This document shows, one piece after another, positions 1-62,244 of a DNA stretch of 62,244 nt (positions are counted from its first letter, which is position 1; every line of letters starts with the position of its first letter). The notes under the pieces are model-generated. The model saw only the letters and a list, made by a program, of their open reading frames with translations. It ran no database searches and was not told the DNA's origin. The translations under genes and the position numbers were made by a program. Source of the DNA: Erysipelotrichaceae bacterium. GTDB taxonomy: Bacteria; Bacillota_I; Bacilli_A; Erysipelotrichales; Erysipelotrichaceae. The stretch lies in NCBI GenBank assembly GCA_030694975.1, contig JAUYTU010000014.1, forward strand, positions 1 to 62,244. Reading direction: 5' to 3'.

Positions 1-62
1 CTGCTCCATCAACAGTCTTGTTTTTCTTACTCAAACCTCAAGAATTTCATCCGTTCACACCT

Positions 63-90
63 ACAGCGTCATCAACGCTGTTTATTTTTG
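63..90 (+). terminator. Rho-independent terminator at left edge
   Basis: Hairpin with 7-bp arms ACAGCGT (63-69) and ACGCTGT (75-81), loop CATCA, followed by TTATTTTT on the plus strand. It probably ends a plus-strand gene lying to the left of the window. The first 100 bases contain short open frames in all three plus frames (stops near 89-99), so a gene tail could be present, but I could not identify one. Confidence 0.6.
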
Positions 91-94
91 AAGT

Positions 95-127
95 ATTAAA
101 AAGTGCACCCTGTTAAAAGGTGCACTT
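95..127 (-). terminator. Terminator of ppdK
   Basis: Arms AAGTGCACC (101-109) and GGTGCACTT (119-127); read on the minus strand the hairpin is followed by TTTTTAATACTT. A second perfect palindrome with 11-base arms (139-149 and 152-162) lies between the ppdK stop and this hairpin. It has no T-run and may be a 3'-end stabilising structure. Confidence 0.75.
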
Positions 128-169
128 GTCATCAGTCTGAACTGCACTAAGTAGTGCAGTTCAATAAAA

Positions 170-2803
170 CTATTTCTTGTTTTTCGCCTTCAATGCCGAA
201 TGAGCCGCCGCTAAACGAGCGATCGGAACTCGGAAAGGAGAACACGACACATAAGATAAACCGGCATTATGGAAGAATTCGATCGAACTCGGATCGCCAC
301 CATGCTCACCGCACACACCGACTTTCAAATCCGGACGCGTTTGCTTGCCCAACTTAGTAGCCATGGTCACAAGCTTACCGACACCGCGTTGATCTAAACG
401 GGCAAACGGATCTTGTTCAAAAATCTTCTTATCATAATAATGCTTCAAGAAGTTAGCGGCATCATCACGCGAGAAACCAAACGTCATTTGCGATAAATCA
501 TTGGTACCAAACGAGAAGAACTCAGCTTCGGTAGCAATTTCATCAGCCAACAACGCAGCCCGCGGAATTTCAATCATCGTACCAACCATGTACTTCAAAT
601 CGACACCGCTGTTTTTAATTAACTCATCCGCAACGCGAACGACGATATCCTTAACATACTTCAACTCTTTCAATTCGCCTACCAACGGAATCATGATTTC
701 CGGCAATAATGTCCACTCCGGATGTCTTTTTGTTACGTTGATCGCAGCCTCGATAACAGCCTGCGTTTGCATTTCAGCGATTTCCGGATAAGAAACAGCC
801 AAACGGCAACCACGATGACCCATCATCGGATTAAATTCATGTAAAGAAGAAATAACATTCTTCAACTCCGAAACTTCCAACTTCATTTCTGCAGCCAAAG
901 CGACGATGTCCGCTTCTTCAGTCGGCAAGAACTCATGCAAAGGTGGATCCAAATAACGGATCGTGACCGGACGGTCTTCCATCGCTTCATAAATGCCTTC
1001 AAAGTCCTCACGTTGCATCGGCAATAACTTCGCCAACGCTTTACGACGTTGCTCTTCCGATTTCGAAACGATCATCTCACGCATCGCCTTGATACGATCG
1101 CCCTCAAAGAACATATGTTCGGTACGAACCAAACCAATACCCTCAGCACCGAAAGAAACCGCTTGACGCGCATCTTTTGGCGTATCCGCATTGGTACGGA
1201 CTTTCAACGTACGGAACTCATCAGCCCAAGCCATCAACGTTCCAAAGTCACCGGTAATCGATGCCGGAACCGTCTTGATTGCTTCGCCATAAATCTTACC
1301 GGTAGAACCGTCCAAAGAGATGTCATCTCCTTCGTTAAACGTTCTGCCACCCAAGACAAATGACTTCTTACTCGTAAACTTAATATCTCCGCAACCGGAT
1401 ACACAGCAAGTACCCATACCACGAGCCACGACCGCTGCATGCGAAGTCATACCGCCACGCGCCGTCAAGATACCTTGTGATACATGCATACCTTCAATGT
1501 CTTCCGGAGATGTTTCTAAACGAACCAAAATAACTTTCTGGCCGCGGTTGGTCCACTCAACAGCATCTTCCGCTGTAAAGACAACCTTGCCCGTAGCCGC
1601 ACCCGGAGATGCCGGCAAAGCCGAACCTACCGGAACCGCCGCTTTGATTGCAGCCGGATCAAAGGTCGGGTGCAATAAAGCATCCAACTGCTTCGGATCG
1701 ACCTGCAAGACGGCTTGTTCTTTGGTGATCAAACCTTCCGCAACCAAATCAACCGCGATTTTCAATGCAGCGGCAGCTGTACGCTTACCGTTACGCGTCT
1801 GAAGCATAAAGAGTTCTCCGCGTTCAATGGTAAATTCCATATCCTGCATATCTCGGTAATGACCTTCCAAACGATCACAAATAGCGACGAATTCATCATA
1901 AGCATGAGGCATGATGTCCTTCAACTCTTCAATGGTCTTCGGTGTACGGATACCCGCAACAACGTCTTCCCCTTGAGCATTCATCAAAAACTCACCATAC
2001 AACTTGTTTTCACCGGTCGAAGGGTTACGGGTAAAGGCAACGCCTGTACCGCAATCTTCACCCATATTACCAAATACCATCATTTGCACGCTTACAGCCG
2101 TTCCCCAATTGGAAGGAATATCATTCATACGACGATAGTAAATGGCACGCGGATTGTTCCAAGAACGGAACACAGCCGTAACCGATTCAATCAACTGTAA
2201 ACGCGGATCCGATGGGAATTCAAAGCCCTTATGCTCGAAAAAGTAAGCTTTGAAACGTTTAACCATTTCCTTTAAATCATCAGCGGAAAATTCGGTATCA
2301 AGTTTAACGCCCTTCTCCTCTTTCATCTCATCGATAATGTGCTCAAAATTGTGTTTTGGCAAATCCATAACGACATCTGAGAACATTTGGATGAAACGGC
2401 GATAAGAATCATAAGCAAAACGCGGATTGTTGGTCAAAGCCGCAAAGCCTTCAACGACCACATCGTTTAAACCAAGATTCAAAATCGTATCCATCATCCC
2501 CGGCATGGATGCACGGGAACCGGAACGAACCGAAACCAACAGTGGATTGGTCGGATCACCAAATTTCTTGCCCGAAATTTCTTCGAGTTTTGACAAGTAA
2601 GCAAAAATTTCATCTACGACTTCCGGTGCAATTTGTTCTTTATCATCATAGTAACGGGTACAAGCTTCTGTTGTAACCACAAACCCATGGGGAACAGGCA
2701 TACCTAAATTGGTCATATCGGCCAAGTTAGCACCCTTTCCACCCAAGAGCTCACGCATTTTACCGCTACCTTCCGAGAATAAATACACATATTTGTGACT
2801 CAT
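170..2803 (-). CDS. ppdK: Pyruvate, phosphate dikinase
   Basis: This cytosolic enzyme interconverts pyruvate, ATP and phosphate with phosphoenolpyruvate, AMP and pyrophosphate, serving glycolysis or gluconeogenesis. The 877-residue protein has the expected three parts: an N-terminal ATP-grasp domain (GGKGANLADM near the start), a central phosphohistidine domain with GGMTSHAAVVARG, and a C-terminal PEP/pyruvate barrel with NDLSQMTFGFSRDD and GVCGEHGGDP. Length matches the family (about 870-880). The start is placed at 2803 because AAGGAGG (2809-2815) lies six bases upstream. An in-frame ATG further upstream would put the ribosome site inside the gene. A TATAAT box lies near 2850 but a matching -35 is weak. 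No PPDK regulatory kinase gene is nearby. Confidence 0.97.
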   Translation of the reverse strand: MSHKYVYLFSEGSGKMRELLGGKGANLADMTNLGMPVPHGFVVTTEACTRYYDDKEQIAPEVVDEIFAYLSKLEEISGKKFGDPTNPLLVSVRSGSRASMPGMMDTILNLGLNDVVVEGFAALTNNPRFAYDSYRRFIQMFSDVVMDLPKHNFEHIIDEMKEEKGVKLDTEFSADDLKEMVKRFKAYFFEHKGFEFPSDPRLQLIESVTAVFRSWNNPRAIYYRRMNDIPSNWGTAVSVQMMVFGNMGEDCGTGVAFTRNPSTGENKLYGEFLMNAQGEDVVAGIRTPKTIEELKDIMPHAYDEFVAICDRLEGHYRDMQDMEFTIERGELFMLQTRNGKRTAAAALKIAVDLVAEGLITKEQAVLQVDPKQLDALLHPTFDPAAIKAAVPVGSALPASPGAATGKVVFTAEDAVEWTNRGQKVILVRLETSPEDIEGMHVSQGILTARGGMTSHAAVVARGMGTCCVSGCGDIKFTSKKSFVLGGRTFNEGDDISLDGSTGKIYGEAIKTVPASITGDFGTLMAWADEFRTLKVRTNADTPKDARQAVSFGAEGIGLVRTEHMFFEGDRIKAMREMIVSKSEEQRRKALAKLLPMQREDFEGIYEAMEDRPVTIRYLDPPLHEFLPTEEADIVALAAEMKLEVSELKNVISSLHEFNPMMGHRGCRLAVSYPEIAEMQTQAVIEAAINVTKRHPEWTLLPEIMIPLVGELKELKYVKDIVVRVADELIKNSGVDLKYMVGTMIEIPRAALLADEIATEAEFFSFGTNDLSQMTFGFSRDDAANFLKHYYDKKIFEQDPFARLDQRGVGKLVTMATKLGKQTRPDLKVGVCGEHGGDPSSIEFFHNAGLSYVSCSPFRVPIARLAAAHSALKAKNKK

Positions 2804-2891
2804 AATTTCCTCCTTAGGCAAAAAGCCAAACTTTCATACGCACAATATTATACTAAAATTTCACCCGATTTACTACTGTAAACCACGTAAA

Positions 2892-5489
2892 TCAAGCCAA
2901 TTCCACCAAACGCGCCTCGACAATTTCCAACTGACGGCGATATTCAGCCAACTTTGCCTTTTCGCCTTCAACTTTAACCGCCGGAGCCTTATTCACAAAA
3001 TTCGGATTGGACAACATGCCCTCACCACGCTCAATTTCACCGATCAAACGTTTCTTCTCACCACTCAACTTCTCAATCTCCGCAGCTTTATCAACCAAAC
3101 CCTCACTCGAAAGAACCAAGGAAGCACCGAGTACCGGCAAAACCATCGAATCTCCCTCAATAGACGAAATAATTGACAAATTGACCATCTTCTTAATAAC
3201 CGAAGCAATCGAATCCGAAACCTCAACAGCCAGCTCATCCACAACAAGTTTCCCCTTTAGTTCAACCGCATACTTAATGCTCTTACTCAAACGCAGTTCA
3301 CGAACGGTCGAAATAACGCTGATCAACTGATCGATCTGAGCCAAATCCACTTTCTGAACATCGAAGGTTGTCGGCCAAGCACTGACACAACAGGCTTCAT
3401 CACTTAGCTGAGCATAAATCTCCTCTGTCACAAAGGGCATAAACGGATGCAATAACTTAACGATGGCTTTTAACGTCACATACAACGTAGAAACAGTCGC
3501 TTTTTGAACATTTGCATCCTCACTGTTTAACCCCGGCTTACTCAACTCAATGTACCAAGAACAGAAATCATCCCAGACAAACGTCGTCAGTTCATTGCCA
3601 ACCAAACCAAACTCATACTTCTCCATATTGGCACTGACATGCTCGATAACATCATTAAGCTTACCCAAAATCCATTGATCAATGATGCTGACATTACTCA
3701 AATCAACTTTTGACTCATCGAAATCTTCCGGCAGATTCATTAAGACAAACCGTGACGCATTCCAGAACTTATTGATAAAATTCCAGGCAGCCTCCACCTT
3801 TTCCTCAATGTAACGCAAATCTTGTCCCGGTGCGGAGTTTGTGGTTAAGAAGAATCTTAAGGCATCCGTCCCATATTTATCAATCACATCCATCGGATCA
3901 ACCCCGTTACCCAAGGATTTACTCATCTTACGCCCCTGAGCATCCCGTATCAACCCGTGAATCAACACATGTCGAAACGGTACATCGTGGGTGAAGTATC
4001 GCGCTTGAAACGCCATACGCGCTACCCAGAAGAAAATAATATCATACCCGGTAATCAACACATCATTGGGATAATAACGCTTGAAATCTGCGGTTTCCTC
4101 TGGCCAACCCAAGGTTGAAAACGGCCAAAGCGCCGAGGAGAACCAAGTGTCCAAAACATCCTCATCCTGATGCCAGTTTTCAATGTCTTTTGGTGCTTCC
4201 AACCCAACATAAATTTCACCGGTTTCCCTATGAAACCACGCCGGAATGCGATGTCCCCACCACAACTGACGCGAAATACACCAATCCTCAATATTCTCCA
4301 ACCAAGAAGTAAAGGTTTTATCAAAGCGCGACGGAAAGAACTGAATCTTTTTCTCCTCGTCCAACTGATGATCCAAAACATCTTGAGCCAATGGCTTCAT
4401 CTTAACAAACCACTGCTTCGACAAGTAAGGCTCAACGATAACATCGGTACGCTCCGAATGACCGACCATATGAACATGCTTTTCAATCTTAACAACCGTA
4501 CCCTCTTTTTGCATCCGCTCAACCAAACGTTTACGACATTCAAAACGGTCCAACCCCTCAAACTCCCCAGCCAGTTCATTCATCGAACCATCCGGATTTA
4601 TACATATCGGACGCTCAAGACCGTGCTTTTCACCCAGCGTAAAATCATTGGGATCATGGGCCGGCGTACATTTCATCGCGCCGGTACCAAACGCACGATC
4701 GATATACTCATCCGCAAGAATCGGCATTTCCAAATAAGAAGCCGGATTGATAACAGTTTTACCGATCAGATGAATAAATCTTGGATCTTCCGGGTGTACA
4801 AACACACAGACATCCCCAAACATCGTCTCCGGTCGGGTCGTAGCCACTTGAAGTACTTCATCACTTCCAACAACTTTAAAAGCAAAGGTATAAAATGCGC
4901 CTTCAATTTCCTTATGAATAACCTCAATATTGGATAGTGCGGTTTTTGCCTGAGGATCCCAGTTAATAATCCGCTCGCCTTGAAATATTAATCCATCATG
5001 ATACAAATCGACGAATACTTTTTTTACAGCTTGAGACAATCCTTCATCCAAAGTAAAACGCTCACGTGTATAGTCCAAGGACAAACCCATTTTTGCCCAT
5101 TGCTCGCGGATGATTTTCGCATACTCATCCTTCCACTCCCACGCTTTTTCCAAAAATTTCTCACGACCTAGATCATACCGTGAAACTCCATCTTCGCGTA
5201 AGCGCTGCTCAACTTTGGCTTGAGTTGCGATACCGGCATGATCCATGCCGGACAACCACAACATATCATAGCCTTGCATGCGCTTAAAACGCGCCGTGAT
5301 GTCTTGTAACGTTGTATCCCAGGCATGACCCAAATGCAACTTACCGGTAACGTTGGGTGGCGGAATAACGATGCAAAACGGTTTCTTACTTAAATCTCCA
5401 GCCGTAAAATAACCGGCATCGACCCACTTTGCATACTTTCCCTCTTCAACCTGAAACGGAAGATATTTTGTTGCTAATTCTGCTTTCAT
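2892..5489 (-). CDS. valS: Valine--tRNA ligase
   Basis: Charges tRNA-Val with valine in the cytosol. The 865-residue class I synthetase has the HIGH-type motif HLGH at residues 52-55 (preceded by PPPNVTGK, typical of ValRS), a large CP1 editing domain, the KMSKS motif in [10 protein letters not shown], an anticodon-binding domain, and a C-terminal coiled-coil arm rich in Glu and Lys. The length is typical for bacterial ValS. The ATG at 5487-5489 follows AAGGAGG. Expression is controlled by the T-box leader immediately upstream. The gene is followed by ppdK after about 90 bases, with no strong terminator seen between them. Confidence 0.98.
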
Positions 5490-5504
5490 GAACTTTCCTC
5501 CTTG

Positions 5505-5725
5505 AACATAAAAAAAACGCCCGAATTAGGGCGTTTAACGCGGTACCACCTAAATTTGCACAGCTGTGCAATCTCAATCCGTTAACGCCGGCAACGAAAG
5601 CTTCTACTTGATTCAAAGCTTTTTCTCCAAGGTGACTTCGCTGATATCCATTGGTTTTGTCGCATCGACCCAAAACTCTCTGAATGTCCAGAACATCGGC
5701 TTTTTCCTCTTCATTGAACTGAACT
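5505..5725 (-). promoter_or_regulatory. T-box leader of valS (tRNA-Val sensing)
   Basis: The leader contains the conserved T-box sequence AGGTGGTACCGCG (complement of about 5540-5552), whose UGGU bulge can pair with the ACCA end of uncharged tRNA-Val. A GUC codon (5636-5634) followed by A, in the position expected for the specifier loop on the 3' side of stem I, decodes as valine. A competing terminator has 8-bp arms at 5515-5522 and 5529-5536, loop 5523-5528, then a run of T. Known mechanism: uncharged tRNA-Val stabilises the antiterminator so valS is transcribed. Everything but the exact stem I boundaries is visible in the sequence. Confidence 0.95.
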
Positions 5726-5726
5726 A

Positions 5727-5755
5727 ATTTTACACAATCAAACGCTAAAAGTCAA
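5727..5755 (-). promoter_or_regulatory. valS promoter
   Basis: TTGACT (5750-5755), 17-base spacer and TAAAAT (5727-5732), directly upstream of the T-box leader. Confidence 0.85.
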
Positions 5756-5768
5756 TGTGACAAAACGA

Positions 5769-7193
5769 CTATTCAACCTCTAACTGCCCCATCATGCCGG
5801 CTTCTTCATGTTCGAGTATATGACAATGATACATAAACAGTCCTTTATACTTAAATCTCACGATGATTCGGACGGTTTCGCCGGAACGCACAAAAATAGT
5901 GTCCTTCCAGCCTTTTTCGTTTTCAAACGGTTCAAACCCATTTCGATCCAACACTTGAAACTGCGTTCCATGAATATGAAACGGATGTCCTTCACTTCCC
6001 ATCATCATCGATCGAAACGTGGTTATTTCCCAAATTTCAATATCACCGAGTGTAACATTGTCATCGATCCGATCCATATCAAAGGTTCGGCCGTTCAAGG
6101 TCACCATATGTCCCATTCCGTCGAGGTCAATCGTTTTGACATTCGTTGCCTGATCCTCATCCAGTCGTTCAATGACCGACAAAACTTCAGGGATTACGGT
6201 ATCATCAACGGTCTTCTCACCGACATGAAAAGTCATGACTAACTCATTGTCACTCATTAACTTAATTTTTTCACCTTCATCATACTTGGAGAAATCAATA
6301 ATGATTTCAACTCTTTCACCCGGAGAAATAAACAATGAATCACTCACTATCGGCTTTTCGAGCAGACCTCCATCGGATGCGATTTGGGTAAATTCATCAT
6401 AATCACTCAGTCGTAAATCAAAATTCCTGGCATTGGCACCATTCACAATTCGAAAGCGCATTTTGGTTTGATTTACTTCTAAATAAGGTGTTATCGCCCC
6501 ATTGACCAAGATATAATCACCCGTGGCTCCATCCATCATATTATCAACATAAACAAATGAGCCATCTTGACTAAAACTTCGATCTTGTATGATGAGTGGC
6601 ATATCGTTGACACCATACTCATCCGGCAAATTAAGTGACATCGAATTTTCATCTTCAACGATAATCAAGCCTGCCAATCCATAATAAACTTGAGTCGCCG
6701 TGGATCCGATGACATGCGGATGAAACCAAAGGGTTGAAGCCGGTTGATTAATTGTAAATACCGGATCCCAGGTTGCACCTGCCGAAATCACTTGATGCGG
6801 ACCACCATCTTTTGTCCCCTCGACTTCCAATCCATGCCAATGAATCGAAGTATCTTCCTGAAGTTCATTGGTTACATGCATTCGAACTTCTTGACCTCTG
6901 GCCACTTTAAGCACCGGTCCTAAATAACTGCCGTTATAACCTAACGTCGGCGTTGATTTATCATTGAAAAAATTCGTAGTTCCCTCTTGCACGTTTAGAT
7001 AATAATCCGAAGAATTGGCGTCCGAATTGGACGGTACCAACAACGCAGGTATGGGTAATTTTCGGGCGGAATCGGTTGAACCAATGTCTGTATTTATAGG
7101 ATCGTTATAGAAGTCAATCATGCTAAATACGGTGTACACTAAAATGATTATCAATATTCCTAAAACAATACCAAGCATCCATTTTTTTCTCAC
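5769..7193 (-). CDS. Multicopper oxidase, membrane anchored
   Basis: A laccase/CotA/CueO-type multicopper oxidase of 474 residues that would oxidise cuprous or ferrous ions or phenolics and reduce oxygen to water outside the membrane. Residues about 7-25 are a hydrophobic signal anchor without a lipobox. All four copper ligand motifs are present: HWHG (118-121), HPH (158-160), HPFHIHG (403-409) and HCHILEHEEAGMM (456-468), the last giving the type 1 Cys, His and Met ligands. The start is GTG with GAGG seven bases upstream, nine bases after the stop of the GGDEF gene, so the two are probably co-transcribed. No Met-rich copper-resistance segment is seen. The natural substrate cannot be told from sequence. 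Confidence 0.93.
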   Translation of the reverse strand: MRKKWMLGIVLGILIIILVYTVFSMIDFYNDPINTDIGSTDSARKLPIPALLVPSNSDANSSDYYLNVQEGTTNFFNDKSTPTLGYNGSYLGPVLKVARGQEVRMHVTNELQEDTSIHWHGLEVEGTKDGGPHQVISAGATWDPVFTINQPASTLWFHPHVIGSTATQVYYGLAGLIIVEDENSMSLNLPDEYGVNDMPLIIQDRSFSQDGSFVYVDNMMDGATGDYILVNGAITPYLEVNQTKMRFRIVNGANARNFDLRLSDYDEFTQIASDGGLLEKPIVSDSLFISPGERVEIIIDFSKYDEGEKIKLMSDNELVMTFHVGEKTVDDTVIPEVLSVIERLDEDQATNVKTIDLDGMGHMVTLNGRTFDMDRIDDNVTLGDIEIWEITTFRSMMMGSEGHPFHIHGTQFQVLDRNGFEPFENEKGWKDTIFVRSGETVRIIVRFKYKGLFMYHCHILEHEEAGMMGQLEVE

Positions 7194-7202
7194 TTTTTTA
7201 CC

Positions 7203-8249
7203 TCAACTCTCAATGGCTGTAACCATGTTACGGCCATTGCTTTTAGACATATATAACTGTTGATCCGCCAAATCGATAACTTTCTCACTGGTAATCTGAT
7301 CATCTTTGTAATTAATATACACAGCCCCAAAGCTCATCGTTATGGAAAGTTTGTCTCCCTGAAATTCGAAATCATGCTTTGCGATGGTTTCTCTCATGCG
7401 CTGAGCGATCGCTTCCAGTGCGACCAAATCTTTTACATGGCATATCATCAGAAACTCTTCCCCGCCATAACGGCCGATGACATCCGTATCACGCAGACAC
7501 TCAAGCAACAGCTGACTGATTCTTGAAAGTACATAATCACCATATATATGTCCATAAGTATCATTGATCCGTTTAAAATGATCGATATCACCCATAATGA
7601 CTCCGAAACCGCCGCCCAAGTGGACATGGTGTTTAATCTCATGATCCAGTGTCATCATCAAAGCGCCTCGATTTTTCACTCCGGTAACAAAATCAGTTTT
7701 TGCCTGAATAGTCAATCGCACCTCTGCTTCATCCGCTATTTTCATAAAGAAATAGGCGGAATGACCGATAGCAAACATATTGAGCACCAAGTTAACATGA
7801 TGCCAAAGATGAATGACATTGATTGGCAGGATATAGATCGGTGTTTGAAAAGATACAATTTGGTGCATGACCATGGCTACTATAATTACACTTGAAATGG
7901 CATAGAGCTTACTTGTGTTTTTCCAGTTGGTAAAAATTATCAGCATACCCATGTTTAGATAAAAGTAAAACAAACCGGCTTCCATACCAAAGACCACGAT
8001 TTGAAATGATAGTACGATGGTGGTTGCCAGTATGTATATAAAACTGGCAAATCCATAACGATACTCACGATTTAGAAAAATCGCATAAATCGATACCGCA
8101 AGTGTAACCAGATTGGCTAGAAATGCTTCTGTACTACCAAGGATGGCGAAAAAAATGCCCAGCAAAATATGCATGACCACGGCACCGAAATAAACAAGAT
8201 TGGATTGAATGTAATACCGCTGATAGTCTTTATTTTCGAAATTTGACAT
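7203..8249 (-). CDS. Membrane diguanylate cyclase (GGDEF)
   Basis: Predicted to make cyclic di-GMP from two GTP. The first ~170 of 348 residues form about six membrane helices, a probable sensory module of no family I recognise. The GGDEF domain follows, with metal-binding MGDIDHFKRIND near 219-230 and the active-site variant GGEEF at 262-266. An RxxD inhibitory site (RDTD, 253-256) lies exactly five residues before GGEEF, so product inhibition is likely. No EAL or HD-GYP partner occurs in the window. The stop codon is nine bases from the start of the multicopper oxidase. The ATG at 8249 has GTGAGGA upstream. Confidence 0.95.
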   Translation of the reverse strand: MSNFENKDYQRYYIQSNLVYFGAVVMHILLGIFFAILGSTEAFLANLVTLAVSIYAIFLNREYRYGFASFIYILATTIVLSFQIVVFGMEAGLFYFYLNMGMLIIFTNWKNTSKLYAISSVIIVAMVMHQIVSFQTPIYILPINVIHLWHHVNLVLNMFAIGHSAYFFMKIADEAEVRLTIQAKTDFVTGVKNRGALMMTLDHEIKHHVHLGGGFGVIMGDIDHFKRINDTYGHIYGDYVLSRISQLLLECLRDTDVIGRYGGEEFLMICHVKDLVALEAIAQRMRETIAKHDFEFQGDKLSITMSFGAVYINYKDDQITSEKVIDLADQQLYMSKSNGRNMVTAIES

Positions 8250-8289
8250 AAGTAGCCGTCCTCACTATGTATAGCAAAGTCAAAATATA

Positions 8290-9057
8290 TTACAATGCTT
8301 TCTTCCAGCTTCTAAAAAACAATACGATGAGCAAAATAGACATCAGTACCATCAAACCGACTGTCGTAAATATGACGGAAGGATAGGCATTATCAAAACC
8401 GGGATTACTTGAAATATGTTTACTGTAAATTCCGCCGTAGGCCCATAGAAGAACAATTCCAATACCGAAACTGCGTAAACGAACCACGGTTGCGGATACG
8501 ATCAGCCAAGCGACAGCCAATATCAGTAACATCCAAATGACTTCAGAAATGCCAAACCCAGAAAATCCGATATCAACAAGCAAGGTCGTAATGTTTGCTA
8601 CCGTGGCAACCAACAGCCAACCACCATATATTTCATAAGGTAAACGCTGTGAGATCCCGAAGAGACGGTTTTCACCCGCATTTAAACGGAAAACGATTTT
8701 TAAAACGGAATATAACACAACGATGATCAACAGCGCGGTGATGGCGATCATGCGATAATGCCAACCAAAGATCCAGGCTGTATTCGCAAGGTTGGAAAGA
8801 ATAAACCAACGGCTCACAAATTCAAATTGGGGATCTTTTTGAAAAAGCAAACGAACCACCGCGAAGGCTAAGGCAAGATAAATCACGCCCCAAATAGCAA
8901 AGGTGTACCCTGCCGGAGCAAAGAGATTTGGGTAAGCGTCCGATACGGCTCCCGTGGTAATACCGTTGATTGGCAAAATATTGGTCAAAGCATTCGCCCC
9001 GACCATCGCCACAAAGGTAAATAAGACCAGAAATTTCGTGATTGCTTGGTTTTTCAT
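8290..9057 (-). CDS. TspO/MBR-like tryptophan-rich membrane protein
   Basis: A polytopic membrane protein of 255 residues with about seven hydrophobic helices. The pattern APAGYTFAIWGVIYLALA near residue 47 and several Trp-containing helices resemble the proteins annotated as tryptophan-rich sensory proteins, distant relatives of TspO that bind tetrapyrroles or act in stress signalling. The function of these long bacterial forms is not settled. AAGGAGGATTCCTG precedes the ATG at 9057. It has its own promoter and no clear terminator before the downstream GGDEF gene, so read-through into GGDEF and the oxidase is possible. Family assignment is from pattern recognition only. Confidence 0.7.
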   Translation of the reverse strand: MKNQAITKFLVLFTFVAMVGANALTNILPINGITTGAVSDAYPNLFAPAGYTFAIWGVIYLALAFAVVRLLFQKDPQFEFVSRWFILSNLANTAWIFGWHYRMIAITALLIIVVLYSVLKIVFRLNAGENRLFGISQRLPYEIYGGWLLVATVANITTLLVDIGFSGFGISEVIWMLLILAVAWLIVSATVVRLRSFGIGIVLLWAYGGIYSKHISSNPGFDNAYPSVIFTTVGLMVLMSILLIVLFFRSWKKAL

Positions 9058-9077
9058 CAGGAATCCTCCTTTTCAAA

Positions 9078-9105
9078 AGTGTACCATCATCACTTTGAAT
9101 GTCAA
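9078..9105 (-). promoter_or_regulatory. Promoter of the TspO-like gene
   Basis: TTGACA (9100-9105), 16-base spacer ending TGG, and TACACT (9078-9083); consensus -35 plus extended -10. Confidence 0.75.
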
Positions 9106-9117
9106 ACTGTTATGCAT

Positions 9118-9147
9118 AAAAAAAGCGTTAGGATGATACCCAACGCT
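9118..9147 (-). terminator. Terminator of tig-lon-engB block
   Basis: Nine-base arms at 9124-9132 and 9139-9147 (one G-U pair), six-base loop, then seven T on the minus strand. It overlaps the engB stop codon. Confidence 0.85.
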
Positions 9148-9709
9148 CAATTAAATCTCTGATTTCTTCAATGCCTTCTTTACTGATTGCCGAGAAACTC
9201 AACACCAGCGAAGCAGACTCTTCTTTTAAGGTTTTAATTTGTTTTGCCTTCATCTGCGCACCGACTTTATCGGTCTTCGTGACGATAATGGCATACGGCA
9301 ATTTCGATTCTTTCGCAAATGCGATCATCACCTTGTCATCCTCACATAATCCGCGACGGATATCCACAATTAACAACACAGCCTTGCATTGTTTTCGCAT
9401 CGTGAAATACGAATCCATCAACATGCCATAATTGATTTGCTCTTGCATCGAACGATTGGCAAAGCCATAACCCGGTGCATCCACCAGCATTAACTGCTCA
9501 TTGATCTGATAGAAGTTGAGCATGCGCGTTTTGCCGGGCGTTTGCCCGACATACGCCAAATTTTTACGATTGACTAATCCGTTAATCAGGCTGCTTTTGC
9601 CAACATTACTCTTTCCGGCCATGACGATTTCCGCCATTTGGGTCGGAGGGAACGAGGCATTGGTCGGAGCACTGATTAGCAGACGGGCTAAACCGTTCTC
9701 CCAGTTCAT
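9128..9709 (-). CDS. engB: Ribosome biogenesis GTPase YihA/YsxC (EngB)
   Basis: A small essential-type GTPase needed for late assembly of the large ribosomal subunit. In 193 residues it shows G1 GKSNVGKS (32-39), G3 DAPGYGFA and G4 TKTD, in the order and spacing of the EngB/YsxC family. Its ATG overlaps the lon stop codon as ATGA (9706-9709), indicating translational coupling. The lon-ysxC pairing is the same as in Bacillus subtilis. Confidence 0.96.
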   Translation of the reverse strand: MNWENGLARLLISAPTNASFPPTQMAEIVMAGKSNVGKSSLINGLVNRKNLAYVGQTPGKTRMLNFYQINEQLMLVDAPGYGFANRSMQEQINYGMLMDSYFTMRKQCKAVLLIVDIRRGLCEDDKVMIAFAKESKLPYAIIVTKTDKVGAQMKAKQIKTLKEESASLVLSFSAISKEGIEEIRDLIERWVSS

Positions 9710-12027
9710 ACCTTAACCAAGGCTACATTGAGCACTTGTTCCATATTTTCAACCGGAATAAAGGTAATTGTTTTCTTAACAGATTCCGGAATATCATCCA
9801 TATCCTTCATATTTTGCTTCGGAATGACCACATTGTGAATTCCGACACGGTGAGCCGCCAACGATTTTTCTTTCAAACCGCCAATTGGCAACACGTTTCC
9901 GCGCAGCGTCACTTCACCGGTCATCGCCAAATCACTGTAAACTTCCCGATGCGTTAATGCGGATACGATCGCCGTTGTCAACGTAACTCCGGCACTCGGA
10001 CCATCCTTAGGCACGGCACCTTCCGGTACGTGGATATGAATATCATGCGTTTCAAAGAATTTTGGATCGATTTCCAACGCTTTTGCATGTGATTTCACAT
10101 AACCGGTCGCGATTTCCGCGGATTCCTTCATGACATCACCCAATTGTCCAGTCAGGATCAGTCGACCCTTCCCTTCAAAGAACGTTACTTCTACCGGCAA
10201 AACATCACCGCCAAAGGAAGTATAGGCCAATCCGGTAACGACACCGATTTGATTTTGGGTTTCTTTTTTACCAAACTCGAAGATTTCCTTACCCAACCAC
10301 TCATTAATGAGTTCATTGGTGATGGTAATGCTTTTCTTGTTATCTTTCAGTACCGCCAAAACGCTCTTACGGCATAAAGATGCGATCATGCGTTCCAACT
10401 GACGGACACCGGCTTCACGGGTATAGTGACGAATCATATATAATAATTCATCATCCCCGATCTTAAACTGCTTCGCCTTCAAACCATTCGCCTCAAGTTG
10501 TTTCTTAATTAAATGATTTTTAGCGATATTTAATTTTTCATCTTCGGTATACGAGGATAAGTGAATGATTTCCAAACGGTCACGCAAGGCTGGCGGGATG
10601 TTTTCTAAATAGTTCGCCGTTGCGATAAACATGACATTGGATAAATCATACGCTTCTTCCAAGTAATGATCGGAGAATAGGCTGTTTTGCTCAGGATCCA
10701 ACACTTCCAACATAGCGGATGATGGATCACCCTTGTAATCAGCCGACATTTTGTCGATTTCATCGATTAAGAATACCGGATTTATAACACCAGCCTTCTT
10801 CATTCCCTGAATGACACGACCCGGCATTGAGCCAAGATACGTACGGCGGTGACCACGGATTTCAGCTTCGTCCCTTACTCCACCCAAAGACGCCTTTATA
10901 AACTTACGTCCCAATGCGGAGGCAATGGACTTAGCTAATGAAGTTTTACCAACTCCTGGAGGACCGACAAGACATAAAATCGGCGCACTGAGCGATTTGG
11001 TCATGGTTTTAACCGCCAAATACTCCATGATTCGGTCTTTGACCTTATCTAATCCGTAATGATCGCCATCCAAAACGCCTCGTACAGCTTTTAAATCTTC
11101 ATTGTCATCGGTTAACTGCCACCACGGTGTCTTTAACAGCCAATCCAAATACGTTCGGATAACACCGGATTCTCCGGATGCCTGCGGCAACATTTCGTAG
11201 CGGGCCAATTCTTCCAATGCTTTTTGCTTGATGTTCTCCGGATATGGATTCTCCTCGATCATCTTACGCAAATCATCGGTATCATCATCACGCGGAGCGA
11301 CATCGCCAAGTTCTTCTTTAATGGCACGCAGTTTTTCGCGTAAGTAGTATTCACGTTGATTGTCTTCGATGCGTTCTTTCACTTTTTCATTGATGTCCTG
11401 CTCGATGGTCGACAATTGTTTTTCGGTTTGTAATTCTTGTATGATTAAAATCAACCGTTCGTTGACGTTGATTTTTTCAAGTAACATTTGCTTCTTCTCA
11501 ACCGGCAATGGGAAAAACTGCGCAAATTGATCGGCCAGTTGCGGAGCCGAAACTCCTTTGGTCAATTGATTGATCATTTCGGTTGGGAAGTTGGCATTGG
11601 TGGTTGCCACTTGTTCTAATTCTTTGGCGATTCTGCGAATCAGAGCCATTTCTTCCATCGGATCGCCGGTGATATCATCGACCGGTAAGACCGTTGCAAA
11701 AAACATGCGTTCATCTTCGCTCATTCGTACGAGTTTGGCCCGCTGCAATCCGGTAAAGGTCACACGCATAAATCCTTCTTTGCGTTTGATTGTCTTCACC
11801 CGACACAAAGTGCCAAATGTATATAAGTCATTCTCATGCGGTTCATCGACTAAAATATCCCGTTGGCTGACTAACCAGACATGGCCGTTAAAATAGGTGT
11901 TGGCCTCTTCCACCGCGTTGACGCTCTTGTCACGCCCAACTTCGATCATAATATCTTGATTGGGAAATACGACGATACCTCGCGTGCATATTACGGGGAC
12001 ACTGACTTCGATTTTTTCATTTTCCAT
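9706..12027 (-). CDS. lon: ATP-dependent protease Lon (LonA type)
   Basis: A cytosolic AAA+ serine protease of 773 residues that degrades misfolded and regulatory proteins. An N-terminal substrate-binding LON domain (about 1-200) and coiled coil are followed by the ATPase module with Walker A GPPGVGKTSLAK and Walker B FLIDEIDKM. The C-terminal protease domain carries the catalytic Ser in PKDGPSAGVTLT and the downstream Lys in GGLKEKSLAAHR. The ATG at 12027 follows AAAGGAGGGTCGTT. An intrinsic terminator separates tig from lon, so lon depends on read-through or on a promoter inside tig. The clpX and lonB genes found between tig and lonA in B. subtilis are absent here. Confidence 0.97.
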   Translation of the reverse strand: MENEKIEVSVPVICTRGIVVFPNQDIMIEVGRDKSVNAVEEANTYFNGHVWLVSQRDILVDEPHENDLYTFGTLCRVKTIKRKEGFMRVTFTGLQRAKLVRMSEDERMFFATVLPVDDITGDPMEEMALIRRIAKELEQVATTNANFPTEMINQLTKGVSAPQLADQFAQFFPLPVEKKQMLLEKINVNERLILIIQELQTEKQLSTIEQDINEKVKERIEDNQREYYLREKLRAIKEELGDVAPRDDDTDDLRKMIEENPYPENIKQKALEELARYEMLPQASGESGVIRTYLDWLLKTPWWQLTDDNEDLKAVRGVLDGDHYGLDKVKDRIMEYLAVKTMTKSLSAPILCLVGPPGVGKTSLAKSIASALGRKFIKASLGGVRDEAEIRGHRRTYLGSMPGRVIQGMKKAGVINPVFLIDEIDKMSADYKGDPSSAMLEVLDPEQNSLFSDHYLEEAYDLSNVMFIATANYLENIPPALRDRLEIIHLSSYTEDEKLNIAKNHLIKKQLEANGLKAKQFKIGDDELLYMIRHYTREAGVRQLERMIASLCRKSVLAVLKDNKKSITITNELINEWLGKEIFEFGKKETQNQIGVVTGLAYTSFGGDVLPVEVTFFEGKGRLILTGQLGDVMKESAEIATGYVKSHAKALEIDPKFFETHDIHIHVPEGAVPKDGPSAGVTLTTAIVSALTHREVYSDLAMTGEVTLRGNVLPIGGLKEKSLAAHRVGIHNVVIPKQNMKDMDDIPESVKKTITFIPVENMEQVLNVALVKV

Positions 12028-12045
12028 AACGACCCTCCTTTGTGG

Positions 12046-12067
12046 TAAAAAAGACGCAAAGCGTCTT
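12046..12067 (-). terminator. Terminator between tig and lon
   Basis: Arms AAGACGC (12051-12057) and GCGTCTT (12061-12067), three-base loop, then TTTTTT on the minus strand. Probably partial, since no obvious promoter fits between it and lon. Confidence 0.75.
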
Positions 12068-13343
12068 AGTTGTTTGCGGATTCTTTGATGAAGTCAAACG
12101 CTTTCTTTAAGCGTAAATCGTAAGAAATCTGTTGAGGTTGAATGTACTGTTTTACTTGGTCGACTTCCATGTTGTAAGCCGCAGCGATCGACGTAAATTC
12201 TTGATCGATCTCCTCTTCAGTTGCATTCAAGCCTTCGCTTTTCGCGACGGCACTCAATACCAGACGAACTTTTACTTTACCCTCGGCATCTTTACCGATT
12301 TGTTCTTTTAGAAACTCTTGGGTCTGACCGGTAATCTGCGAATACATATCGATATTGAAACCTTGTTGTTCTAAGCGGCGCTTGAAATCTTCAAACATCG
12401 CTCCGGTTTCATCTTCGATCATTACAGCCGGAATTTCAACCGTGGATGCTTCAACGACTTTGCCCAACAAATCATTGTCATAGGCATCGGCAGCACTCTT
12501 TTCCTTCTCACCGTAAATATCCATACGCAGTTTTTCGACCAATTCTTCAAAAGTTTCAACGCCTGGAGCATTGATTTCTTTTGCGAAATCATCATTCAAC
12601 TCAGGTACCTGACGTACCTTAACTTCATTAACTTTTACTTTAAATACAACCGGTGCGCCTGCTAAATTCGCTGCGCCATAATCTTCTGGGAAGGTAACGG
12701 AGATTTCTTTTTCTTCGTTAACAGCCATACCGACCACTTGTTCTTCAAACCCCGGAATGAAACTATTGGAACCAATAACTAACGGATGGTTTTCACCCTT
12801 GCCGCCTTCAAATGCCACACCATCCTTGAATCCTTCAAAGTCAATGACTGCGGTATCGCCCATAGCGACCACACCATCTTCCTTAACAACCAATTCGGCG
12901 AAATCTTCACGCATCTTTTCCAAACGCGCATCGATATCGGCTTGTTCGACAGCCACTTCATTTCTGACAACAGTCAACCCTTTATACTCACCCAATTGCA
13001 CATCCGGAGCAACCGTAACATCAAAAACCAAGGTTACATCTGCTTCAGTCATTCCTTCAACATCCAGTTGAGGCGTTGTGATCGGGTTGAGCTCATGCTC
13101 TTTTAAGCCAAACAAATAAGCTTCATTGGCGACGGCTTCAACCGCTTCCATCATAATCGACGATTCTTTGAGTTGTTTACGAATTAACGCTTTAGGTGCT
13201 TGACCCTTACGGAAACCCGGCAGCTCAACATTTTGAGCCAATTTGTTAAAAGCCTTTTCTTGAGCTGAAGTCCAAACATCGCCACTTACCGTAACTTTCA
13301 GGACGCCTGTGGACCGCTCACCTAAATTCCAAGTTGTTTTCAT
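12066..13343 (-). CDS. tig: Trigger factor
   Basis: A ribosome-bound chaperone and peptidyl-prolyl isomerase. In 425 residues it has the N-terminal ribosome-binding domain with the GFRKGQAPK signature, a central FKBP-like isomerase domain (about 150-240, GDTAVIDFEGFKDG) and the long helical C-terminal chaperone domain. The start is ATG 13343, with TGGAGG seven bases upstream. An upstream in-frame start would lie inside the promoter. The gene is driven by a consensus promoter overlapped by a CIRCE operator, so HrcA repression and heat induction are expected. Confidence 0.96.
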   Translation of the reverse strand: MKTTWNLGERSTGVLKVTVSGDVWTSAQEKAFNKLAQNVELPGFRKGQAPKALIRKQLKESSIMMEAVEAVANEAYLFGLKEHELNPITTPQLDVEGMTEADVTLVFDVTVAPDVQLGEYKGLTVVRNEVAVEQADIDARLEKMREDFAELVVKEDGVVAMGDTAVIDFEGFKDGVAFEGGKGENHPLVIGSNSFIPGFEEQVVGMAVNEEKEISVTFPEDYGAANLAGAPVVFKVKVNEVKVRQVPELNDDFAKEINAPGVETFEELVEKLRMDIYGEKEKSAADAYDNDLLGKVVEASTVEIPAVMIEDETGAMFEDFKRRLEQQGFNIDMYSQITGQTQEFLKEQIGKDAEGKVKVRLVLSAVAKSEGLNATEEEIDQEFTSIAAAYNMEVDQVKQYIQPQQISYDLRLKKAFDFIKESANN

Positions 13344-13370
13344 TGATATCCTCCAATATTTTGCATGTAC

Positions 13371-13398
13371 ATTATAACACAACTGTTAGCACTGTCAA
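13371..13398 (-). promoter_or_regulatory. tig promoter
   Basis: TTGACA (13393-13398), 16-base spacer, TATAAT (13371-13376): both hexamers are perfect. The -35 box lies inside the CIRCE element. Confidence 0.9.
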
Positions 13399-13412
13399 CT
13401 AAAGAGTGCTAA
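13386..13412 (-). promoter_or_regulatory. CIRCE operator (HrcA site) upstream of tig
   Basis: TTAGCACTG, nine bases, GAGTGCTAA: one mismatch to the CIRCE consensus. It covers the -35 of tig and the stop codon of the upstream gene (13399-13401). HrcA itself is not encoded in the window. Confidence 0.9.
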
Positions 13413-14121
13413 ATTCCGGTAGCCCGGAAATCTCAAAAAGTTGTGGCTCTTCTATTTTAAATTTAATCACGGCTTTTCGCCACTCATTTACATCGTTTAA
13501 CGCCATATAAACAAATTTCAATACAGAAGCTGCCAAAATCATGCCTTCTTCCTCACTGAAACTTAACGGTAAAGCCAAGGTAGCTTCACCATCCAAGACA
13601 TCCACACACATTTTCAACAGTGAGGGATTGTCATTTTCTAACCATTCCCGCAAAAACTGTGTTGCTGCGATGTATCCGTCACTTTCCCATGGCAAAGGCA
13701 GATACATCGGAATAAACTCCATTCGCTGGCCGTCCTTTTGCCAGACAAAGGTTTCCGTCAATTGTTGTTCGATACAGATCTGAATCAGCAACGTAGCAAT
13801 CAACGGATGTAACGATGAGTCAAATATGTCCTGAATCGCTCCACCCAACAATCGCAAATTACTTTTACGCAATTGATCCAGTGAAGCCAACGAGCCAAGA
13901 TTACTGTTCTTGATACTCTCAACTAACTCTTCGAGAGAAGGAGTACGTTTGACTTGCTCCTTCTTCAAAGATTTTGCCAAATCACGCAAACGGTCTTCAT
14001 CCGCCATTGGAATATACGGCATCGAAAGTTCCTCATTGACCAGACGCAACACTTCATCCGTCTTTTCTTCACTCATTAACTGTTCGATTTTCAGCCAAAA
14101 CTGCGAATAGTAATCCGCCAT
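13399..14121 (-). CDS. Conserved-looking protein of unknown function
   Basis: A 240-residue acidic soluble protein with no signal peptide or membrane segment. I do not recognise the family. Residues 1-75 are helical and charged and include a QVKRTPSLEELVESIKNS segment. Residues 90-125 contain a hydrophobic stretch (LHPLIATLLIQICIEQQL). The last third has a possible helical-repeat or TPR-like look. A strong AGGAGGTGAAGTC precedes the ATG. It lies 12 bases downstream of the MFS gene and its 3' end carries the tig operator, so it probably shares a transcript with the permease. A role in proteostasis is only a guess from location. Confidence 0.75.
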   Translation of the reverse strand: MADYYSQFWLKIEQLMSEEKTDEVLRLVNEELSMPYIPMADEDRLRDLAKSLKKEQVKRTPSLEELVESIKNSNLGSLASLDQLRKSNLRLLGGAIQDIFDSSLHPLIATLLIQICIEQQLTETFVWQKDGQRMEFIPMYLPLPWESDGYIAATQFLREWLENDNPSLLKMCVDVLDGEATLALPLSFSEEEGMILAASVLKFVYMALNDVNEWRKAVIKFKIEEPQLFEISGLPEFSTL

Positions 14122-14132
14122 GACTTCACCTC

Positions 14133-15359
14133 CTAAACCTTGCGGTTATATATTAGCGCAATCGAATGACGGTTGCGCCAGATGATCATATAAAAGGCAA
14201 TCATTCCAAAAATGTTCAGCCCTAATACGATATATTCAAATTTAAAGAACTCTCCCAAGCTGCCCGCTAACAATCGTCCGGTAAGCATACCCAAGGAAAC
14301 AACAATCTGAAAGACACCGTTGACCCGTCCTCTTTTCTCCGATGGCACATAACTTTGAACCGTTGACATTCGGATATTAAAGGAGTTTATGGACAAAAGT
14401 CCCATCATAAACTGTAAAACCACCATAAAGTAATAGTTGGTGAACAAGAGTATTCCGGAAATGATATTTAATGAGAAGTACACGATCGCCGCAATCCTAA
14501 ACCGCAGATGCGTCGGGATTTTAATGACATAGTGCATTAATCCGCCAAACAAACGTCCGGCTGTCGCAAAGGAAATCAACAAGGCATACATCGTCACATC
14601 AAGCATTGGATGATTTTCAAAAAACGGATATAACAATACACCCAACCCCTCACCGGTAAAGAAGATGAAGAAGAAATAAGTAAAGATTGCGATTAAGCCC
14701 TTTTCTTTTTTAAGATAAGAGAAACCCTCTTTGACCATGGTCCAGAAAGGTTGCGGATTAGCCTTGGCCAATATTGCCTGATGTTCCACTATTTTAATCC
14801 GAGTTTCAAAAGCAGACGCAATCAATAAAAGAAATCCTTCGATTAAAAAGATCGCTGAGATACCGTATCTTTCAAAGAATACAGCCGCCACCGGTAATAC
14901 CAGTGTATTAACTGTCGGATAAATCAGTGAACTGATTGAATAGCCCTTCTGTAACATCCCTTCCGGAATGAGTTCGGGAAATAAGGACTCGTAGGCAATG
15001 TGATAAATAACACCGTTGGTCGAAATGATGATTCCTAAAATCATGTAGGGAACATAAGCGAAATAACCATTGCGCGTAAAATAACCGACACTTAGAAACA
15101 ACAGTCCCATAAAGAAGTCAGAAATGACAATAATCCACTTTCTGGGCAGTTTGTCGATGTATGGACCGATAAACAACGGTAATAAAATGTTGGGCACCGA
15201 TATGATCCCCGCAAAAAGTGCCGATAACAACGTTGAACCGGTCTTGTTGTAAATAAGGACACTCAATGCAAAATTCAAACCAACCCCGCCGATCGCCGAA
15301 ATGATCGTACCAATGGTTATGGTCGTATAGTTGCGCGTCCATAATGTATGAGATTTCAT
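14133..15359 (-). CDS. Major facilitator superfamily permease
   Basis: A 408-residue inner-membrane transporter with about twelve hydrophobic helices and a central cytoplasmic loop near residue 190. The GPYIDKLPRKWIIVIS segment after helix 2 matches the MFS A-motif region. It resembles enterobactin/macrolide exporter-type MFS proteins, but the substrate is unknown. The ATG at 15359 is chosen because GGAGGG lies seven bases upstream; an upstream TTG would overlap that ribosome site. The unknown protein follows after 11 bases. Confidence 0.85.
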   Translation of the reverse strand: MKSHTLWTRNYTTITIGTIISAIGGVGLNFALSVLIYNKTGSTLLSALFAGIISVPNILLPLFIGPYIDKLPRKWIIVISDFFMGLLFLSVGYFTRNGYFAYVPYMILGIIISTNGVIYHIAYESLFPELIPEGMLQKGYSISSLIYPTVNTLVLPVAAVFFERYGISAIFLIEGFLLLIASAFETRIKIVEHQAILAKANPQPFWTMVKEGFSYLKKEKGLIAIFTYFFFIFFTGEGLGVLLYPFFENHPMLDVTMYALLISFATAGRLFGGLMHYVIKIPTHLRFRIAAIVYFSLNIISGILLFTNYYFMVVLQFMMGLLSINSFNIRMSTVQSYVPSEKRGRVNGVFQIVVSLGMLTGRLLAGSLGEFFKFEYIVLGLNIFGMIAFYMIIWRNRHSIALIYNRKV

Positions 15360-15382
15360 CGTACCCTCCAATATTCAAGTCA

Positions 15383-15411
15383 ATTATATCCTAATTTGAC
15401 AGACAAAACAA
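15383..15411 (-). promoter_or_regulatory. Promoter of the MFS gene
   Basis: TTGTTT (15406-15411), 17-base spacer, TATAAT (15383-15388), 24 bases before the chosen start. Confidence 0.65.
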
Positions 15412-15571
15412 AACATCATCCGACATTTTCCAAGGGAAGAATCATCGTTTGAAAAGTATTTACTGATAAACATGATCAAGCCTTTGACAATAAACACCTA
15501 CAATATTATATCCTACTCTCCTTGTTTATCCAGCCTTTTTTCCAATAATGAAACAGTTCTTGTTAACGGTA
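15412..15571. other. Intergenic stretch without a gene
   Basis: The region between the MFS promoter and the tRNA terminator is AT-rich and holds no supported coding frame. The only signal is a possible plus-strand promoter, TTGACA (15484-15489), 17 bases, TATATC (15507-15512), whose transcript would stop at the hairpin at 15579-15600. Confidence 0.5.
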
Positions 15572-15600
15572 TAAAAAAACCAACTGGCGTTGGTAATTTT
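15572..15600. terminator. Terminator of tRNA-Arg, possibly bidirectional
   Basis: Arms ACCAAC (15579-15584) and GTTGGT (15589-15594), loop TGGC. The minus strand continues with seven T (tRNA side). The plus strand continues with AATTTTT. Confidence 0.75.
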
Positions 15601-15603
15601 TCA

Positions 15604-15680
15604 TGGCGTCCACGGAGAGACTCGAACTCCCGACCGTGCGCTTAGAAGGCGCATGCTCTATCCGGCTGAGCTACGTGGAC
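15604..15680 (-). tRNA. tRNA-Arg (anticodon UCU)
   Basis: A full cloverleaf can be drawn: acceptor arms GTCCACG and CGTGGAC, discriminator G, encoded CCA (15604-15606), anticodon stem TGCGC/GCGCA with loop CTTCTAA giving anticodon TCT, and a T arm with GTTCGAGTC. It decodes AGA arginine codons. It stands alone with its own promoter and terminator. Confidence 0.97.
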
Positions 15681-15693
15681 ATCGTGCTGAAAT

Positions 15694-15722
15694 ATAATAT
15701 CAAAATTTCACACGTTGTGCAA
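15694..15722 (-). promoter_or_regulatory. tRNA-Arg promoter
   Basis: TTGCAC (15717-15722), 17-base spacer, TATTAT (15694-15699), ending 14 bases before the tRNA. Confidence 0.75.
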
Positions 15723-15724
15723 GG

Positions 15725-16183
15725 TCAACATTCGACCCTTTCCACCGTAACTTTCTTCCCCTCAACGCGAGCAATCGCATAACACGGCCGTGTACCGTCA
15801 CGATTATGATAAACCGATCCCGGACAAATCAACGTAACTCCCTCGGTGGTCTGTGTAAAAAAGGAATGCGTGTGGCCATAACAAGCAATCATGCATCCCA
15901 ACTGATGCGCTTTATGGGTGATTTGCTCAATGCGTTTGAAACTGTAAAACTGGTGCCCGTGAATGAGCAACACTTTAAACTCATTAAAATTTAAGACTCT
16001 TAGTTCAGGGAAATCATAGTACATATCATTATTACCCTTAACCGAAACAAACGGACGCAGTTTTTCCGGGGGCAATTCACTGTCTCCCAAATGGAAATAA
16101 GCATCCGCATCCGGATGTTCACCCACAATGCGATTGAGTACATCGATTTTGCCGTGATTGTCACTGACGATGATAAACTTCAC
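15725..16183 (-). CDS. YfcE/MJ0936-family metallophosphoesterase
   Basis: A 152-residue calcineurin-like phosphoesterase. The metal-binding motifs are complete: SDNHG (D8, H10), HLGDSE, KGNND, LIHGH and GHTHS. Family members hydrolyse model phosphodiesters in vitro; the physiological substrate is unknown. The start is GTG, overlapping the murI stop as GTGA with AAAGGAG upstream, so it is translationally coupled to murI. It is the last gene of the cvpA-mutS2-uvrC-murI operon. B. subtilis YsnB is a likely relative. Confidence 0.9.
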   Translation of the reverse strand: MKFIIVSDNHGKIDVLNRIVGEHPDADAYFHLGDSELPPEKLRPFVSVKGNNDMYYDFPELRVLNFNEFKVLLIHGHQFYSFKRIEQITHKAHQLGCMIACYGHTHSFFTQTTEGVTLICPGSVYHNRDGTRPCYAIARVEGKKVTVERVEC

Positions 16184-16920
16184 TTCACCACTCCTTTCAG
16201 TACTTCAACACGTTGTTTAAAGACCGTCTTGATTTGTTGTTGAAGGTGATGAGGATCTTTGGTCGTATATAGGACTACATCCCCTTTGGGATAATTTCTG
16301 GTAGAGAAACTCTGAATGATCGGTTCGATTGAATCGATGATCTTCCCGGATAACTTCTTTGCGATCTGATCTTTTATTAGCGGATAATGCGTGCAACCCA
16401 AGATAATCGTATCACATTCTTCCAGCGGTTGACAATAAACGTCTAGAACGGAAGACAATTGTTGCTCATTTGCTAATCCCTCGATCAACGCTACCAAATC
16501 CGGGGCGGCTTGTTCGATGACAAATGAACTTAATCTTTTCTCAATCTTATTTTTATAGGCATGAGAAGCAATCGTCGCCGTGGTTGCCAATACGCCGACA
16601 CAGTCCGCATCATTCAACTGATTGACCGTTACATCGATGATTCCCGCGATTTTCATCGACGGAAATTTTTCGTGTAAGTATTCCAATGCATTGGAAGAAG
16701 CGGTATTGCATGCCAATAACACTTCGGTTATGCCTTGTTGTTGAAACCAACGGATGTTACCTTCCATGATCTCACATATTTCCTGTTTGCTTTTATTTCC
16801 ATACGGCGCATGGATCTGATCGGCAAGATATACCATCGCCATATCCGGATAGGCGTTTCTCAAAGCCAGTACGACCGAAACACCACCCAAACCTGAATCT
16901 AGAATTCCAATCGGTTTCAT
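16180..16920 (-). CDS. murI: Glutamate racemase
   Basis: Makes D-glutamate for peptidoglycan from L-glutamate in the cytosol. The 246-residue protein has the N-terminal GILDSGLGG motif and the two catalytic cysteines in ACNTAS (C71) and GCTHYP (C176). The length is a little below the usual 260-270. The ATG overlaps the uvrC stop by four bases. Confidence 0.96.
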   Translation of the reverse strand: MKPIGILDSGLGGVSVVLALRNAYPDMAMVYLADQIHAPYGNKSKQEICEIMEGNIRWFQQQGITEVLLACNTASSNALEYLHEKFPSMKIAGIIDVTVNQLNDADCVGVLATTATIASHAYKNKIEKRLSSFVIEQAAPDLVALIEGLANEQQLSSVLDVYCQPLEECDTIILGCTHYPLIKDQIAKKLSGKIIDSIEPIIQSFSTRNYPKGDVVLYTTKDPHHLQQQIKTVFKQRVEVLKGVVK

Positions 16921-18683
16921 ACTTGCTCACCTTCCTTCAAATCTCGGAAAAATTGTAACACAGCCATGGCCGTCGGTCTACCGACAACCGCAATTAACTC
17001 CGTTTCGTCGGCTTCCTTAATGGCCTTTAACGTCCCAAAATGTTTGAGTAGTTCTTTTTTCCGTTTCTCGCCGATTCCCTCAATTTCATCCAATATCGAA
17101 CGTGTTGATGCCTTTTGGCGTAGCAGCCGGTGATACGTAACCGCAAAACGATGGACCTCATCTTGCATCGTCGATAAAAACATGGTCAACGGTTCCCCTG
17201 GTAACAGTTTGACCTCTTCCCCACTTTGCAGTAAAATCGAATCGGTGTTGTGCTTGGTATCTTTAGCCAAAGCAATATAAGGAACATCCAGATGAAGTGC
17301 TTCGATAATCTCCCGGGCAGCACTTAGCTGAGGCAACCCACCATCCACGATGATTAAATCCGGTCGCTCACTCTCTTCTTTTAACATCCGAACTAACCGT
17401 CGGTACAACACTTCCTTCATCGAACCGACATCATTGTTTCCCCCGCTCAAACGATAACGACGGTACGCAGATCGATTGGGCTTACCATCTGTAAATACAA
17501 CCATCCCTGCTACCAGAAATGATCCGGAAATATGCGAGTTGTCAAAAAGCTCGATGCGCGATAAATCGGTCAGTTTTAAAAGTTCGCTCAGCTGATTTGT
17601 CGCCACATCCCCAAACATCTCCGATTTTTCAATCATCTTAAACTTCAACAACAGTTGCTCTTTGGCATTGTGCTGCGCCATTTCCACTAGTTTGAACTTG
17701 TCACCGCGCTGCGGAGCCACCACCGAAACATTCAGAATTTCACTCAGCAGTTCAACATCCACATCCTGTGGTACCAACAGTTCTTTTGGTTTGGGTAAGT
17801 CGGAATAGAACTGAATCAAATACGATGCAAAAGCATCATTCGCCGTTTCTATGGTGGGTTGAACGATTGAAGTCTTTTGAATTAACTTACCATCCCTCAC
17901 AAAAAAGCCGGTAATGGATAGAATATTTTTTGAGATAGCATATGCGAAGACGTCCTGTTGCATGCGTTCGCCAAACTGGACTTGCTGCTTTTGGGAAATA
18001 TGTTCAATCGAACGAATTGTATCTCGGATCTTTGCGGCTTTTTCATATGCCAAAACGCGGATGGCCTCATCCATTTCTTTATGAAGCCGATTTAGCTGTG
18101 CTTTATTGTCACCCTTAAGAAATCTGCCGATTTCATCGATCATCACCGAATACAGCTCTTTAGGTACATCAAACTGACACGGACCTAAACATTGTCCGAT
18201 ATGATAATACAGACAAACCTTCTTAGGCATGGTCTTGCATTTTCGAATCGGATACAGATCATTGAGCAGTTTCACGGTATCATGAGCCGCACTGGTATCG
18301 GTAAAAGGACCAAAATATTTAGCCTTTTTATCCTTCGTACGATCGCGCACCACAATCAACCGCGGATAAGCATCGGAAGTGATTTTAATAAACGGATAGG
18401 ACTTATCGTCCATAAACATAATGTTATAACGCGGCCGATACTGTTTGATCAGATTGATCTCCAACACCAACGCTTCTTTTTCGGTGTTGGTCACAAAGAA
18501 ATCAAAATCATCGACCCGTGACACCATCTTCTGCGTTTTACCTTCATGCGCTCCGGAAAAATACTGATTCAAACGTGATTTCAGTTTCTTCGCTTTTCCA
18601 ATATAAATAATTTCGCCCTGGTTATCCTTCATCAGATAACAACCCGGTTGTAATGGCAAGGACGACAGTTTATCCTTCATCAT
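16917..18683 (-). CDS. uvrC: Excinuclease ABC subunit C
   Basis: The nuclease of nucleotide excision repair, acting with UvrA and UvrB to incise both sides of a lesion. In 588 residues it shows the N-terminal GIY-YIG nuclease (PGCYLMKD...IIYIGKAKKLKSRL), a Cys-containing linker, the UVR motif (EKAAKIRDTIRSIE), the RNase H-like 5' nuclease region (IELFDNSHISG; LIIVDGG) and a C-terminal helix-hairpin-helix (IEGIGEKRKKELLKHFG). It begins one base after mutS2 ends and overlaps murI. UvrA and UvrB are not in the window. Confidence 0.97.
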   Translation of the reverse strand: MMKDKLSSLPLQPGCYLMKDNQGEIIYIGKAKKLKSRLNQYFSGAHEGKTQKMVSRVDDFDFFVTNTEKEALVLEINLIKQYRPRYNIMFMDDKSYPFIKITSDAYPRLIVVRDRTKDKKAKYFGPFTDTSAAHDTVKLLNDLYPIRKCKTMPKKVCLYYHIGQCLGPCQFDVPKELYSVMIDEIGRFLKGDNKAQLNRLHKEMDEAIRVLAYEKAAKIRDTIRSIEHISQKQQVQFGERMQQDVFAYAISKNILSITGFFVRDGKLIQKTSIVQPTIETANDAFASYLIQFYSDLPKPKELLVPQDVDVELLSEILNVSVVAPQRGDKFKLVEMAQHNAKEQLLLKFKMIEKSEMFGDVATNQLSELLKLTDLSRIELFDNSHISGSFLVAGMVVFTDGKPNRSAYRRYRLSGGNNDVGSMKEVLYRRLVRMLKEESERPDLIIVDGGLPQLSAAREIIEALHLDVPYIALAKDTKHNTDSILLQSGEEVKLLPGEPLTMFLSTMQDEVHRFAVTYHRLLRQKASTRSILDEIEGIGEKRKKELLKHFGTLKAIKEADETELIAVVGRPTAMAVLQFFRDLKEGEQV

Positions 18684-18684
18684 A

Positions 18685-20979
18685 TTATTTTCCTTTAAGC
18701 GTTACGACACTCGCACCGCCGCCACCTTCACCCTGGCCACCCAAACGCAACTCCTGCACCGACGAATGATTGTTCAACCGTGCCCAAATCGCCTTACGCA
18801 ACGCACCGGTCCCATGACCATGCACGATACGTACGGACTTCAGATTGCGTAAGACACAGTCATCGATGTACTTCTCCACCACCGGCAACGCTTCTTCCAC
18901 CCGCATACCAATCACATTACACTCCATCGAAACCGGAGCCATCAACCCGGAAACTGCAGAAACATTTCTGACAGCTTTCTTTTTAACCGCCGCAATTTTC
19001 ATGATTTGTTTTTTATTGACCTTAAACGACTTCCCTAAGACTTCAACTGTAAATTGATTGCGCTCGATCGCAGAGACGATGCCTACTTGTGAAGTCGATA
19101 AAATCCGAACGGTGTCATTAACAACAATCGCACCTTCCACTTCCATATCTTCATCCGCATCGACCATCTCCTCAAGCTGTTTTTTGATTTCCAAACGCTG
19201 ATGCGGTTTTTCTTGTTCTTTAAGCTGTTGAAGATACTCCTCCGTTTTGATCAAAGCTTCTTCAACCAGCAAATTAGCCTCAATTCTGGCATTTTCAAAA
19301 AGTTCTTGCTTACTTCGCTCAAAATCCAAAAGCTGTTTGCTTAACTCCGTTTCTCGATTTTTCGCATCTTCAAGTTGCTTACTCAGATTTTCCTCAATTT
19401 TCCGATTCTCATCCAACTGATTCTCCAGCTTTTCCAAAATCTTACTTACTTCTGATTTGCCCTCTTCCTTTAACTGACGTGCCATCGCAACGATCTGCTC
19501 ATCCAGTTCAAAACGTAAGGCAATATCCAGTGCATAGGACTGACCGGCCAACCCTTCAATGTATTTATAGGTCGGACGTAACTGTTCAAGATCAAACTGT
19601 ACGGAGGCTAACAGAATTTCACTGTGCTGTGCACCATAGCTTTTCAAGCGGTTGTAATGGGTCGTCGCAATAACGGACGCTTCTTTGATGCGCAGATATT
19701 CCAAAATAGCAATCGCCAGACTCTCGCCTTCATTCGGATCGGTACCACCACCCAGTTCATCAAGCAAAATCAGCGAATCCTTGGTACAGTGACGGGTGAT
19801 CCGGGCGATACGTGCCAAATGAGAGGAAAAAGTAGATAAAGACTGAGCAATCGACTGCTCATCGCCGATATCCACATAGATTTCATCAAACAACGGGATT
19901 TTCGCATTTTCACAAGGCAAAGGAATCCCACAGTAAAACATCAGGGTAAAAAGACCGATGACCTTCAACGATACAGTTTTCCCTCCGGTATTGGGCCCGG
20001 TAATGAGTAACATGCGATACGGATGTTGAAGACGATAAGAGTTTGAGATGACTTCTTTTTGATTAATCAGCGGATGTCGACCTCGCTCGATGACCAAGCC
20101 TTCATCACTCAGAAGACCAACCGTTGCATCAAAGTTCTTTCCCCATTGTGCCTTCGCAAATAACGCATCCAACTCTCCCAACGTCTCGACGTTGGCAATA
20201 TACTGCTCGGACACCGTCGATATCGCAGCACTGATTTCCCAACAGATGCGCTCAATCTCATCTTCTTCTCTAGAAATAAGTGTTTGTTTTTCATTATTGA
20301 GCGTCAAAAGGAATTCCGGTTCAACATAGGCCGTCTGACCCGACGCCGATTCGCCGTGAATAACACCTTTAAAATGATACTTATCCGAAATGCGTACCGG
20401 AACGACCAAACGGTCATGACGATAGGTCGCCAACTGATCGGTCAGACGATCCGCATTCGTTGATATAAACTTTTGAATCTGACGGCTGATTTCCGCATCC
20501 ATTTTACGGAGTTTGTCACGGATTTCCTTAAGTAAAGGTGAAGCTGTGTCCAACACTTCGTAATTTGGCGAAAAGCAGGCATCGATCTTCCTACTTAGCG
20601 GCAAACTCACCTGTAAACTGTCTACCAGATCAAACACAAAAGGAACACTCAGTTCGGTTTTGCGTAAGGCAATTTTCATATTCTCGCAGCCGTGTCCGTG
20701 ACGGGAAACCCAGACAGCTTCCTCAATTGATAGCAATCCGCCTTTTTTCGCTTTAATCAATGAATCACGGATATCTTTAATGCCGCTAAAAGGCAATCCG
20801 CCAAAGCGCACCGTTAAAAGCAACGCATCGCGCATGCGATCGTTGTTGCGTTGAATCAACAGTCGTCGACTTTGAGGTTTTTGGCGAAGCACGATTTCTT
20901 TTCCCAAGGAAAAAGCGGTGTGCTTACAGATCTGATCCAGGATCAAATCAAGTTCCAGTACTTGTACATTTTCATTCAT
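18685..20979 (-). CDS. mutS2: Endonuclease MutS2
   Basis: A MutS-like ATPase with an Smr nuclease domain. Known roles are suppression of recombination and, in Bacillus, rescue of collided ribosomes. The 764-residue protein has the clamp/lever region, the ATPase core with Walker A GPNTGGKT, Walker B LILLDELGGGTDP, a long Glu/Lys coiled coil (about 505-600) and a C-terminal Smr domain with VHGHGTGALR. The usual LDLxG start of the Smr domain reads NVIGMRVEEA here, a variant that could affect nuclease activity. GGAGGG sits unusually far (14 bases) before the ATG, inside the end of cvpA. The polX and zapA genes of the Bacillus cluster are absent. Confidence 0.95.
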   Translation of the reverse strand: MNENVQVLELDLILDQICKHTAFSLGKEIVLRQKPQSRRLLIQRNNDRMRDALLLTVRFGGLPFSGIKDIRDSLIKAKKGGLLSIEEAVWVSRHGHGCENMKIALRKTELSVPFVFDLVDSLQVSLPLSRKIDACFSPNYEVLDTASPLLKEIRDKLRKMDAEISRQIQKFISTNADRLTDQLATYRHDRLVVPVRISDKYHFKGVIHGESASGQTAYVEPEFLLTLNNEKQTLISREEDEIERICWEISAAISTVSEQYIANVETLGELDALFAKAQWGKNFDATVGLLSDEGLVIERGRHPLINQKEVISNSYRLQHPYRMLLITGPNTGGKTVSLKVIGLFTLMFYCGIPLPCENAKIPLFDEIYVDIGDEQSIAQSLSTFSSHLARIARITRHCTKDSLILLDELGGGTDPNEGESLAIAILEYLRIKEASVIATTHYNRLKSYGAQHSEILLASVQFDLEQLRPTYKYIEGLAGQSYALDIALRFELDEQIVAMARQLKEEGKSEVSKILEKLENQLDENRKIEENLSKQLEDAKNRETELSKQLLDFERSKQELFENARIEANLLVEEALIKTEEYLQQLKEQEKPHQRLEIKKQLEEMVDADEDMEVEGAIVVNDTVRILSTSQVGIVSAIERNQFTVEVLGKSFKVNKKQIMKIAAVKKKAVRNVSAVSGLMAPVSMECNVIGMRVEEALPVVEKYIDDCVLRNLKSVRIVHGHGTGALRKAIWARLNNHSSVQELRLGGQGEGGGGASVVTLKGK

Positions 20980-20983
20980 ATCG

Positions 20984-21652
20984 TTAATTTAAACCCTCCA
21001 AAAATTGGATGATATCCGTTTCACTGATCCCCTGACTTAACAACCAGTCACGAATCGAAGCACTGTCAGCGCCTGTTAGTGTCTCCCCAGATATCATCTT
21101 CTGTATCGCCGCGTTCTCTTCAAAGCGATCACTGGCATAATCAAAGAAGACGGATGAATACTGTTTAACAACCGACAATCCCGATTCTTCAACGACGGTC
21201 TGACCATTGGTAATCAGTGGCGTCGATAATAAGAGAATCAGAATCAAAACGGTGATATAACATCCAAGCAAAGCAAACACAGCCCCGAAAAAGCTGTTAA
21301 TGGTCTTAAGACCCGGAATTTTACCGATGGCTTTGATTAATGGACGTCCCAACATGATCAGTAAGGATATTGCGATAAACAGAATCACAAACCATAATGC
21401 TGAGTTGATTCGGATTTGAATTATCTCTTCGATGGCCGTCTGATTAAACGCACCCACATCGGGTTTGAATATCGTAAAAACCTTGGCAAAAGGCTCGCTC
21501 AGTATCCAAGAAAACAAAACCGCCGCAAACAGTGCGAGCAGGTTGTAAAGTTGGAGCAGAAAACCGCGTTTATACCCAATCCAAAGTGAAAGGACCAACC
21601 AAATGATCAAAACCGGTGTTACCCAAACGATCCAAGTTGTCGGAAATGTCAT
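20984..21652 (-). CDS. CvpA family membrane protein
   Basis: A 222-residue protein with four N-terminal membrane helices and a cytoplasmic C-terminal tail of about 65 residues. The arrangement and the position directly before mutS2 match the CvpA/YshB family, named for colicin V production in E. coli but of unclear general function. The ATG at 21652 is preferred because AGAGG/TGAGGTG lies six bases upstream; earlier GTG and ATG codons overlap this ribosome site. Confidence 0.85.
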   Translation of the reverse strand: MTFPTTWIVWVTPVLIIWLVLSLWIGYKRGFLLQLYNLLALFAAVLFSWILSEPFAKVFTIFKPDVGAFNQTAIEEIIQIRINSALWFVILFIAISLLIMLGRPLIKAIGKIPGLKTINSFFGAVFALLGCYITVLILILLLSTPLITNGQTVVEESGLSVVKQYSSVFFDYASDRFEENAAIQKMISGETLTGADSASIRDWLLSQGISETDIIQFLEGLN

Positions 21653-21674
21653 AATCATCACCTCATTCCCCTTT

Positions 21675-21703
21675 ATGATAAAGCAAATACGTCAATGTTG
21701 CAA
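21675..21703 (-). promoter_or_regulatory. Promoter of the cvpA-mutS2-uvrC-murI-yfcE operon
   Basis: TTGCAA (21698-21703), 17-base spacer, TATCAT (21675-21680). It lies in the short divergent region shared with rnhC. Confidence 0.6.
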
Positions 21704-21733
21704 TTGTGTGCTAAAATGTACACGGGTGAACCT

Positions 21734-22588
21734 ATGAAAACGATATCTATTTCCGCAAATGCCGATCAAATCAAGAAAATCAAAGAGTTTTATAACGATG
21801 AAATCACTGAAAAGAAAATCCCTTATGCGGATTGCTTTATTGCGACCGAGGATTGTTCAATCACTGTCTATCTTTCCCGTAAAGTCGTCATTCAAGGAGC
21901 GATGGCACAACACCATGCCGAAATCATCCAGTCGTTCAACGGTTTCTTTGAACATGCCGGCAGTGATGAAGTCGGAACCGGTGATTACTTCGGTCCGGTA
22001 TGTGTTTGTGCGGTTTACATCGATCAAGAACATTTGGATTATGTAAATGCATTAAGTCCTTCGGATACCAAAGGGATGGACGATGCTCAAATCATCATCA
22101 TTGCCAAAGCGCTGATGGAAAAACTGCCCTACAGTTTACTTATTCTACCGAATGACAAGTACAACGTATGGCATAAAAAATATAATCTGAACGCCATTAA
22201 ATCCCTCTTGCATAATCAGTGTTATTTACACCTGCAAAAGAAAGTAAAAAAGCCCTTTACAGGCATCATCGATCAATTCACTCCTGAAGACAGTTATTAT
22301 CGCTATCTGAAGGATGAAAAACATATCTTCAGAAGTCTGCGGTTTGAAACCAAAGCGGAAAATAAATATCTGGCGGTGGCTTGCGGAGCAATCATTGCGC
22401 GTCACGCCTTTCTGGAAGCACTCAACCAGTTGGAAGCTTATGTGGGAATGCCCTTGCCCAAAGGTGCAAGCGCGAAGGTCGATCAGGCCGCCGCAAATAT
22501 CCTTGAAAAGCACGGAATGGACATGTTAAGTAAGGTAGCGAAGTTACATTTCAAAAATACAGATAAAGCAAAAGAAATCCTCGGTTGA
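21734..22588 (+). CDS. rnhC: Ribonuclease HIII
   Basis: Removes RNA from RNA/DNA hybrids and R-loops. The 284-residue protein has the N-terminal TBP-like substrate-binding domain (about 1-80) typical of RNase HIII, then the catalytic domain with GSDEVGTGDYFGP carrying the first acidic residues, SDTKGMDD and GIIDQFTPE. The ATG at 21734 follows GGGTGAACCT. Earlier in-frame ATGs lack a good ribosome site. It is divergent from the cvpA operon, as in B. subtilis. Confidence 0.95.
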   Translation: MKTISISANADQIKKIKEFYNDEITEKKIPYADCFIATEDCSITVYLSRKVVIQGAMAQHHAEIIQSFNGFFEHAGSDEVGTGDYFGPVCVCAVYIDQEHLDYVNALSPSDTKGMDDAQIIIIAKALMEKLPYSLLILPNDKYNVWHKKYNLNAIKSLLHNQCYLHLQKKVKKPFTGIIDQFTPEDSYYRYLKDEKHIFRSLRFETKAENKYLAVACGAIIARHAFLEALNQLEAYVGMPLPKGASAKVDQAAANILEKHGMDMLSKVAKLHFKNTDKAKEILG

Positions 22589-22600
22589 GGATTTCTTTAT
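22571..22600. terminator. Bidirectional terminator between rnhC and flavoprotein gene
   Basis: Twelve-base perfect arms (22571-22582 and 22587-22598) with loop GGTT. It overlaps the rnhC stop and the stop of the convergent flavoprotein gene. Confidence 0.8.
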
Positions 22601-23964
22601 TTCGATGCATTTCGTCCGGCGATCCGCCCCATCACCAGACACTCCGTGATCGCACAACTACCCAATCGTGATGCGCCATGAATGCCCCCCGTGACTTCCC
22701 CGGCCGCAAGCAGTTTGCCGATTGGCAAATGCTGATGGTTTAATACTCGAGCGGAAGTGTCGATTTTCAATCCGCCTAAGGTGGTATGAACTTTCGGCCA
22801 CATGCGCATGATATAAAACGGTGGACGAAGAATAGGTTTCATATCCCCTGTTATCATCTTATTAAAATCTGAATCTTCCCCGATGTTCAAAAATTCGTTG
22901 TATCTCCTTATTTCTTCCATAAAGACTGTCTCGTCTAATTTGAATTCATCCGAAATCTGTTTGAGAGAATCAAACTTTCGAACGACATTTCGTTCAATAG
23001 CTCTATTCAAATCCCAACCGCCGGTATCCATCCCCTGCTGATCCGCCAGTCCGAGAACCCATTGATTCTGCTTAAACATTTCATCACTGATCACTTTTCG
23101 GTCAGCGAGTTCATTAACAAAGCGGCGAGAACTTGCACGACTTATTAAAATTCCATAAGGAAATACCACATAATCCCCAAACAACGGACCCAACCCAAAC
23201 CCTTTTTCATCCATCGAAGACCAAGGTCCGCACTGAATACAATCCAAATCAACGGTTTGTGCACCGATACGCATACATTCTTGAAGTAACGAAGCATTCG
23301 CCGATGTTTTGTTGGTTGTACCTACCGACTCATCCAAGCGACTATCTAATTGTCTTCTAAATTCAACATCCGCCCCAAAACCACCGGAGGCAACGATTAA
23401 CGCTTTTTCAACAGAAATCTCTTCCTCGATATTATTGATACTAACTGTAACACCGCTTACACCCTGCTTATTCAGATGAATCTGTTTCACTTCGCAATTC
23501 TTCACGATTGGAATATTTAACTCTTCACACTTTCTCATCATCTTCAACAATAAATCAATCCCTTTGACAGAAACAGGTGTGTGACACCTGGGTACAGAGT
23601 GTCCTCCGAATATTTCAACTCGTGGACGATATTGCATATCAAACAGATCTTTGGTCCACTCATAAGCATCCTTGGAGTTGACACAAACGACTGAAACGAG
23701 TTGAAGATCACTTCGATAGAGTGCGGCTTTGCGCATATCCGCAACCATTAACTCCACTGAATCCTCGATTCCTTGTTCATTCTGCTCCCATGTACCGACC
23801 GCCGCAATCCCACCGTCACTGATAATCGAATTACCACCGGGAGCCGCCATTTTTTCAATGACTAAAACACTGGCTCCGGCAAGTCTGGCTTCAATCGCAG
23901 CGCTTAATCCGGCATACCCGGATCCAACGACAAGTACTTCTGTTTTGCTCGGGATAACGTGCAT
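22597..23964 (-). CDS. FAD-dependent fumarate-reductase-like flavoprotein
   Basis: A 455-residue soluble flavoprotein of the succinate dehydrogenase/fumarate reductase/KstD superfamily. The FAD site is the N-terminal VVGSGYAGLSAAIEA, with a Glu in VLVIEK. The capping and active-site part includes SRRFVNE, HTTLGGLKID and HGASRLGS, which correspond to the catalytic Arg/His positions of soluble fumarate reductases. There is no signal peptide, heme domain or FMN-binding domain, so the electron donor must come from elsewhere. The substrate (fumarate, urocanate, an enone or similar) cannot be assigned. A good AGGGAGATATC precedes the ATG. Confidence 0.85.
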   Translation of the reverse strand: MHVIPSKTEVLVVGSGYAGLSAAIEARLAGASVLVIEKMAAPGGNSIISDGGIAAVGTWEQNEQGIEDSVELMVADMRKAALYRSDLQLVSVVCVNSKDAYEWTKDLFDMQYRPRVEIFGGHSVPRCHTPVSVKGIDLLLKMMRKCEELNIPIVKNCEVKQIHLNKQGVSGVTVSINNIEEEISVEKALIVASGGFGADVEFRRQLDSRLDESVGTTNKTSANASLLQECMRIGAQTVDLDCIQCGPWSSMDEKGFGLGPLFGDYVVFPYGILISRASSRRFVNELADRKVISDEMFKQNQWVLGLADQQGMDTGGWDLNRAIERNVVRKFDSLKQISDEFKLDETVFMEEIRRYNEFLNIGEDSDFNKMITGDMKPILRPPFYIMRMWPKVHTTLGGLKIDTSARVLNHQHLPIGKLLAAGEVTGGIHGASRLGSCAITECLVMGRIAGRNASK

Positions 23965-24018
23965 GATATCTCCCTTTATTTTGATGGCGAAGCGTCAAAC
24001 TATCCGTTCGTTTTTATG

Positions 24019-24495
24019 TTAATCAACTTCGACCGATATGCGAATTCGCTTTTGCAACTGAACCATCCCTACCCCCGCCGCACTCAACATGCGCTTGGAA
24101 GCAATGACCGCATCACTATCCGCATACTTATCATCCTCATACACCAGCTTCTTAATTCCGCTTTGAATGATTGCTTTGGCACATTCGTTGCAAGGAAATA
24201 AACTGACATAAATCGTACAACCCTCGAGTTTACTGATTGCATTCAAAATGGCATTCAGCTCCGCATGAACGACATACGCATATTTCGAGTTTTTATAGTC
24301 ATCGCTTTTTTCCCACGGAAATTCATCGTCATTTAAACCGGTCGGAAAACCATTATAACCGATTCCCACGACTTTTTTGTGTTGATCGACAATTGCCGCC
24401 CCTACCTGTGTTGAAGGATCCTTCGATCGCAATGCCGACAGATGGGCCAATCCCATAAAATACTCATCCCAGGATAATACGTTCTGTCTTTTCAT
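24019..24495 (-). CDS. dCMP deaminase (ComEB type)
   Basis: Converts dCMP to dUMP for thymidylate synthesis. The 158-residue cytidine-deaminase fold carries the zinc-binding VVHAELNAIL (His and catalytic Glu) and PCNECAKAI (two Cys) motifs. The start at 24495 is set by GAGAGGT six bases upstream. It begins four bases after the rhomboid stop and so belongs to the lspA-rluD-rhomboid operon. It would work together with the dUTPase at 28359. Confidence 0.92.
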   Translation of the reverse strand: MKRQNVLSWDEYFMGLAHLSALRSKDPSTQVGAAIVDQHKKVVGIGYNGFPTGLNDDEFPWEKSDDYKNSKYAYVVHAELNAILNAISKLEGCTIYVSLFPCNECAKAIIQSGIKKLVYEDDKYADSDAVIASKRMLSAAGVGMVQLQKRIRISVEVD

Positions 24496-24499
24496 AGGT

Positions 24500-25741
24500 T
24501 TACCTCTCAAAGTAAAACTTAACCAGTCGTTCTTCCATATAATCCGCATAAAAGCCCAATCCTAAATCATCCGCAATTTCCAACACCTTCTGATCGGTTG
24601 CACCGTAAAGCGGCGAGAAATTGGTATTATTAATTCCCAGATAGCCCAAAGCAAGCAACAATGCAATTGTGGCTACGATCGTGTTTTTACGCAACATCGA
24701 CCAAGCATCACTGCGCGAAAAGATTACACCCAACAATATACCACCGACAAAACCACCCAAATGCCCCATCAGCGAAATGCCCGGCATCAAGCTGATGATG
24801 ATATTGACCGTCAATATCCGAATAAACTGCGATCGGACATTGGGTTGTTTGATCAATCCTGTTTCAAAAGTATTAACAAACAACGCCCCCATTAAGCCAT
24901 ACAAACCACCCGACATCCCCACGGTCAGACTATTACCTTCACCGACAAAAACAAACAGACTGCCAATGATGATTGAAACGACCAAAATTGTCGTAAAGCG
25001 AAGTTTTCCATAAATCTTCTCAGTGATGGTCCCCAAGTTCATTAGGGCCATCGTATTAATAAGTAAATGGAAAATACTGATGTGGACAAAGCCCACCGTT
25101 AAAAAGCGCCACACTTCAAATCCGGCAACCACAAAGGTTTTATAGTATGCGCCTAAAAGTATCGAAGCCGCATATACATCTGTGTAAACATATCCTAAAA
25201 CCTGTATCAACAGAAAGTTCGCAAAGGCCAAGGCCGCAAACACGACCGAAACGATGGGTAAAGCCTTGAAATCAAATTTCCTGCGAACGGGTTTTTTATT
25301 CAGATGAGCATCATTGATCTCTTTGATCAACTCCTGATAATCTTTCTTCGGATCTTCAATCGGAACAATTGCATCTTTAATGTCGGTAAAATCAGCCATC
25401 GGCTGATTGGACGTACTGACCGTCGTCGGACTGACGGAAATCACGATGATATCATCATCGGGCTCGATGACTGGCTCGTCGATGGCATGAATATCTAATA
25501 GTTTCATAGATCCTTCGATCGTTCCTAAAATTGTTTTAAACATATTCAAAATACGCTCCTTATCAAAAAACGTCGAACCCAACGAATTGGTTGACAAGCG
25601 AATCACCGGATACGTTTGGTGATTGGGATTAGACAACCATATTTCATCCTTGCTTTTTTGCGTCGGCACAAAACGGTATTCATGTTTTAACACGAAATAA
25701 TGCGCCAGCTGTAATAAAATCGCATCATTCTTTTCACTCAA
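24500..25741 (-). CDS. Rhomboid-family intramembrane serine protease
   Basis: A 413-residue protein. About 165 N-terminal residues form a soluble domain I do not recognise, followed by seven membrane helices. The protease core shows HLLINTMAL, the catalytic serine in VGMSGGLYGLMGA and the catalytic histidine in MGHLGGFVGG, as in active rhomboids. The likely start is TTG at 25741, preceded by AGAGGTG, one base after the rluD stop; an ATG 60 bases upstream would overlap rluD and lacks a ribosome site. Substrates are unknown. Confidence 0.88.
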   Translation of the reverse strand: MSEKNDAILLQLAHYFVLKHEYRFVPTQKSKDEIWLSNPNHQTYPVIRLSTNSLGSTFFDKERILNMFKTILGTIEGSMKLLDIHAIDEPVIEPDDDIIVISVSPTTVSTSNQPMADFTDIKDAIVPIEDPKKDYQELIKEINDAHLNKKPVRRKFDFKALPIVSVVFAALAFANFLLIQVLGYVYTDVYAASILLGAYYKTFVVAGFEVWRFLTVGFVHISIFHLLINTMALMNLGTITEKIYGKLRFTTILVVSIIIGSLFVFVGEGNSLTVGMSGGLYGLMGALFVNTFETGLIKQPNVRSQFIRILTVNIIISLMPGISLMGHLGGFVGGILLGVIFSRSDAWSMLRKNTIVATIALLLALGYLGINNTNFSPLYGATDQKVLEIADDLGLGFYADYMEERLVKFYFER

Positions 25742-25742
25742 C

Positions 25743-26657
25743 TTAATCACCTCTTTTTTGTAACTCCGCCAATGTGGACTTGAATATCTCAGGTGCCTCA
25801 CAGGTAAAAGTCATGGTTTCATTGGTTCTTGGATGAACCAACGTCAGTTTATAAGCATGCAACATCTGACCTTGGGTATCCGGTGTATTGCGCAAGGCAT
25901 ACTTCGGATCACCCATCATCGGATGTTTTATGTATTGCATATGTACACGGATTTGATGGGTACGACCCGTCTCCAGTTCAAATTCCACGTAGGTAAAATC
26001 TTTAAATCGCTCCAACACCCGGAAATGGGTAACAGCATTACGACCATTGACATCCGTCACCGTCATCTTCTGACGGTCACGAAGATCACGGCCGATGGGT
26101 GCATCTATGGTAGCTACATCGGGTTCAACGATCCCATGAACAACACCTAAATAACTTCTGTGCATGGTTTTGGTGGATAACTGCAACGACAGCGACTGAT
26201 GAGCAATATCATTTTTAGCCGCAACCAACAGTCCGCTGGTATCCTTATCGATGCGATGAACGATGCCCGGACGCAACGCTCCGTTAATTCCGGAAAGGTC
26301 TTTGCAATGATAAAGCAAGCCTTCCACCAGGGTCGGTTCTTTGGTTCCGGCGCCTGGATGAACGATCATGCCTTTGGGTTTGTTAACGATGATGATATCC
26401 GAATCTTCATAAACGATTTCCAGATGCAAATCCACCGGTTTCAACTCGATGCTTTCTGCTTCCGGTACATCGACAACGATTTCGTCACCGACCTTCACCT
26501 TCGAATTACTTTTTGTCTCCTGATCATTCAGTAAAATATAACCCTGATTAATCAGACCCTGAATGCGCGAACGCGAAAACGGCAGTTTCGCACTCAGATA
26601 TTGATCGATGCGCGTCTTCGCCTCTTCGATTGTAACGATAAATTCAAATTGTTCCAT
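25743..26657 (-). CDS. RluD-family 23S rRNA pseudouridine synthase
   Basis: Isomerises uridines in RNA. The 304-residue protein has an N-terminal S4 RNA-binding domain (about 12-75) and the RluA/RluD catalytic core with HRIDKDTSGLLV, whose Asp is the catalytic residue, plus the LETGRTHQIRVHM motif. The ATG overlaps the lspA stop by one base (TAATG), the same lspA-rluD coupling seen in B. subtilis (lspA-ylyB). The exact target position is not certain. Confidence 0.93.
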   Translation of the reverse strand: MEQFEFIVTIEEAKTRIDQYLSAKLPFSRSRIQGLINQGYILLNDQETKSNSKVKVGDEIVVDVPEAESIELKPVDLHLEIVYEDSDIIIVNKPKGMIVHPGAGTKEPTLVEGLLYHCKDLSGINGALRPGIVHRIDKDTSGLLVAAKNDIAHQSLSLQLSTKTMHRSYLGVVHGIVEPDVATIDAPIGRDLRDRQKMTVTDVNGRNAVTHFRVLERFKDFTYVEFELETGRTHQIRVHMQYIKHPMMGDPKYALRNTPDTQGQMLHAYKLTLVHPRTNETMTFTCEAPEIFKSTLAELQKRGD

Positions 26658-27115
26658 TACTTCCCTCTTCCTTCAAGAATAGTTTCTAAAATCAACAGAC
26701 CAATCGCTACGTTAAGCGAAATGTCCGCTACGTTGAAAATCGGAAAGTCATAACCGATGATAATAAAATCCAAAAAGTCCCGGACGTACTGAAACATCAG
26801 TCGGTCAATAAAGTTTCCGAGTGTTCCGGCGATCAGTAATGCCAACGCGATCCGCTGAAGATTCTCTTTTTTGTCGGTTTTAAACAAAAAATACGTCATC
26901 ACAACTAACGCAATGGTCGAAATAACATAGAAAAACGTCATCTGACCGGAGAGTATACTCCACGCTGCCCCGGTATTACGGACATACGTTAAGGAAAAGA
27001 ATCCTTTGATGATTTCGATGGACTGTCCGAAAGACAACTGCGCTTCAATCGCATATTTCGTAATTTGGTCGAGTGCCACGACCGCTAATATCAGTAAAAA
27101 CTCTCTTTTTCTCAT
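26657..27115 (-). CDS. lspA: Lipoprotein signal peptidase II
   Basis: Cleaves the signal peptide of prolipoproteins after diacylglyceryl transfer. The 152-residue protein has four membrane helices and the conserved NTGAAW, GNFIDR, VRDF (D113) and FNVADI (D131) motifs holding the two catalytic aspartates. The start at 27115 is chosen for homology and a GTGGTGA site; the reading frame extends upstream without a ribosome site. Several substrates are encoded in this window (the PstS, PhnD-like and GlnH-like lipoproteins). Confidence 0.95.
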   Translation of the reverse strand: MRKREFLLILAVVALDQITKYAIEAQLSFGQSIEIIKGFFSLTYVRNTGAAWSILSGQMTFFYVISTIALVVMTYFLFKTDKKENLQRIALALLIAGTLGNFIDRLMFQYVRDFLDFIIIGYDFPIFNVADISLNVAIGLLILETILEGRGK

Positions 27116-27164
27116 AATTTCACCACTTATCTTCACTATTATAGCAGAAAAGGTCAAACTTGGC

Positions 27165-27189
27165 ATAGAAAAGGAACCCGAAGGTTCCT
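27165..27189 (-). terminator. Terminator of the M42 peptidase gene
   Basis: Arms AGGAACC (27172-27178) and GGTTCCT (27183-27189), loop CGAA, then TTTTC on the minus strand. Confidence 0.7.
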
Positions 27190-27194
27190 GTGAA

Positions 27195-28301
27195 TCAACG
27201 ATTGAATACGCGAATCTTCTCAACTGTCTCCCAAGTCAGTGACGCCACAAATTCTGTTAACAAAGTGATGGTATCTGCCACATCCTTGCGATGAATCAAA
27301 GCATAATGCGAATGAATGTAACGGCTGGGAATCGATAACGTGACCGCAATGACACCGTCAAACGACTTATGTATCTCCCCCGAATCCGTCCCGCCGGCCG
27401 CCAACAATTCAAACTGCACCGGTAAGTTCAATCCTTTTGCCATCTCTTCCAAATGTCCCAACAAACCGCGATGACCCAAATGGGAGGAATCCGCAAGTTC
27501 CATCGTGACCCCAAAGCCCATCTTGATGCGATTGTCATCGCCTGGAGTATCCGTTGCGATGGTAACATCCAACGACACAGCGACATCCGGCTTCACCAGG
27601 TAGGCGGCAGTCTTTGCTCCGCGTAAACCGACCTCTTCCTGAACGGTACCCACAGCCACGACATCCGCCGTGTGCTGGCGATCTTTTAAATTTAACAACA
27701 CTTGCGTTGCAATGATGGCACCGATTCGATCATCCCAAGCTTTGGCAGCCAAGAAATTCGGATTACCCATCACCATAAAATCAGACTTCGGCGTAATCAT
27801 ATCACCGATATTGACACCCAAAAGTTCAACTTCACCTTTGTTTTTAACACCCAAATCCACAAACAAGTCCTTGATTTCCATAACTTTGCTACGTACATCT
27901 GCCGGCATGCCATGAGGTGCTTTTGAACCAATCAAGCCTGTCAGTTTATCACCTTTTTTGGTTGTGATGGTAACCGGATGCGAAGGCAATACATGTCCCC
28001 ACCAACCGCCAATCGGATGTAAACGGATAAATCCGTTGTCATCAATGCTCTTAACCAAAAAGCCGATTTCATCAATATGTCCGGCCAACATGATTTTAGG
28101 TCCATTACCGGACCCTTTTTTTGAAATTGCGATAGAGCCGAGATTGTCATAAACAACTTCATCAGCAACCCCTTCCGTCCAACGTTTCATGACTCGGGAA
28201 GCTTCTTTTTCATTGCCCGAAATCCCATCCGCCTGCGTAAAATCACGCATTAAATCAAGATTCAAACCTTCGACTAAATTCTCCACTTTTTTATCGTCCA
28301 T
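27195..28301 (-). CDS. M42 family metallo-aminopeptidase
   Basis: A cytosolic dinuclear zinc aminopeptidase, 368 residues, of the glutamyl/PepA/FrvX group. Metal and catalytic motifs: AGHIDEIGF (His, Asp), AKAWDDRIG (bridging Asp), QEEVGLRGA (catalytic and ligand Glu), SLDVTIATDTPG (Asp) and GGTDSG, with a final His in HSHYALIHRKD. The ATG at 28301 follows TTGGAGG; earlier in-frame codons lie inside the promoter. Substrate preference is not determined. Confidence 0.93.
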   Translation of the reverse strand: MDDKKVENLVEGLNLDLMRDFTQADGISGNEKEASRVMKRWTEGVADEVVYDNLGSIAISKKGSGNGPKIMLAGHIDEIGFLVKSIDDNGFIRLHPIGGWWGHVLPSHPVTITTKKGDKLTGLIGSKAPHGMPADVRSKVMEIKDLFVDLGVKNKGEVELLGVNIGDMITPKSDFMVMGNPNFLAAKAWDDRIGAIIATQVLLNLKDRQHTADVVAVGTVQEEVGLRGAKTAAYLVKPDVAVSLDVTIATDTPGDDNRIKMGFGVTMELADSSHLGHRGLLGHLEEMAKGLNLPVQFELLAAGGTDSGEIHKSFDGVIAVTLSIPSRYIHSHYALIHRKDVADTITLLTEFVASLTWETVEKIRVFNR

Positions 28302-28320
28302 AATTTCCTCCAATGTTTCC

Positions 28321-28349
28321 ATTATATGCAAAAGCCGTTGCGTGCGCAA
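28321..28349 (-). promoter_or_regulatory. Promoter of M42 peptidase gene
   Basis: TTGCGC (28344-28349), 17-base spacer, TATAAT (28321-28326). The -35 lies in the right arm of a hairpin with 6-bp arms (28336-28341, 28346-28351) that may be a weak terminator for the dUTPase gene. Confidence 0.65.
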
Positions 28350-28358
28350 CGAATAAAT

Positions 28359-28850
28359 CTAGTAATTTTGATCCTGTCGCGTATGATTTATTTCGTTCTT
28401 TTTTAAATAGTATGAACGAATGTCCTCTTCACTCAAACCAAAACTGTTCGCTAATCCGAAGAACAGTCCAAAAGCCTCCCGATAGGTATCAAGATTGGCA
28501 TTGCGAGCAAACACTACAATTGCATCATACAAAGCTAAAAATCGATCCGTTCCACTTCCTTCAACAATAATGGCCTCAACATCGCTGCCATCATCATCCA
28601 AATCGAGGCCCAAGGAAAGAAAGAAATGCAGACCATCCCCAAATTCCTCTGCTAACACTTCTTTTTCGGAAGGTCCTTTAACACTCCAAAACTTAAAACA
28701 GCGGGTTTCATTAGCAAACTCACCCACCTCGACCAACAGTGCCAATAAGCGCGACTGCATGGTTGTCGGACGGTCGGTATCGTGCAATTCAAAGATTCTT
28801 TCGTCTAACTCACTTTGATAAGGAATCAAATCATCAATTTTCAATTTCAT
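28359..28850 (-). CDS. Dimeric dUTPase (MazG-like superfamily)
   Basis: Predicted to hydrolyse dUTP to dUMP and pyrophosphate. The 163-residue all-alpha protein shows the motifs of the dimeric dUTPase-2 family: LLVEVGEFANETRCFKFW, with Glu residues for magnesium, and EEFGDGLHFFLSLG. It is unrelated to trimeric dUTPases. The ATG follows GTGAGGTAAAAT. With the dCMP deaminase at 24019 it would feed the dUMP pool. Confidence 0.85.
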   Translation of the reverse strand: MKLKIDDLIPYQSELDERIFELHDTDRPTTMQSRLLALLVEVGEFANETRCFKFWSVKGPSEKEVLAEEFGDGLHFFLSLGLDLDDDGSDVEAIIVEGSGTDRFLALYDAIVVFARNANLDTYREAFGLFFGLANSFGLSEEDIRSYYLKKNEINHTRQDQNY

Positions 28851-28880
28851 ATTTTACCTCACATTGACGATATCATAACA

Positions 28881-28906
28881 TAAAAGAACCGGATTTTACT
28901 CCGGTT
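28881..28906 (-). terminator. Terminator of the ABC exporter operon
   Basis: Arms AACCGGA (28887-28893) and TCCGGTT (28900-28906), then CTTTTA on the minus strand. The stop codon lies in the loop. Confidence 0.7.
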
Positions 28907-30740
28907 TTAAATGCAATAATTTATTTTGTAAATCTTCTTGGAACTGATTGGTATACAAGCGATAGTAAGAGCCCTTAATCTTTAACAATTCGCCATGGGT
29001 TCCCTGTTCCACGATCTTGCCCTTCTTAATGACCAAGATGATATCCGCACTGACAATCGTCGAAAGACGATGCGCAATGACGAAACTGGTCCGATTGACT
29101 AACAAAGTGTCGATCGCGTGCTGAATGATCTGTTCGGTCTCCGTATCGATGGACGAAGTCGCCTCATCGAGTACAAAAATCGCCGGATCCGCCAATACTG
29201 CCCGAGCAAAGGAAACCAACTGCTTCTCACCGGTCGACAGACGGCTTCCGCCTTCTCCGACATCCGTTGCATAACCATTTTCCAACTTCATGATAAAGTT
29301 ATGAGCATTGACCATTTTCGCGGCATCTTCCACTTCCTCATCGGTTGCTTCCAGACGTCCGTAACGAATGTTCTCCGTTACAGTCCCGGAAAACAGATGA
29401 GGTGCCTGAAGGACATACCCCAAATTTGAATGTAACCAACCGATCGAACGCTCCGTGATATCCACGCCATCAATCAGAATCTGCCCTTGGACCGGTTGGT
29501 AGAAACGGCACAACAGATTGACGATCGTACTTTTACCCGAACCGGTTTCACCGACCAAAGCAACCGTCTGACCACGCTGAACTTTCAAATTAAAATCACT
29601 CAGCACCGGTTCTTGCGGATTGTAATGGAACGTAACATCTCTAAATTCAACTTCACCTTCCATCGAAGGATAATTTTCCTTCTTGGGATGAAGAATCGTA
29701 CCATATTGCTCGATAACATGTGGCTTATCAACGATATCCGCCTCACTGTTAATCAGTGAGAGAACCCGCTCTGCCGATGCCTGAGCCATCTGTAATTCAG
29801 CCAACAAACGCGCAATCTGGCGAAGCGGCTCAAAAAACTGCGATGCATACTGCGTAAACAGCATCAGTGTACCAAACTGGATCGCTCCAAGCAACACCTG
29901 ATGACCACCGACCACCAGAATCCCAGCGGTGCTGATGGCGCCTAAGCCGGTCACCAACGGCATGAAGATCGCCGAAAGCACGGCAGCCTTGATTGAACGT
30001 TGGCGCATATCACCGGTCAGCGCTTTAAACTCTTCCAGATTCAAATCTTCAATCGCCATCGTTTTGGTCGTTTTAGCGCCACTGATACCCTCCGAGAAAG
30101 CCCCGGTAATCTTCGAATTGACCTTACGGACATCCCGATAGGTTTTTAAAATGCGCGTCTGAAAATATACACTGATATACCAAAGCACCGGGATAACCAT
30201 CAGAATAAGCAAGGCCATCTGCCAGTTGGTGATGAGCATGACAATGGTGATGCCCGTCATTACGGAAAATCCCCACACCATATCCATCAGACCCCATGAG
30301 AGGATTTCGGATAATCGCGTGATATCACTGGTCATCCGCGCCATGATCCAACCCAAGGGGGTTTTATCGTAGTAGTTAAACGACAGTTCCTGCAACTTGG
30401 TAAACGCCTTCTGACGGACATCGTAAGCAAAGTTCATTTCGATCTTGCCTGCCCGTTTGATAAAGTAATAAACGTTGAATGATTGCCAAATGACAAATGC
30501 CAGATAAATCAATCCAAAAATCAGGATCTCGTTTTCACCGGCTGTACCGATGACGAAATTGTCAATGGCATGGCGATTGAGCAGCGGAAACGCTACATCC
30601 ACAAACGCCAGCATGACCATAAATCCATATAAAACAAACAAGTCTTTCTTATGGATCCACAACAGCTTTAAAATCTTGGACCACAGTTTTGTGTCCAGCG
30701 AATCCGTATTATATTCTTGTTCTTCAAATCGTTGACTCAT
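28896..30740 (-). CDS. Heterodimeric ABC exporter, subunit 2
   Basis: A 614-residue half-transporter with six membrane helices and a nucleotide-binding domain, partner of the gene just upstream. The NBD has Walker A GETGSGKST, a degenerate signature STGEKQ instead of SGGQ, and an intact Walker B/Glu in FVLDEATSSID. The partner has the reverse pattern, which is the rule for BmrCD/LmrCD/TM287-288-type exporters with one catalytic and one degenerate site. The start at 30740 is set by GGAGGTG; it overlaps the upstream gene by 17 bases. Multidrug or lipid export is likely; peptide export is possible. Confidence 0.93.
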   Translation of the reverse strand: MSQRFEEQEYNTDSLDTKLWSKILKLLWIHKKDLFVLYGFMVMLAFVDVAFPLLNRHAIDNFVIGTAGENEILIFGLIYLAFVIWQSFNVYYFIKRAGKIEMNFAYDVRQKAFTKLQELSFNYYDKTPLGWIMARMTSDITRLSEILSWGLMDMVWGFSVMTGITIVMLITNWQMALLILMVIPVLWYISVYFQTRILKTYRDVRKVNSKITGAFSEGISGAKTTKTMAIEDLNLEEFKALTGDMRQRSIKAAVLSAIFMPLVTGLGAISTAGILVVGGHQVLLGAIQFGTLMLFTQYASQFFEPLRQIARLLAELQMAQASAERVLSLINSEADIVDKPHVIEQYGTILHPKKENYPSMEGEVEFRDVTFHYNPQEPVLSDFNLKVQRGQTVALVGETGSGKSTIVNLLCRFYQPVQGQILIDGVDITERSIGWLHSNLGYVLQAPHLFSGTVTENIRYGRLEATDEEVEDAAKMVNAHNFIMKLENGYATDVGEGGSRLSTGEKQLVSFARAVLADPAIFVLDEATSSIDTETEQIIQHAIDTLLVNRTSFVIAHRLSTIVSADIILVIKKGKIVEQGTHGELLKIKGSYYRLYTNQFQEDLQNKLLHLKPE

Positions 30741-32529
30741 CGTCTTCACCTCCACTCACCATCGCACTTTGTATATCCGCAATGCGCTTATACAAGCCTT
30801 CTTGCGTCAATAACTGTGCATGGGTTCCTTGTTGCTCGATTCGTCCGTCATTCAGCACGATGATGTTATCAGCGTTTTGAGCAGACGAAATGCGATGCGT
30901 AATAATAATCGTTGTTGTATCTTTCGCAATTGAACCTAAAGCCGAGCGGATATGCATATCCGTTTCGGTATCAACCGCTGAAAGCGAGTCATCAAAAATC
31001 AAAATCGGCGAATTATTAATGATGGTTCGAGCAATCGCAATGCGCTGCTTCTGACCACCGGAAAGCGTAACACCTTTTTCCCCGACCATCGTCTGATAGC
31101 CGCGGTCAAACTCACTGATGACCTGATGAACGCTGGCGATTTTCGCGGCACGCTCAATCTCTTCTTCGGGAGCCTGTGGCATAGCCAAGGCAATGTTGGC
31201 CGAAATCGTTTTGGAGAATAAGAAAGGCTCCTGTAACACGATTCCGACATGTTTGCGCAAGTGACTGCGCTTAATTTCTCTTAATTCCACGCCATCAATC
31301 GTAATCGAACCTTCACGGTAATCATGAAGGCGGGTCAACAGATGGACCAATGAAGATTTTCCGGAACCGGTCGGTCCCATGATCGCAATGGTTTCACCTT
31401 TTTTAACGTCAAACGACACATTCTTCAATACATCCTCTTCCCCATCGTCATATTTGAAATAGACTTGATCAAACACGATCGATCCGTTGATCGTTGGTGT
31501 CAGACCGTTATCAATATCTTCCAATGGATGATTAAGGATTTCCTTAAGACGATCGATTGAAACTCCCACCTTGCCCATATCGGACAAAATACGCCCGACA
31601 TTGCGCACCGGCCATAGGATCATACTGACATAGGAGACAAATACAAAGTAGTTACCTACCGTGATCAATCCGTCCTTTGCCATCATGATACCGCTGACCA
31701 CGACCAATAATATTTGGGTCAAACAAATCAAATCAGAAATTCCCCAATACATCCCTAACAAATGGATCAACCGATATGTCAAATCACGAAACTTGGCATT
31801 TTTCTTCTCAAACTTATCCAACTCATAACTTTCCCGGCTAAATGCTTTGACTACGCGTGTTCCGGAAAGGTTTTCCTGAATGACCGCTGACATCTCACCT
31901 TCGGATTCATCCGATGCCTTAAATGCTTTTTGCATCTTGATAAAAAAGATGTAAGCAAAGGCAAAGATGATCGGCAGACTCACCATCGACAGCCAGGCAA
32001 GCGGTGCGTGGATATTGAACAGAATAACTCCGGCAATAATTGACAATGCAACCGCATATACTAATTCTGAAATCTGTGCCGCTAAGAAGCGGCGGATCTG
32101 ATCGACATCCGATGTACACCGCTGAATTAAATCCCCGGTTTTAGCGTTGACGTGAAACGAGTACGGTAACCGTTGTAAATGTCGGTATACCTCTTCCCGG
32201 ATCTTCTGCGTCACGTTTTCGGAAATCTCTCCATTCAGACGTCCACGCCAGTACATCGCAACTCCGGTGAATGCACTGATTACAATGATGATGACCCCAC
32301 CAATCCACAGATTCGCACGCAGATTGCTTACCCCGCCGAGCCAATCAGAAAACATCCGGACCAGGGGATTGGTCACTTCGATATCGCCGATGACATTATC
32401 GACGAAAAAACTGAAAAACAATGGCGAAAGCAACATTAATGTCACATAAAAGATGACCGCTACAAACATAGCAAACATTCTCATGCGATTATTCTGAAGC
32501 TTTTGCCAGATGAACTTGAACTGTTCCAT
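30724..32529 (-). CDS. Heterodimeric ABC exporter, subunit 1
   Basis: A 601-residue half-transporter with an N-terminal six-helix export domain. The NBD has Walker A GPTGSGKSS and a perfect LSGGQKQR signature, but Walker B reads ILIFDDSLSAVD, with Asp in place of the catalytic Glu. This is the degenerate half of the pair; the active ATP site would combine this LSGGQ with the Walker B of subunit 2. The start at 32529 follows GAGGGATATT. No good promoter is seen between the terminator-like hairpin at 32563-32578 and the start, so it may be read from the upstream small operon. Confidence 0.93.
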   Translation of the reverse strand: MEQFKFIWQKLQNNRMRMFAMFVAVIFYVTLMLLSPLFFSFFVDNVIGDIEVTNPLVRMFSDWLGGVSNLRANLWIGGVIIIVISAFTGVAMYWRGRLNGEISENVTQKIREEVYRHLQRLPYSFHVNAKTGDLIQRCTSDVDQIRRFLAAQISELVYAVALSIIAGVILFNIHAPLAWLSMVSLPIIFAFAYIFFIKMQKAFKASDESEGEMSAVIQENLSGTRVVKAFSRESYELDKFEKKNAKFRDLTYRLIHLLGMYWGISDLICLTQILLVVVSGIMMAKDGLITVGNYFVFVSYVSMILWPVRNVGRILSDMGKVGVSIDRLKEILNHPLEDIDNGLTPTINGSIVFDQVYFKYDDGEEDVLKNVSFDVKKGETIAIMGPTGSGKSSLVHLLTRLHDYREGSITIDGVELREIKRSHLRKHVGIVLQEPFLFSKTISANIALAMPQAPEEEIERAAKIASVHQVISEFDRGYQTMVGEKGVTLSGGQKQRIAIARTIINNSPILIFDDSLSAVDTETDMHIRSALGSIAKDTTTIIITHRISSAQNADNIIVLNDGRIEQQGTHAQLLTQEGLYKRIADIQSAMVSGGEDDESTI

Positions 32530-32556
32530 AATATCCCTCATTTCTACAAAGCCAAA

Positions 32557-32578
32557 CAAAAAAGGCACACGGGTGCCT
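32557..32578 (-). terminator. Terminator after the eetAB-like operon
   Basis: Arms AGGCAC (32563-32568) and GTGCCT (32573-32578), loop ACGG, then TTTTTTG on the minus strand. Confidence 0.7.
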
Positions 32579-32645
32579 CGAATGGTTATCTACGCAAATA
32601 TCCCGCGAAATCACTCAAGTCACCGACTCGACGAACTCCGCGAAC

Positions 32646-32673
32646 AAAAAGGTGTTTAGCTACAGAGCACACC
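32646..32673 (-). terminator. Weak hairpin with T-run overlapping the end of the small peptide gene
   Basis: Arms GGTGT and ACACC (complement of 32669-32673 and 32651-32655) with an inner GCT/AGC stem, then five T. It includes the last five codons and stop of the small gene. It could be a partial terminator. Confidence 0.4.
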
Positions 32674-32724
32674 ACAAAAGCGAAGTTTCGACGTATTCAT
32701 TTTTACATTTCTCAACTTGATCAT
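32656..32724 (-). CDS. Small basic Cys-containing peptide (22 aa), coupled to the Gx transporter gene
   Basis: A 22-codon frame begins at an ATG that overlaps the stop of the preceding Gx transporter gene as ATGA, with AAAGGAGGG directly upstream, so the translation signals are strong. The peptide starts MIKLRN, has five Lys/Arg in its first 15 residues and ends LRFCGVLCS, a hydrophobic tail with two Cys spaced C-x3-C. I do not recognise a family. It could be a secreted or modified peptide, a membrane-binding microprotein, or a non-functional reading frame with good signals. A heterodimeric ABC exporter follows 127 bases downstream. A modifying enzyme is not visible nearby. Confidence 0.5.
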   Translation of the reverse strand: MIKLRNVKMNTSKLRFCGVLCS

Positions 32725-33230
32725 GGTGACCCTCCTTTCGATATTCTCTTCAAAACTGCTACGGCGAGTGTTCCCGTCAATATTCCGGTGGGAATGCTCA
32801 TCCAAATCATGACCGGCAGCCAGTACACCATCATGATCGAAGACCAGATGACGACGATAGCCAGAATTTGCCCTACATTGTGGAAGGTCGCTGATGCTAC
32901 ACTTAGCCCTATCGCACTCAAAGGTGTAAATTTCTTTAAAATGATGACTGTCAGACTGCTCAACGCAACTCCACTGAGCGACAGCCAAAACCCCGTCCCA
33001 AAAATAATACCACGCAATAATGACGCAATCAATACCCTACCGAAGTTAATTGATAACATTTCTCGCCAACCAAACATATAGAGTGCAATCAATCCCAGGA
33101 TATTCGCCAATCCCAGCTTTACACCGGGTATAGGGAGCGGTAAAGAGGGCTCTAACATATGAAAGACGATGCTCATTGCCAACAACATCGTCAAAATCAT
33201 CATCCGGCGTACTCGTTTTTTACGATTCAT
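32721..33230 (-). CDS. Gx transporter family membrane protein (EetB-like)
   Basis: A 169-residue protein with five or six membrane helices, of the family formerly called heptaprenyl diphosphate synthase component I and now Gx transporter (S-component-like fold). Motifs: PLPIPGVKLGLANI near residue 30 and a conserved SATFHNVGQ. In Listeria and related bacteria, a protein of this type (EetB) sits next to a NusG-domain-II protein (EetA) in flavin-based extracellular electron transfer loci, the arrangement seen here. Its ATG overlaps the upstream stop as ATGA. None of the other EET genes (ndh2, pplA, apbE/fmnB, dmk genes) is in the window, so the role here is inferred. Confidence 0.82.
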   Translation of the reverse strand: MNRKKRVRRMMILTMLLAMSIVFHMLEPSLPLPIPGVKLGLANILGLIALYMFGWREMLSINFGRVLIASLLRGIIFGTGFWLSLSGVALSSLTVIILKKFTPLSAIGLSVASATFHNVGQILAIVVIWSSIMMVYWLPVMIWMSIPTGILTGTLAVAVLKRISKGGSP

Positions 33231-33604
33231 TGTACCGTCGTGTCCTCACCATGCTCATTGACCGCATTGATGATGACGATCACGACGTGATTGGGCAGAC
33301 AGGTAATCGGTACATTGGCATATTCGATCCATCCCTGAATCGAACAGATATGCAGCGGCGAAGTTTCCTTCTCGACGCGGATCCGATTGTCCTTGACTTC
33401 AATAAGCACCTCACCCAAGGTCCCTTGAACGGTGTACTTATCGTTTCTGCTCATATCAATCCGCAATACTTCTTCATCACGATAACTGACTACGGCGATT
33501 TTTTGATTGGAGGTGGTTGCCCGAACGACATACTGTAAAGATCCGTATAGCAATATGGACAACACAGCAACGATGGCAATAAACGTTTTGTCAGCTTTAT
33601 TCAT
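33227..33604 (-). CDS. NusG domain II-containing membrane-anchored protein (EetA-like)
   Basis: A 125-residue protein with one N-terminal membrane helix (about 8-25) and an extracytoplasmic beta domain. The NusG_II family signature is visible: a SPLHICSIQGW segment followed by CLPNHVVIVI near the C-terminus, placing two conserved Cys as a possible pair. It is first in a three-gene coupled set with the Gx transporter gene and the 22-residue frame. AAGGAGGTG precedes the ATG, and an extended -10 (TGATAAAAT, around 33626-33634) lies upstream. Family members are known mostly from EET loci and are of uncertain biochemical role. Confidence 0.82.
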   Translation of the reverse strand: MNKADKTFIAIVAVLSILLYGSLQYVVRATTSNQKIAVVSYRDEEVLRIDMSRNDKYTVQGTLGEVLIEVKDNRIRVEKETSPLHICSIQGWIEYANVPITCLPNHVVIVIINAVNEHGEDTTVQ

Positions 33605-33644
33605 GGCACACCTCCTTGCGTGAACATTTTATCAGATTTACGTT

Positions 33645-33669
33645 AAAAAGAAAAGGACAGTGTTGTCCT
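33645..33669 (-). terminator. Terminator of the arginase-family gene
   Basis: Arms AGGACA (33654-33659) and TGTCCT (33664-33669), then TTTTCTTTTT on the minus strand. Confidence 0.75.
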
Positions 33670-34531
33670 ACTCTTCGATATTCATCGCGTATGTATATTC
33701 GCCGACTTTCCGATCAACGATTTTCAACGTTTCTTTAAGTATGATCAAACTGTCCCCATTATCATTCAACGGATTGAACTCAACGATGTCCATACTGCTT
33801 ACACTGACGGTTTTAAAGAGTTGATCAATCAGATTCAGAGGTACGGAAGGATGCAAGCCACGATTGACCGGTGTAGAAACACCCGGGCAATAGGCCGGAT
33901 CGATACTGTCCAAGTCGAAGCTGATATGCGTGTGCGCAAACCGCTTGCAATGATCCATCACTTCTTCAATACAGACCTGTTCACCTTTTTGATTAATTTC
34001 AGCCATCGTAATATAACGAATGCTGTGTTTATTTAAAAACTCGACTTCAGGATCATCCAGACTGTGGATGCCAAACAAGATGATCTGTTCCGGCAGTAAG
34101 TACGGTTGTTCGATGAAATCCAGAAATAACGGATCGCCATAACCCATCAACGAGGCTAGCGGCATACCGTGTGCTCTTTTTGTCACTGAGGAATGCGGTG
34201 TGTTGACATCCCCATGAGCATCAATCCAAAGCACGGCCCGGTCTTCCCGCATATTGGCGGATACCGATCCCATTGCCAAGGAATGATCGCCACCGATAAT
34301 CAATGGAAAATCACGATTCAAAAGAACATTTTTTACACTGTTTTTCAATCGCAGACATACATCTGCAATCAATTCTACGTGTTTAATTTCATTACTCCCA
34401 GATAATTCGATATTCGGAGCAATTTCATCATCAAATTCAATTCCCTGTTGCTTTAAAAAAGCTGTCGCCAACTGAGTCCCCTCGATGTCACAGCCTTGAT
34501 TCATAGCTACACCTATCATTTTTACAAACAT
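33668..34531 (-). CDS. Arginase (ureohydrolase family)
   Basis: Predicted to hydrolyse arginine to ornithine and urea. The 287-residue protein has every manganese-site motif of the family: GGDHSLAMG, WIDAHGDVNTP, the substrate-contacting SVTKRAHGMPLASLMG, and SFDLDSIDP followed by EFNP. The order and HGMPLA segment favour arginase over agmatinase, but formiminoglutamase activity is not excluded. The ATG at 34531 follows GGTGATAAA. It has its own promoter. No ornithine catabolic genes are adjacent. Confidence 0.88.
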   Translation of the reverse strand: MFVKMIGVAMNQGCDIEGTQLATAFLKQQGIEFDDEIAPNIELSGSNEIKHVELIADVCLRLKNSVKNVLLNRDFPLIIGGDHSLAMGSVSANMREDRAVLWIDAHGDVNTPHSSVTKRAHGMPLASLMGYGDPLFLDFIEQPYLLPEQIILFGIHSLDDPEVEFLNKHSIRYITMAEINQKGEQVCIEEVMDHCKRFAHTHISFDLDSIDPAYCPGVSTPVNRGLHPSVPLNLIDQLFKTVSVSSMDIVEFNPLNDNGDSLIILKETLKIVDRKVGEYTYAMNIEE

Positions 34532-34546
34532 TTTATCACCAAACTT

Positions 34547-34575
34547 ATTATACCTAAGAAAAAAGGAACGTACAA
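34547..34575 (-). promoter_or_regulatory. Promoter of the arginase gene
   Basis: TTGTAC (34570-34575), 17-base spacer, TATAAT (34547-34552). The -35 is inside the loop and arm of the ktrA terminator. Confidence 0.75.
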
Positions 34576-34582
34576 GCGTTCC
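34556..34582 (-). terminator. Terminator of ktrB-ktrA
   Basis: Arms GGAACG (34565-34570) and CGTTCC (34577-34582), loop TACAAG, then TTTTTTCTT on the minus strand. Confidence 0.8.
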
Positions 34583-35250
34583 TATAACTTTCCGAGATAT
34601 TCGAATTTTTCAAATAAGGCCGTATCCGCAATGACCAACAGTTGATCACTTGCTTCAATGATGTAATCAGCGGCTGGCGATATTGACAGACGTTCATGCG
34701 GACGCTTACGGATACCCAATACATTGATCCCGTAGTTCACACGAAGTTCCAACACTTTTAGCGATTTACCTACCCAACGTTGCGGCGCAATGATTTCAAT
34801 AACGCTGTAATCATCATCGATATCAATCATATCAATTACGTTACGACTTAATAAACTTTTCGCGACCCGTTCACCCATTTCCTTTTCCGGACGGACGACC
34901 CTGTCTGCACCAATCTTGGTTAAAATGTGCATATAGGTTTTATTTTTTGCTTTCGCCAAAACAAAAGGAACACCCAGTTCTTTTAAGTTCATAATCGCCA
35001 TAATGCTTTCTTCCAGGCGGCTGCCGGAAGCGACTACAGCAACATCACAGTCTTGGATACCAACGGCACGTAATTGTTCGATATCAGTAAAATCAGCCAT
35101 GACCGCTTGCGTGACAAACTCACTGGCACGATCGACACAACTGACTTCCTTATCCAAAGCAATGACTTCACAGTTATACTCACTGAGCGTTTTTGCGATG
35201 GTCGACCCAAAGATTCCTAATCCTAAAACTGCATATTGTTTTTGTTTCAT
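34582..35250 (-). CDS. ktrA: Potassium uptake regulatory subunit KtrA/TrkA
   Basis: The cytosolic gating subunit of the Ktr/Trk potassium system. The 222 residues contain one RCK_N Rossmann domain starting with LGLGIFGSTIA (nucleotide binding) and one RCK_C domain (about 135-222). This single-RCK size fits KtrA/KtrC rather than the double-domain TrkA of enterics. RCK_C domains of Gram-positive KtrA bind cyclic di-AMP in known cases. The start follows AGGAGTTCAAAAAC, 12 bases after ktrB. Confidence 0.93.
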   Translation of the reverse strand: MKQKQYAVLGLGIFGSTIAKTLSEYNCEVIALDKEVSCVDRASEFVTQAVMADFTDIEQLRAVGIQDCDVAVVASGSRLEESIMAIMNLKELGVPFVLAKAKNKTYMHILTKIGADRVVRPEKEMGERVAKSLLSRNVIDMIDIDDDYSVIEIIAPQRWVGKSLKVLELRVNYGINVLGIRKRPHERLSISPAADYIIEASDQLLVIADTALFEKFEYLGKL

Positions 35251-35262
35251 GTTTTTGAACTC

Positions 35263-36654
35263 CTATCCGACAATGACTTGTCCCGTTGGATATGCAACTT
35301 CTACAGATCTTTTAAACTTCTTATTGTTCTTCAAAGAAAATGCTACAGCAACCGGTCCGATACGACCGATGAACATTAGTAATATAATTACAATCTTGCC
35401 AAAATCTGTCAAGTACGGCGTGATGCCCATCGAAAGTCCGACTGTTCCAATTGCTGAAAAGGCTTCAAAAGCAATCACCAGAAAATCAGCTTTCTCTGAC
35501 ATAGTTAATAATAGCATTCCGGTAAAGACAACTGTAAAAGATAATACCATAACAGATAATGCTCTGCGAGCTATATCCCGACTAATCGTTCGTTTGAAAA
35601 GCGTCAGATTCTCGCGATTAAGGATTTCAGATACGACCATCAATATGACTAAGGCAAAGGTCGTCGTCTTGATACCACCGGCTGTACCTCCTGGAGAACC
35701 TCCGATAAACATAAATGCCATCATCATTAATTGCGATGCCGGATACAATGTCGCTATATTCAGAGTAGCAAATCCAGCAGTTCTCAACGTCACGGATTGA
35801 AAATAGGCAGCCATGATTTTATCAAAAAAGCTTAACGGCCCGAGGGATGCAGGATTTGAAAACTCAACTAGCAATAAAAACAACCAACCTGTTGTAATTA
35901 GCAGCAAAGTCATCACGAAAACGAGTTTAACATGAACTTGAAGATGCTGGATAACTCTTCGGACCGCATGATGTTGCTTAAGGATCGAATTCACACTTTT
36001 CGTCAAGTCAAACCATACAGTAAAACCCAAGCCGCCCATGATGATCAGCGAACTGACTGTCAAGTTGACAATAACATTACTGACGTAAGGTTGTAAACTC
36101 GCAGCACCTATATTATCAAAACCTGCATTACAAAAGGCTGATACACTAACAAACAAAGCCTTGAATAAACCACTTGTCCAACCAAATTCCGGAACAAAAA
36201 CCAACGAAAGCAAGATCATTCCGATAAACTCAAATATTAGGGTATAGCCAATGATAAATCCAAGAAAATTACCCAAACCCGACATTGAGCCGATGTTGGT
36301 AGCTTCTGCTATTACCATTTTTTCGTGATGAGCCAATCTGCCGCCAATAGCCAACAGAAAAATCGCGATTAATGTCATTAATCCTAATCCACCGATTTGC
36401 ATTAAAAAGATGATCACCGTTTGTCCAAAAACAGTGTACACCTCGATTGGAATCACCGACGCTAAACCAGTTACACAAACTGCTGAAGTTGCTGTAAACA
36501 AGTGGTCAATCAGAGGTATGCCTTCAGCCTTATTGCTTATAGGAAGTGCCAGAAGAAATGTACCTGTCAGAATGACGAACAAAAAACTTAAAGCAATTTG
36601 TTGTGCTGGTCTTAGTTTAATGTGTTTTTTTGCAATATAGAAACGATTTGTCAT
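35263..36654 (-). CDS. ktrB: Potassium-transporting subunit KtrB/TrkH
   Basis: The membrane pore of the potassium uptake system, 463 residues. The four-fold repeated helix-loop-helix units carry the single-Gly filter segments CVTGLA, CNAGFD, RTAGFA and GTVGLS. It is transcribed with ktrA. A promoter lies 30 bases upstream. I looked for and did not see a cyclic di-AMP (ydaO-type) riboswitch in the short leader. Confidence 0.95.
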   Translation of the reverse strand: MTNRFYIAKKHIKLRPAQQIALSFLFVILTGTFLLALPISNKAEGIPLIDHLFTATSAVCVTGLASVIPIEVYTVFGQTVIIFLMQIGGLGLMTLIAIFLLAIGGRLAHHEKMVIAEATNIGSMSGLGNFLGFIIGYTLIFEFIGMILLSLVFVPEFGWTSGLFKALFVSVSAFCNAGFDNIGAASLQPYVSNVIVNLTVSSLIIMGGLGFTVWFDLTKSVNSILKQHHAVRRVIQHLQVHVKLVFVMTLLLITTGWLFLLLVEFSNPASLGPLSFFDKIMAAYFQSVTLRTAGFATLNIATLYPASQLMMMAFMFIGGSPGGTAGGIKTTTFALVILMVVSEILNRENLTLFKRTISRDIARRALSVMVLSFTVVFTGMLLLTMSEKADFLVIAFEAFSAIGTVGLSMGITPYLTDFGKIVIILLMFIGRIGPVAVAFSLKNNKKFKRSVEVAYPTGQVIVG

Positions 36655-36683
36655 CTTTTCACCCTATCTGTAAGACATAGAAT

Positions 36684-36711
36684 ACTATACACTTTATTTA
36701 TTAAAGTTCAA
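36684..36711 (-). promoter_or_regulatory. ktrBA promoter
   Basis: TTGAAC (36706-36711), 16-base spacer, TATAGT (36684-36689) with TG one base upstream (extended -10). Confidence 0.75.
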
Positions 36712-36749
36712 TACCTATTATTATCCTACATCAAAAACCCCTACATTTA

Positions 36750-36774
36750 AACAAAGAAACGCCAAAGGGCGTTT
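36750..36774 (-). terminator. Terminator of the phn-osmC operon
   Basis: Arms AAACGCC (36757-36763) and GGCGTTT (36768-36774), then CTTTGTTT on the minus strand. Confidence 0.75.
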
Positions 36775-37168
36775 AAATAAAATGCACTTCGTAGCTTAAC
36801 TGAGCAACGTGTGACAGTGTCGTATAAACTGAACAATACTTTTCAGCCAGTTCAAAACAGCGCAATATCTGAGGCTGGTTATCGCTACCTTCCACTTCAA
36901 TCGAAAGATGAAGAACTTTAAGCGTTTGAGGTACCTCATCACGCTTCTCACCTTCCAAATGATAGCGAACACTGGTAAAGGTCAATCGTTTTTTCACAGC
37001 CACATCCAAAAAGGTCGAGTGGAAACAGCCGGTCAGAGCGCCGAGTAATAATCGGTAAGGTCCGGCCGCATCGGGATTCATACCAATTTTGATACTTCCC
37101 TCTTTTAAAAGCAATTCTCCCTCAAAAACATTTGAAAAACGTACATCGGCTTCTACATGTTGTCCCAT
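36773..37168 (-). CDS. OsmC family protein
   Basis: A 131-residue protein of the OsmC/Ohr/YhfA superfamily. The two family cysteines are in LTGCFHSTF and EKYCSVYTTLSH. In OsmC and Ohr these reduce hydroperoxides; the YhfA-like branch, which this resembles in size, is less defined. It begins one base after the second permease gene, so it is the last cistron of the phnDCEE operon, an unusual partner for a phosphonate-type transporter. CAGGAGAATGAT precedes the ATG. Confidence 0.87.
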   Translation of the reverse strand: MGQHVEADVRFSNVFEGELLLKEGSIKIGMNPDAAGPYRLLLGALTGCFHSTFLDVAVKKRLTFTSVRYHLEGEKRDEVPQTLKVLHLSIEVEGSDNQPQILRCFELAEKYCSVYTTLSHVAQLSYEVHFI

Positions 37169-37169
37169 A

Positions 37170-37988
37170 TCATTCTCCTGTTGCTAATTTCTTGCGTATT
37201 TTGGCTGAGCCATATTCTACGATCAAAACAAAGATAATCAAACCAATCAATAATGCGCCGGTATCCGCCCATCGATAAGCAGTAATCGCGAAAATCAACG
37301 GTGCACCGATACCACCGGCACCGACCATCCCTAAAATCGTAGCATATTTAACATTGATTTCAAAGCGGTATATCGCTGTTGATGCAAAGTTACCCATCAA
37401 CTGCGGCACGATTCCATACTGAACCTTCTGAATTCCGTTGCATCCGGTCGCATCCAATGCTTCAATAATGCCTGGATCTAAATCTTCAATGACCTCAATG
37501 AATAATTTTGAGATCATCCCGATACTGGCCACCGCTAAAGTAAGGACACCGGTGAACGCTCCGGGTCCGGTGACACGGATAAACATTAACCCATAGACAA
37601 CCGCCGGAAACGTACGGACGACCGTAATAAAGGCAACACCAATGTTCGCCATCCATCCGGGTACGATGTTTCTTGAGGACATAAAAGCGATGGGGATCGA
37701 CACGATGGTTCCGATGATCGTTCCTAAAAAGGCAATGGCGGCCGTTTCAGTAATCAAATACAAGACACCGTTTTTCCCCTCTCCAAACAACAGAGCGGTA
37801 TTCGGTGAAATTATACTTTTGGAAATGTTCCACATAACCGTCAAACCGAACTCCGTAAACCCATTATAGTTAATATAAGTTACACCCAAGTAACCGATGA
37901 AAATCAAACCTAAAATGAGAATGGACTTTATTCCCCAATTCTTCGGTTCATTTTTTAACTGTTCCATTACTGTGATTTTCGTACTCAT
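37170..37988 (-). CDS. phnE: Phosphonate-type ABC transporter permease (PhnE), second copy
   Basis: A 272-residue inner-membrane permease with six helices and the EAA loop (EDLDPGIIEALDATGCNGIQKVQYGIVPQ region) that docks on the ATPase. It forms a heterodimer with the preceding permease. The ATG overlaps the stop of that gene (TAATG). The sequence fits the PhnE family, whose members import phosphonate, phosphite or other phosphorus compounds. Confidence 0.9.
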   Translation of the reverse strand: MSTKITVMEQLKNEPKNWGIKSILILGLIFIGYLGVTYINYNGFTEFGLTVMWNISKSIISPNTALLFGEGKNGVLYLITETAAIAFLGTIIGTIVSIPIAFMSSRNIVPGWMANIGVAFITVVRTFPAVVYGLMFIRVTGPGAFTGVLTLAVASIGMISKLFIEVIEDLDPGIIEALDATGCNGIQKVQYGIVPQLMGNFASTAIYRFEINVKYATILGMVGAGGIGAPLIFAITAYRWADTGALLIGLIIFVLIVEYGSAKIRKKLATGE

Positions 37989-38818
37989 TATAACAACCTC
38001 TTTCGGATATAACGGCTCAGATTTTCAATCATGTACACTGAAACCAGAAGCACCAACAATATCATCGCAACTTCCGGATATGCCCGCCAGCCCAGTCGGT
38101 CATTCAAAAGTATTCCGATACCACCCGCACCGACATAACCTAAAATCGCCGCATTACGAATGTTCATTTCAAAGTTATACAACAAAATTGAGATATATTG
38201 TCCCCACAGCTGAGGCATAATGCCAGCCCAGAAAGACTTCACCCGACTGGCACCGCTTGATTCAATCGCTTCAAAAGGACCCATATCCGATGTATCAATC
38301 AATTCATAAAACATCTTTGTCATAATCGTAAATGTAAATACGCCCAAGGAAACCATGCCGGTAAATGCCCCTGCCCCAAACATGTTCAAAAACAAAATGA
38401 CCAATACTAACAGCGGTATGGTACGTAAAACACTCATTATTGAGCGCACGATGAGTTTGACCGCAGGACTTTTAACCATGTTTTCACTGGATAGATACGC
38501 CGCTGGGATCGAAAAGGCCGCGCCCGCCAACGTTCCGACGACGGACATGACTAAAGTAACGACCATCGGCGTCCAGACTTTGCCAAAGTAACCAAAATTG
38601 GGTGGAAACATTCTTACTAAAATGTCGAAGAATTTTGAGCCGCGGTTGATCAGTGTGCCTATTTCAAAGCCGGTAAGTGATGTACTGTAAAAAAACAGCA
38701 CAAGTAAAATCGGTATAACGTACACCATCGGGCTCATTGCCGGTTGTACGACTTTACCGTTACCTAAAACGATGGGTTTGGGTAGAAAGAATTTCTTGAT
38801 TTTATTCATATCAGGCAC
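37988..38818 (-). CDS. phnE: Phosphonate-type ABC transporter permease (PhnE), first copy
   Basis: A 276-residue permease with a longer N-terminal cytoplasmic leader, then six membrane helices and an EAA loop (DMGPFEAIESSGASRVKSFWAG region, docking site for PhnC). It may start at the GTG at 38818, overlapping phnC by eight bases, or at the ATG at 38809. The latter follows GATGGGTG and lies just after the phnC stop. Both leave the domain intact. Confidence 0.9.
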   Translation of the reverse strand: MPDMNKIKKFFLPKPIVLGNGKVVQPAMSPMVYVIPILLVLFFYSTSLTGFEIGTLINRGSKFFDILVRMFPPNFGYFGKVWTPMVVTLVMSVVGTLAGAAFSIPAAYLSSENMVKSPAVKLIVRSIMSVLRTIPLLVLVILFLNMFGAGAFTGMVSLGVFTFTIMTKMFYELIDTSDMGPFEAIESSGASRVKSFWAGIMPQLWGQYISILLYNFEMNIRNAAILGYVGAGGIGILLNDRLGWRAYPEVAMILLVLLVSVYMIENLSRYIRKRLL

Positions 38819-39575
38819 CCATCAAATCATCGTCACTCAATTCACGTCCGTAAATCTCTTTTAAAATGTCATTGGTTACTTTCAAAGACGGACCGTCATA
38901 GATGATTTTTCCTTCTTTAACTCCAATGATGCGACTGGCATATTTTAAAGCAATATCCACGTGATGCATATTGGCAATGACCGTGATATTGAGCGCTTTG
39001 TTAATCTTCACAAAATCACTCATGACCTGTTGGGATGTAACCGGATCAAGCGATGCGACCGGTTCATCCGCTAAAATGATTTTCGGTTGTTGAGCAACCG
39101 TGCGTGCTAAAGCAACCCGTTGTTGCTGACCTCCGGAAAGTTGGTCGGCACGGCTATAAGCCTTCTCTAAAATTCCAACTTGATCCAAGGCTTCAAGAGC
39201 AATGATCTTATCCTGTTTCGTATATAAGCCTAACAAACTCTTCCATAACGGCATATCGGCAACCCGTGCTGCCAATACGTTTTTAATGACGGTTGTCCGC
39301 TTGACTAAATTGAACGACTGAAAAACCATTCCGATGTTTCTTCTGAAACGTCGTAAATCTTTTCCTTTGAGTGTCGATACATCGACGTCATCTACGATAA
39401 GTTTACCGCCGGTGATCTGATGCATCTGATTTATACTTCTCAACAATGTGGATTTACCCGCTCCGGATAAACCAATGATACAAACGAACTCACCTTGTTC
39501 AATTGACAAATCGACGCCTTTAAGCGCTTGAACACCGTTCGGATAGGTTTTTACGACACCTTCAAATTTAATCAT
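38811..39575 (-). CDS. phnC: Phosphonate-type ABC transporter ATPase (PhnC)
   Basis: A 254-residue ATPase energising the two PhnE permeases. Walker A GLSGAGKST, Q-loop FQSFNLV, signature LSGGQQQR and Walker B ILADEPVASLD are all intact. AGGAGG lies five bases before the ATG. A strong hairpin with a T-run separates it from phnD, so the membrane parts are probably made at a lower level than the binding protein. Confidence 0.93.
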   Translation of the reverse strand: MIKFEGVVKTYPNGVQALKGVDLSIEQGEFVCIIGLSGAGKSTLLRSINQMHQITGGKLIVDDVDVSTLKGKDLRRFRRNIGMVFQSFNLVKRTTVIKNVLAARVADMPLWKSLLGLYTKQDKIIALEALDQVGILEKAYSRADQLSGGQQQRVALARTVAQQPKIILADEPVASLDPVTSQQVMSDFVKINKALNITVIANMHHVDIALKYASRIIGVKEGKIIYDGPSLKVTNDILKEIYGRELSDDDLMGA

Positions 39576-39588
39576 ACATGCCTCCTGT

Positions 39589-39620
39589 TAAAAAAAGAAG
39601 CGAGGCATGGCCTCGCTTCT
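39589..39620 (-). terminator. Intra-operon terminator between phnD and phnC
   Basis: Perfect 11-base arms (39596-39606, 39610-39620) with a three-base loop, then seven T on the minus strand. Partial read-through into phnC is expected. Confidence 0.85.
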
Positions 39621-39632
39621 AAAAGTCAGAAA

Positions 39633-40661
39633 TTAGTTGCCCGAAACAAGTTCTTGAGCTCTGCGTGCACCGTCATAATCACTATCCGAGACGACTTTAT
39701 AGCCTTCATGGTTGTAGATTTTGATAGCTTCAGCACCAGCTGTAGTTTTAGCGATTTCGATGAAAGCTTCTTGAAGAGCGGTTTTGAAACCATCGGACAT
39801 TTCCGGGTTTTCCAATCCTACGGAAATCGTATCATTGAAGATACCTTCGGTAACGCCGATTACATCGGTTTCAACCCAGATTTCAGCTGTACGAGCCCAG
39901 TCAGTTTTCCATTGACCTTGATAGTCACGACGGATGTCAGCATAACCAACACCTACATCGCATAATCCGGTAGCCAAATTATTAGCAATTACGGAATATG
40001 AACCGGTGATTGCCGGTTTTGTCAAATCGGTCAGTTTTTTGTCAAAGTTGTCCAATAACCACATCGTCGGATAAACGTAACCAGCGGATGAGGTTGTACT
40101 GTTGGAATAACACCAAGTAGCACTGTTAACATCTTCCCAAGTCAAAGCGGTTCCGGCATTGACTTTCGCAGCAATCGTACGACCGATTTCACTTGGTCCT
40201 GCATAAATCAATGAACGGTAGTAAGTAACTTGATTAGCTGAATCACCTAATGTTTCTTTTCCGTCATTCCAGTCTTTAGCAACTTCAGAGTCTTTGTTTA
40301 AACCTGCACGAGTGGCAGCCAAAATAACTGCTACATTGTCTTCACTGTACAGAGCATATGTACCACCCGGCAAGAATCCTACATGAGCAGTACCTGCGGC
40401 TAACGCTTCGCCGGCGGCATTGTAATCTGTAGAAACTTCGATGGTAACTTCATTGACGGTGTAACCTCTGGTCAACAATGCATCAATCAGCAATTGTTTC
40501 AAAGGTTCGGTTTGCGTCAGGATCAATCCTGGATCGCGGCTGGGTACAAACACAACAATTAAATTCTCGATGGTTTTGTCTTCAGTTTCCTTCGGTGTGC
40601 AAGCAGCTGCAGCAGCGAAGACTAAAAACGCAACAAAGATAAGTTTTAAAATCTTCTTCAT
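39633..40661 (-). CDS. phnD: Phosphonate-type ABC transporter binding lipoprotein (PhnD-like)
   Basis: A 342-residue extracytoplasmic substrate-binding lipoprotein. The signal peptide ends in a lipobox with Cys21 (AAAACTPK). The periplasmic-binding fold follows in the normal order for PhnD, with FVPSRDPGLIL at the start of lobe 1 and GLCDVGVGYADIRR near the end. Ligand is not certain: PhnD homologues bind phosphonates, phosphite or phosphate esters, and no C-P lyase, phosphonatase or ptxD gene is in the window. Adjacent and divergent is a 5'-nucleotidase-like phosphatase, which may hint at an organophosphate substrate. Confidence 0.88.
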   Translation of the reverse strand: MKKILKLIFVAFLVFAAAAACTPKETEDKTIENLIVVFVPSRDPGLILTQTEPLKQLLIDALLTRGYTVNEVTIEVSTDYNAAGEALAAGTAHVGFLPGGTYALYSEDNVAVILAATRAGLNKDSEVAKDWNDGKETLGDSANQVTYYRSLIYAGPSEIGRTIAAKVNAGTALTWEDVNSATWCYSNSTTSSAGYVYPTMWLLDNFDKKLTDLTKPAITGSYSVIANNLATGLCDVGVGYADIRRDYQGQWKTDWARTAEIWVETDVIGVTEGIFNDTISVGLENPEMSDGFKTALQEAFIEIAKTTAGAEAIKIYNHEGYKVVSDSDYDGARRAQELVSGN

Positions 40662-40675
40662 CTGTTCCTCCCATT

Positions 40676-40691
40676 GTAAATGTTCATTTAC
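40676..40691 (-). promoter_or_regulatory. Palindromic operator candidate in the phnD leader
   Basis: Perfect GTAAATG-TT-CATTTAC, lying at about +1 to +16 from the predicted start of transcription and just ahead of the ribosome site. This position suits a repressor; a small leader hairpin is the alternative. Confidence 0.45.
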
Positions 40692-40697
40692 TTTTAA

Positions 40698-40727
40698 ATT
40701 TTATCACACCTTAACTGTCTACTTCAA
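40698..40727 (-). promoter_or_regulatory. phnDCEE-osmC promoter
   Basis: TTGAAG (40722-40727), 18-base spacer, TAAAAT (40698-40703). Confidence 0.55.
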
Positions 40728-40787
40728 TCAATTGGACATGAAACTTCACAAATTCAACGCGATAGACACAAACCATAAGGGATTTGT

Positions 40788-40793
40788 TATAAT
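40788..40793 (+). promoter_or_regulatory. Extended -10 box before the 5'-nucleotidase-like gene
   Basis: TATAAT with TGT immediately upstream. No good -35 is seen, and the predicted transcript would begin very close to the ribosome site (GGTGA, about 40800-40804). Confidence 0.4.
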
Positions 40794-40808
40794 GTTGATG
40801 GTGATTGT

Positions 40809-42317
40809 ATGAAGAAAACCTGTCTTTGTATTACGAGTGATGTCCATGGTGCCATCCTTTCTAAAAACTACGCTGACAACAGCGAAGTCTTTTATGGACT
40901 CGCTCGCTACAGTACGGCGATAAAACAATTGAAAACAAAAGTTGACGAAGTTCTGCTTTTTGACAACGGCGATGCCATTCAAGGATCCCCGCTTTTAACG
41001 GTGAGCAATCAGGATGACACTTACACCCACATCCTATCCACCGTGTTTAATCACTTAGACATGTCTTTCATCAACCTGGGTAATCACGACTTTAACTACG
41101 GAGAATCCACCCTGTTACGATACATTCGCGATAATTCTGCGACTTTATTGACTTCCAACGTCCTATTTTTGGACAATCCCTTAGGAAAATCACAAGTCAA
41201 GACTTTGGCTAATGGGATTCGATTGGGTCTGATTGGCTTAGTCACCGATTATATCCCTCATTGGGAGAAACCGGAATACATTGCCCATATGAAATTTCTG
41301 GATCCGATCGAAACGTTAAGAAAAGAGATTTCATTGATCCGTAATCAATGTGACATCATCATGGTGTTGTATCATGGCGGTATCGAGCGAGACTTTGTCA
41401 CAGGACTTCCCACAGAAACGCTGACAAAAGAAAATGTCGGCTATCAGATGTGCGGAGTCGATGGATTTGATATTCTTATAACCGGTCATCAGCACCGGTC
41501 GTTTGTCACAACAATCCATGGTAAAATCGTGGCGCAGTGTGCAGCTAATGCCTCCGAATTCATTAAAATCGATCTTGATGAAAATATTAATGTCACTCTT
41601 GAGAAAACGAGCAGCTTTGAAATTGACCGACAAATCGAGCCTTTGGTCTCACTTTTGGAAAAGCAGACGCAGGTGTGGCTGGATCAACCCTTAGGTGAAA
41701 TAAAAGACATCTCTTTACTCATTCCCCATGGATTCTTCGCTCGATTGCACAAACATCCGTTGGTCAGCTTTATTAACCAGGTACAAAAAGAAACATCCGG
41801 CGCACAGTTGAGTGCAACTGCGTTATTTAATAATGCCATAGGGTTTGACCTCTTCATCACGATGCGAGATTTGGTATCTACCTATGTCTATCCCAACACA
41901 CTGGTCGTTAAGAAGATGAGTGGCAAAGATCTGAAATTGATGATTGAGCTGTGTGCGAACTATTTTGAAATTGAAAATGATGAGATTGTGGTAAGTAAAG
42001 AATACACCTATCCTAAAATCCAACATTTCAATTACGATATGATTGATGGAATTGATTATACCCTGAAGATATCCAACCCAAAAGGGTCACGATGTATTTC
42101 TTGTACATACAATGGAAAAGAAATTGAGGATGACGACTCCTTCACGATCGCAATGAACAATTACCGTGCCGTGGGCGGCGGCGATTTTGAGATGGTGGCG
42201 CGCAGTGAAACCATCCTTGATACCCATCGTGACATGGTCGAGATTTTGGCGGAGTACATTCAGATTAACTCCCCCGTCATCGTCAATCATAAAGAGAATA
42301 TTCGCATTCTCAAATAG
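40809..42317 (+). CDS. Bifunctional metallophosphatase/5'-nucleotidase family protein, cytosolic form
   Basis: A 502-residue protein with an N-terminal calcineurin-like phosphoesterase domain (SDVHG, DNGDAIQGSP, NLGNHDFN, LYHGG, TGHQHRS) and a C-terminal 5'-nucleotidase substrate-specificity domain (about 320-500; NNYRAVGGGDF). Most relatives (YfkN, UshA) are exported, but this one has no signal peptide or wall anchor, so it should act inside the cell on nucleotides, cyclic nucleotides or related phosphate esters. It is divergent from the phn operon. Confidence 0.9.
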   Translation: MKKTCLCITSDVHGAILSKNYADNSEVFYGLARYSTAIKQLKTKVDEVLLFDNGDAIQGSPLLTVSNQDDTYTHILSTVFNHLDMSFINLGNHDFNYGESTLLRYIRDNSATLLTSNVLFLDNPLGKSQVKTLANGIRLGLIGLVTDYIPHWEKPEYIAHMKFLDPIETLRKEISLIRNQCDIIMVLYHGGIERDFVTGLPTETLTKENVGYQMCGVDGFDILITGHQHRSFVTTIHGKIVAQCAANASEFIKIDLDENINVTLEKTSSFEIDRQIEPLVSLLEKQTQVWLDQPLGEIKDISLLIPHGFFARLHKHPLVSFINQVQKETSGAQLSATALFNNAIGFDLFITMRDLVSTYVYPNTLVVKKMSGKDLKLMIELCANYFEIENDEIVVSKEYTYPKIQHFNYDMIDGIDYTLKISNPKGSRCISCTYNGKEIEDDDSFTIAMNNYRAVGGGDFEMVARSETILDTHRDMVEILAEYIQINSPVIVNHKENIRILK

Positions 42318-42320
42318 ATA

Positions 42321-42348
42321 TTGCTTTATCACAAGGTTATGTTATCAT
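42321..42348 (+). promoter_or_regulatory. Promoter of the COG2509-type flavoprotein gene
   Basis: TTGCTT (42321-42326), 16-base spacer ending TGT, TATCAT (42343-42348). Confidence 0.5.
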
Positions 42349-42370
42349 TCTGAAGGAAACGAGGAATTCT

Positions 42371-43747
42371 ATGAACAAAAAGATCGATGTCATCATCATT
42401 GGCGGCGGAATCGGCGGCTTGATGAGTGCTTATCAGCTAATTGAAACCCATCCGATGCTCAATATCGTCATGCTTGAAAAAGGATTGCCTTTACATCGCA
42501 GAGTATGTCCGATCATTACCGGAAAAGTCAATCATTGCATTCATTGTAAGCATTGTGCAATCATGGAAGGCATGGCTGGTGCCGGCGCTTTTTCAGACGG
42601 TAAATACATTATTTCAACGGAATATGGCGGATGGCTGACGGACTTTATGCCCGCCAAAGAGGTCATGCGTAATATTGAACATGCGGATGAAATCTTACAG
42701 AAATTTGGGGCGACAGCACATCGCTATCAGCCGGATACCGATCTTAAACACTTATGTTTACAATATGATCTTCATATGAATCTGGCACAAGTCAAACACT
42801 TAGGCACGGATGCCAACTATCAGACCATGGCCAATCTGATTGAAAGTTTAAAAGACCGGGTGGACATGCGTACAGAAAGTACGGTTGTCGATGTTGATAA
42901 AGCAACCAAAACCGTAATGGTCGATCACAACGGTGAAAAATACACGATCCAAGCCGATCACATCATTTTTGCAATCGGTCGCGCCGGCAGTGATTTCTTT
43001 GCCAAGTGGTGTGTTAAAAACGGTATCCCCCTGGAAAACAATCAAGTGGATATCGGTGTACGGGTTGAACTTCCCTACGATATCTGGTCGCATTTCTCTA
43101 CGAAAATCTACGAACCGAAAATCTGGTATCGTTCCAAGAAATATGGTGATATCACCCGGATGTTCTGCTTCAATGAACGTGGTCATGTCGTTATTGAAAA
43201 CACGCACGGCGTTCAAACCGTGAATGGACATGCGTTCAAAGACGAAGCTAAGAAGACCAACAATTCTAATTTCGCTTTATTGTCGACGATAAAATTCACC
43301 ACACCGTTCAATGAACCGATTGAATATGCCCGTCACATCGCTCGTTTGGCCAATATGATCAGTGGCGGCAGTGTGCTTGTACAGCGTTTTGGTGACCTGA
43401 TGCAAGGACGTCGGACCGATCAACGACGCTTGAACCAGTCCACCACCTATCCGACCTTAGGTGCAGTGCCCGGGGATCTGAGTTTATGTATTCCCAAACG
43501 TCAGTTGGACAATATTGTCGAGACTCTGCAAGCCTTGGATAAAGTCGCACCGGGAACCGCCAATACCGATACATTACTCTATGGAATCGAGTGCAAATAC
43601 TATTCAGCCCGCCCCAAAACCATTAATTTCGAATTGGATCAGTGCAAAGGAATCTATGCGTTGGGCGATGGAGCCGGATTTACCCGTTCTTTATCTCACG
43701 CTGCGGCCCATGGCATCATCATTGCGGATTCCATTACCAAGCGCTAA
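42371..43747 (+). CDS. FAD-dependent dehydrogenase, COG2509 type, with Cys cluster
   Basis: A 458-residue flavoprotein of uncharacterised function. The N-terminal IIIGGGIGGLMSAYQL is the FAD-binding fold. A cysteine cluster follows (CPIITG ... CIHCKHC, near residues 50-65), then MEGMAGAGAFSDGK, which is typical of this family, and a C-terminal FAD motif GIYALGDGAGFTRSLSHAA. The cluster C-x10-C-x2-C-x2-C could bind an iron-sulfur cluster or zinc. It is upstream of purA but separated by a promoter and hairpin. The substrate is unknown. Confidence 0.82.
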   Translation: MNKKIDVIIIGGGIGGLMSAYQLIETHPMLNIVMLEKGLPLHRRVCPIITGKVNHCIHCKHCAIMEGMAGAGAFSDGKYIISTEYGGWLTDFMPAKEVMRNIEHADEILQKFGATAHRYQPDTDLKHLCLQYDLHMNLAQVKHLGTDANYQTMANLIESLKDRVDMRTESTVVDVDKATKTVMVDHNGEKYTIQADHIIFAIGRAGSDFFAKWCVKNGIPLENNQVDIGVRVELPYDIWSHFSTKIYEPKIWYRSKKYGDITRMFCFNERGHVVIENTHGVQTVNGHAFKDEAKKTNNSNFALLSTIKFTTPFNEPIEYARHIARLANMISGGSVLVQRFGDLMQGRRTDQRRLNQSTTYPTLGAVPGDLSLCIPKRQLDNIVETLQALDKVAPGTANTDTLLYGIECKYYSARPKTINFELDQCKGIYALGDGAGFTRSLSHAAAHGIIIADSITKR

Positions 43748-43754
43748 TTTTCAC

Positions 43755-43783
43755 TTTACAAAGACAGATAAAATTGTTATTCT
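43755..43783 (+). promoter_or_regulatory. purA promoter
   Basis: TTTACA (43755-43760), 17-base spacer ending TGT, TATTCT (43778-43783). Transcription would begin near 43790, before the hairpin at 43795-43820. Confidence 0.5.
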
Positions 43784-43794
43784 AATGAGTGTAC

Positions 43795-43830
43795 AAGGAC
43801 ACACGGCAACGTTTGTCCTTATTTATTTTT
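43795..43830 (+). terminator. Terminator-like hairpin in the purA leader (possible attenuator)
   Basis: Outer arms AAGGACA (43795-43801) and TGTCCTT (43814-43820), an inner ACG/CGT stem closed by a GCAA tetraloop, then ATTTATTTTT. It ends the flavoprotein transcript and also lies downstream of the only promoter seen for purA. Confidence 0.7.
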
Positions 43831-43852
43831 GGTTAAACAGAGGGAGATCGTT

Positions 43853-45133
43853 ATGATAAAAGCAATCGTAGGAGCCAACTGGGGAGATGAAGGCAAGGGC
43901 AAAGTGACCGATGTCTTCGCCCAACAATCGGACATTGTCGTTCGCTTTCAAGGAGGCAACAATGCCGGCCATACCATCATCAATGAGTATGGAAAATTCG
44001 CCTTACATATGTTACCTTCCGGAGTGTTCAATCCGCACATTACCAATGTCATTGGCAACGGAGTCGCCTTGAATGTTGGCGGACTCATGAAAGAAATCAA
44101 TGAAATCAAAGCACGCGGCTTAAATCCCAACCTGATGGTTTCTGATCGTGCGCAAATCGTCATGTCCTATCATATTCTCTTCGACACCCTCGAAGAAGCA
44201 CGTTTAGCGAACAAACAATATGGTTCGACCAAATCCGGGATTGCCCCTTTCTATGCGGATAAGTATGCAAAGATCGGCTTTCAGGTATGTGAGCTGTTTG
44301 ATGATGTGTGGTTGGATGAAAAGATCGATCGCATCCTCGCTCAAAAGAATGCCCTTCTGGTTCACTTGTATCAAAAAGAACCTTTGACAAAACAACAGAT
44401 TTTAGAAGAACTGCATGGCTATCGCGATCAAATCGCACCGTATGTCGGCGATACTATCACCTTTTTACATAAAGCCTATCATGATGATAAAACCATTCTG
44501 CTAGAAGGTCAGTTGGGTGCACTGCGAGATCCTGATTTCGGCATCTATCCGTACTCGACCTCTTCACATACGCTGGCTCACTTTGGCGCGATCGGAGCCG
44601 GACTTCCTTATCCGATTGAAGAAGTTTGGGCGGTAACCAAAGCCTATTCATCTGCGGTAGGCGCAGGACCGTTTGTGGCTGAGATCTTCGATGATGAAGC
44701 TCATCAACTGCGTATCCGTGGTGGAGACGCCGGGGAATATGGTGCCACCACCGGCAGACCGCGTCGCATGGGTTGGTTCGATGTTGTGGCCACTCGTTTT
44801 GGGGTTCAGGTTCAGGGGGCGACCCATGTGGTCTTAACCAATCTTGACGTGCTATCGTACCTGGATAATATTCCGGTAGTCATCGGTTATGATACACCCA
44901 ATTATCATCAGGACCGCTTTCCTAACATTACGCGTATCCAACAGTCAAAACCGATATTAACGTCCCTTCCGGGATGGAAAACGGATATTTCGAAAATTAC
45001 GGATTATGATCAATTGCCTTTGGCTGCGCGCCAATACGTTGATTTTATTGAGCGTCAAATCGGTGTAAAGATTGCCTTGGTTTCCAACGGTCCTCGTCGC
45101 GAACAAATCATGTCGCGCAAAAGCAAAATCTGA
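43853..45133 (+). CDS. purA: Adenylosuccinate synthetase
   Basis: Condenses IMP and aspartate using GTP in AMP synthesis. The 426-residue protein has GANWGDEGKGK at the N-terminus (P-loop and catalytic Asp), NNAGHT (catalytic His), GSTKSGIAPFYADK and the GTP-base motif region near VLTNLDVLSYLD. The start at 43853 follows AGAGGGAGATCGTT; an in-frame upstream ATG lies beside the leader hairpin. It is the last gene before a strong terminator. Confidence 0.97.
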   Translation: MIKAIVGANWGDEGKGKVTDVFAQQSDIVVRFQGGNNAGHTIINEYGKFALHMLPSGVFNPHITNVIGNGVALNVGGLMKEINEIKARGLNPNLMVSDRAQIVMSYHILFDTLEEARLANKQYGSTKSGIAPFYADKYAKIGFQVCELFDDVWLDEKIDRILAQKNALLVHLYQKEPLTKQQILEELHGYRDQIAPYVGDTITFLHKAYHDDKTILLEGQLGALRDPDFGIYPYSTSSHTLAHFGAIGAGLPYPIEEVWAVTKAYSSAVGAGPFVAEIFDDEAHQLRIRGGDAGEYGATTGRPRRMGWFDVVATRFGVQVQGATHVVLTNLDVLSYLDNIPVVIGYDTPNYHQDRFPNITRIQQSKPILTSLPGWKTDISKITDYDQLPLAARQYVDFIERQIGVKIALVSNGPRREQIMSRKSKI

Positions 45134-45136
45134 GAT

Positions 45137-45156
45137 GGACCTTCGGGTCCTTTTTT
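45137..45156 (+). terminator. purA terminator
   Basis: GGACC, TTCG, GGTCC, then six T. Confidence 0.9.
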
Positions 45157-45157
45157 A

Positions 45158-45186
45158 TTGAGTGACTCATTAATTTATGATAGAAT
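45158..45186 (+). promoter_or_regulatory. Promoter of the small zinc-ribbon gene
   Basis: TTGAGT (45158-45163), 17-base spacer, TAGAAT (45181-45186). Confidence 0.65.
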
Positions 45187-45212
45187 TTCATCAGATATAC
45201 AAGGGGGATCCT

Positions 45213-45464
45213 ATGAACGAACATGAAGAGATGTTGCAGGCACGTTTTGAGTCCAAACTGACCACGTGTCCAGATTGTATGAGAGAAGTATCCAAATTAG
45301 CCATTACGTGTCCACATTGCGGCCGACCGTTGCAACCGCAGGTTGCGCCTCCGGTCATTGAGCAGCCAAATACACAAAATCAACCGGCTCAATCAACGGG
45401 TATAAGCTTTTGGGGCATCGTTCTAGCCGTCATTTTTGCTGCATTTATTCTAAGTGTTTTATAA
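45213..45464 (+). CDS. Small zinc-ribbon membrane protein
   Basis: An 83-residue protein with an N-terminal zinc ribbon (TCPDCMREV ... TCPHCGRPL, two CxxC knuckles), a Pro/Gln-rich linker and one C-terminal membrane helix (about 60-82). This is a common tail-anchored plan of unknown function. The start at 45213 follows AAGGGGGATCCT. The last 11 bases overlap the next gene. Confidence 0.8.
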   Translation: MNEHEEMLQARFESKLTTCPDCMREVSKLAITCPHCGRPLQPQVAPPVIEQPNTQNQPAQSTGISFWGIVLAVIFAAFILSVL

Positions 45465-45825
45465 AATCTTCCGATCGCACGGAGCGATCATTCTGACCAT
45501 CATCCTGTTTGGTGCCATCAATCAATTGTTTCTTAGATACAACCTACCTGGCTCATTCGGGATATTTCTCGACTATTATTTCAACGATGTTCTTGCATCC
45601 ATCCTCATTTTAACTTGGACGGATGCTTTACTTTCACTTAGGGATCAAAGACTCGACAATTATGTTCACATTTTCCTACTCACTCTGGCCATCGCCTTGT
45701 TTTGGGAATATATCACCCCGCTTTATCATACAGGCAGTACAACGGATCTTTGGGATGTTGTCGCTTACCTGATTGGCGGAATCATATTTAGCTTATTTGT
45801 CCTTTATCGCAAACAAAAACCCTGA
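45454..45825 (+). CDS. Small integral membrane protein of unknown function
   Basis: A 123-residue protein with four membrane helices. The C-terminal pattern ALFWEYITPLYHTG followed by DLWDVVAYLIGG recalls the WE...D..D...N..G signature of VanZ-like and related small membrane proteins, but I cannot assign a family. The proposed start is GTG, overlapping the upstream gene by 11 bases and lacking a clear ribosome site, so translation probably depends on coupling. Confidence 0.7.
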   Translation: MFYKIFRSHGAIILTIILFGAINQLFLRYNLPGSFGIFLDYYFNDVLASILILTWTDALLSLRDQRLDNYVHIFLLTLAIALFWEYITPLYHTGSTTDLWDVVAYLIGGIIFSLFVLYRKQKP

Positions 45826-45839
45826 GAAATCAGGGTTTT
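45816..45839. terminator. Bidirectional terminator between the membrane protein gene and groEL
   Basis: Ten-base perfect arms (45816-45825, 45830-45839) with GAAA loop, ending in T runs on both strands. Confidence 0.85.
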
Positions 45840-45843
45840 GTGT

Positions 45844-47752
<1,909 letters not shown>

Positions 47753-47774
47753 ATGTCCCATCCTTTCAATCTTT

Positions 47775-47801
47775 TTAGCACTCACAATCATTAAGTGCTA
47801 A
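47775..47801 (-). promoter_or_regulatory. CIRCE operator upstream of groES
   Basis: TTAGCACTC, nine bases, AAGTGCTAA: one mismatch to consensus, located between the promoter and groES. Confidence 0.95.
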
Positions 47802-47811
47802 TTCATTATTA

Positions 47812-47839
47812 ATTATACTTGTCCGGTGCTTGTTGTCAA
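47812..47839 (-). promoter_or_regulatory. groES-groEL promoter
   Basis: TTGACA (47834-47839), 16-base spacer, TATAAT (47812-47817), both perfect. Confidence 0.93.
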
Positions 47840-47849
47840 GTTTGGTGGA

Positions 47850-47869
47850 CAAAAAAAGCCCGAAGGCTT
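47850..47869 (-). terminator. Terminator of the transaldolase-like gene
   Basis: Arms AAGCC (47856-47860) and GGCTT (47865-47869), CGAA loop, then seven T on the minus strand. Confidence 0.8.
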
Positions 47870-48515
47870 AAAGATGTTTGTGATTGAAGGCCTTTTGCCA
47901 GTCCGAGGTAAATTTATCCACGGCCCGATGGGTATCCTGATTGTCGATCCACTTGGCGAATAAGTCCGGCGAAACAGTAACTGCATCCACACCGGCTGCC
48001 AGTAACGTGCTCACCTGATAGAGATTTTTGAAACTGGCGGCGATGATTTTGGTCGATGAACCCTGATTTTGTAAGGCATGATGCATATCAATGACCGTTT
48101 GCACGCCATCCACATCATTTTCGCAAATCCGATTAACATACGGAGCCAGATAAGTCGCGCCGCACTGCGCCGCAAATAAGGCTTGAGCAACCGTATGAAT
48201 GGCTGTTGCCAAGGTCGTAACTTTCTTTTTACTCAATAGATGCACCACCTGATATCCGACGGGTGTCACCGGAACTTTAACGATAACGTTGGGACGCAAG
48301 GAAAGAATCTTTTGCGCATCCGCTAACATATCTTCCACGGTTTCGCCGATGACCTGAATACAAACTTTTAATCGCTCATCCAATGCACACAATTCTTCGA
48401 TCGTTGCCTGATCTATAATAACAATGGAAGGATTACACGTAATCCCGCTTAACGGATAAATCTCACACATTTGTTTGATAAGTTTTATATTTGCCGTATC
48501 TAAATATAGTTCCAT
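47868..48515 (-). CDS. Transaldolase / fructose-6-phosphate aldolase family protein
   Basis: A 215-residue class I aldolase of the short TalC/FSA type. Motifs: LYLDTANI (Asp), GITCNPSI and VIVKVPVTP, which holds the Schiff-base Lys. Short members either transfer dihydroxyacetone units (transaldolase) or cleave fructose 6-phosphate; sequence alone does not decide. The start at 48515 follows CGGAGGATGTGTT. A TATAAT box lies near 48535. Confidence 0.9.
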   Translation of the reverse strand: MELYLDTANIKLIKQMCEIYPLSGITCNPSIVIIDQATIEELCALDERLKVCIQVIGETVEDMLADAQKILSLRPNVIVKVPVTPVGYQVVHLLSKKKVTTLATAIHTVAQALFAAQCGATYLAPYVNRICENDVDGVQTVIDMHHALQNQGSSTKIIAASFKNLYQVSTLLAAGVDAVTVSPDLFAKWIDNQDTHRAVDKFTSDWQKAFNHKHL

Positions 48516-48576
48516 AACACATCCTCCGATTCTATTATATGCCTGCCCTATGGATATTGGCGACCAATTTTTGCAC

Positions 48577-48603
48577 AAAAAAGAGCAATTGTCTGGATTG
48601 CTC
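48577..48603 (-). terminator. Terminator of cysK-cysE
   Basis: Arms GAGCAAT (48583-48589) and ATTGCTC (48597-48603), then TTTTTTG on the minus strand. Confidence 0.85.
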
Positions 48604-49105
48604 ATTTCTTTATTAAAGGTTTCGCCGGATTACCGACAACGGTCAGTCCATCCGCAACATCTTTGACTACCACAGAACCAGCGCCGATGTTAACATCCGA
48701 ACCAATGATCAGCGGTCCGATGACAATCGCTCCGGCACCCACGACAACTCTGTCTTTCAACGTCGGATGACGTTTACCGTTGCTGCCATTTTTTCCCCCG
48801 AGGGTAACATCGTGATAAATCGTACAGTCATCACCGATCATCGTTGTTTCACCAATGACAACACCGATCCCATGATCAATGAACAGTCGTTTACCAATTG
48901 TAGCTCCCGGATGAATTTCGATGCCGGTAATGAAACGTGCCCATTGAGACACCATGCGAGCCAACACAAAACGCTTTAAAAGGTAGAGTTTATTGCTGAT
49001 GCGATAATAAAACAGAGCATGCAATCCCGGGTACAGCAAAATGACTTCCAATAAGTTCTTGGCCGCCGGATCACGCTTTAAAATCGATTTTGCTGTATCA
49101 AACAT
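48602..49105 (-). CDS. cysE: Serine O-acetyltransferase
   Basis: Acetylates serine with acetyl-CoA, the first step of cysteine synthesis. The 167-residue EpsC-type protein has a short helical N-terminal part and a left-handed hexapeptide-repeat helix ([16 protein letters not shown]...[13 protein letters not shown]). The catalytic His is in [11 protein letters not shown]. It begins one base after cysK, at an ATG preceded by GAAGGAGAGTAAA. Confidence 0.94.
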
Positions 49106-49106
49106 T

Positions 49107-50030
49107 TTACTCTCCTTCAAATACACCGCTAGATAAATAGCGCTCACCGGTATCCGGTAACAGGGTCAAAACCGTTTTGCCTTGATTTTCAGGCAGACGA
49201 GCCTGGTCCAACGCAACCGCAAAAACACCACCGGATGATATACCTGCCAGAATGCCGGTTTTCTTTGCCAGCAAGCGGGTAGCCTCAAAGGCCACATCAT
49301 CGTACACCGTGATGATTTGATCATAAGCGGATGTATCCAGAGTGTTCGGTACAAAACCTGCGCCGATACCATATATTTTATGAGGTCCCGGTTGACCTCC
49401 GGACAATACTGGCGACTTGGTCGGCTCAACCGCAATAACCTTAAGATTCGGATTTATTTCTTTAAGTACAGAAGAGACTCCGCTTATAGTACCACCGGTA
49501 CCTACTCCGGAAATGAAGATATCTACGTTTCCCTGCGTGTCAGTCAGAATTTCTTGAGCCGTGGTTAAGCGATGGACTTCCGGATTCGCCATATTGTCAA
49601 ATTGCATCGGTATAAAGACGTTGGTATATTGCTTTGCCAATTCATTGGCACGGGCAATGGACCCCTTCATTCCCATCGGACCGGGAGTCAGTTCCAATTG
49701 AGCGCCATAGGCTTTAATCAGCATCCTTCGCTCAACGGTCATCGTTTCCGGCATGATGATCGTTAGTTTCAGTTTCAAGGCTGCGCATACCATAGCTAAA
49801 CCGACACCGGTATTGCCGCTGCTCGGTTCAATGATTTGCGTGTCTGAATCAACCAGACCCTCTTGCATTGCCTTATTGATCATCGCAAAAGCGATACGGT
49901 CTTTTACACTGCCACCCGGATTAAAACTTTCGACTTTCACTAACAGTCGGGCCGTTAACCCCTCAAAATATGAAGAAACATCGACGATTGGTGTTTTTCC
50001 AATCAAATCGGTTATTGAATTTACAATCAT
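49107..50030 (-). CDS. cysK: Cysteine synthase (O-acetylserine sulfhydrylase)
   Basis: Makes cysteine from O-acetylserine and sulfide. The 307-residue PLP enzyme shows [11 protein letters not shown] with the PLP lysine, SSGNTG (substrate loop), GTGGTISG (phosphate cup) and SSGG near the C-terminus. AGAGGTGAACGC precedes the ATG. It is followed directly by cysE. The upstream region has a short inverted repeat TGCTAT-N6-ATAGCA (50044-50061), a possible operator. No T-box is seen. Confidence 0.96.
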
Positions 50031-50105
50031 GCGTTCACCTCTTTGCTATGATAGAATAGCAGAATTTGGCTTTTTTTACTACTAAAGCTATCTTTTGAAA
50101 CAAAG

Positions 50106-50124
50106 AAAAAACCGCAAGCGGTTT
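50106..50124 (-). terminator. Terminator of the small RNA
   Basis: AAACCG, CTTG, CGGTTT then a T-run (TTTTTTCTTT) on the minus strand. Confidence 0.85.
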
Positions 50125-50277
50125 CATCTTTTTATAAGGAAGAGATGACTCGAAATCTAATCATTTCGCAAAATATCAGAATCAAATCAAATCCAAAATA
50201 CTATCTAGATACTAATCTTTGAAGAAACACATCCGAATACTATTTCAAAACCAATCAAAGCGCCGAATCATCTCTTC
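50106..50277 (-). ncRNA. Candidate structured small RNA, 6S-like
   Basis: A 172-nt unit with no coding frame. It starts at the predicted transcription start downstream of an extended -10 and ends in a terminator. The 5' end (50277-50264) pairs with bases 50139-50152 in a 14-bp closing stem (GAAGAGATGA with TCATCTCTTC, extended by UUCG/CGAG with one G-U pair). Inside it, two roughly 17-nt unpaired strands face each other, then an AU-rich rod-like upper stem leads to an apical hairpin near 50205. Closing stem, large central bubble and long terminal stem is the plan of 6S RNA, which binds RNA polymerase. It is a little short for 6S RNA. A different small RNA cannot be ruled out. Confidence 0.5.
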
Positions 50278-50283
50278 ATAAGT

Positions 50284-50292
50284 ATTATATCA
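50284..50292 (-). promoter_or_regulatory. Extended -10 promoter of the small RNA
   Basis: TGATATAAT on the minus strand (-10 at 50284-50289, TG at 50291-50292), seven bases before the first paired base of the closing stem. The -35 is poor. Confidence 0.55.
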
Positions 50293-50300
50293 TATTTTAT

Positions 50301-51029
50301 TTATATTGAAAGTATTTTGCTGATGAAACGTTGAAGACGTTCCGTCTTGGGCGATTTCAGTATCTCCTCGGTTTTACCGAATTCACCGATTCCAAACTCA
50401 TCCATATACATAACCGTATCGCAGGCATTGGAAGCAAAGCCCAAGTGATGGGTCACAATGACCAACTCAACACCGCTTTCTACCAATTGTTTCAACATTT
50501 CTAAAACATCAAAGGCCAGCTCCGGATCTAAAGCACTCGTCGGCTCATCCAACAATAACAGTTTCGGTTCGATGGCAATAGCTCGAATGATGGCAATGCG
50601 CTGTTGCTGACCACCGGAAAGTTGTATCGGAAATTTGTGAGAGGAGTCTTCCAAGCCGAACTTTTTCATGAGGTTCATGGCTTTTTCTTCCGCTTCTTGC
50701 TTATTCATCCCAAAGGTGTGGATTAATGGCAAGGTAATATTCTTTAGTGCGGACAGATGTGGGAACAGCCCATGGCTCTGAAAGACAAAGCCAATCATTT
50801 TGCGATATTCATTTAACTGTGACTCATTATTTTCTACCCATAAGTCATTTAAAGCAAACTTCCCTTCATCCGCAGGTAATAAACCGCCCAACACACGAAG
50901 TAAAGTTGATTTACCACCGCCACTGGGTCCAATGATGGCCAGAGCCTTGCATTCAATGGTTTCGCTCAACTGATCCAAAACAACTTGTGAACCGAAACGA
51001 ACCGTTAGATTACTGAATTCAAATTTCAT
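50301..51029 (-). CDS. Polar amino acid ABC transporter ATPase (GlnQ-like)
   Basis: A 242-residue ATPase with Walker A GPSGGGKST, signature LSGGQQQR and Walker [12 protein letters not shown]. It energises import by the permease encoded just upstream, whose gene it overlaps by 11 bases. The family imports glutamine, glutamate, cystine, arginine and similar amino acids. The gene ends directly at the promoter of the small RNA. Confidence 0.93.
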   Translation of the reverse strand: MKFEFSNLTVRFGSQVVLDQLSETIECKALAIIGPSGGGKSTLLRVLGGLLPADEGKFALNDLWVENNESQLNEYRKMIGFVFQSHGLFPHLSALKNITLPLIHTFGMNKQEAEEKAMNLMKKFGLEDSSHKFPIQLSGGQQQRIAIIRAIAIEPKLLLLDEPTSALDPELAFDVLEMLKQLVESGVELVIVTHHLGFASNACDTVMYMDEFGIGEFGKTEEILKSPKTERLQRFISKILSI

Positions 51030-51756
51030 AACGGTTGCTCCTTTCCAGTCCGCGCGAAAGCATCGACACCGGAAAAGTTAACATCAAATACAGTACGGCC
51101 AATACGATGTAACTGGTATAGTAGGTCGAATAATTGGTTGCTGTAATTTCTTTGGTGACTTGCATCAGTTCTATGATTGCAATGGTTGACAGTAACGATG
51201 AATCTTTGATAACCGATGCAAATTGCCCGGCAATGGCCGGTATGATCCGGATGATCAGTTGCGGCAATAGTATCAAGCGAAACATTTTTAAGCGCGATAA
51301 CCCAATCGATCGGGCAATCTCCAATTGTTTTGACTCAATTGAATTAACGCCGCCTCGAATGATTTCCGAAATGTATGCACCTTCAAAAACGGACAATATG
51401 ATCACACCGGCGATGAAGCGATTGGATAATCCCCAGGCTGTTCCGATGATGTAGTAGAAAAAGATGATTTGTACCAACAATGGGGTTCCGCGAATGATTT
51501 CAACATAAGAAGATGCCAAGTCGCGAATGATCATCCAGCGGCTTTTTCGTGCCAACACGACCAGAGTTCCTAAAAGCAGAGATAGAATCATCGCGAAAAA
51601 ACTGATTTGTACAGTTAAAACAAACCCCTGGTAGAAGCGGACGCGGTATGCCCACATTTGCGTAAAATCGAAATTAACGTCGGCTTTAATGGCGGAGATG
51701 ATCAAAAATGAGGAGATGATCAAAAACACGCCCAGCCAAGAAAATATGCGTTTCAT
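51019..51756 (-). CDS. Polar amino acid ABC transporter permease
   Basis: A 245-residue permease of the His/Glu/Gln/Arg family with five or six helices and the EAA-loop segment SIESKQLEIARSIGLSRLKMF. The ATG at 51756 lies directly after the stop of the binding-protein gene (TAA-A-ATG). There is no clear ribosome site, so translational coupling is likely. A TTG further upstream is the alternative start. Confidence 0.92.
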   Translation of the reverse strand: MKRIFSWLGVFLIISSFLIISAIKADVNFDFTQMWAYRVRFYQGFVLTVQISFFAMILSLLLGTLVVLARKSRWMIIRDLASSYVEIIRGTPLLVQIIFFYYIIGTAWGLSNRFIAGVIILSVFEGAYISEIIRGGVNSIESKQLEIARSIGLSRLKMFRLILLPQLIIRIIPAIAGQFASVIKDSSLLSTIAIIELMQVTKEITATNYSTYYTSYIVLAVLYLMLTFPVSMLSRGLERSNRYEI

Positions 51757-51757
51757 T

Positions 51758-52537
51758 TTAATCAAAGAAGAATGCAAAACCTAAGTCATCGAACAGTTCT
51801 TTTTCTTCTTTTAGATATTGTTCGACAATCGGTTCAAATCCCTTTTTTTCTTTGAATGTTTTCAAAAAAGCATTGAACTGTTCAACAAGCGGACTGCCTT
51901 TTTTAAATGCGGCACCCCAATATTCCGGTTGTTGATTTTCAATAAATACAGTCTTTGTTTTGTCCTGATACTGTTGAAAATTACGCACGATGGTCAATTG
52001 ATCGTAGATAAAAGCATCGGCACGACCATTGATGACTTCCGCGATCGCTGCACTTTCATCATCCAAGCGCAAAACCTTGGCGTTGGGATAGTTGTTGGTC
52101 ACGTAGAAATCACCGGTACTGCCGGTCTTGACCGCAATCGTGCGATCCGTATTGTTTAAATCTGCCGAAACAGTGACAGGACTGTCTTTATTAACTAAAA
52201 AGGCCAAATACGCTTTGGCGTAACCATCGGAAAAGTCGACACTTTCCTTGCGGACTTCTGTGATCGTCATGGATGAAATGACCAGGTCAACTTTATCCGT
52301 CTGTACGGCCGGTATCAGTCCGGTCCAATTGATGTTTTCGATAATGACTTCTTTGCCTAAGTATTCACCAAAAGCTTTTGCCAGTTCTACACTGACACCC
52401 ATCGGATTACCACTGTTGTCCTTGGTTTCAAATGGTGGGTACGCCAATTCCATTCCAACGACTAAAGCATCGGATGGACCACTCGAGCAGCCACTGATTA
52501 TCAGTAGTAATAGCATTAGTACTAAAAACTTTTTCAT
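51758..52537 (-). CDS. Amino acid ABC transporter binding lipoprotein
   Basis: A 259-residue family 3 solute-binding lipoprotein. The signal peptide ends with lipobox ISGC (Cys17). The mature part begins with VVGMELAYPPFE, typical of amino-acid binders. SSMTITEVRKE (the conserved Arg that grips the alpha-carboxylate), GSTGDFY and DAFIYDQ follow in the normal order. It heads a three-gene operon. The ligand is not predicted with certainty. Confidence 0.93.
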   Translation of the reverse strand: MKKFLVLMLLLLIISGCSSGPSDALVVGMELAYPPFETKDNSGNPMGVSVELAKAFGEYLGKEVIIENINWTGLIPAVQTDKVDLVISSMTITEVRKESVDFSDGYAKAYLAFLVNKDSPVTVSADLNNTDRTIAVKTGSTGDFYVTNNYPNAKVLRLDDESAAIAEVINGRADAFIYDQLTIVRNFQQYQDKTKTVFIENQQPEYWGAAFKKGSPLVEQFNAFLKTFKEKKGFEPIVEQYLKEEKELFDDLGFAFFFD

Positions 52538-52554
52538 GTGCTCACCTCAACAAA

Positions 52555-52583
52555 ACAATAACCATATTCTTGTGATTAGTCAA
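52555..52583 (-). promoter_or_regulatory. Promoter of the amino acid transporter operon
   Basis: TTGACT (52578-52583), 17-base spacer, TATTGT (52555-52560), directly after the fur terminator. Confidence 0.75.
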
Positions 52584-52589
52584 TCCAAA

Positions 52590-52611
52590 ATAAAAAAGCC
52601 GCTTCCGGCTT
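52590..52611 (-). terminator. Terminator of the Fur/PerR gene
   Basis: Arms AAGCCG (52596-52601) and CGGCTT (52606-52611), loop CTTC, then TTTTTTATTTT on the minus strand. Confidence 0.85.
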
Positions 52612-52996
52612 AATTTTTAGGGGTGCAGCGTGCACAGACACCTTTGAATGTTAAATCATGCGATATGATCGAAAATGACGTCTTCTCACGGATTTCTGTA
52701 TCCAGTTTTTCATGATATGGAACATCGACATCAAATAACTGATTGCACTTGATGCATTGAATATGATAATGCGGGTGGGTTGTCGGATCAAATACAGTAG
52801 CACCGGAACCATTGGCAACTTCACGCAACTCTTGAGTATCAACCATTTCGTGTAAAATACGATAAACTGTGGCTAGAGATATGCGTGGATTGACCTTGAT
52901 GACCCGATTATAAATTTCCTCAGCGCATGCATGCGTATTGAGGTCTCTTACGATCTTTCTGACAAGGCTTTTTTGTTTTGTATTTCTTTTTTCCAT
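52610..52996 (-). CDS. Fur/PerR family metalloregulator
   Basis: A 128-residue repressor with an N-terminal winged helix (RISLATVYRILHEM is the recognition helix region) and a C-terminal dimerisation domain with a four-Cys zinc site (CIKC and CARC) and a metal-sensing HPHYHIQ stretch. The short N-terminus and metal-site pattern suggest PerR (peroxide) more than Fur or Zur, but this is not decisive. The start at 52996 follows GAGGAGATAAC. The promoter spacer contains palindrome CGAATTCG, which could be part of an autoregulatory site. Confidence 0.9.
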   Translation of the reverse strand: MEKRNTKQKSLVRKIVRDLNTHACAEEIYNRVIKVNPRISLATVYRILHEMVDTQELREVANGSGATVFDPTTHPHYHIQCIKCNQLFDVDVPYHEKLDTEIREKTSFSIISHDLTFKGVCARCTPKN

Positions 52997-53022
52997 GTTA
53001 TCTCCTCTCACCATAGGAATAA

Positions 53023-53051
53023 ATTATATGCGAATTCGTGAAAATATGCAA
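53023..53051 (-). promoter_or_regulatory. Promoter of the Fur/PerR gene
   Basis: TTGCAT (53046-53051), 17-base spacer containing CGAATTCG, TATAAT (53023-53028). Confidence 0.8.
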
Positions 53052-53115
53052 TTATTTATCTTGTTAAAACAGTCATTTTTATTCGATTTTTATCGATATT
53101 TTAATATTTCTGGTC

Positions 53116-53132
53116 ATGTCATGATTTGACAT
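53116..53132. repeat. Inverted repeat between mrp and fur
   Basis: ATGTCA-TGATT-TGACAT, six-base perfect arms, with no T-run on either strand. Operator candidate or weak transcript end for mrp. Nothing else is seen in 53052-53189. Confidence 0.35.
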
Positions 53133-53189
53133 AATCGAACACTTAAAGCGTGACACAAATCCTGCCAGAATTGACGTTTCTTCGAATTT

Positions 53190-53996
53190 CTATTCCCCCA
53201 TCTGAAGCTGTTCAAATATCGAATCGACCGCCTTAGCTAATCCGGTATATTCCAAATGATCAAACTCACCTGAATCAGCTGCTTGAGTAATCTTGGCAAC
53301 AATCGGCAGTTTAGCCAATACCTTAATTCCATGTTTTAGGGCGAATTCTTCGATGCGTCCCTCACCAAAAGGATAAATTCGTTCATTGCAACACGGACAT
53401 TCCATGTAGCTCATATTTTCGATGATACCCAAAATCGGAACATTCATCTGATGGGCCATATCGATGGCTTTGGACACGATCATCGACACCAAATCTTGAG
53501 GTGTTGTAACCAAGACGATACCGTCGATCGGCAGTGACTGATAAATCGTCAGCGGTACATCCCCGGTGCCTGGTGGCATATCGATATACAATACATCCAA
53601 ATCTCCCCACAGCACTTTTGAATAGAAATCTTTAACTGCTCCATTGATCAGCAGTCCTCGCCACATTACGGCTTTGTCTTCTTCATCCAATAACATATTG
53701 GAGGTAATAATCTTAATCTCACGGCTGGTTAGTGCCGGATAGATCAATCCGTCTTCGGTACCGTACGCCCGATCGGTTATGCCAAACATTTTACCAATCG
53801 AAGGTCCGGTGATGTCCGCATCTAAAATCCCGGTGAAATAGCCTTTTTCACTCGTATTGACGGCGAGCAAGCCTGTAACGGAAGACTTTCCTACCCCGCC
53901 TTTACCACTGACCACCGCAACAACGTTTCGTACATTGCTTTGCTTATTCATTTTCACTTTGAACGGATCAAAGCGTGGATCTTTTTCTTTACTCAT
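53190..53996 (-). CDS. Mrp/NBP35-family iron-sulfur carrier ATPase
   Basis: A 268-residue P-loop protein that delivers iron-sulfur clusters to apoproteins. The deviant Walker A VVSGKGGVGKSS is near residue 30, switch motifs DADITGPSIG and DMPPGTGD follow, and the cluster-binding CxxC is in ECPCCNE. It lacks the N-terminal DUF59 domain of longer Mrp proteins. The start at 53996 follows AAAGAGAGAAAACC. Two related palindromes lie upstream. Confidence 0.92.
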   Translation of the reverse strand: MSKEKDPRFDPFKVKMNKQSNVRNVVAVVSGKGGVGKSSVTGLLAVNTSEKGYFTGILDADITGPSIGKMFGITDRAYGTEDGLIYPALTSREIKIITSNMLLDEEDKAVMWRGLLINGAVKDFYSKVLWGDLDVLYIDMPPGTGDVPLTIYQSLPIDGIVLVTTPQDLVSMIVSKAIDMAHQMNVPILGIIENMSYMECPCCNERIYPFGEGRIEEFALKHGIKVLAKLPIVAKITQAADSGEFDHLEYTGLAKAVDSIFEQLQMGE

Positions 53997-54059
53997 TGGT
54001 TTTCTCTCTTTCTTACATGATTGACTCAACACTTTTCACAGTGCTCGCTAAAAGCGACG

Positions 54060-54132
54060 TTGTGACCGTCACAAACGACAATAACCGGACGATTGCGCAC
54101 GTATACCATTTTTGCCTTTGTGCTCGTCACAA
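54060..54132. repeat. Two near-identical 15-bp palindromes upstream of mrp
   Basis: TTGTGACCGTCACAA (54060-54074, perfect palindrome around the central C) and TTGTGCTCGTCACAA (54118-54132) differ at two positions and lie 58 bases apart in the mrp-pstB intergenic region. An additional inverted repeat CTCAC-GGCGCT-GTGAG begins at 54139. Paired operators for an unknown regulator are likely. No coding frame is seen in 53997-54183. Confidence 0.5.
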
Positions 54133-54183
54133 CCTAGCTCACGGCGCTGTGAGTGAAGTGTACATAAGTACAGTTACTATCAT

Positions 54184-54210
54184 AAAAAAGACTTGACCAT
54201 AAGTCAAGTC
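54184..54210 (-). terminator. Terminator of the pst operon
   Basis: Arms GACTTGAC (54190-54197) and GTCAAGTC (54203-54210), loop CATAA, then six T on the minus strand. Confidence 0.88.
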
Positions 54211-54216
54211 AAGCAA

Positions 54217-54972
54217 TTATCCGAAACGACCGGTGATGTAGTCTTCTGTGCGCTTATCTCTAGGATTAGCGAATATCTCCGATGTCTGACCAAATTCAAT
54301 GATTTCTCCCAATAAGAAGAATGCGGTATTGTCCGATATGCGTGCAGCCTGTTGCATGGAGTGAGTGACGATAACTATGGTGTAATCCTTTTTCAATTCT
54401 TCAATCAATTCTTCAATCCGTTGTGTTGCCATCGGATCAAGAGCCGAGGTGGGTTCATCCATCAACAACACTTCCGGTTCCATGGCGAGTGCACGGGCAA
54501 TACAAAGACGTTGCTGTTGTCCACCGCTTAAACGGGTAGCTGATTCGGTCATACGATCTTTAACTTCGTTGTACAAGGCTGCTTGCTTGAGGGCTTTTTC
54601 CACGATACCTTTTAACGTCGCCTTGTCTTTGATTCCTTGCTGACGCGGACCGTAGGCAACATTATCAAATATACTCATTGGAAAGGGATTGGGTTTTTGA
54701 AAGACCATACCCACTTTTTTTCTTAATTCAATAACATCAACTCCGACACCTTGGACCGGTTCTCCGTTAAAACGAATGATTCCATCCACTTTAACATTGT
54801 CGATCAAATCGTTCATACGATTTAGACAACGTAAGAACGTACTTTTTCCGCAGCCGGAGGGACCGATTAATGCTGTGACTTTATTTCGATAAATTGGCAA
54901 GTTTACATTTGACAAGGCATTAAAATCGCCATAGTTCAAACTCAATTCTTGCGTTTCAATTACTTTTTCCAT
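54217..54972 (-). CDS. pstB: Phosphate ABC transporter ATPase PstB
   Basis: A 251-residue ATPase of the high-affinity phosphate importer. Walker [10 protein letters not shown], signature LSGGQQQR, Walker [12 protein letters not shown] and the PstB-specific [15 protein letters not shown] are present. It is the last gene of pstSCAB, two bases after pstA. No phoU follows, which is unusual for a complete pst operon. Confidence 0.97.
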
Positions 54973-54974
54973 AA

Positions 54975-56186
54975 TTACATCCCTTTCCTAGTGAGCAGCT
55001 TCACACCGATTTTAACAGACAGATTGATCACGAGTACAATGGCTAAAATCAAGATAGCGATCGTACTGGATAATGCGATATTCGCCGGTTCATCGGTCAT
55101 CATTGACCAAATATGTACAGCTAATGACGTCGATGGCTCGTATATATTGACGGTATCCTTAATGGCTGCACCCAATACAAAGATTAGCGCTGCTGATTCT
55201 CCGATGACCCGTCCGATTCCTAAAAATGTGGCGGTAATGATACCGGGGCTTGCCTGAGGTAAAACGACTTTAAAGGTCGTTTGGGTCTTGTTTGCACCTA
55301 AGGCCAAGGATGCTGCCCGGTGATCATCGGGAACTACACGCAAGGATTCTTCGGTTGTACGGATAATGGTTGGCAAGATGATAACCGAGAGTGTCAGTGC
55401 ACCGGCAATCAGATTGGAGTTGACCGCAGGAGTGAAGCGAACGGTTAGTGGCACAAACACGGTGATACCAAGCAATCCGTAAATAATGGATGGAACTCCG
55501 GTCAATGTCTCAATGAAGCTTCTCATGGTTTTTGTAATCCAGTTGCTTGGGGCAAATTCGTTAAAATATATGGCTGTCAATACACCAAAGGGTACTGCAA
55601 TGATGAGTGTCATAAATATCAGATAGATGGTGGTGATGATTGATCCCTTAATACCGCCGCCTAAGTCTGAGAAGAAAAGTTCGTAAACTTCGCGTTGCGG
55701 ATCGCTGAGTTCTGTGGCAAATTTCTGTGCACCGCCTCTTGAAAGTGATGTCGGATGATTCACATAGGATATCCGTTGGAAAATCATTCCTACATCTAAA
55801 TCTACCTCTTCTGTACCGACTTCTTTACTAATCATTTTATTAAACGGCGAATCCGGGTGGACGTAATAAACTCGCACGACCCCATTACCCGCCAAATCAA
55901 TATCTTCTTGCAATACGATGCCGAATCGATCGACGGGATATACATTTTCGACCTTAGACAAGTCAGGCATATCATAATTTTGTAACTGCTCGTCTTGAAA
56001 TTCTGCGATATAATTGCGTGAGTGATAATTGCCGGTAAACAACTCCCAATTAAGCAAAGTTGTACCTTCTCTGATAACATAGAAAAATATGAGTCCTAAG
56101 GCCAGTGCTGACAATGTCGTAGACAGAAAAACAGAACTGTTGAGTAAGATTTCGCTCAATCTGACTTTTCTTTTAACCATGGACAT
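54975..56186 (-). CDS. pstA: Phosphate ABC transporter permease PstA, with long extracytoplasmic insertion
   Basis: The second permease of the phosphate importer. At 403 residues it is about 110 longer than usual. Helix 1 (about 15-38) is followed by an extra, largely polar segment (about 50-165, containing [15 protein letters not shown] and [13 protein letters not shown]). The canonical remainder starts at [14 protein letters not shown] and includes the EAA loop. The orientation puts the insert outside the membrane, where PstS docks. It overlaps pstC by 14 bases. The start could be either of two ATGs six bases apart. Confidence 0.93.
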
Positions 56187-57105
56187 TCCCTACTTTCCTT
56201 TTAATGAAATTCAATCCCAGATTGGTGGTTAAAATAACGACCATCAATAAGATACCCAAGGAAAAACGAATATCATAATCGATACCATTGGTTTCCTTTA
56301 ATCCTTGCAATAAAGTTGAAGTAATGGTTGCGGTTGTTTCAAACAAACCGAATGAAGGTCCGCTGCGTGCATTACCGGAAACCAGTGCTACCGCAGTCGC
56401 CTCTCCCAGAGATCGTCCGACCGCTAAAATAGCTCCGGAGAATATCCCGGATTTAGCAGCGAGCAAGGTGATCTTAAATCGCGTTTGCGTTGGCGAAGCT
56501 CCCAATGCCAACGATGCCTGCTCTAAGCTTTCATCGACCTGACGAATAGAAACTTCGGCTACAGCTGTTATCGTCGGTATGCTCATTAGTGAAAGAACAA
56601 AAACCGTAGCAATTACACTACTGCCACCGCCACTGGAATATCCCATGGAGCGAGCAATTCCATAAATGACCGGCAGAAATAGACCGACACCCACTAAACC
56701 AAATACGATGGATGGGATGGAGGCAAGCAGTTCGATGATGGTTCTCATGGTCGCTGCGATTGGACGCGGTGCAACTTTCGCAATGAAAAGCGCTGTTAAA
56801 ACCCCAATGGGAAAAGACATTAGGACGGTTAAAAATGCAATGTATAATGTGTTGATAATGACAAAACCGGCTCCGTAGGCTGTTGAAAGGAAGGTCGTTC
56901 CTCTTAACCATACGGTGTCCGTTAGAAATTGAAGGACATTAACCGATCCCAATCCATTGTTATCGGTTATAAATGGCAGTATTCCACGTATTGTAATGAA
57001 AGCTGCAATGATGACAATGAAACTTGAAGCAACCAATGCCAATATCATCAATAAGCTGCCTACTATCGTGTCAATCTGACTTAGACTAGTTCTTGTTCCT
57101 TTCAT
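56173..57105 (-). CDS. pstC: Phosphate ABC transporter permease PstC
   Basis: The first permease of the phosphate importer, 310 residues, six helices. Segments IELLASIPSIVFGLVG and ASLALGASPTQTRFKITL (EAA loop) are typical of PstC. GGAGGTACT precedes the ATG. A hairpin separates it from pstS. Confidence 0.95.
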   Translation of the reverse strand: MKGTRTSLSQIDTIVGSLLMILALVASSFIVIIAAFITIRGILPFITDNNGLGSVNVLQFLTDTVWLRGTTFLSTAYGAGFVIINTLYIAFLTVLMSFPIGVLTALFIAKVAPRPIAATMRTIIELLASIPSIVFGLVGVGLFLPVIYGIARSMGYSSGGGSSVIATVFVLSLMSIPTITAVAEVSIRQVDESLEQASLALGASPTQTRFKITLLAAKSGIFSGAILAVGRSLGEATAVALVSGNARSGPSFGLFETTATITSTLLQGLKETNGIDYDIRFSLGILLMVVILTTNLGLNFIKRKVGNVHG

Positions 57106-57120
57106 AGTACCTCCTATAAA

Positions 57121-57147
57121 TCGAAAAGGCCCTTTTTCAAGGGCCTT
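57121..57147 (-). terminator. Intra-operon terminator between pstS and pstC
   Basis: Arms AAGGCCC (57126-57132) and GGGCCTT (57141-57147), then TTTTC on the minus strand. Probably partial, keeping pstS mRNA above that of the membrane genes. Confidence 0.75.
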
Positions 57148-57160
57148 AACTCAATCTGTT

Positions 57161-58093
57161 TTAGTCAGTTATGACATCGCCCCAGAGTGTGTATTCGCCT
57201 TTATAAATCTTCGTTAATTGTTCGCCGGTCAAATCGGTAACTGGGTTGTCTTTATGGACGATTGCAACGATTGCATCCCAAGCCATTTGCGTACGGGTAG
57301 TTTCCGGACCGCTTAATTCAGCATCGCGGAAGAAACGTGAGGAGTAACCGATGTGCTTGTAGTTAACGCCATCTTTTTCGCCGCCTTGAACACGTTTGAA
57401 TCCATCGCTAGAACCCGTGTGGTCATTTTCCGTTTTCACGTTTCCGCAAGCCGGAGAGAATGCTGCTGATAAAGCTTCTGCGATTTTCTGTACGGAATCA
57501 GATCCGCCGAATTTTAAGGTAACTGCGCTGTTATCCGATGCACATACCGGGAAATTAGCAACTTGAGATGCCCAAGTACCTGTGCCGGCAGTAGCTGTAG
57601 CGCCTGCATTTGCAATAACGTCAGCACCGTCATTCGATGCAACGTAAGCAATGAATGCCAGAGTCAGTTGGTATTCTGTATCATTGACATAATCACCGTC
57701 AACACGTCTCATAAATACGAATGGACGTTTCAATTTATATGTATCGTTCAATACGTTTGCTTCGTTTGCTTCAACACCTTCAAATTTTAGAGCTTTGATT
57801 GTGTTATTGACTGAAGACAGAGAAACATAACCGACACCTGATTTATCGGTAGCCATTGCTGACATAATAGCATTGTTGTCAGCTGTGATAAATCCAGCAA
57901 CTAAAACGGAATCATCGGCAGATGCATCCGCAAATCCAATCCCTCTCATAAATCCATCACGTGTTCCTGAGGATGTATCACGTGTATATACGTTAATTTT
58001 TTCTGCTTCAAATCCTGGTTCTTCTACGGGTGCGCTGCAAGCAGCTAATGTAAGCATGAGAATCATGCTAAATAACAAGACGATCTTTTTCAT
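57161..58093 (-). CDS. pstS: Phosphate-binding lipoprotein PstS with circularly permuted-looking domain order
   Basis: A 310-residue phosphate-binding lipoprotein with lipobox LAAC (Cys19), first gene of the pst operon. The order of recognisable parts is unusual. The segment YTRDTSSGTRDGF (36-48), GVGYVSLSSV (86-95) and KRPFVFM (122-128) belong to the second half of a normal PstS. GGSDSVQKIAEALSAAF (196-212), TGSSDGF (226-232), IGYSSR (248-253) and DAIVAIVHKDNPVTDLT (273-289) belong to the first half, yet come last. The chain ends at YTLWGDVITD, exactly where a normal PstS would run into the R..GSGTR segment. The signal peptide, ribosome site (AAGGAGG) and frame are intact, so this is not a broken gene. 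Confidence 0.93.
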   Translation of the reverse strand: MKKIVLLFSMILMLTLAACSAPVEEPGFEAEKINVYTRDTSSGTRDGFMRGIGFADASADDSVLVAGFITADNNAIMSAMATDKSGVGYVSLSSVNNTIKALKFEGVEANEANVLNDTYKLKRPFVFMRRVDGDYVNDTEYQLTLAFIAYVASNDGADVIANAGATATAGTGTWASQVANFPVCASDNSAVTLKFGGSDSVQKIAEALSAAFSPACGNVKTENDHTGSSDGFKRVQGGEKDGVNYKHIGYSSRFFRDAELSGPETTRTQMAWDAIVAIVHKDNPVTDLTGEQLTKIYKGEYTLWGDVITD

Positions 58094-58116
58094 TTTTGTC
58101 CTCCTTGACGAAAACT

Positions 58117-58122
58117 ATTATA
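58117..58122 (-). promoter_or_regulatory. pstS -10 box
   Basis: TATAAT with no recognisable -35, as expected for an activator-dependent promoter; the PhoP boxes lie 31 bases further upstream. Confidence 0.65.
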
Positions 58123-58153
58123 TATTTCGAAAATCAATTCTATATTTTAGTTT

Positions 58154-58170
58154 TGTTAAGAAAATGTTAA
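58154..58170 (-). promoter_or_regulatory. Tandem PhoP box upstream of pstS
   Basis: TTAACA, five bases, TTAACA on the minus strand: two perfect copies of the Gram-positive PhoP repeat with the correct 11-base period, centred near -52. The phoPR genes are not in the window. Confidence 0.85.
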
Positions 58171-58175
58171 TTCCA

Positions 58176-58202
58176 ACATAAAAGGCTTGTATTGTGCAAG
58201 CC
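58176..58202 (-). terminator. Terminator of the WYL regulator gene
   Basis: Arms GGCTTG (58184-58189) and CAAGCC (58197-58202), then TTTTATGTT on the minus strand. Confidence 0.75.
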
Positions 58203-58222
58203 CACGGATTTTAATCACAAAT

Positions 58223-59161
58223 TCAATCTTTATTTCTATATATCTCATTCATTTTCAGAATTTCCTGATGAACCCTGTTTTTCAGTTCCTTGGGTTCAAT
58301 GACCTCACAATCACTTCCCAACTGTAATATAAATTGCATAATGGAATGTTCACCTCGCAGATCAACAGTCAGAACAAATGCTTCCTCACTGATCCAATCA
58401 ATTTTCTGGTGCTCCCCAAAGACATATTCCGTCAGATATTCTCGGTTTTTAATGTAAAAAACGCATCGGATGGGTTTTGAAACATTATGTCCGTACGGTG
58501 TAATTGCTTTTTTTGAAAAGAAATCTTCATCCAAACGAAACGATTTGTCGCTGATGGTCATCTTCTCGATCCGATTGATCTTGTAAGTCGCTAATTCTTT
58601 TTGACTGTCCTGACACAGCACATACCAAAGTCCATTGACCTGAACTAGTTCACGAGGCTCGATAAGATAGGATTTGCTTAACTTGTTTTGCGGTTTATAA
58701 GTCATTTCAACCCGCTTATTCGATAGAATAGCTGAAGAAAGGATGGACAGATACTGTTGAAGAACTTCCTTATTCATCGCCAACTGCCACCCGGCGGTGG
58801 TAGCTATTTGAATGGGCTCAAGGATTTTCTCGTTTGCTAAGAGTTTCTCCAAAGCTTTTTTGAATTCATCCGAGAATAACGGTTCATTGCTTGTCAGCAG
58901 AAAAGGCGCTGCCACCAGCAACGCTCTTCTTTCATCTTCACTAAGTGAAGCCAATGGTAACAGAGTGGAGTCACTCAATGAATAACCGCCAAAGGGTCCA
59001 TTGGTTACCTCAATCACATAACCGGCGGTTTCCAGTTCTTTCTTCAACTCAATAATATTCCTGGGATTGGTTTCCAACATTTCGGCCAACTCCGCCTTCT
59101 TGATGAATTTCCGGGTTTTGAGTATCATCAGCATACGAATGGCCAATGCAGTTCTATTCAT
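58223..59161 (-). CDS. WYL-domain transcriptional regulator
   Basis: A 312-residue regulator with an N-terminal winged helix-turn-helix (about 1-60; AELAEMLETNPRNIIELKKELE), a WYL ligand-binding domain (about 135-210, with LVQVNGLWYVLCQD) and a C-terminal WCX extension. WYL regulators often respond to nucleic acids or nucleotides and control DNA-damage or defence genes, but no defence genes are adjacent. The ATG overlaps the stop of the upstream gene (ATGA), so the two proteins are made together. An inverted repeat near the shared promoter is a likely autoregulatory site. Confidence 0.9.
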   Translation of the reverse strand: MNRTALAIRMLMILKTRKFIKKAELAEMLETNPRNIIELKKELETAGYVIEVTNGPFGGYSLSDSTLLPLASLSEDERRALLVAAPFLLTSNEPLFSDEFKKALEKLLANEKILEPIQIATTAGWQLAMNKEVLQQYLSILSSAILSNKRVEMTYKPQNKLSKSYLIEPRELVQVNGLWYVLCQDSQKELATYKINRIEKMTISDKSFRLDEDFFSKKAITPYGHNVSKPIRCVFYIKNREYLTEYVFGEHQKIDWISEEAFVLTVDLRGEHSIMQFILQLGSDCEVIEPKELKNRVHQEILKMNEIYRNKD

Positions 59162-59721
59162 CGGATCGCCTCAGCTTTCTCCTTTATGATCATCGTGTTA
59201 AATCGTAAGATGTCTTCTTCAGTATGAATCAACTGATGAATTTTTGAAAGACTTAACTGAGGAAGTGCCTCAAATATCCGAATAACACATTGGGTATGAT
59301 GGAGGATTCCTTTACTGATACTCCCTTTAAGTGTCGAACCGGTGTACATCTGGCGGTATGAAAAATGGAAGCTGCATCCGGTTTCTCTGGAAAGAGTACA
59401 TAGTCCCGGTCTTTTGGCATCGAATAACTCGATTACATCACAGCTGACATCCAGATGGACGATGCATTCGTTTTGATCGTCCAGTGAGGCTTTGATCGTG
59501 GGAAGACGATACATGGAATACTTGAGATAATAATGGAAATCAGCGGCTTGTGCAGCTGACTCAAATTCACAGCAGATACGAGAGATCTCGCCGGTTGCGA
59601 TAAACAGATTTTCACTTGTCTTCTGATCTTGGATCAACCCGTTCAGATTTGTGCTGGTAATCAAAGAATCAGCGGTCATTTCGTGTAGGATGTGGGTAAT
59701 ATTGGTTTGAATCATGGTCAT
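59158..59721 (-). CDS. Unknown protein coupled to the WYL regulator
   Basis: A 187-residue soluble protein that I do not recognise. It lacks signal peptide and membrane segments. Residues about 35-125 look like a mixed beta/alpha domain (ENLFIATGEISRICCEFESA; IVHLDVSCDVIELF), the last 40 are helical. Cys residues are fairly frequent (seven), without a clear metal motif. AGAGGTG lies before the ATG at 59721. Four-base overlap with the WYL gene suggests it acts with that regulator, perhaps as a ligand-producing or sensing partner; this is inference from linkage alone. Confidence 0.75.
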   Translation of the reverse strand: MTMIQTNITHILHEMTADSLITSTNLNGLIQDQKTSENLFIATGEISRICCEFESAAQAADFHYYLKYSMYRLPTIKASLDDQNECIVHLDVSCDVIELFDAKRPGLCTLSRETGCSFHFSYRQMYTGSTLKGSISKGILHHTQCVIRIFEALPQLSLSKIHQLIHTEEDILRFNTMIIKEKAEAIR

Positions 59722-59755
59722 AATGTTCACCTCTTGTATCCAGTATATCGTATAT

Positions 59756-59776
59756 TATTACATCATTCATGTAATA
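59756..59776 (-). promoter_or_regulatory. Palindromic operator candidate in the WYL operon promoter
   Basis: TATTACAT-CATTC-ATGTAATA, eight-base perfect arms, about 20 bases upstream of a TATACT -10 candidate for the operon. Confidence 0.55.
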
Positions 59777-59835
59777 TAATCAATCATGTTCATTGTGTTT
59801 TATACGTTTTTTAGGTGAAATCGTGGTTTATTTAC

Positions 59836-59864
59836 TTGCATTGTCAAAGTATTAGTGTTACGAT
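59836..59864 (+). promoter_or_regulatory. Promoter of the HD-domain gene
   Basis: TTGCAT (59836-59841), 17-base spacer ending TGT, TACGAT (59859-59864). Confidence 0.65.
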
Positions 59865-59894
59865 AACCGCGTTGTAAATTCAAAGGGAGAATGA

Positions 59895-60437
59895 ATGAAA
59901 GCTGTACTGTCTAACGTTAATCTGATTAACCGCCAGAATGACCTGGTTAAAGAATTCTATTCACATATTGATGACTTGATGGATCATCCCACGGTTTTAA
60001 AGATGGATGATTTTACTCAGCATTTAAATACAAGCCGTCTTCAACACTCGCTCAACGTCGCATATTATTCGTTTCTGTTTGCTCGCAAACTGAATCTGAA
60101 TGTACGTGATGCGGTTCGTGGCGCTTTTCTACACGATTTGTTTCTGTATGAATGGAGAACTGAACAACCGGTCGAAGGTAATCATTTCCTTATCCATCCG
60201 ATTCAGGCATTGCTCAATGCTCGCAATATAACCGAAGTCACACCTGTGATGGAAGATGTCATTGCCAGTCATATGTGGCCGATCGGCAATGTCAAACCAA
60301 AAACTTCTGAGGGTTGGCTCATTCAGATGGTTGATAAAATGTGTGCCGTCATGGAAATCGGTGTTCAATCAACAAAAAAGATTGAACGTTTCAACTATGC
60401 GCCGATCCTGCTTGGTTTATTATTCTATATTAACTAG
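59895..60437 (+). CDS. HD-domain metal-dependent phosphohydrolase
   Basis: A 180-residue soluble protein of the HD superfamily. Metal-ligand pattern: H51 (RLQHSLNVAYY), HD at 80-81 (AFLHDLFLYEW), H101, H126 (ASHMWP) and D147 (MVDKMCA), matching the H...HD...H...H...D arrangement of the class. Members hydrolyse nucleotides or cyclic nucleotides; the substrate is unknown. AAAGGGAG precedes the ATG. It stands alone between its promoter and a strong terminator. Confidence 0.87.
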   Translation: MKAVLSNVNLINRQNDLVKEFYSHIDDLMDHPTVLKMDDFTQHLNTSRLQHSLNVAYYSFLFARKLNLNVRDAVRGAFLHDLFLYEWRTEQPVEGNHFLIHPIQALLNARNITEVTPVMEDVIASHMWPIGNVKPKTSEGWLIQMVDKMCAVMEIGVQSTKKIERFNYAPILLGLLFYIN

Positions 60438-60458
60438 ATGCTTCGGCATCTTTTTTTG
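60437..60458 (+). terminator. Terminator of the HD-domain gene
   Basis: AGATGC, TTCG, GCATCT, then seven T. It overlaps the stop codon. Confidence 0.92.
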
Positions 60459-60498
60459 TGAGATATACACAGTCTTCCTGATACCATGACATTGTTGA

Positions 60499-60530
60499 AA
60501 AATGACAGCCAATATCGGCTGTCATTTTTA
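60499..60530. terminator. Terminator of putP
   Basis: Twelve-base perfect arms (60499-60510, 60517-60528) with loop AATATC. It works best on the minus strand (putP) and has T-rich flanks on both. Confidence 0.85.
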
Positions 60531-62006
60531 TTGTTCGATTTGACTGAAAAGTTCGGTAATTTCAACATCTGGTTGCTTATCTAACAGACTGACCACGACA
60601 ATGGCTGCTGTGGCAACGATAAATGCCGGCAACAACTCATATATATCAAATATACCGCCTGTTAAGTTCTTCCAGAGGATAACCATAAGTCCGCCACTAA
60701 TCATGCCTGCCAACGCACCATTGCGCGTCATACGCTTCCACATCAGCGATAGAAGTATTGCAGGTCCAAAGGCAGCACCAAACCCTGCCCAGGCATAGCC
60801 TACCAAAATAAGGACGTTGCTGTTGGGATCCATAGCAAACAAAGCGGCAAATATGGCAATCAAGATTACAGCCAGACGACTGGCAAAGACCAGTTCTTTA
60901 TCTGATGCATTTCGTCGCAACAGAACATGATATAAATCTTGGGTTAAGGCTGAAGATGCTACCAGCAACTGAGAATCAGCTGTGCTCATTATAGCGGCCA
61001 ATATGGCTGCAAGCATGAGTCCTGCGACCAACGGATGAAACAGTGAATTAATCATGACCATAAAGACCGTTTCTGATGCTGCGGCCGACAGCGGAGTTTT
61101 TAAGTAAATAAATCCCAACATACCGGCCAAAAGTGCCCCAACAAGGCTGATGGCTGTCCAGGTCGTTGCGATAATTCTTGCTTGTTTCACATCAGCTTTT
61201 GATCGTATGGCCATAAAGCGAACCAAAATATGTGGCTGTCCAAAGTATCCCAATCCCCATGCCATCATCGAAAGTATTGTGATCAACGAGAGTTTACTGC
61301 CGTCAAGGTACGAAAACAGACTGATAAAATTCGGATTGGCAAGATTTATTTGTTCAAATGAGTTCATTAAACCGCCAAGTGCAACAAAAGCAAAGGTTGG
61401 TACAAATACAATCGCAATGAACATCAGCGTCCCTTGAAAGAAGTCTGTCCAGGAAACCGCATTGAAACCGCCTAAGAATGTATAACTCACGATGACTACA
61501 ACCCCAACGATCAGAGCCGTGAAATAAGGCATCTCGAAAACTGTACTGAAAAGTTTTGCGCCAGCCACAAAGCCGGATGCCGTATAAATCAAAAAGAAGA
61601 CCAATATAATGACGGCGGATAAAATACGAAGAATTTTGGATTTATCGTTGAATCGATTCTCAAAGAAATCTGAAATCGTCAGTGAGTTTTTTGCTTTTTC
61701 CGTATACTCTCTTAAACGTTTGGCAACAAAGCGCCAGTTACAATAGGTACCGATAAGCAATCCAATGGCGATCCACCCGGCTTCACCAAGTCCGCTTGAG
61801 TATGTCCATCCGGGTAAACCGAGTAAAAGCCATCCGCTCATATCGGATGCAGATGCGCTCATCGCTGCGACCCAACTGTTTAGATTTCTTCCGCCCAGAA
61901 CATAATCATCAAGATTATTGTTTTTACGGTAGAAATATACACCAATCGCTAGCATGAACAATAAATAAGTTCCAAAAGTAAACAATAGTTCTCCGCTGAC
62001 TTTCAT
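60528..62006 (-). CDS. putP: Sodium/proline symporter
   Basis: A 492-residue secondary transporter of the sodium:solute symporter family with about thirteen helices. The N-terminal FYRKNNNLDDYVLGGRNLNSW and SASASDMSGWLLLGLPG segments are highly typical of PutP, including the Asp and Ser residues of the sodium/proline site, as is SSALTQDLYH later on. Function: proline import for nutrition or osmoprotection. GAGGTCACTT precedes the ATG and an extended -10 (TGATACAAT, 62039-62047) lies upstream. Confidence 0.95.
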   Translation of the reverse strand: MKVSGELLFTFGTYLLFMLAIGVYFYRKNNNLDDYVLGGRNLNSWVAAMSASASDMSGWLLLGLPGWTYSSGLGEAGWIAIGLLIGTYCNWRFVAKRLREYTEKAKNSLTISDFFENRFNDKSKILRILSAVIILVFFLIYTASGFVAGAKLFSTVFEMPYFTALIVGVVVIVSYTFLGGFNAVSWTDFFQGTLMFIAIVFVPTFAFVALGGLMNSFEQINLANPNFISLFSYLDGSKLSLITILSMMAWGLGYFGQPHILVRFMAIRSKADVKQARIIATTWTAISLVGALLAGMLGFIYLKTPLSAAASETVFMVMINSLFHPLVAGLMLAAILAAIMSTADSQLLVASSALTQDLYHVLLRRNASDKELVFASRLAVILIAIFAALFAMDPNSNVLILVGYAWAGFGAAFGPAILLSLMWKRMTRNGALAGMISGGLMVILWKNLTGGIFDIYELLPAFIVATAAIVVVSLLDKQPDVEITELFSQIEQ

Positions 62007-62103
62007 AAGTGACCTCTTCTCTCTTTAAATATTGACTCATTGTATCATAAATGTAAATTCATATCTATATATTTTCAGAAATATTTTACATTCTTGTATA
62101 GAC

Positions 62104-62130
62104 ATTAAAAAAGCTCCCGTAAGGGAGCTT
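62104..62130 (-). terminator. rRNA operon terminator
   Basis: Arms AAGCTCCC (62111-62118) and GGGAGCTT (62123-62130), loop GTAA, then TTTTTTAAT on the minus strand, just after the 5S gene. Confidence 0.92.
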
Positions 62131-62134
62131 GATT

Positions 62135-62244
62135 ACCTGGCAACGCGCTATTTTCACATGGGCAGGCCATGCTATCGTCGCCGCTGAAGTGCTTAACTTC
62201 TGTGTTCGGGATGGGAACAGGTGTGACCACTTCGCCATCGTCAC
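62135..62244 (-). rRNA. rrf: 5S ribosomal RNA, 3' part (5' end beyond the window)
   Basis: On the minus strand the sequence reads GTGACGATGGCGAAG, then CCCATCCCGAACACAG, GAAGTTAAGC and a 3' GCGTTGCCAGG, all conserved 5S rRNA elements. Only the first few bases are missing. It is presumably the last gene of an rRNA operon lying to the right, oriented like most genes here. The exact 3' end is uncertain by a few bases. Confidence 0.96.

Follow-up and report, generated by a model that had tools for sequence, protein, structure and literature searches.

A circularly permuted PstS-like receptor gene at the head of a pst operon in an Erysipelotrichaceae bacterium, and its tandem and re-cut relatives

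The pst operon

The window, by which we mean the whole stretch of 62,244 nucleotides that we analysed, carries a pst operon on its minus strand in the order pstS-pstC-pstA-pstB, with a permuted pstS as the first gene. The features of the locus, from 5' to 3' on that strand, are the following.

58154..58170 (-): PhoP-box-like direct repeat TTAACA-N5-TTAACA, conserved in relatives
57161..58093 (-): permuted pstS-like gene for a 310-aa lipoprotein, from the ORF, a swapped two-block PstS match and a rotation scan
58037..58093 (-): signal peptide and lipidated Cys19 (LAAC lipobox), from the translation
57608..58000 (-): N-terminal block, residues 32-162, corresponding to the C-terminal half of canonical PstS, from PDB alignments
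57524..57607 (-): linker (residues 163-190) that connects the natural C terminus to the natural N terminus, absent from canonical PstS
57170..57523 (-): C-terminal block, residues 191-308, corresponding to the N-terminal half of canonical PstS, from PDB alignments
57126..57147 (-): strong terminator-like hairpin in the pstS-pstC spacer, 9-pair stem, RNA fold z = -4.6
56173..57105 (-): pstC permease, TIGR02138 over cut-off
54975..56186 (-): pstA permease, 403 aa, TIGR00974 over cut-off with an alignment that starts at residue 174
54217..54972 (-): pstB ATPase, TIGR00972 over cut-off

PstC, PstA and PstB all score above their NCBIfam cut-offs, and this PstA is the sole one above the cut-off in the source genome. 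The direct repeat sits 61-77 bases 5' of the pstS start codon, and the same repeat with the same spacing is present upstream of pstS in 8 of the 8 close named relatives that we checked (L004-L011). A preliminary description, made from the letters of the DNA, had called the signal peptide, lipobox, operon position and PhoP box normal. We agree that this is an ordinary PhoP-boxed pstSCAB operon, with the exception of PstA, which is long. The hairpin between pstS and pstC would favour production of more receptor than permease.

There is no phoU 3' of pstB in the window, where the next gene (53190-54216) encodes an Mrp-like ATPase. On contig C37 of the source genome there is a second PstS-like lipoprotein gene (L124:7326-8264, minus strand), which has the canonical order. 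It has no adjoining permease genes, and the lipoprotein genes on its two sides are similar to each other.

The two halves of PstS in swapped order

The ORF, the LAAC lipobox and the swapped order of PstS motifs can be read from the translation as the preliminary description had them, with INVYTRDTSSGTR beginning 14 residues past Cys19 and the chain ending in WGDVITD. The N-terminal block contains the R-x-x-SSGTR phosphate loop, GYVSLSS and KRPF, and aligns with 4q8r 119-239 and 4gd5 152-272. The C-terminal block contains GGSDS, TGSS, SSR, WDAIVAIVHKDNP and LWGDV, and aligns with 4q8r 5-112 and 4gd5 35-145. The blocks had been placed at residues 36-128 and 196-310; the swap stands, and we refine the limits to 32-162 and 190-307. 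The linker between them is about 25 residues long here and 14-35 residues among permuted relatives.

Homology to the PstS profiles PF12849 and TIGR02136 covers both halves of the protein in two significant stretches. The half matches come in reversed order, as had been claimed, with Pfam PF12849, NCBIfam TIGR02136 and PDB chains 4q8r, 4gd5 and 1twy (E 4e-27 and 2.9e-27 for PDB PstS chains), and PF12849 matches the pstS DNA twice, with model positions 126-266 first and 8-132 second. We take 4gd5 and 4q8r to be the C. perfringens protein and 1twy that of V. cholerae. In these canonical proteins both halves are homologous to ours and the phosphate-loop residues are kept, but the halves are oppositely ordered. 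Pfam reports PBP_like_2 and a sub-threshold PBP_like, and the Pfam search found no sugar-binding family match; the informative NCBIfam matches are phosphate-binding models. The TIGR02136 score of 139.8 bits is below the curated cut-off of 206.6, which is expected for a permuted member, and formally the protein is a permuted homologue and not a member of TIGR02136.

We aligned 54 permuted sequences that span about 28 to 94% identity. Cys19 is invariant (54/54), and so are R38, S42, G43, R45, G197, S198, S228, S252, R253 and D273. As in PstS generally, R38, S42, G43, R45, S198, S228, R253 and D273 presumably contact phosphate.

Rotation test

From 21 canonical PstS proteins we built an HMM of 245 positions, and with it we scored the mature protein at every fifth rotation. 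The best single alignment of the native sequence had 89.6 bits and covered model positions 114-241 only. Rotations that restart in the linker, at residues 170-190, had 169.5 bits in one match over model positions 5-241 of 245. A better collinear match of the whole protein to ordinary PstS would have spoken against a permutation, and it is the rotated chain that scores higher. Shuffled-sequence controls reached at most 1.6 bits, and a canonical control was best unrotated, at 398 bits. The solved structure 4h1x behaved like the window protein, with 120 bits native and 242 rotated. Two other binding proteins of the window, PhnD-like (39633-40661) and GlnH-like (51758-52537), had been described as not permuted, and each gave a single collinear Pfam match.

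AlphaFold models of the window PstS were too poor to use (mean pLDDT 34.5 from the single sequence and 40.2 from 10 sequences). Scans of viral contigs for further sequences supplied a single usable relative. In Foldseek, 4h1x was the top match and the only one below 0.001; its TM of about 0.2 means that it rests on sequence, and we do not treat it as evidence of a shared fold.

Spread of the permuted order

The window PstS appears to belong to a large permuted group and is not a one-off. Full-length permuted copies, 76-95% identical, are present in 8 named Erysipelotrichia-type assemblies, and a ninth named assembly has a copy that is cut by a contig end. Counting by hand from a match table, whose query favours permuted forms, we found a permuted PstS (single collinear match) in about 89 of the 296 sampled genomes of the class and a canonical one (two swapped half matches) in about 20. 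Beyond the class, we found permuted PstS in S. pneumoniae (PstS2, 4h1x), Monoglobus pectinilyticus and Treponema saccharophilum, and in the latter two the gene lies immediately 5' of pstC-pstA-pstB-phoU. The permuted proteins that we examined share one cut loop, apart from a re-cut receptor described below. The cut is between WxxV and the SGTR strand in both the window PstS and the 4h1x group; in canonical PstS the halves are 4-7 residues apart at this loop.

The permuted singles that we tested score below the TIGR02136 cut-off. On two annotated plasmids, permuted receptors in pst operons (L120, L121) are named just "substrate-binding domain-containing protein". With such scores and such vague annotation, surveys of phosphate uptake may miss permuted PstS.

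In one genome a pair of permuted pstS genes stands in tandem as separate genes (L078: 2997-3902 and 4011-5015, minus strand). Permuted pstS genes also occur on two IMG/VR "viral" contigs (L092, L093), which may be host sequence or the edge of a provirus.

The same order in S. pneumoniae PstS2

The S. pneumoniae PstS2 structure (PDB 4h1x, SP_2084), deposited in 2012, has the order and the cut point of the window PstS, and the two are collinear over 32-306 (E 1.5e-16). Against TIGR02136, 4h1x also matches in two stretches, the best of which pairs its C-terminal half with the first half of the profile. It belongs to a different clade from the window PstS, and no sampled sequence exceeds 50% identity to it, the nearest being L091. 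Its linker, at 16 residues, is shorter, and PstA is short in the sampled neighbours of its clade, unlike in the window. We assume from the shared name that the PstS2 of pneumococcal Pst2 is the 4h1x protein. Published work on pneumococcal Pst2 treats it as a phosphate transporter with constitutive expression (PMC4913102). In the open literature we found no paper on a permuted PstS or naming the permutation of 4h1x; most subscription papers lie outside this search.

Long PstA

The window PstA carries about 110 extra residues, at about residues 45-170, after its first hydrophobic segment and ahead of the conserved domain. In the window's clade and in an f13-centred clade, every permuted receptor with a readable PstA, fused receptors included, goes with a long PstA; PstA is short beside canonical receptors and in the 4h1x-like clade. 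Three PstA open frames, those of L121, L122 and L026, look long only through beginning upstream of the likely start. The long PstA is the only correlated change that we found with the permuted receptor. Since it amounts to a single change on the tree, the association is suggestive; co-evolution of the PstA insertion and the permutation was considered and set aside, as it lacks statistical support.

Tandem fusions and a third register

In 6 sampled genomes (L072-L077) several permuted units are joined in one reading frame.

L072:3068-4933: tandem double, 622 codons
L073:2756-4708: tandem double, 651 codons
L074:2952-4730: tandem double, 593 codons
L075:3006-4934: tandem double, 643 codons
L076:2740-4773: tandem double, 678 codons
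L077:3281-6010: tandem triple, 910 codons

Each of these loci carries a long pstA, and the L074 double comes from a single-contig genome (G186). In a tree of 66 sequences the units of each fusion are each other's closest relatives. DNA identity between units runs from 81% (L073) to 99.7% (L072), so some fusions are old and some are recent or homogenised. Writing A for the canonical N-terminal half and B for the C-terminal half, the A-to-B gap between fused units is 7-8 residues in the doubles and 14 and 19 in the triple. This is near the canonical gap, so each array holds a canonical A-B unit besides its permuted B-A units, and the boundary between units is readable in either of two registers.

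A seventh double (L144, G556:C1:6500-12500) is in a single-contig genome of a sister species in the genus of L072. Its first unit has a frame break, which may be a sequencing error or decay.

The third register is found in genome G234, in a PstS lipoprotein of 315 codons with an intact lipobox and pstC as the next gene (L089, 2846-3790, minus strand). Its layout is the last helix region of B, then A, then the first 100 residues of B. In the congener G186, it matches best over 39-313, across the unit junction of the L074 double. We read L089, which comes from one draft genome, as the remainder expected from trimming a tandem double.

Taken with the scheme of permutation by duplication (reviewed in PMC3320104), the fusions and the third-register receptor look like steps of that process. 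All of the tandem fusions are made of already permuted units, which places the process within the family and does not by itself explain the first permutation. It is about evenly balanced, in our judgement, whether the class evolves the chain order of its phosphate receptor by duplication and trimming, with the multi-unit forms giving each lipid anchor several phosphate sites beside an enlarged PstA.

A probable permuted phosphate receptor

We consider it highly probable that the gene encodes a circularly permuted phosphate receptor of the pstSCAB importer, whose order most likely came from tandem duplication followed by trimming. For this reading the sequence itself provides the block order, the cut point common to relatives, the lipobox, the operon and an intact set of conserved phosphate-loop residues. 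The chain is cut in the loop between the end of the WxxV helix and the (V/I)xxYTRDTSSGTR strand, with the old C and N termini joined through the linker. The protein would still form the usual two-lobe clamp, close on phosphate with the same residues and hand it to PstC/PstA. Chain start and chain end would both fall in the lobe bearing the SSGTR loop. The lipid anchor, about 14 residues ahead of the phosphate-loop strand, would then tether the lobe with the cut and not the lobe with the usual termini, and from this topology we predict a changed position of the anchor with respect to PstCA.

Origin and alternative explanations

For the tree we put the halves of the 66 sequences in one order (254 columns). 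The permuted proteins fall in three clades, namely the window's, the f13-centred one and one with 4h1x, Monoglobus and Treponema. The free tree requires at least 2 changes of order, as would follow from 2 or more separate permutations at the same loop, with the caveat that the tree is unrooted, thus silent on direction, and has long branches and few columns. A single permutation, with the canonical order regained in some lines, is nonetheless a serious possibility: forcing one permuted clade costs 7.1 log units (AU p = 0.29) and is not rejected, the cut is common to all three clades, and L089 is an existing case of a re-cut toward the canonical order.

On duplication and trimming, the doubles, the triple and the re-cut receptor would be the expected forms. 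The halves of PstS could instead have been split into separate genes and rejoined in reverse, which would give the same end product, and the linker of about 25 residues could be a fusion scar. We think this unlikely, as we did not notice free-standing half genes in our surveys, while the doubles, triple and re-cut form did turn up.

We think it considerably less likely still that the protein is a permuted PstS-type receptor for a ligand other than phosphate, such as another oxyanion. PF12849 is a broad superfamily and would accommodate one. Against this, the partners PstC, PstA and PstB are over their cut-offs, there is a PhoP-type box upstream, the phosphate-loop residues are invariant, and the collinear relative 4h1x was deposited as a phosphate-binding protein.

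Finally, although the source genome is a 42-contig draft, we discount almost entirely a sequencing or assembly artefact, and we rejected misassembly, because the 8 independent named assemblies and many more distant ones, single-contig genomes included, share the order, as does a solved structure.

Comparison with other binding proteins

Permutation of this kind has precedents, both in a solved structure with the same order and in other binding proteins described as permuted; what is more novel is the set of tandem and re-cut relatives. TpMglB-2 (Tp0684) of Treponema pallidum is a permuted lipid-anchored glucose-binding protein of "Type Ic", a type also found in Gram-positive gut bacteria; it binds ligand and changes conformation despite the permutation, and tethering was raised as a possible reason for it (PMC4990184). 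Like the window PstS it is a permuted lipid-anchored binding protein of an ABC importer, and the reasoning about tethering can, by analogy, be applied to a permuted PstS. The two differ in binding-protein class and in the cut, as in TpMglB-2 the first three N-lobe strands have moved to the C terminus. The window PstS, having no MglB-type sugar-binding match, falls outside Type Ic.

The tandem substrate-binding domains of GlnPQ resemble the PstS doubles and triple in having several binding domains per chain. They differ in being linked to the transmembrane subunit and specific for amino acids, and the abstract does not mention permutation (PMC8025302).

It is uncommon for a whole, widely spread transporter receptor to be circularly permuted. 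With the singles, doubles, triple and re-cut form, the model of permutation by duplication can be tested within one natural family, and natural variants are at hand for asking if lobe connectivity or anchor placement matters for delivery to an ABC importer.
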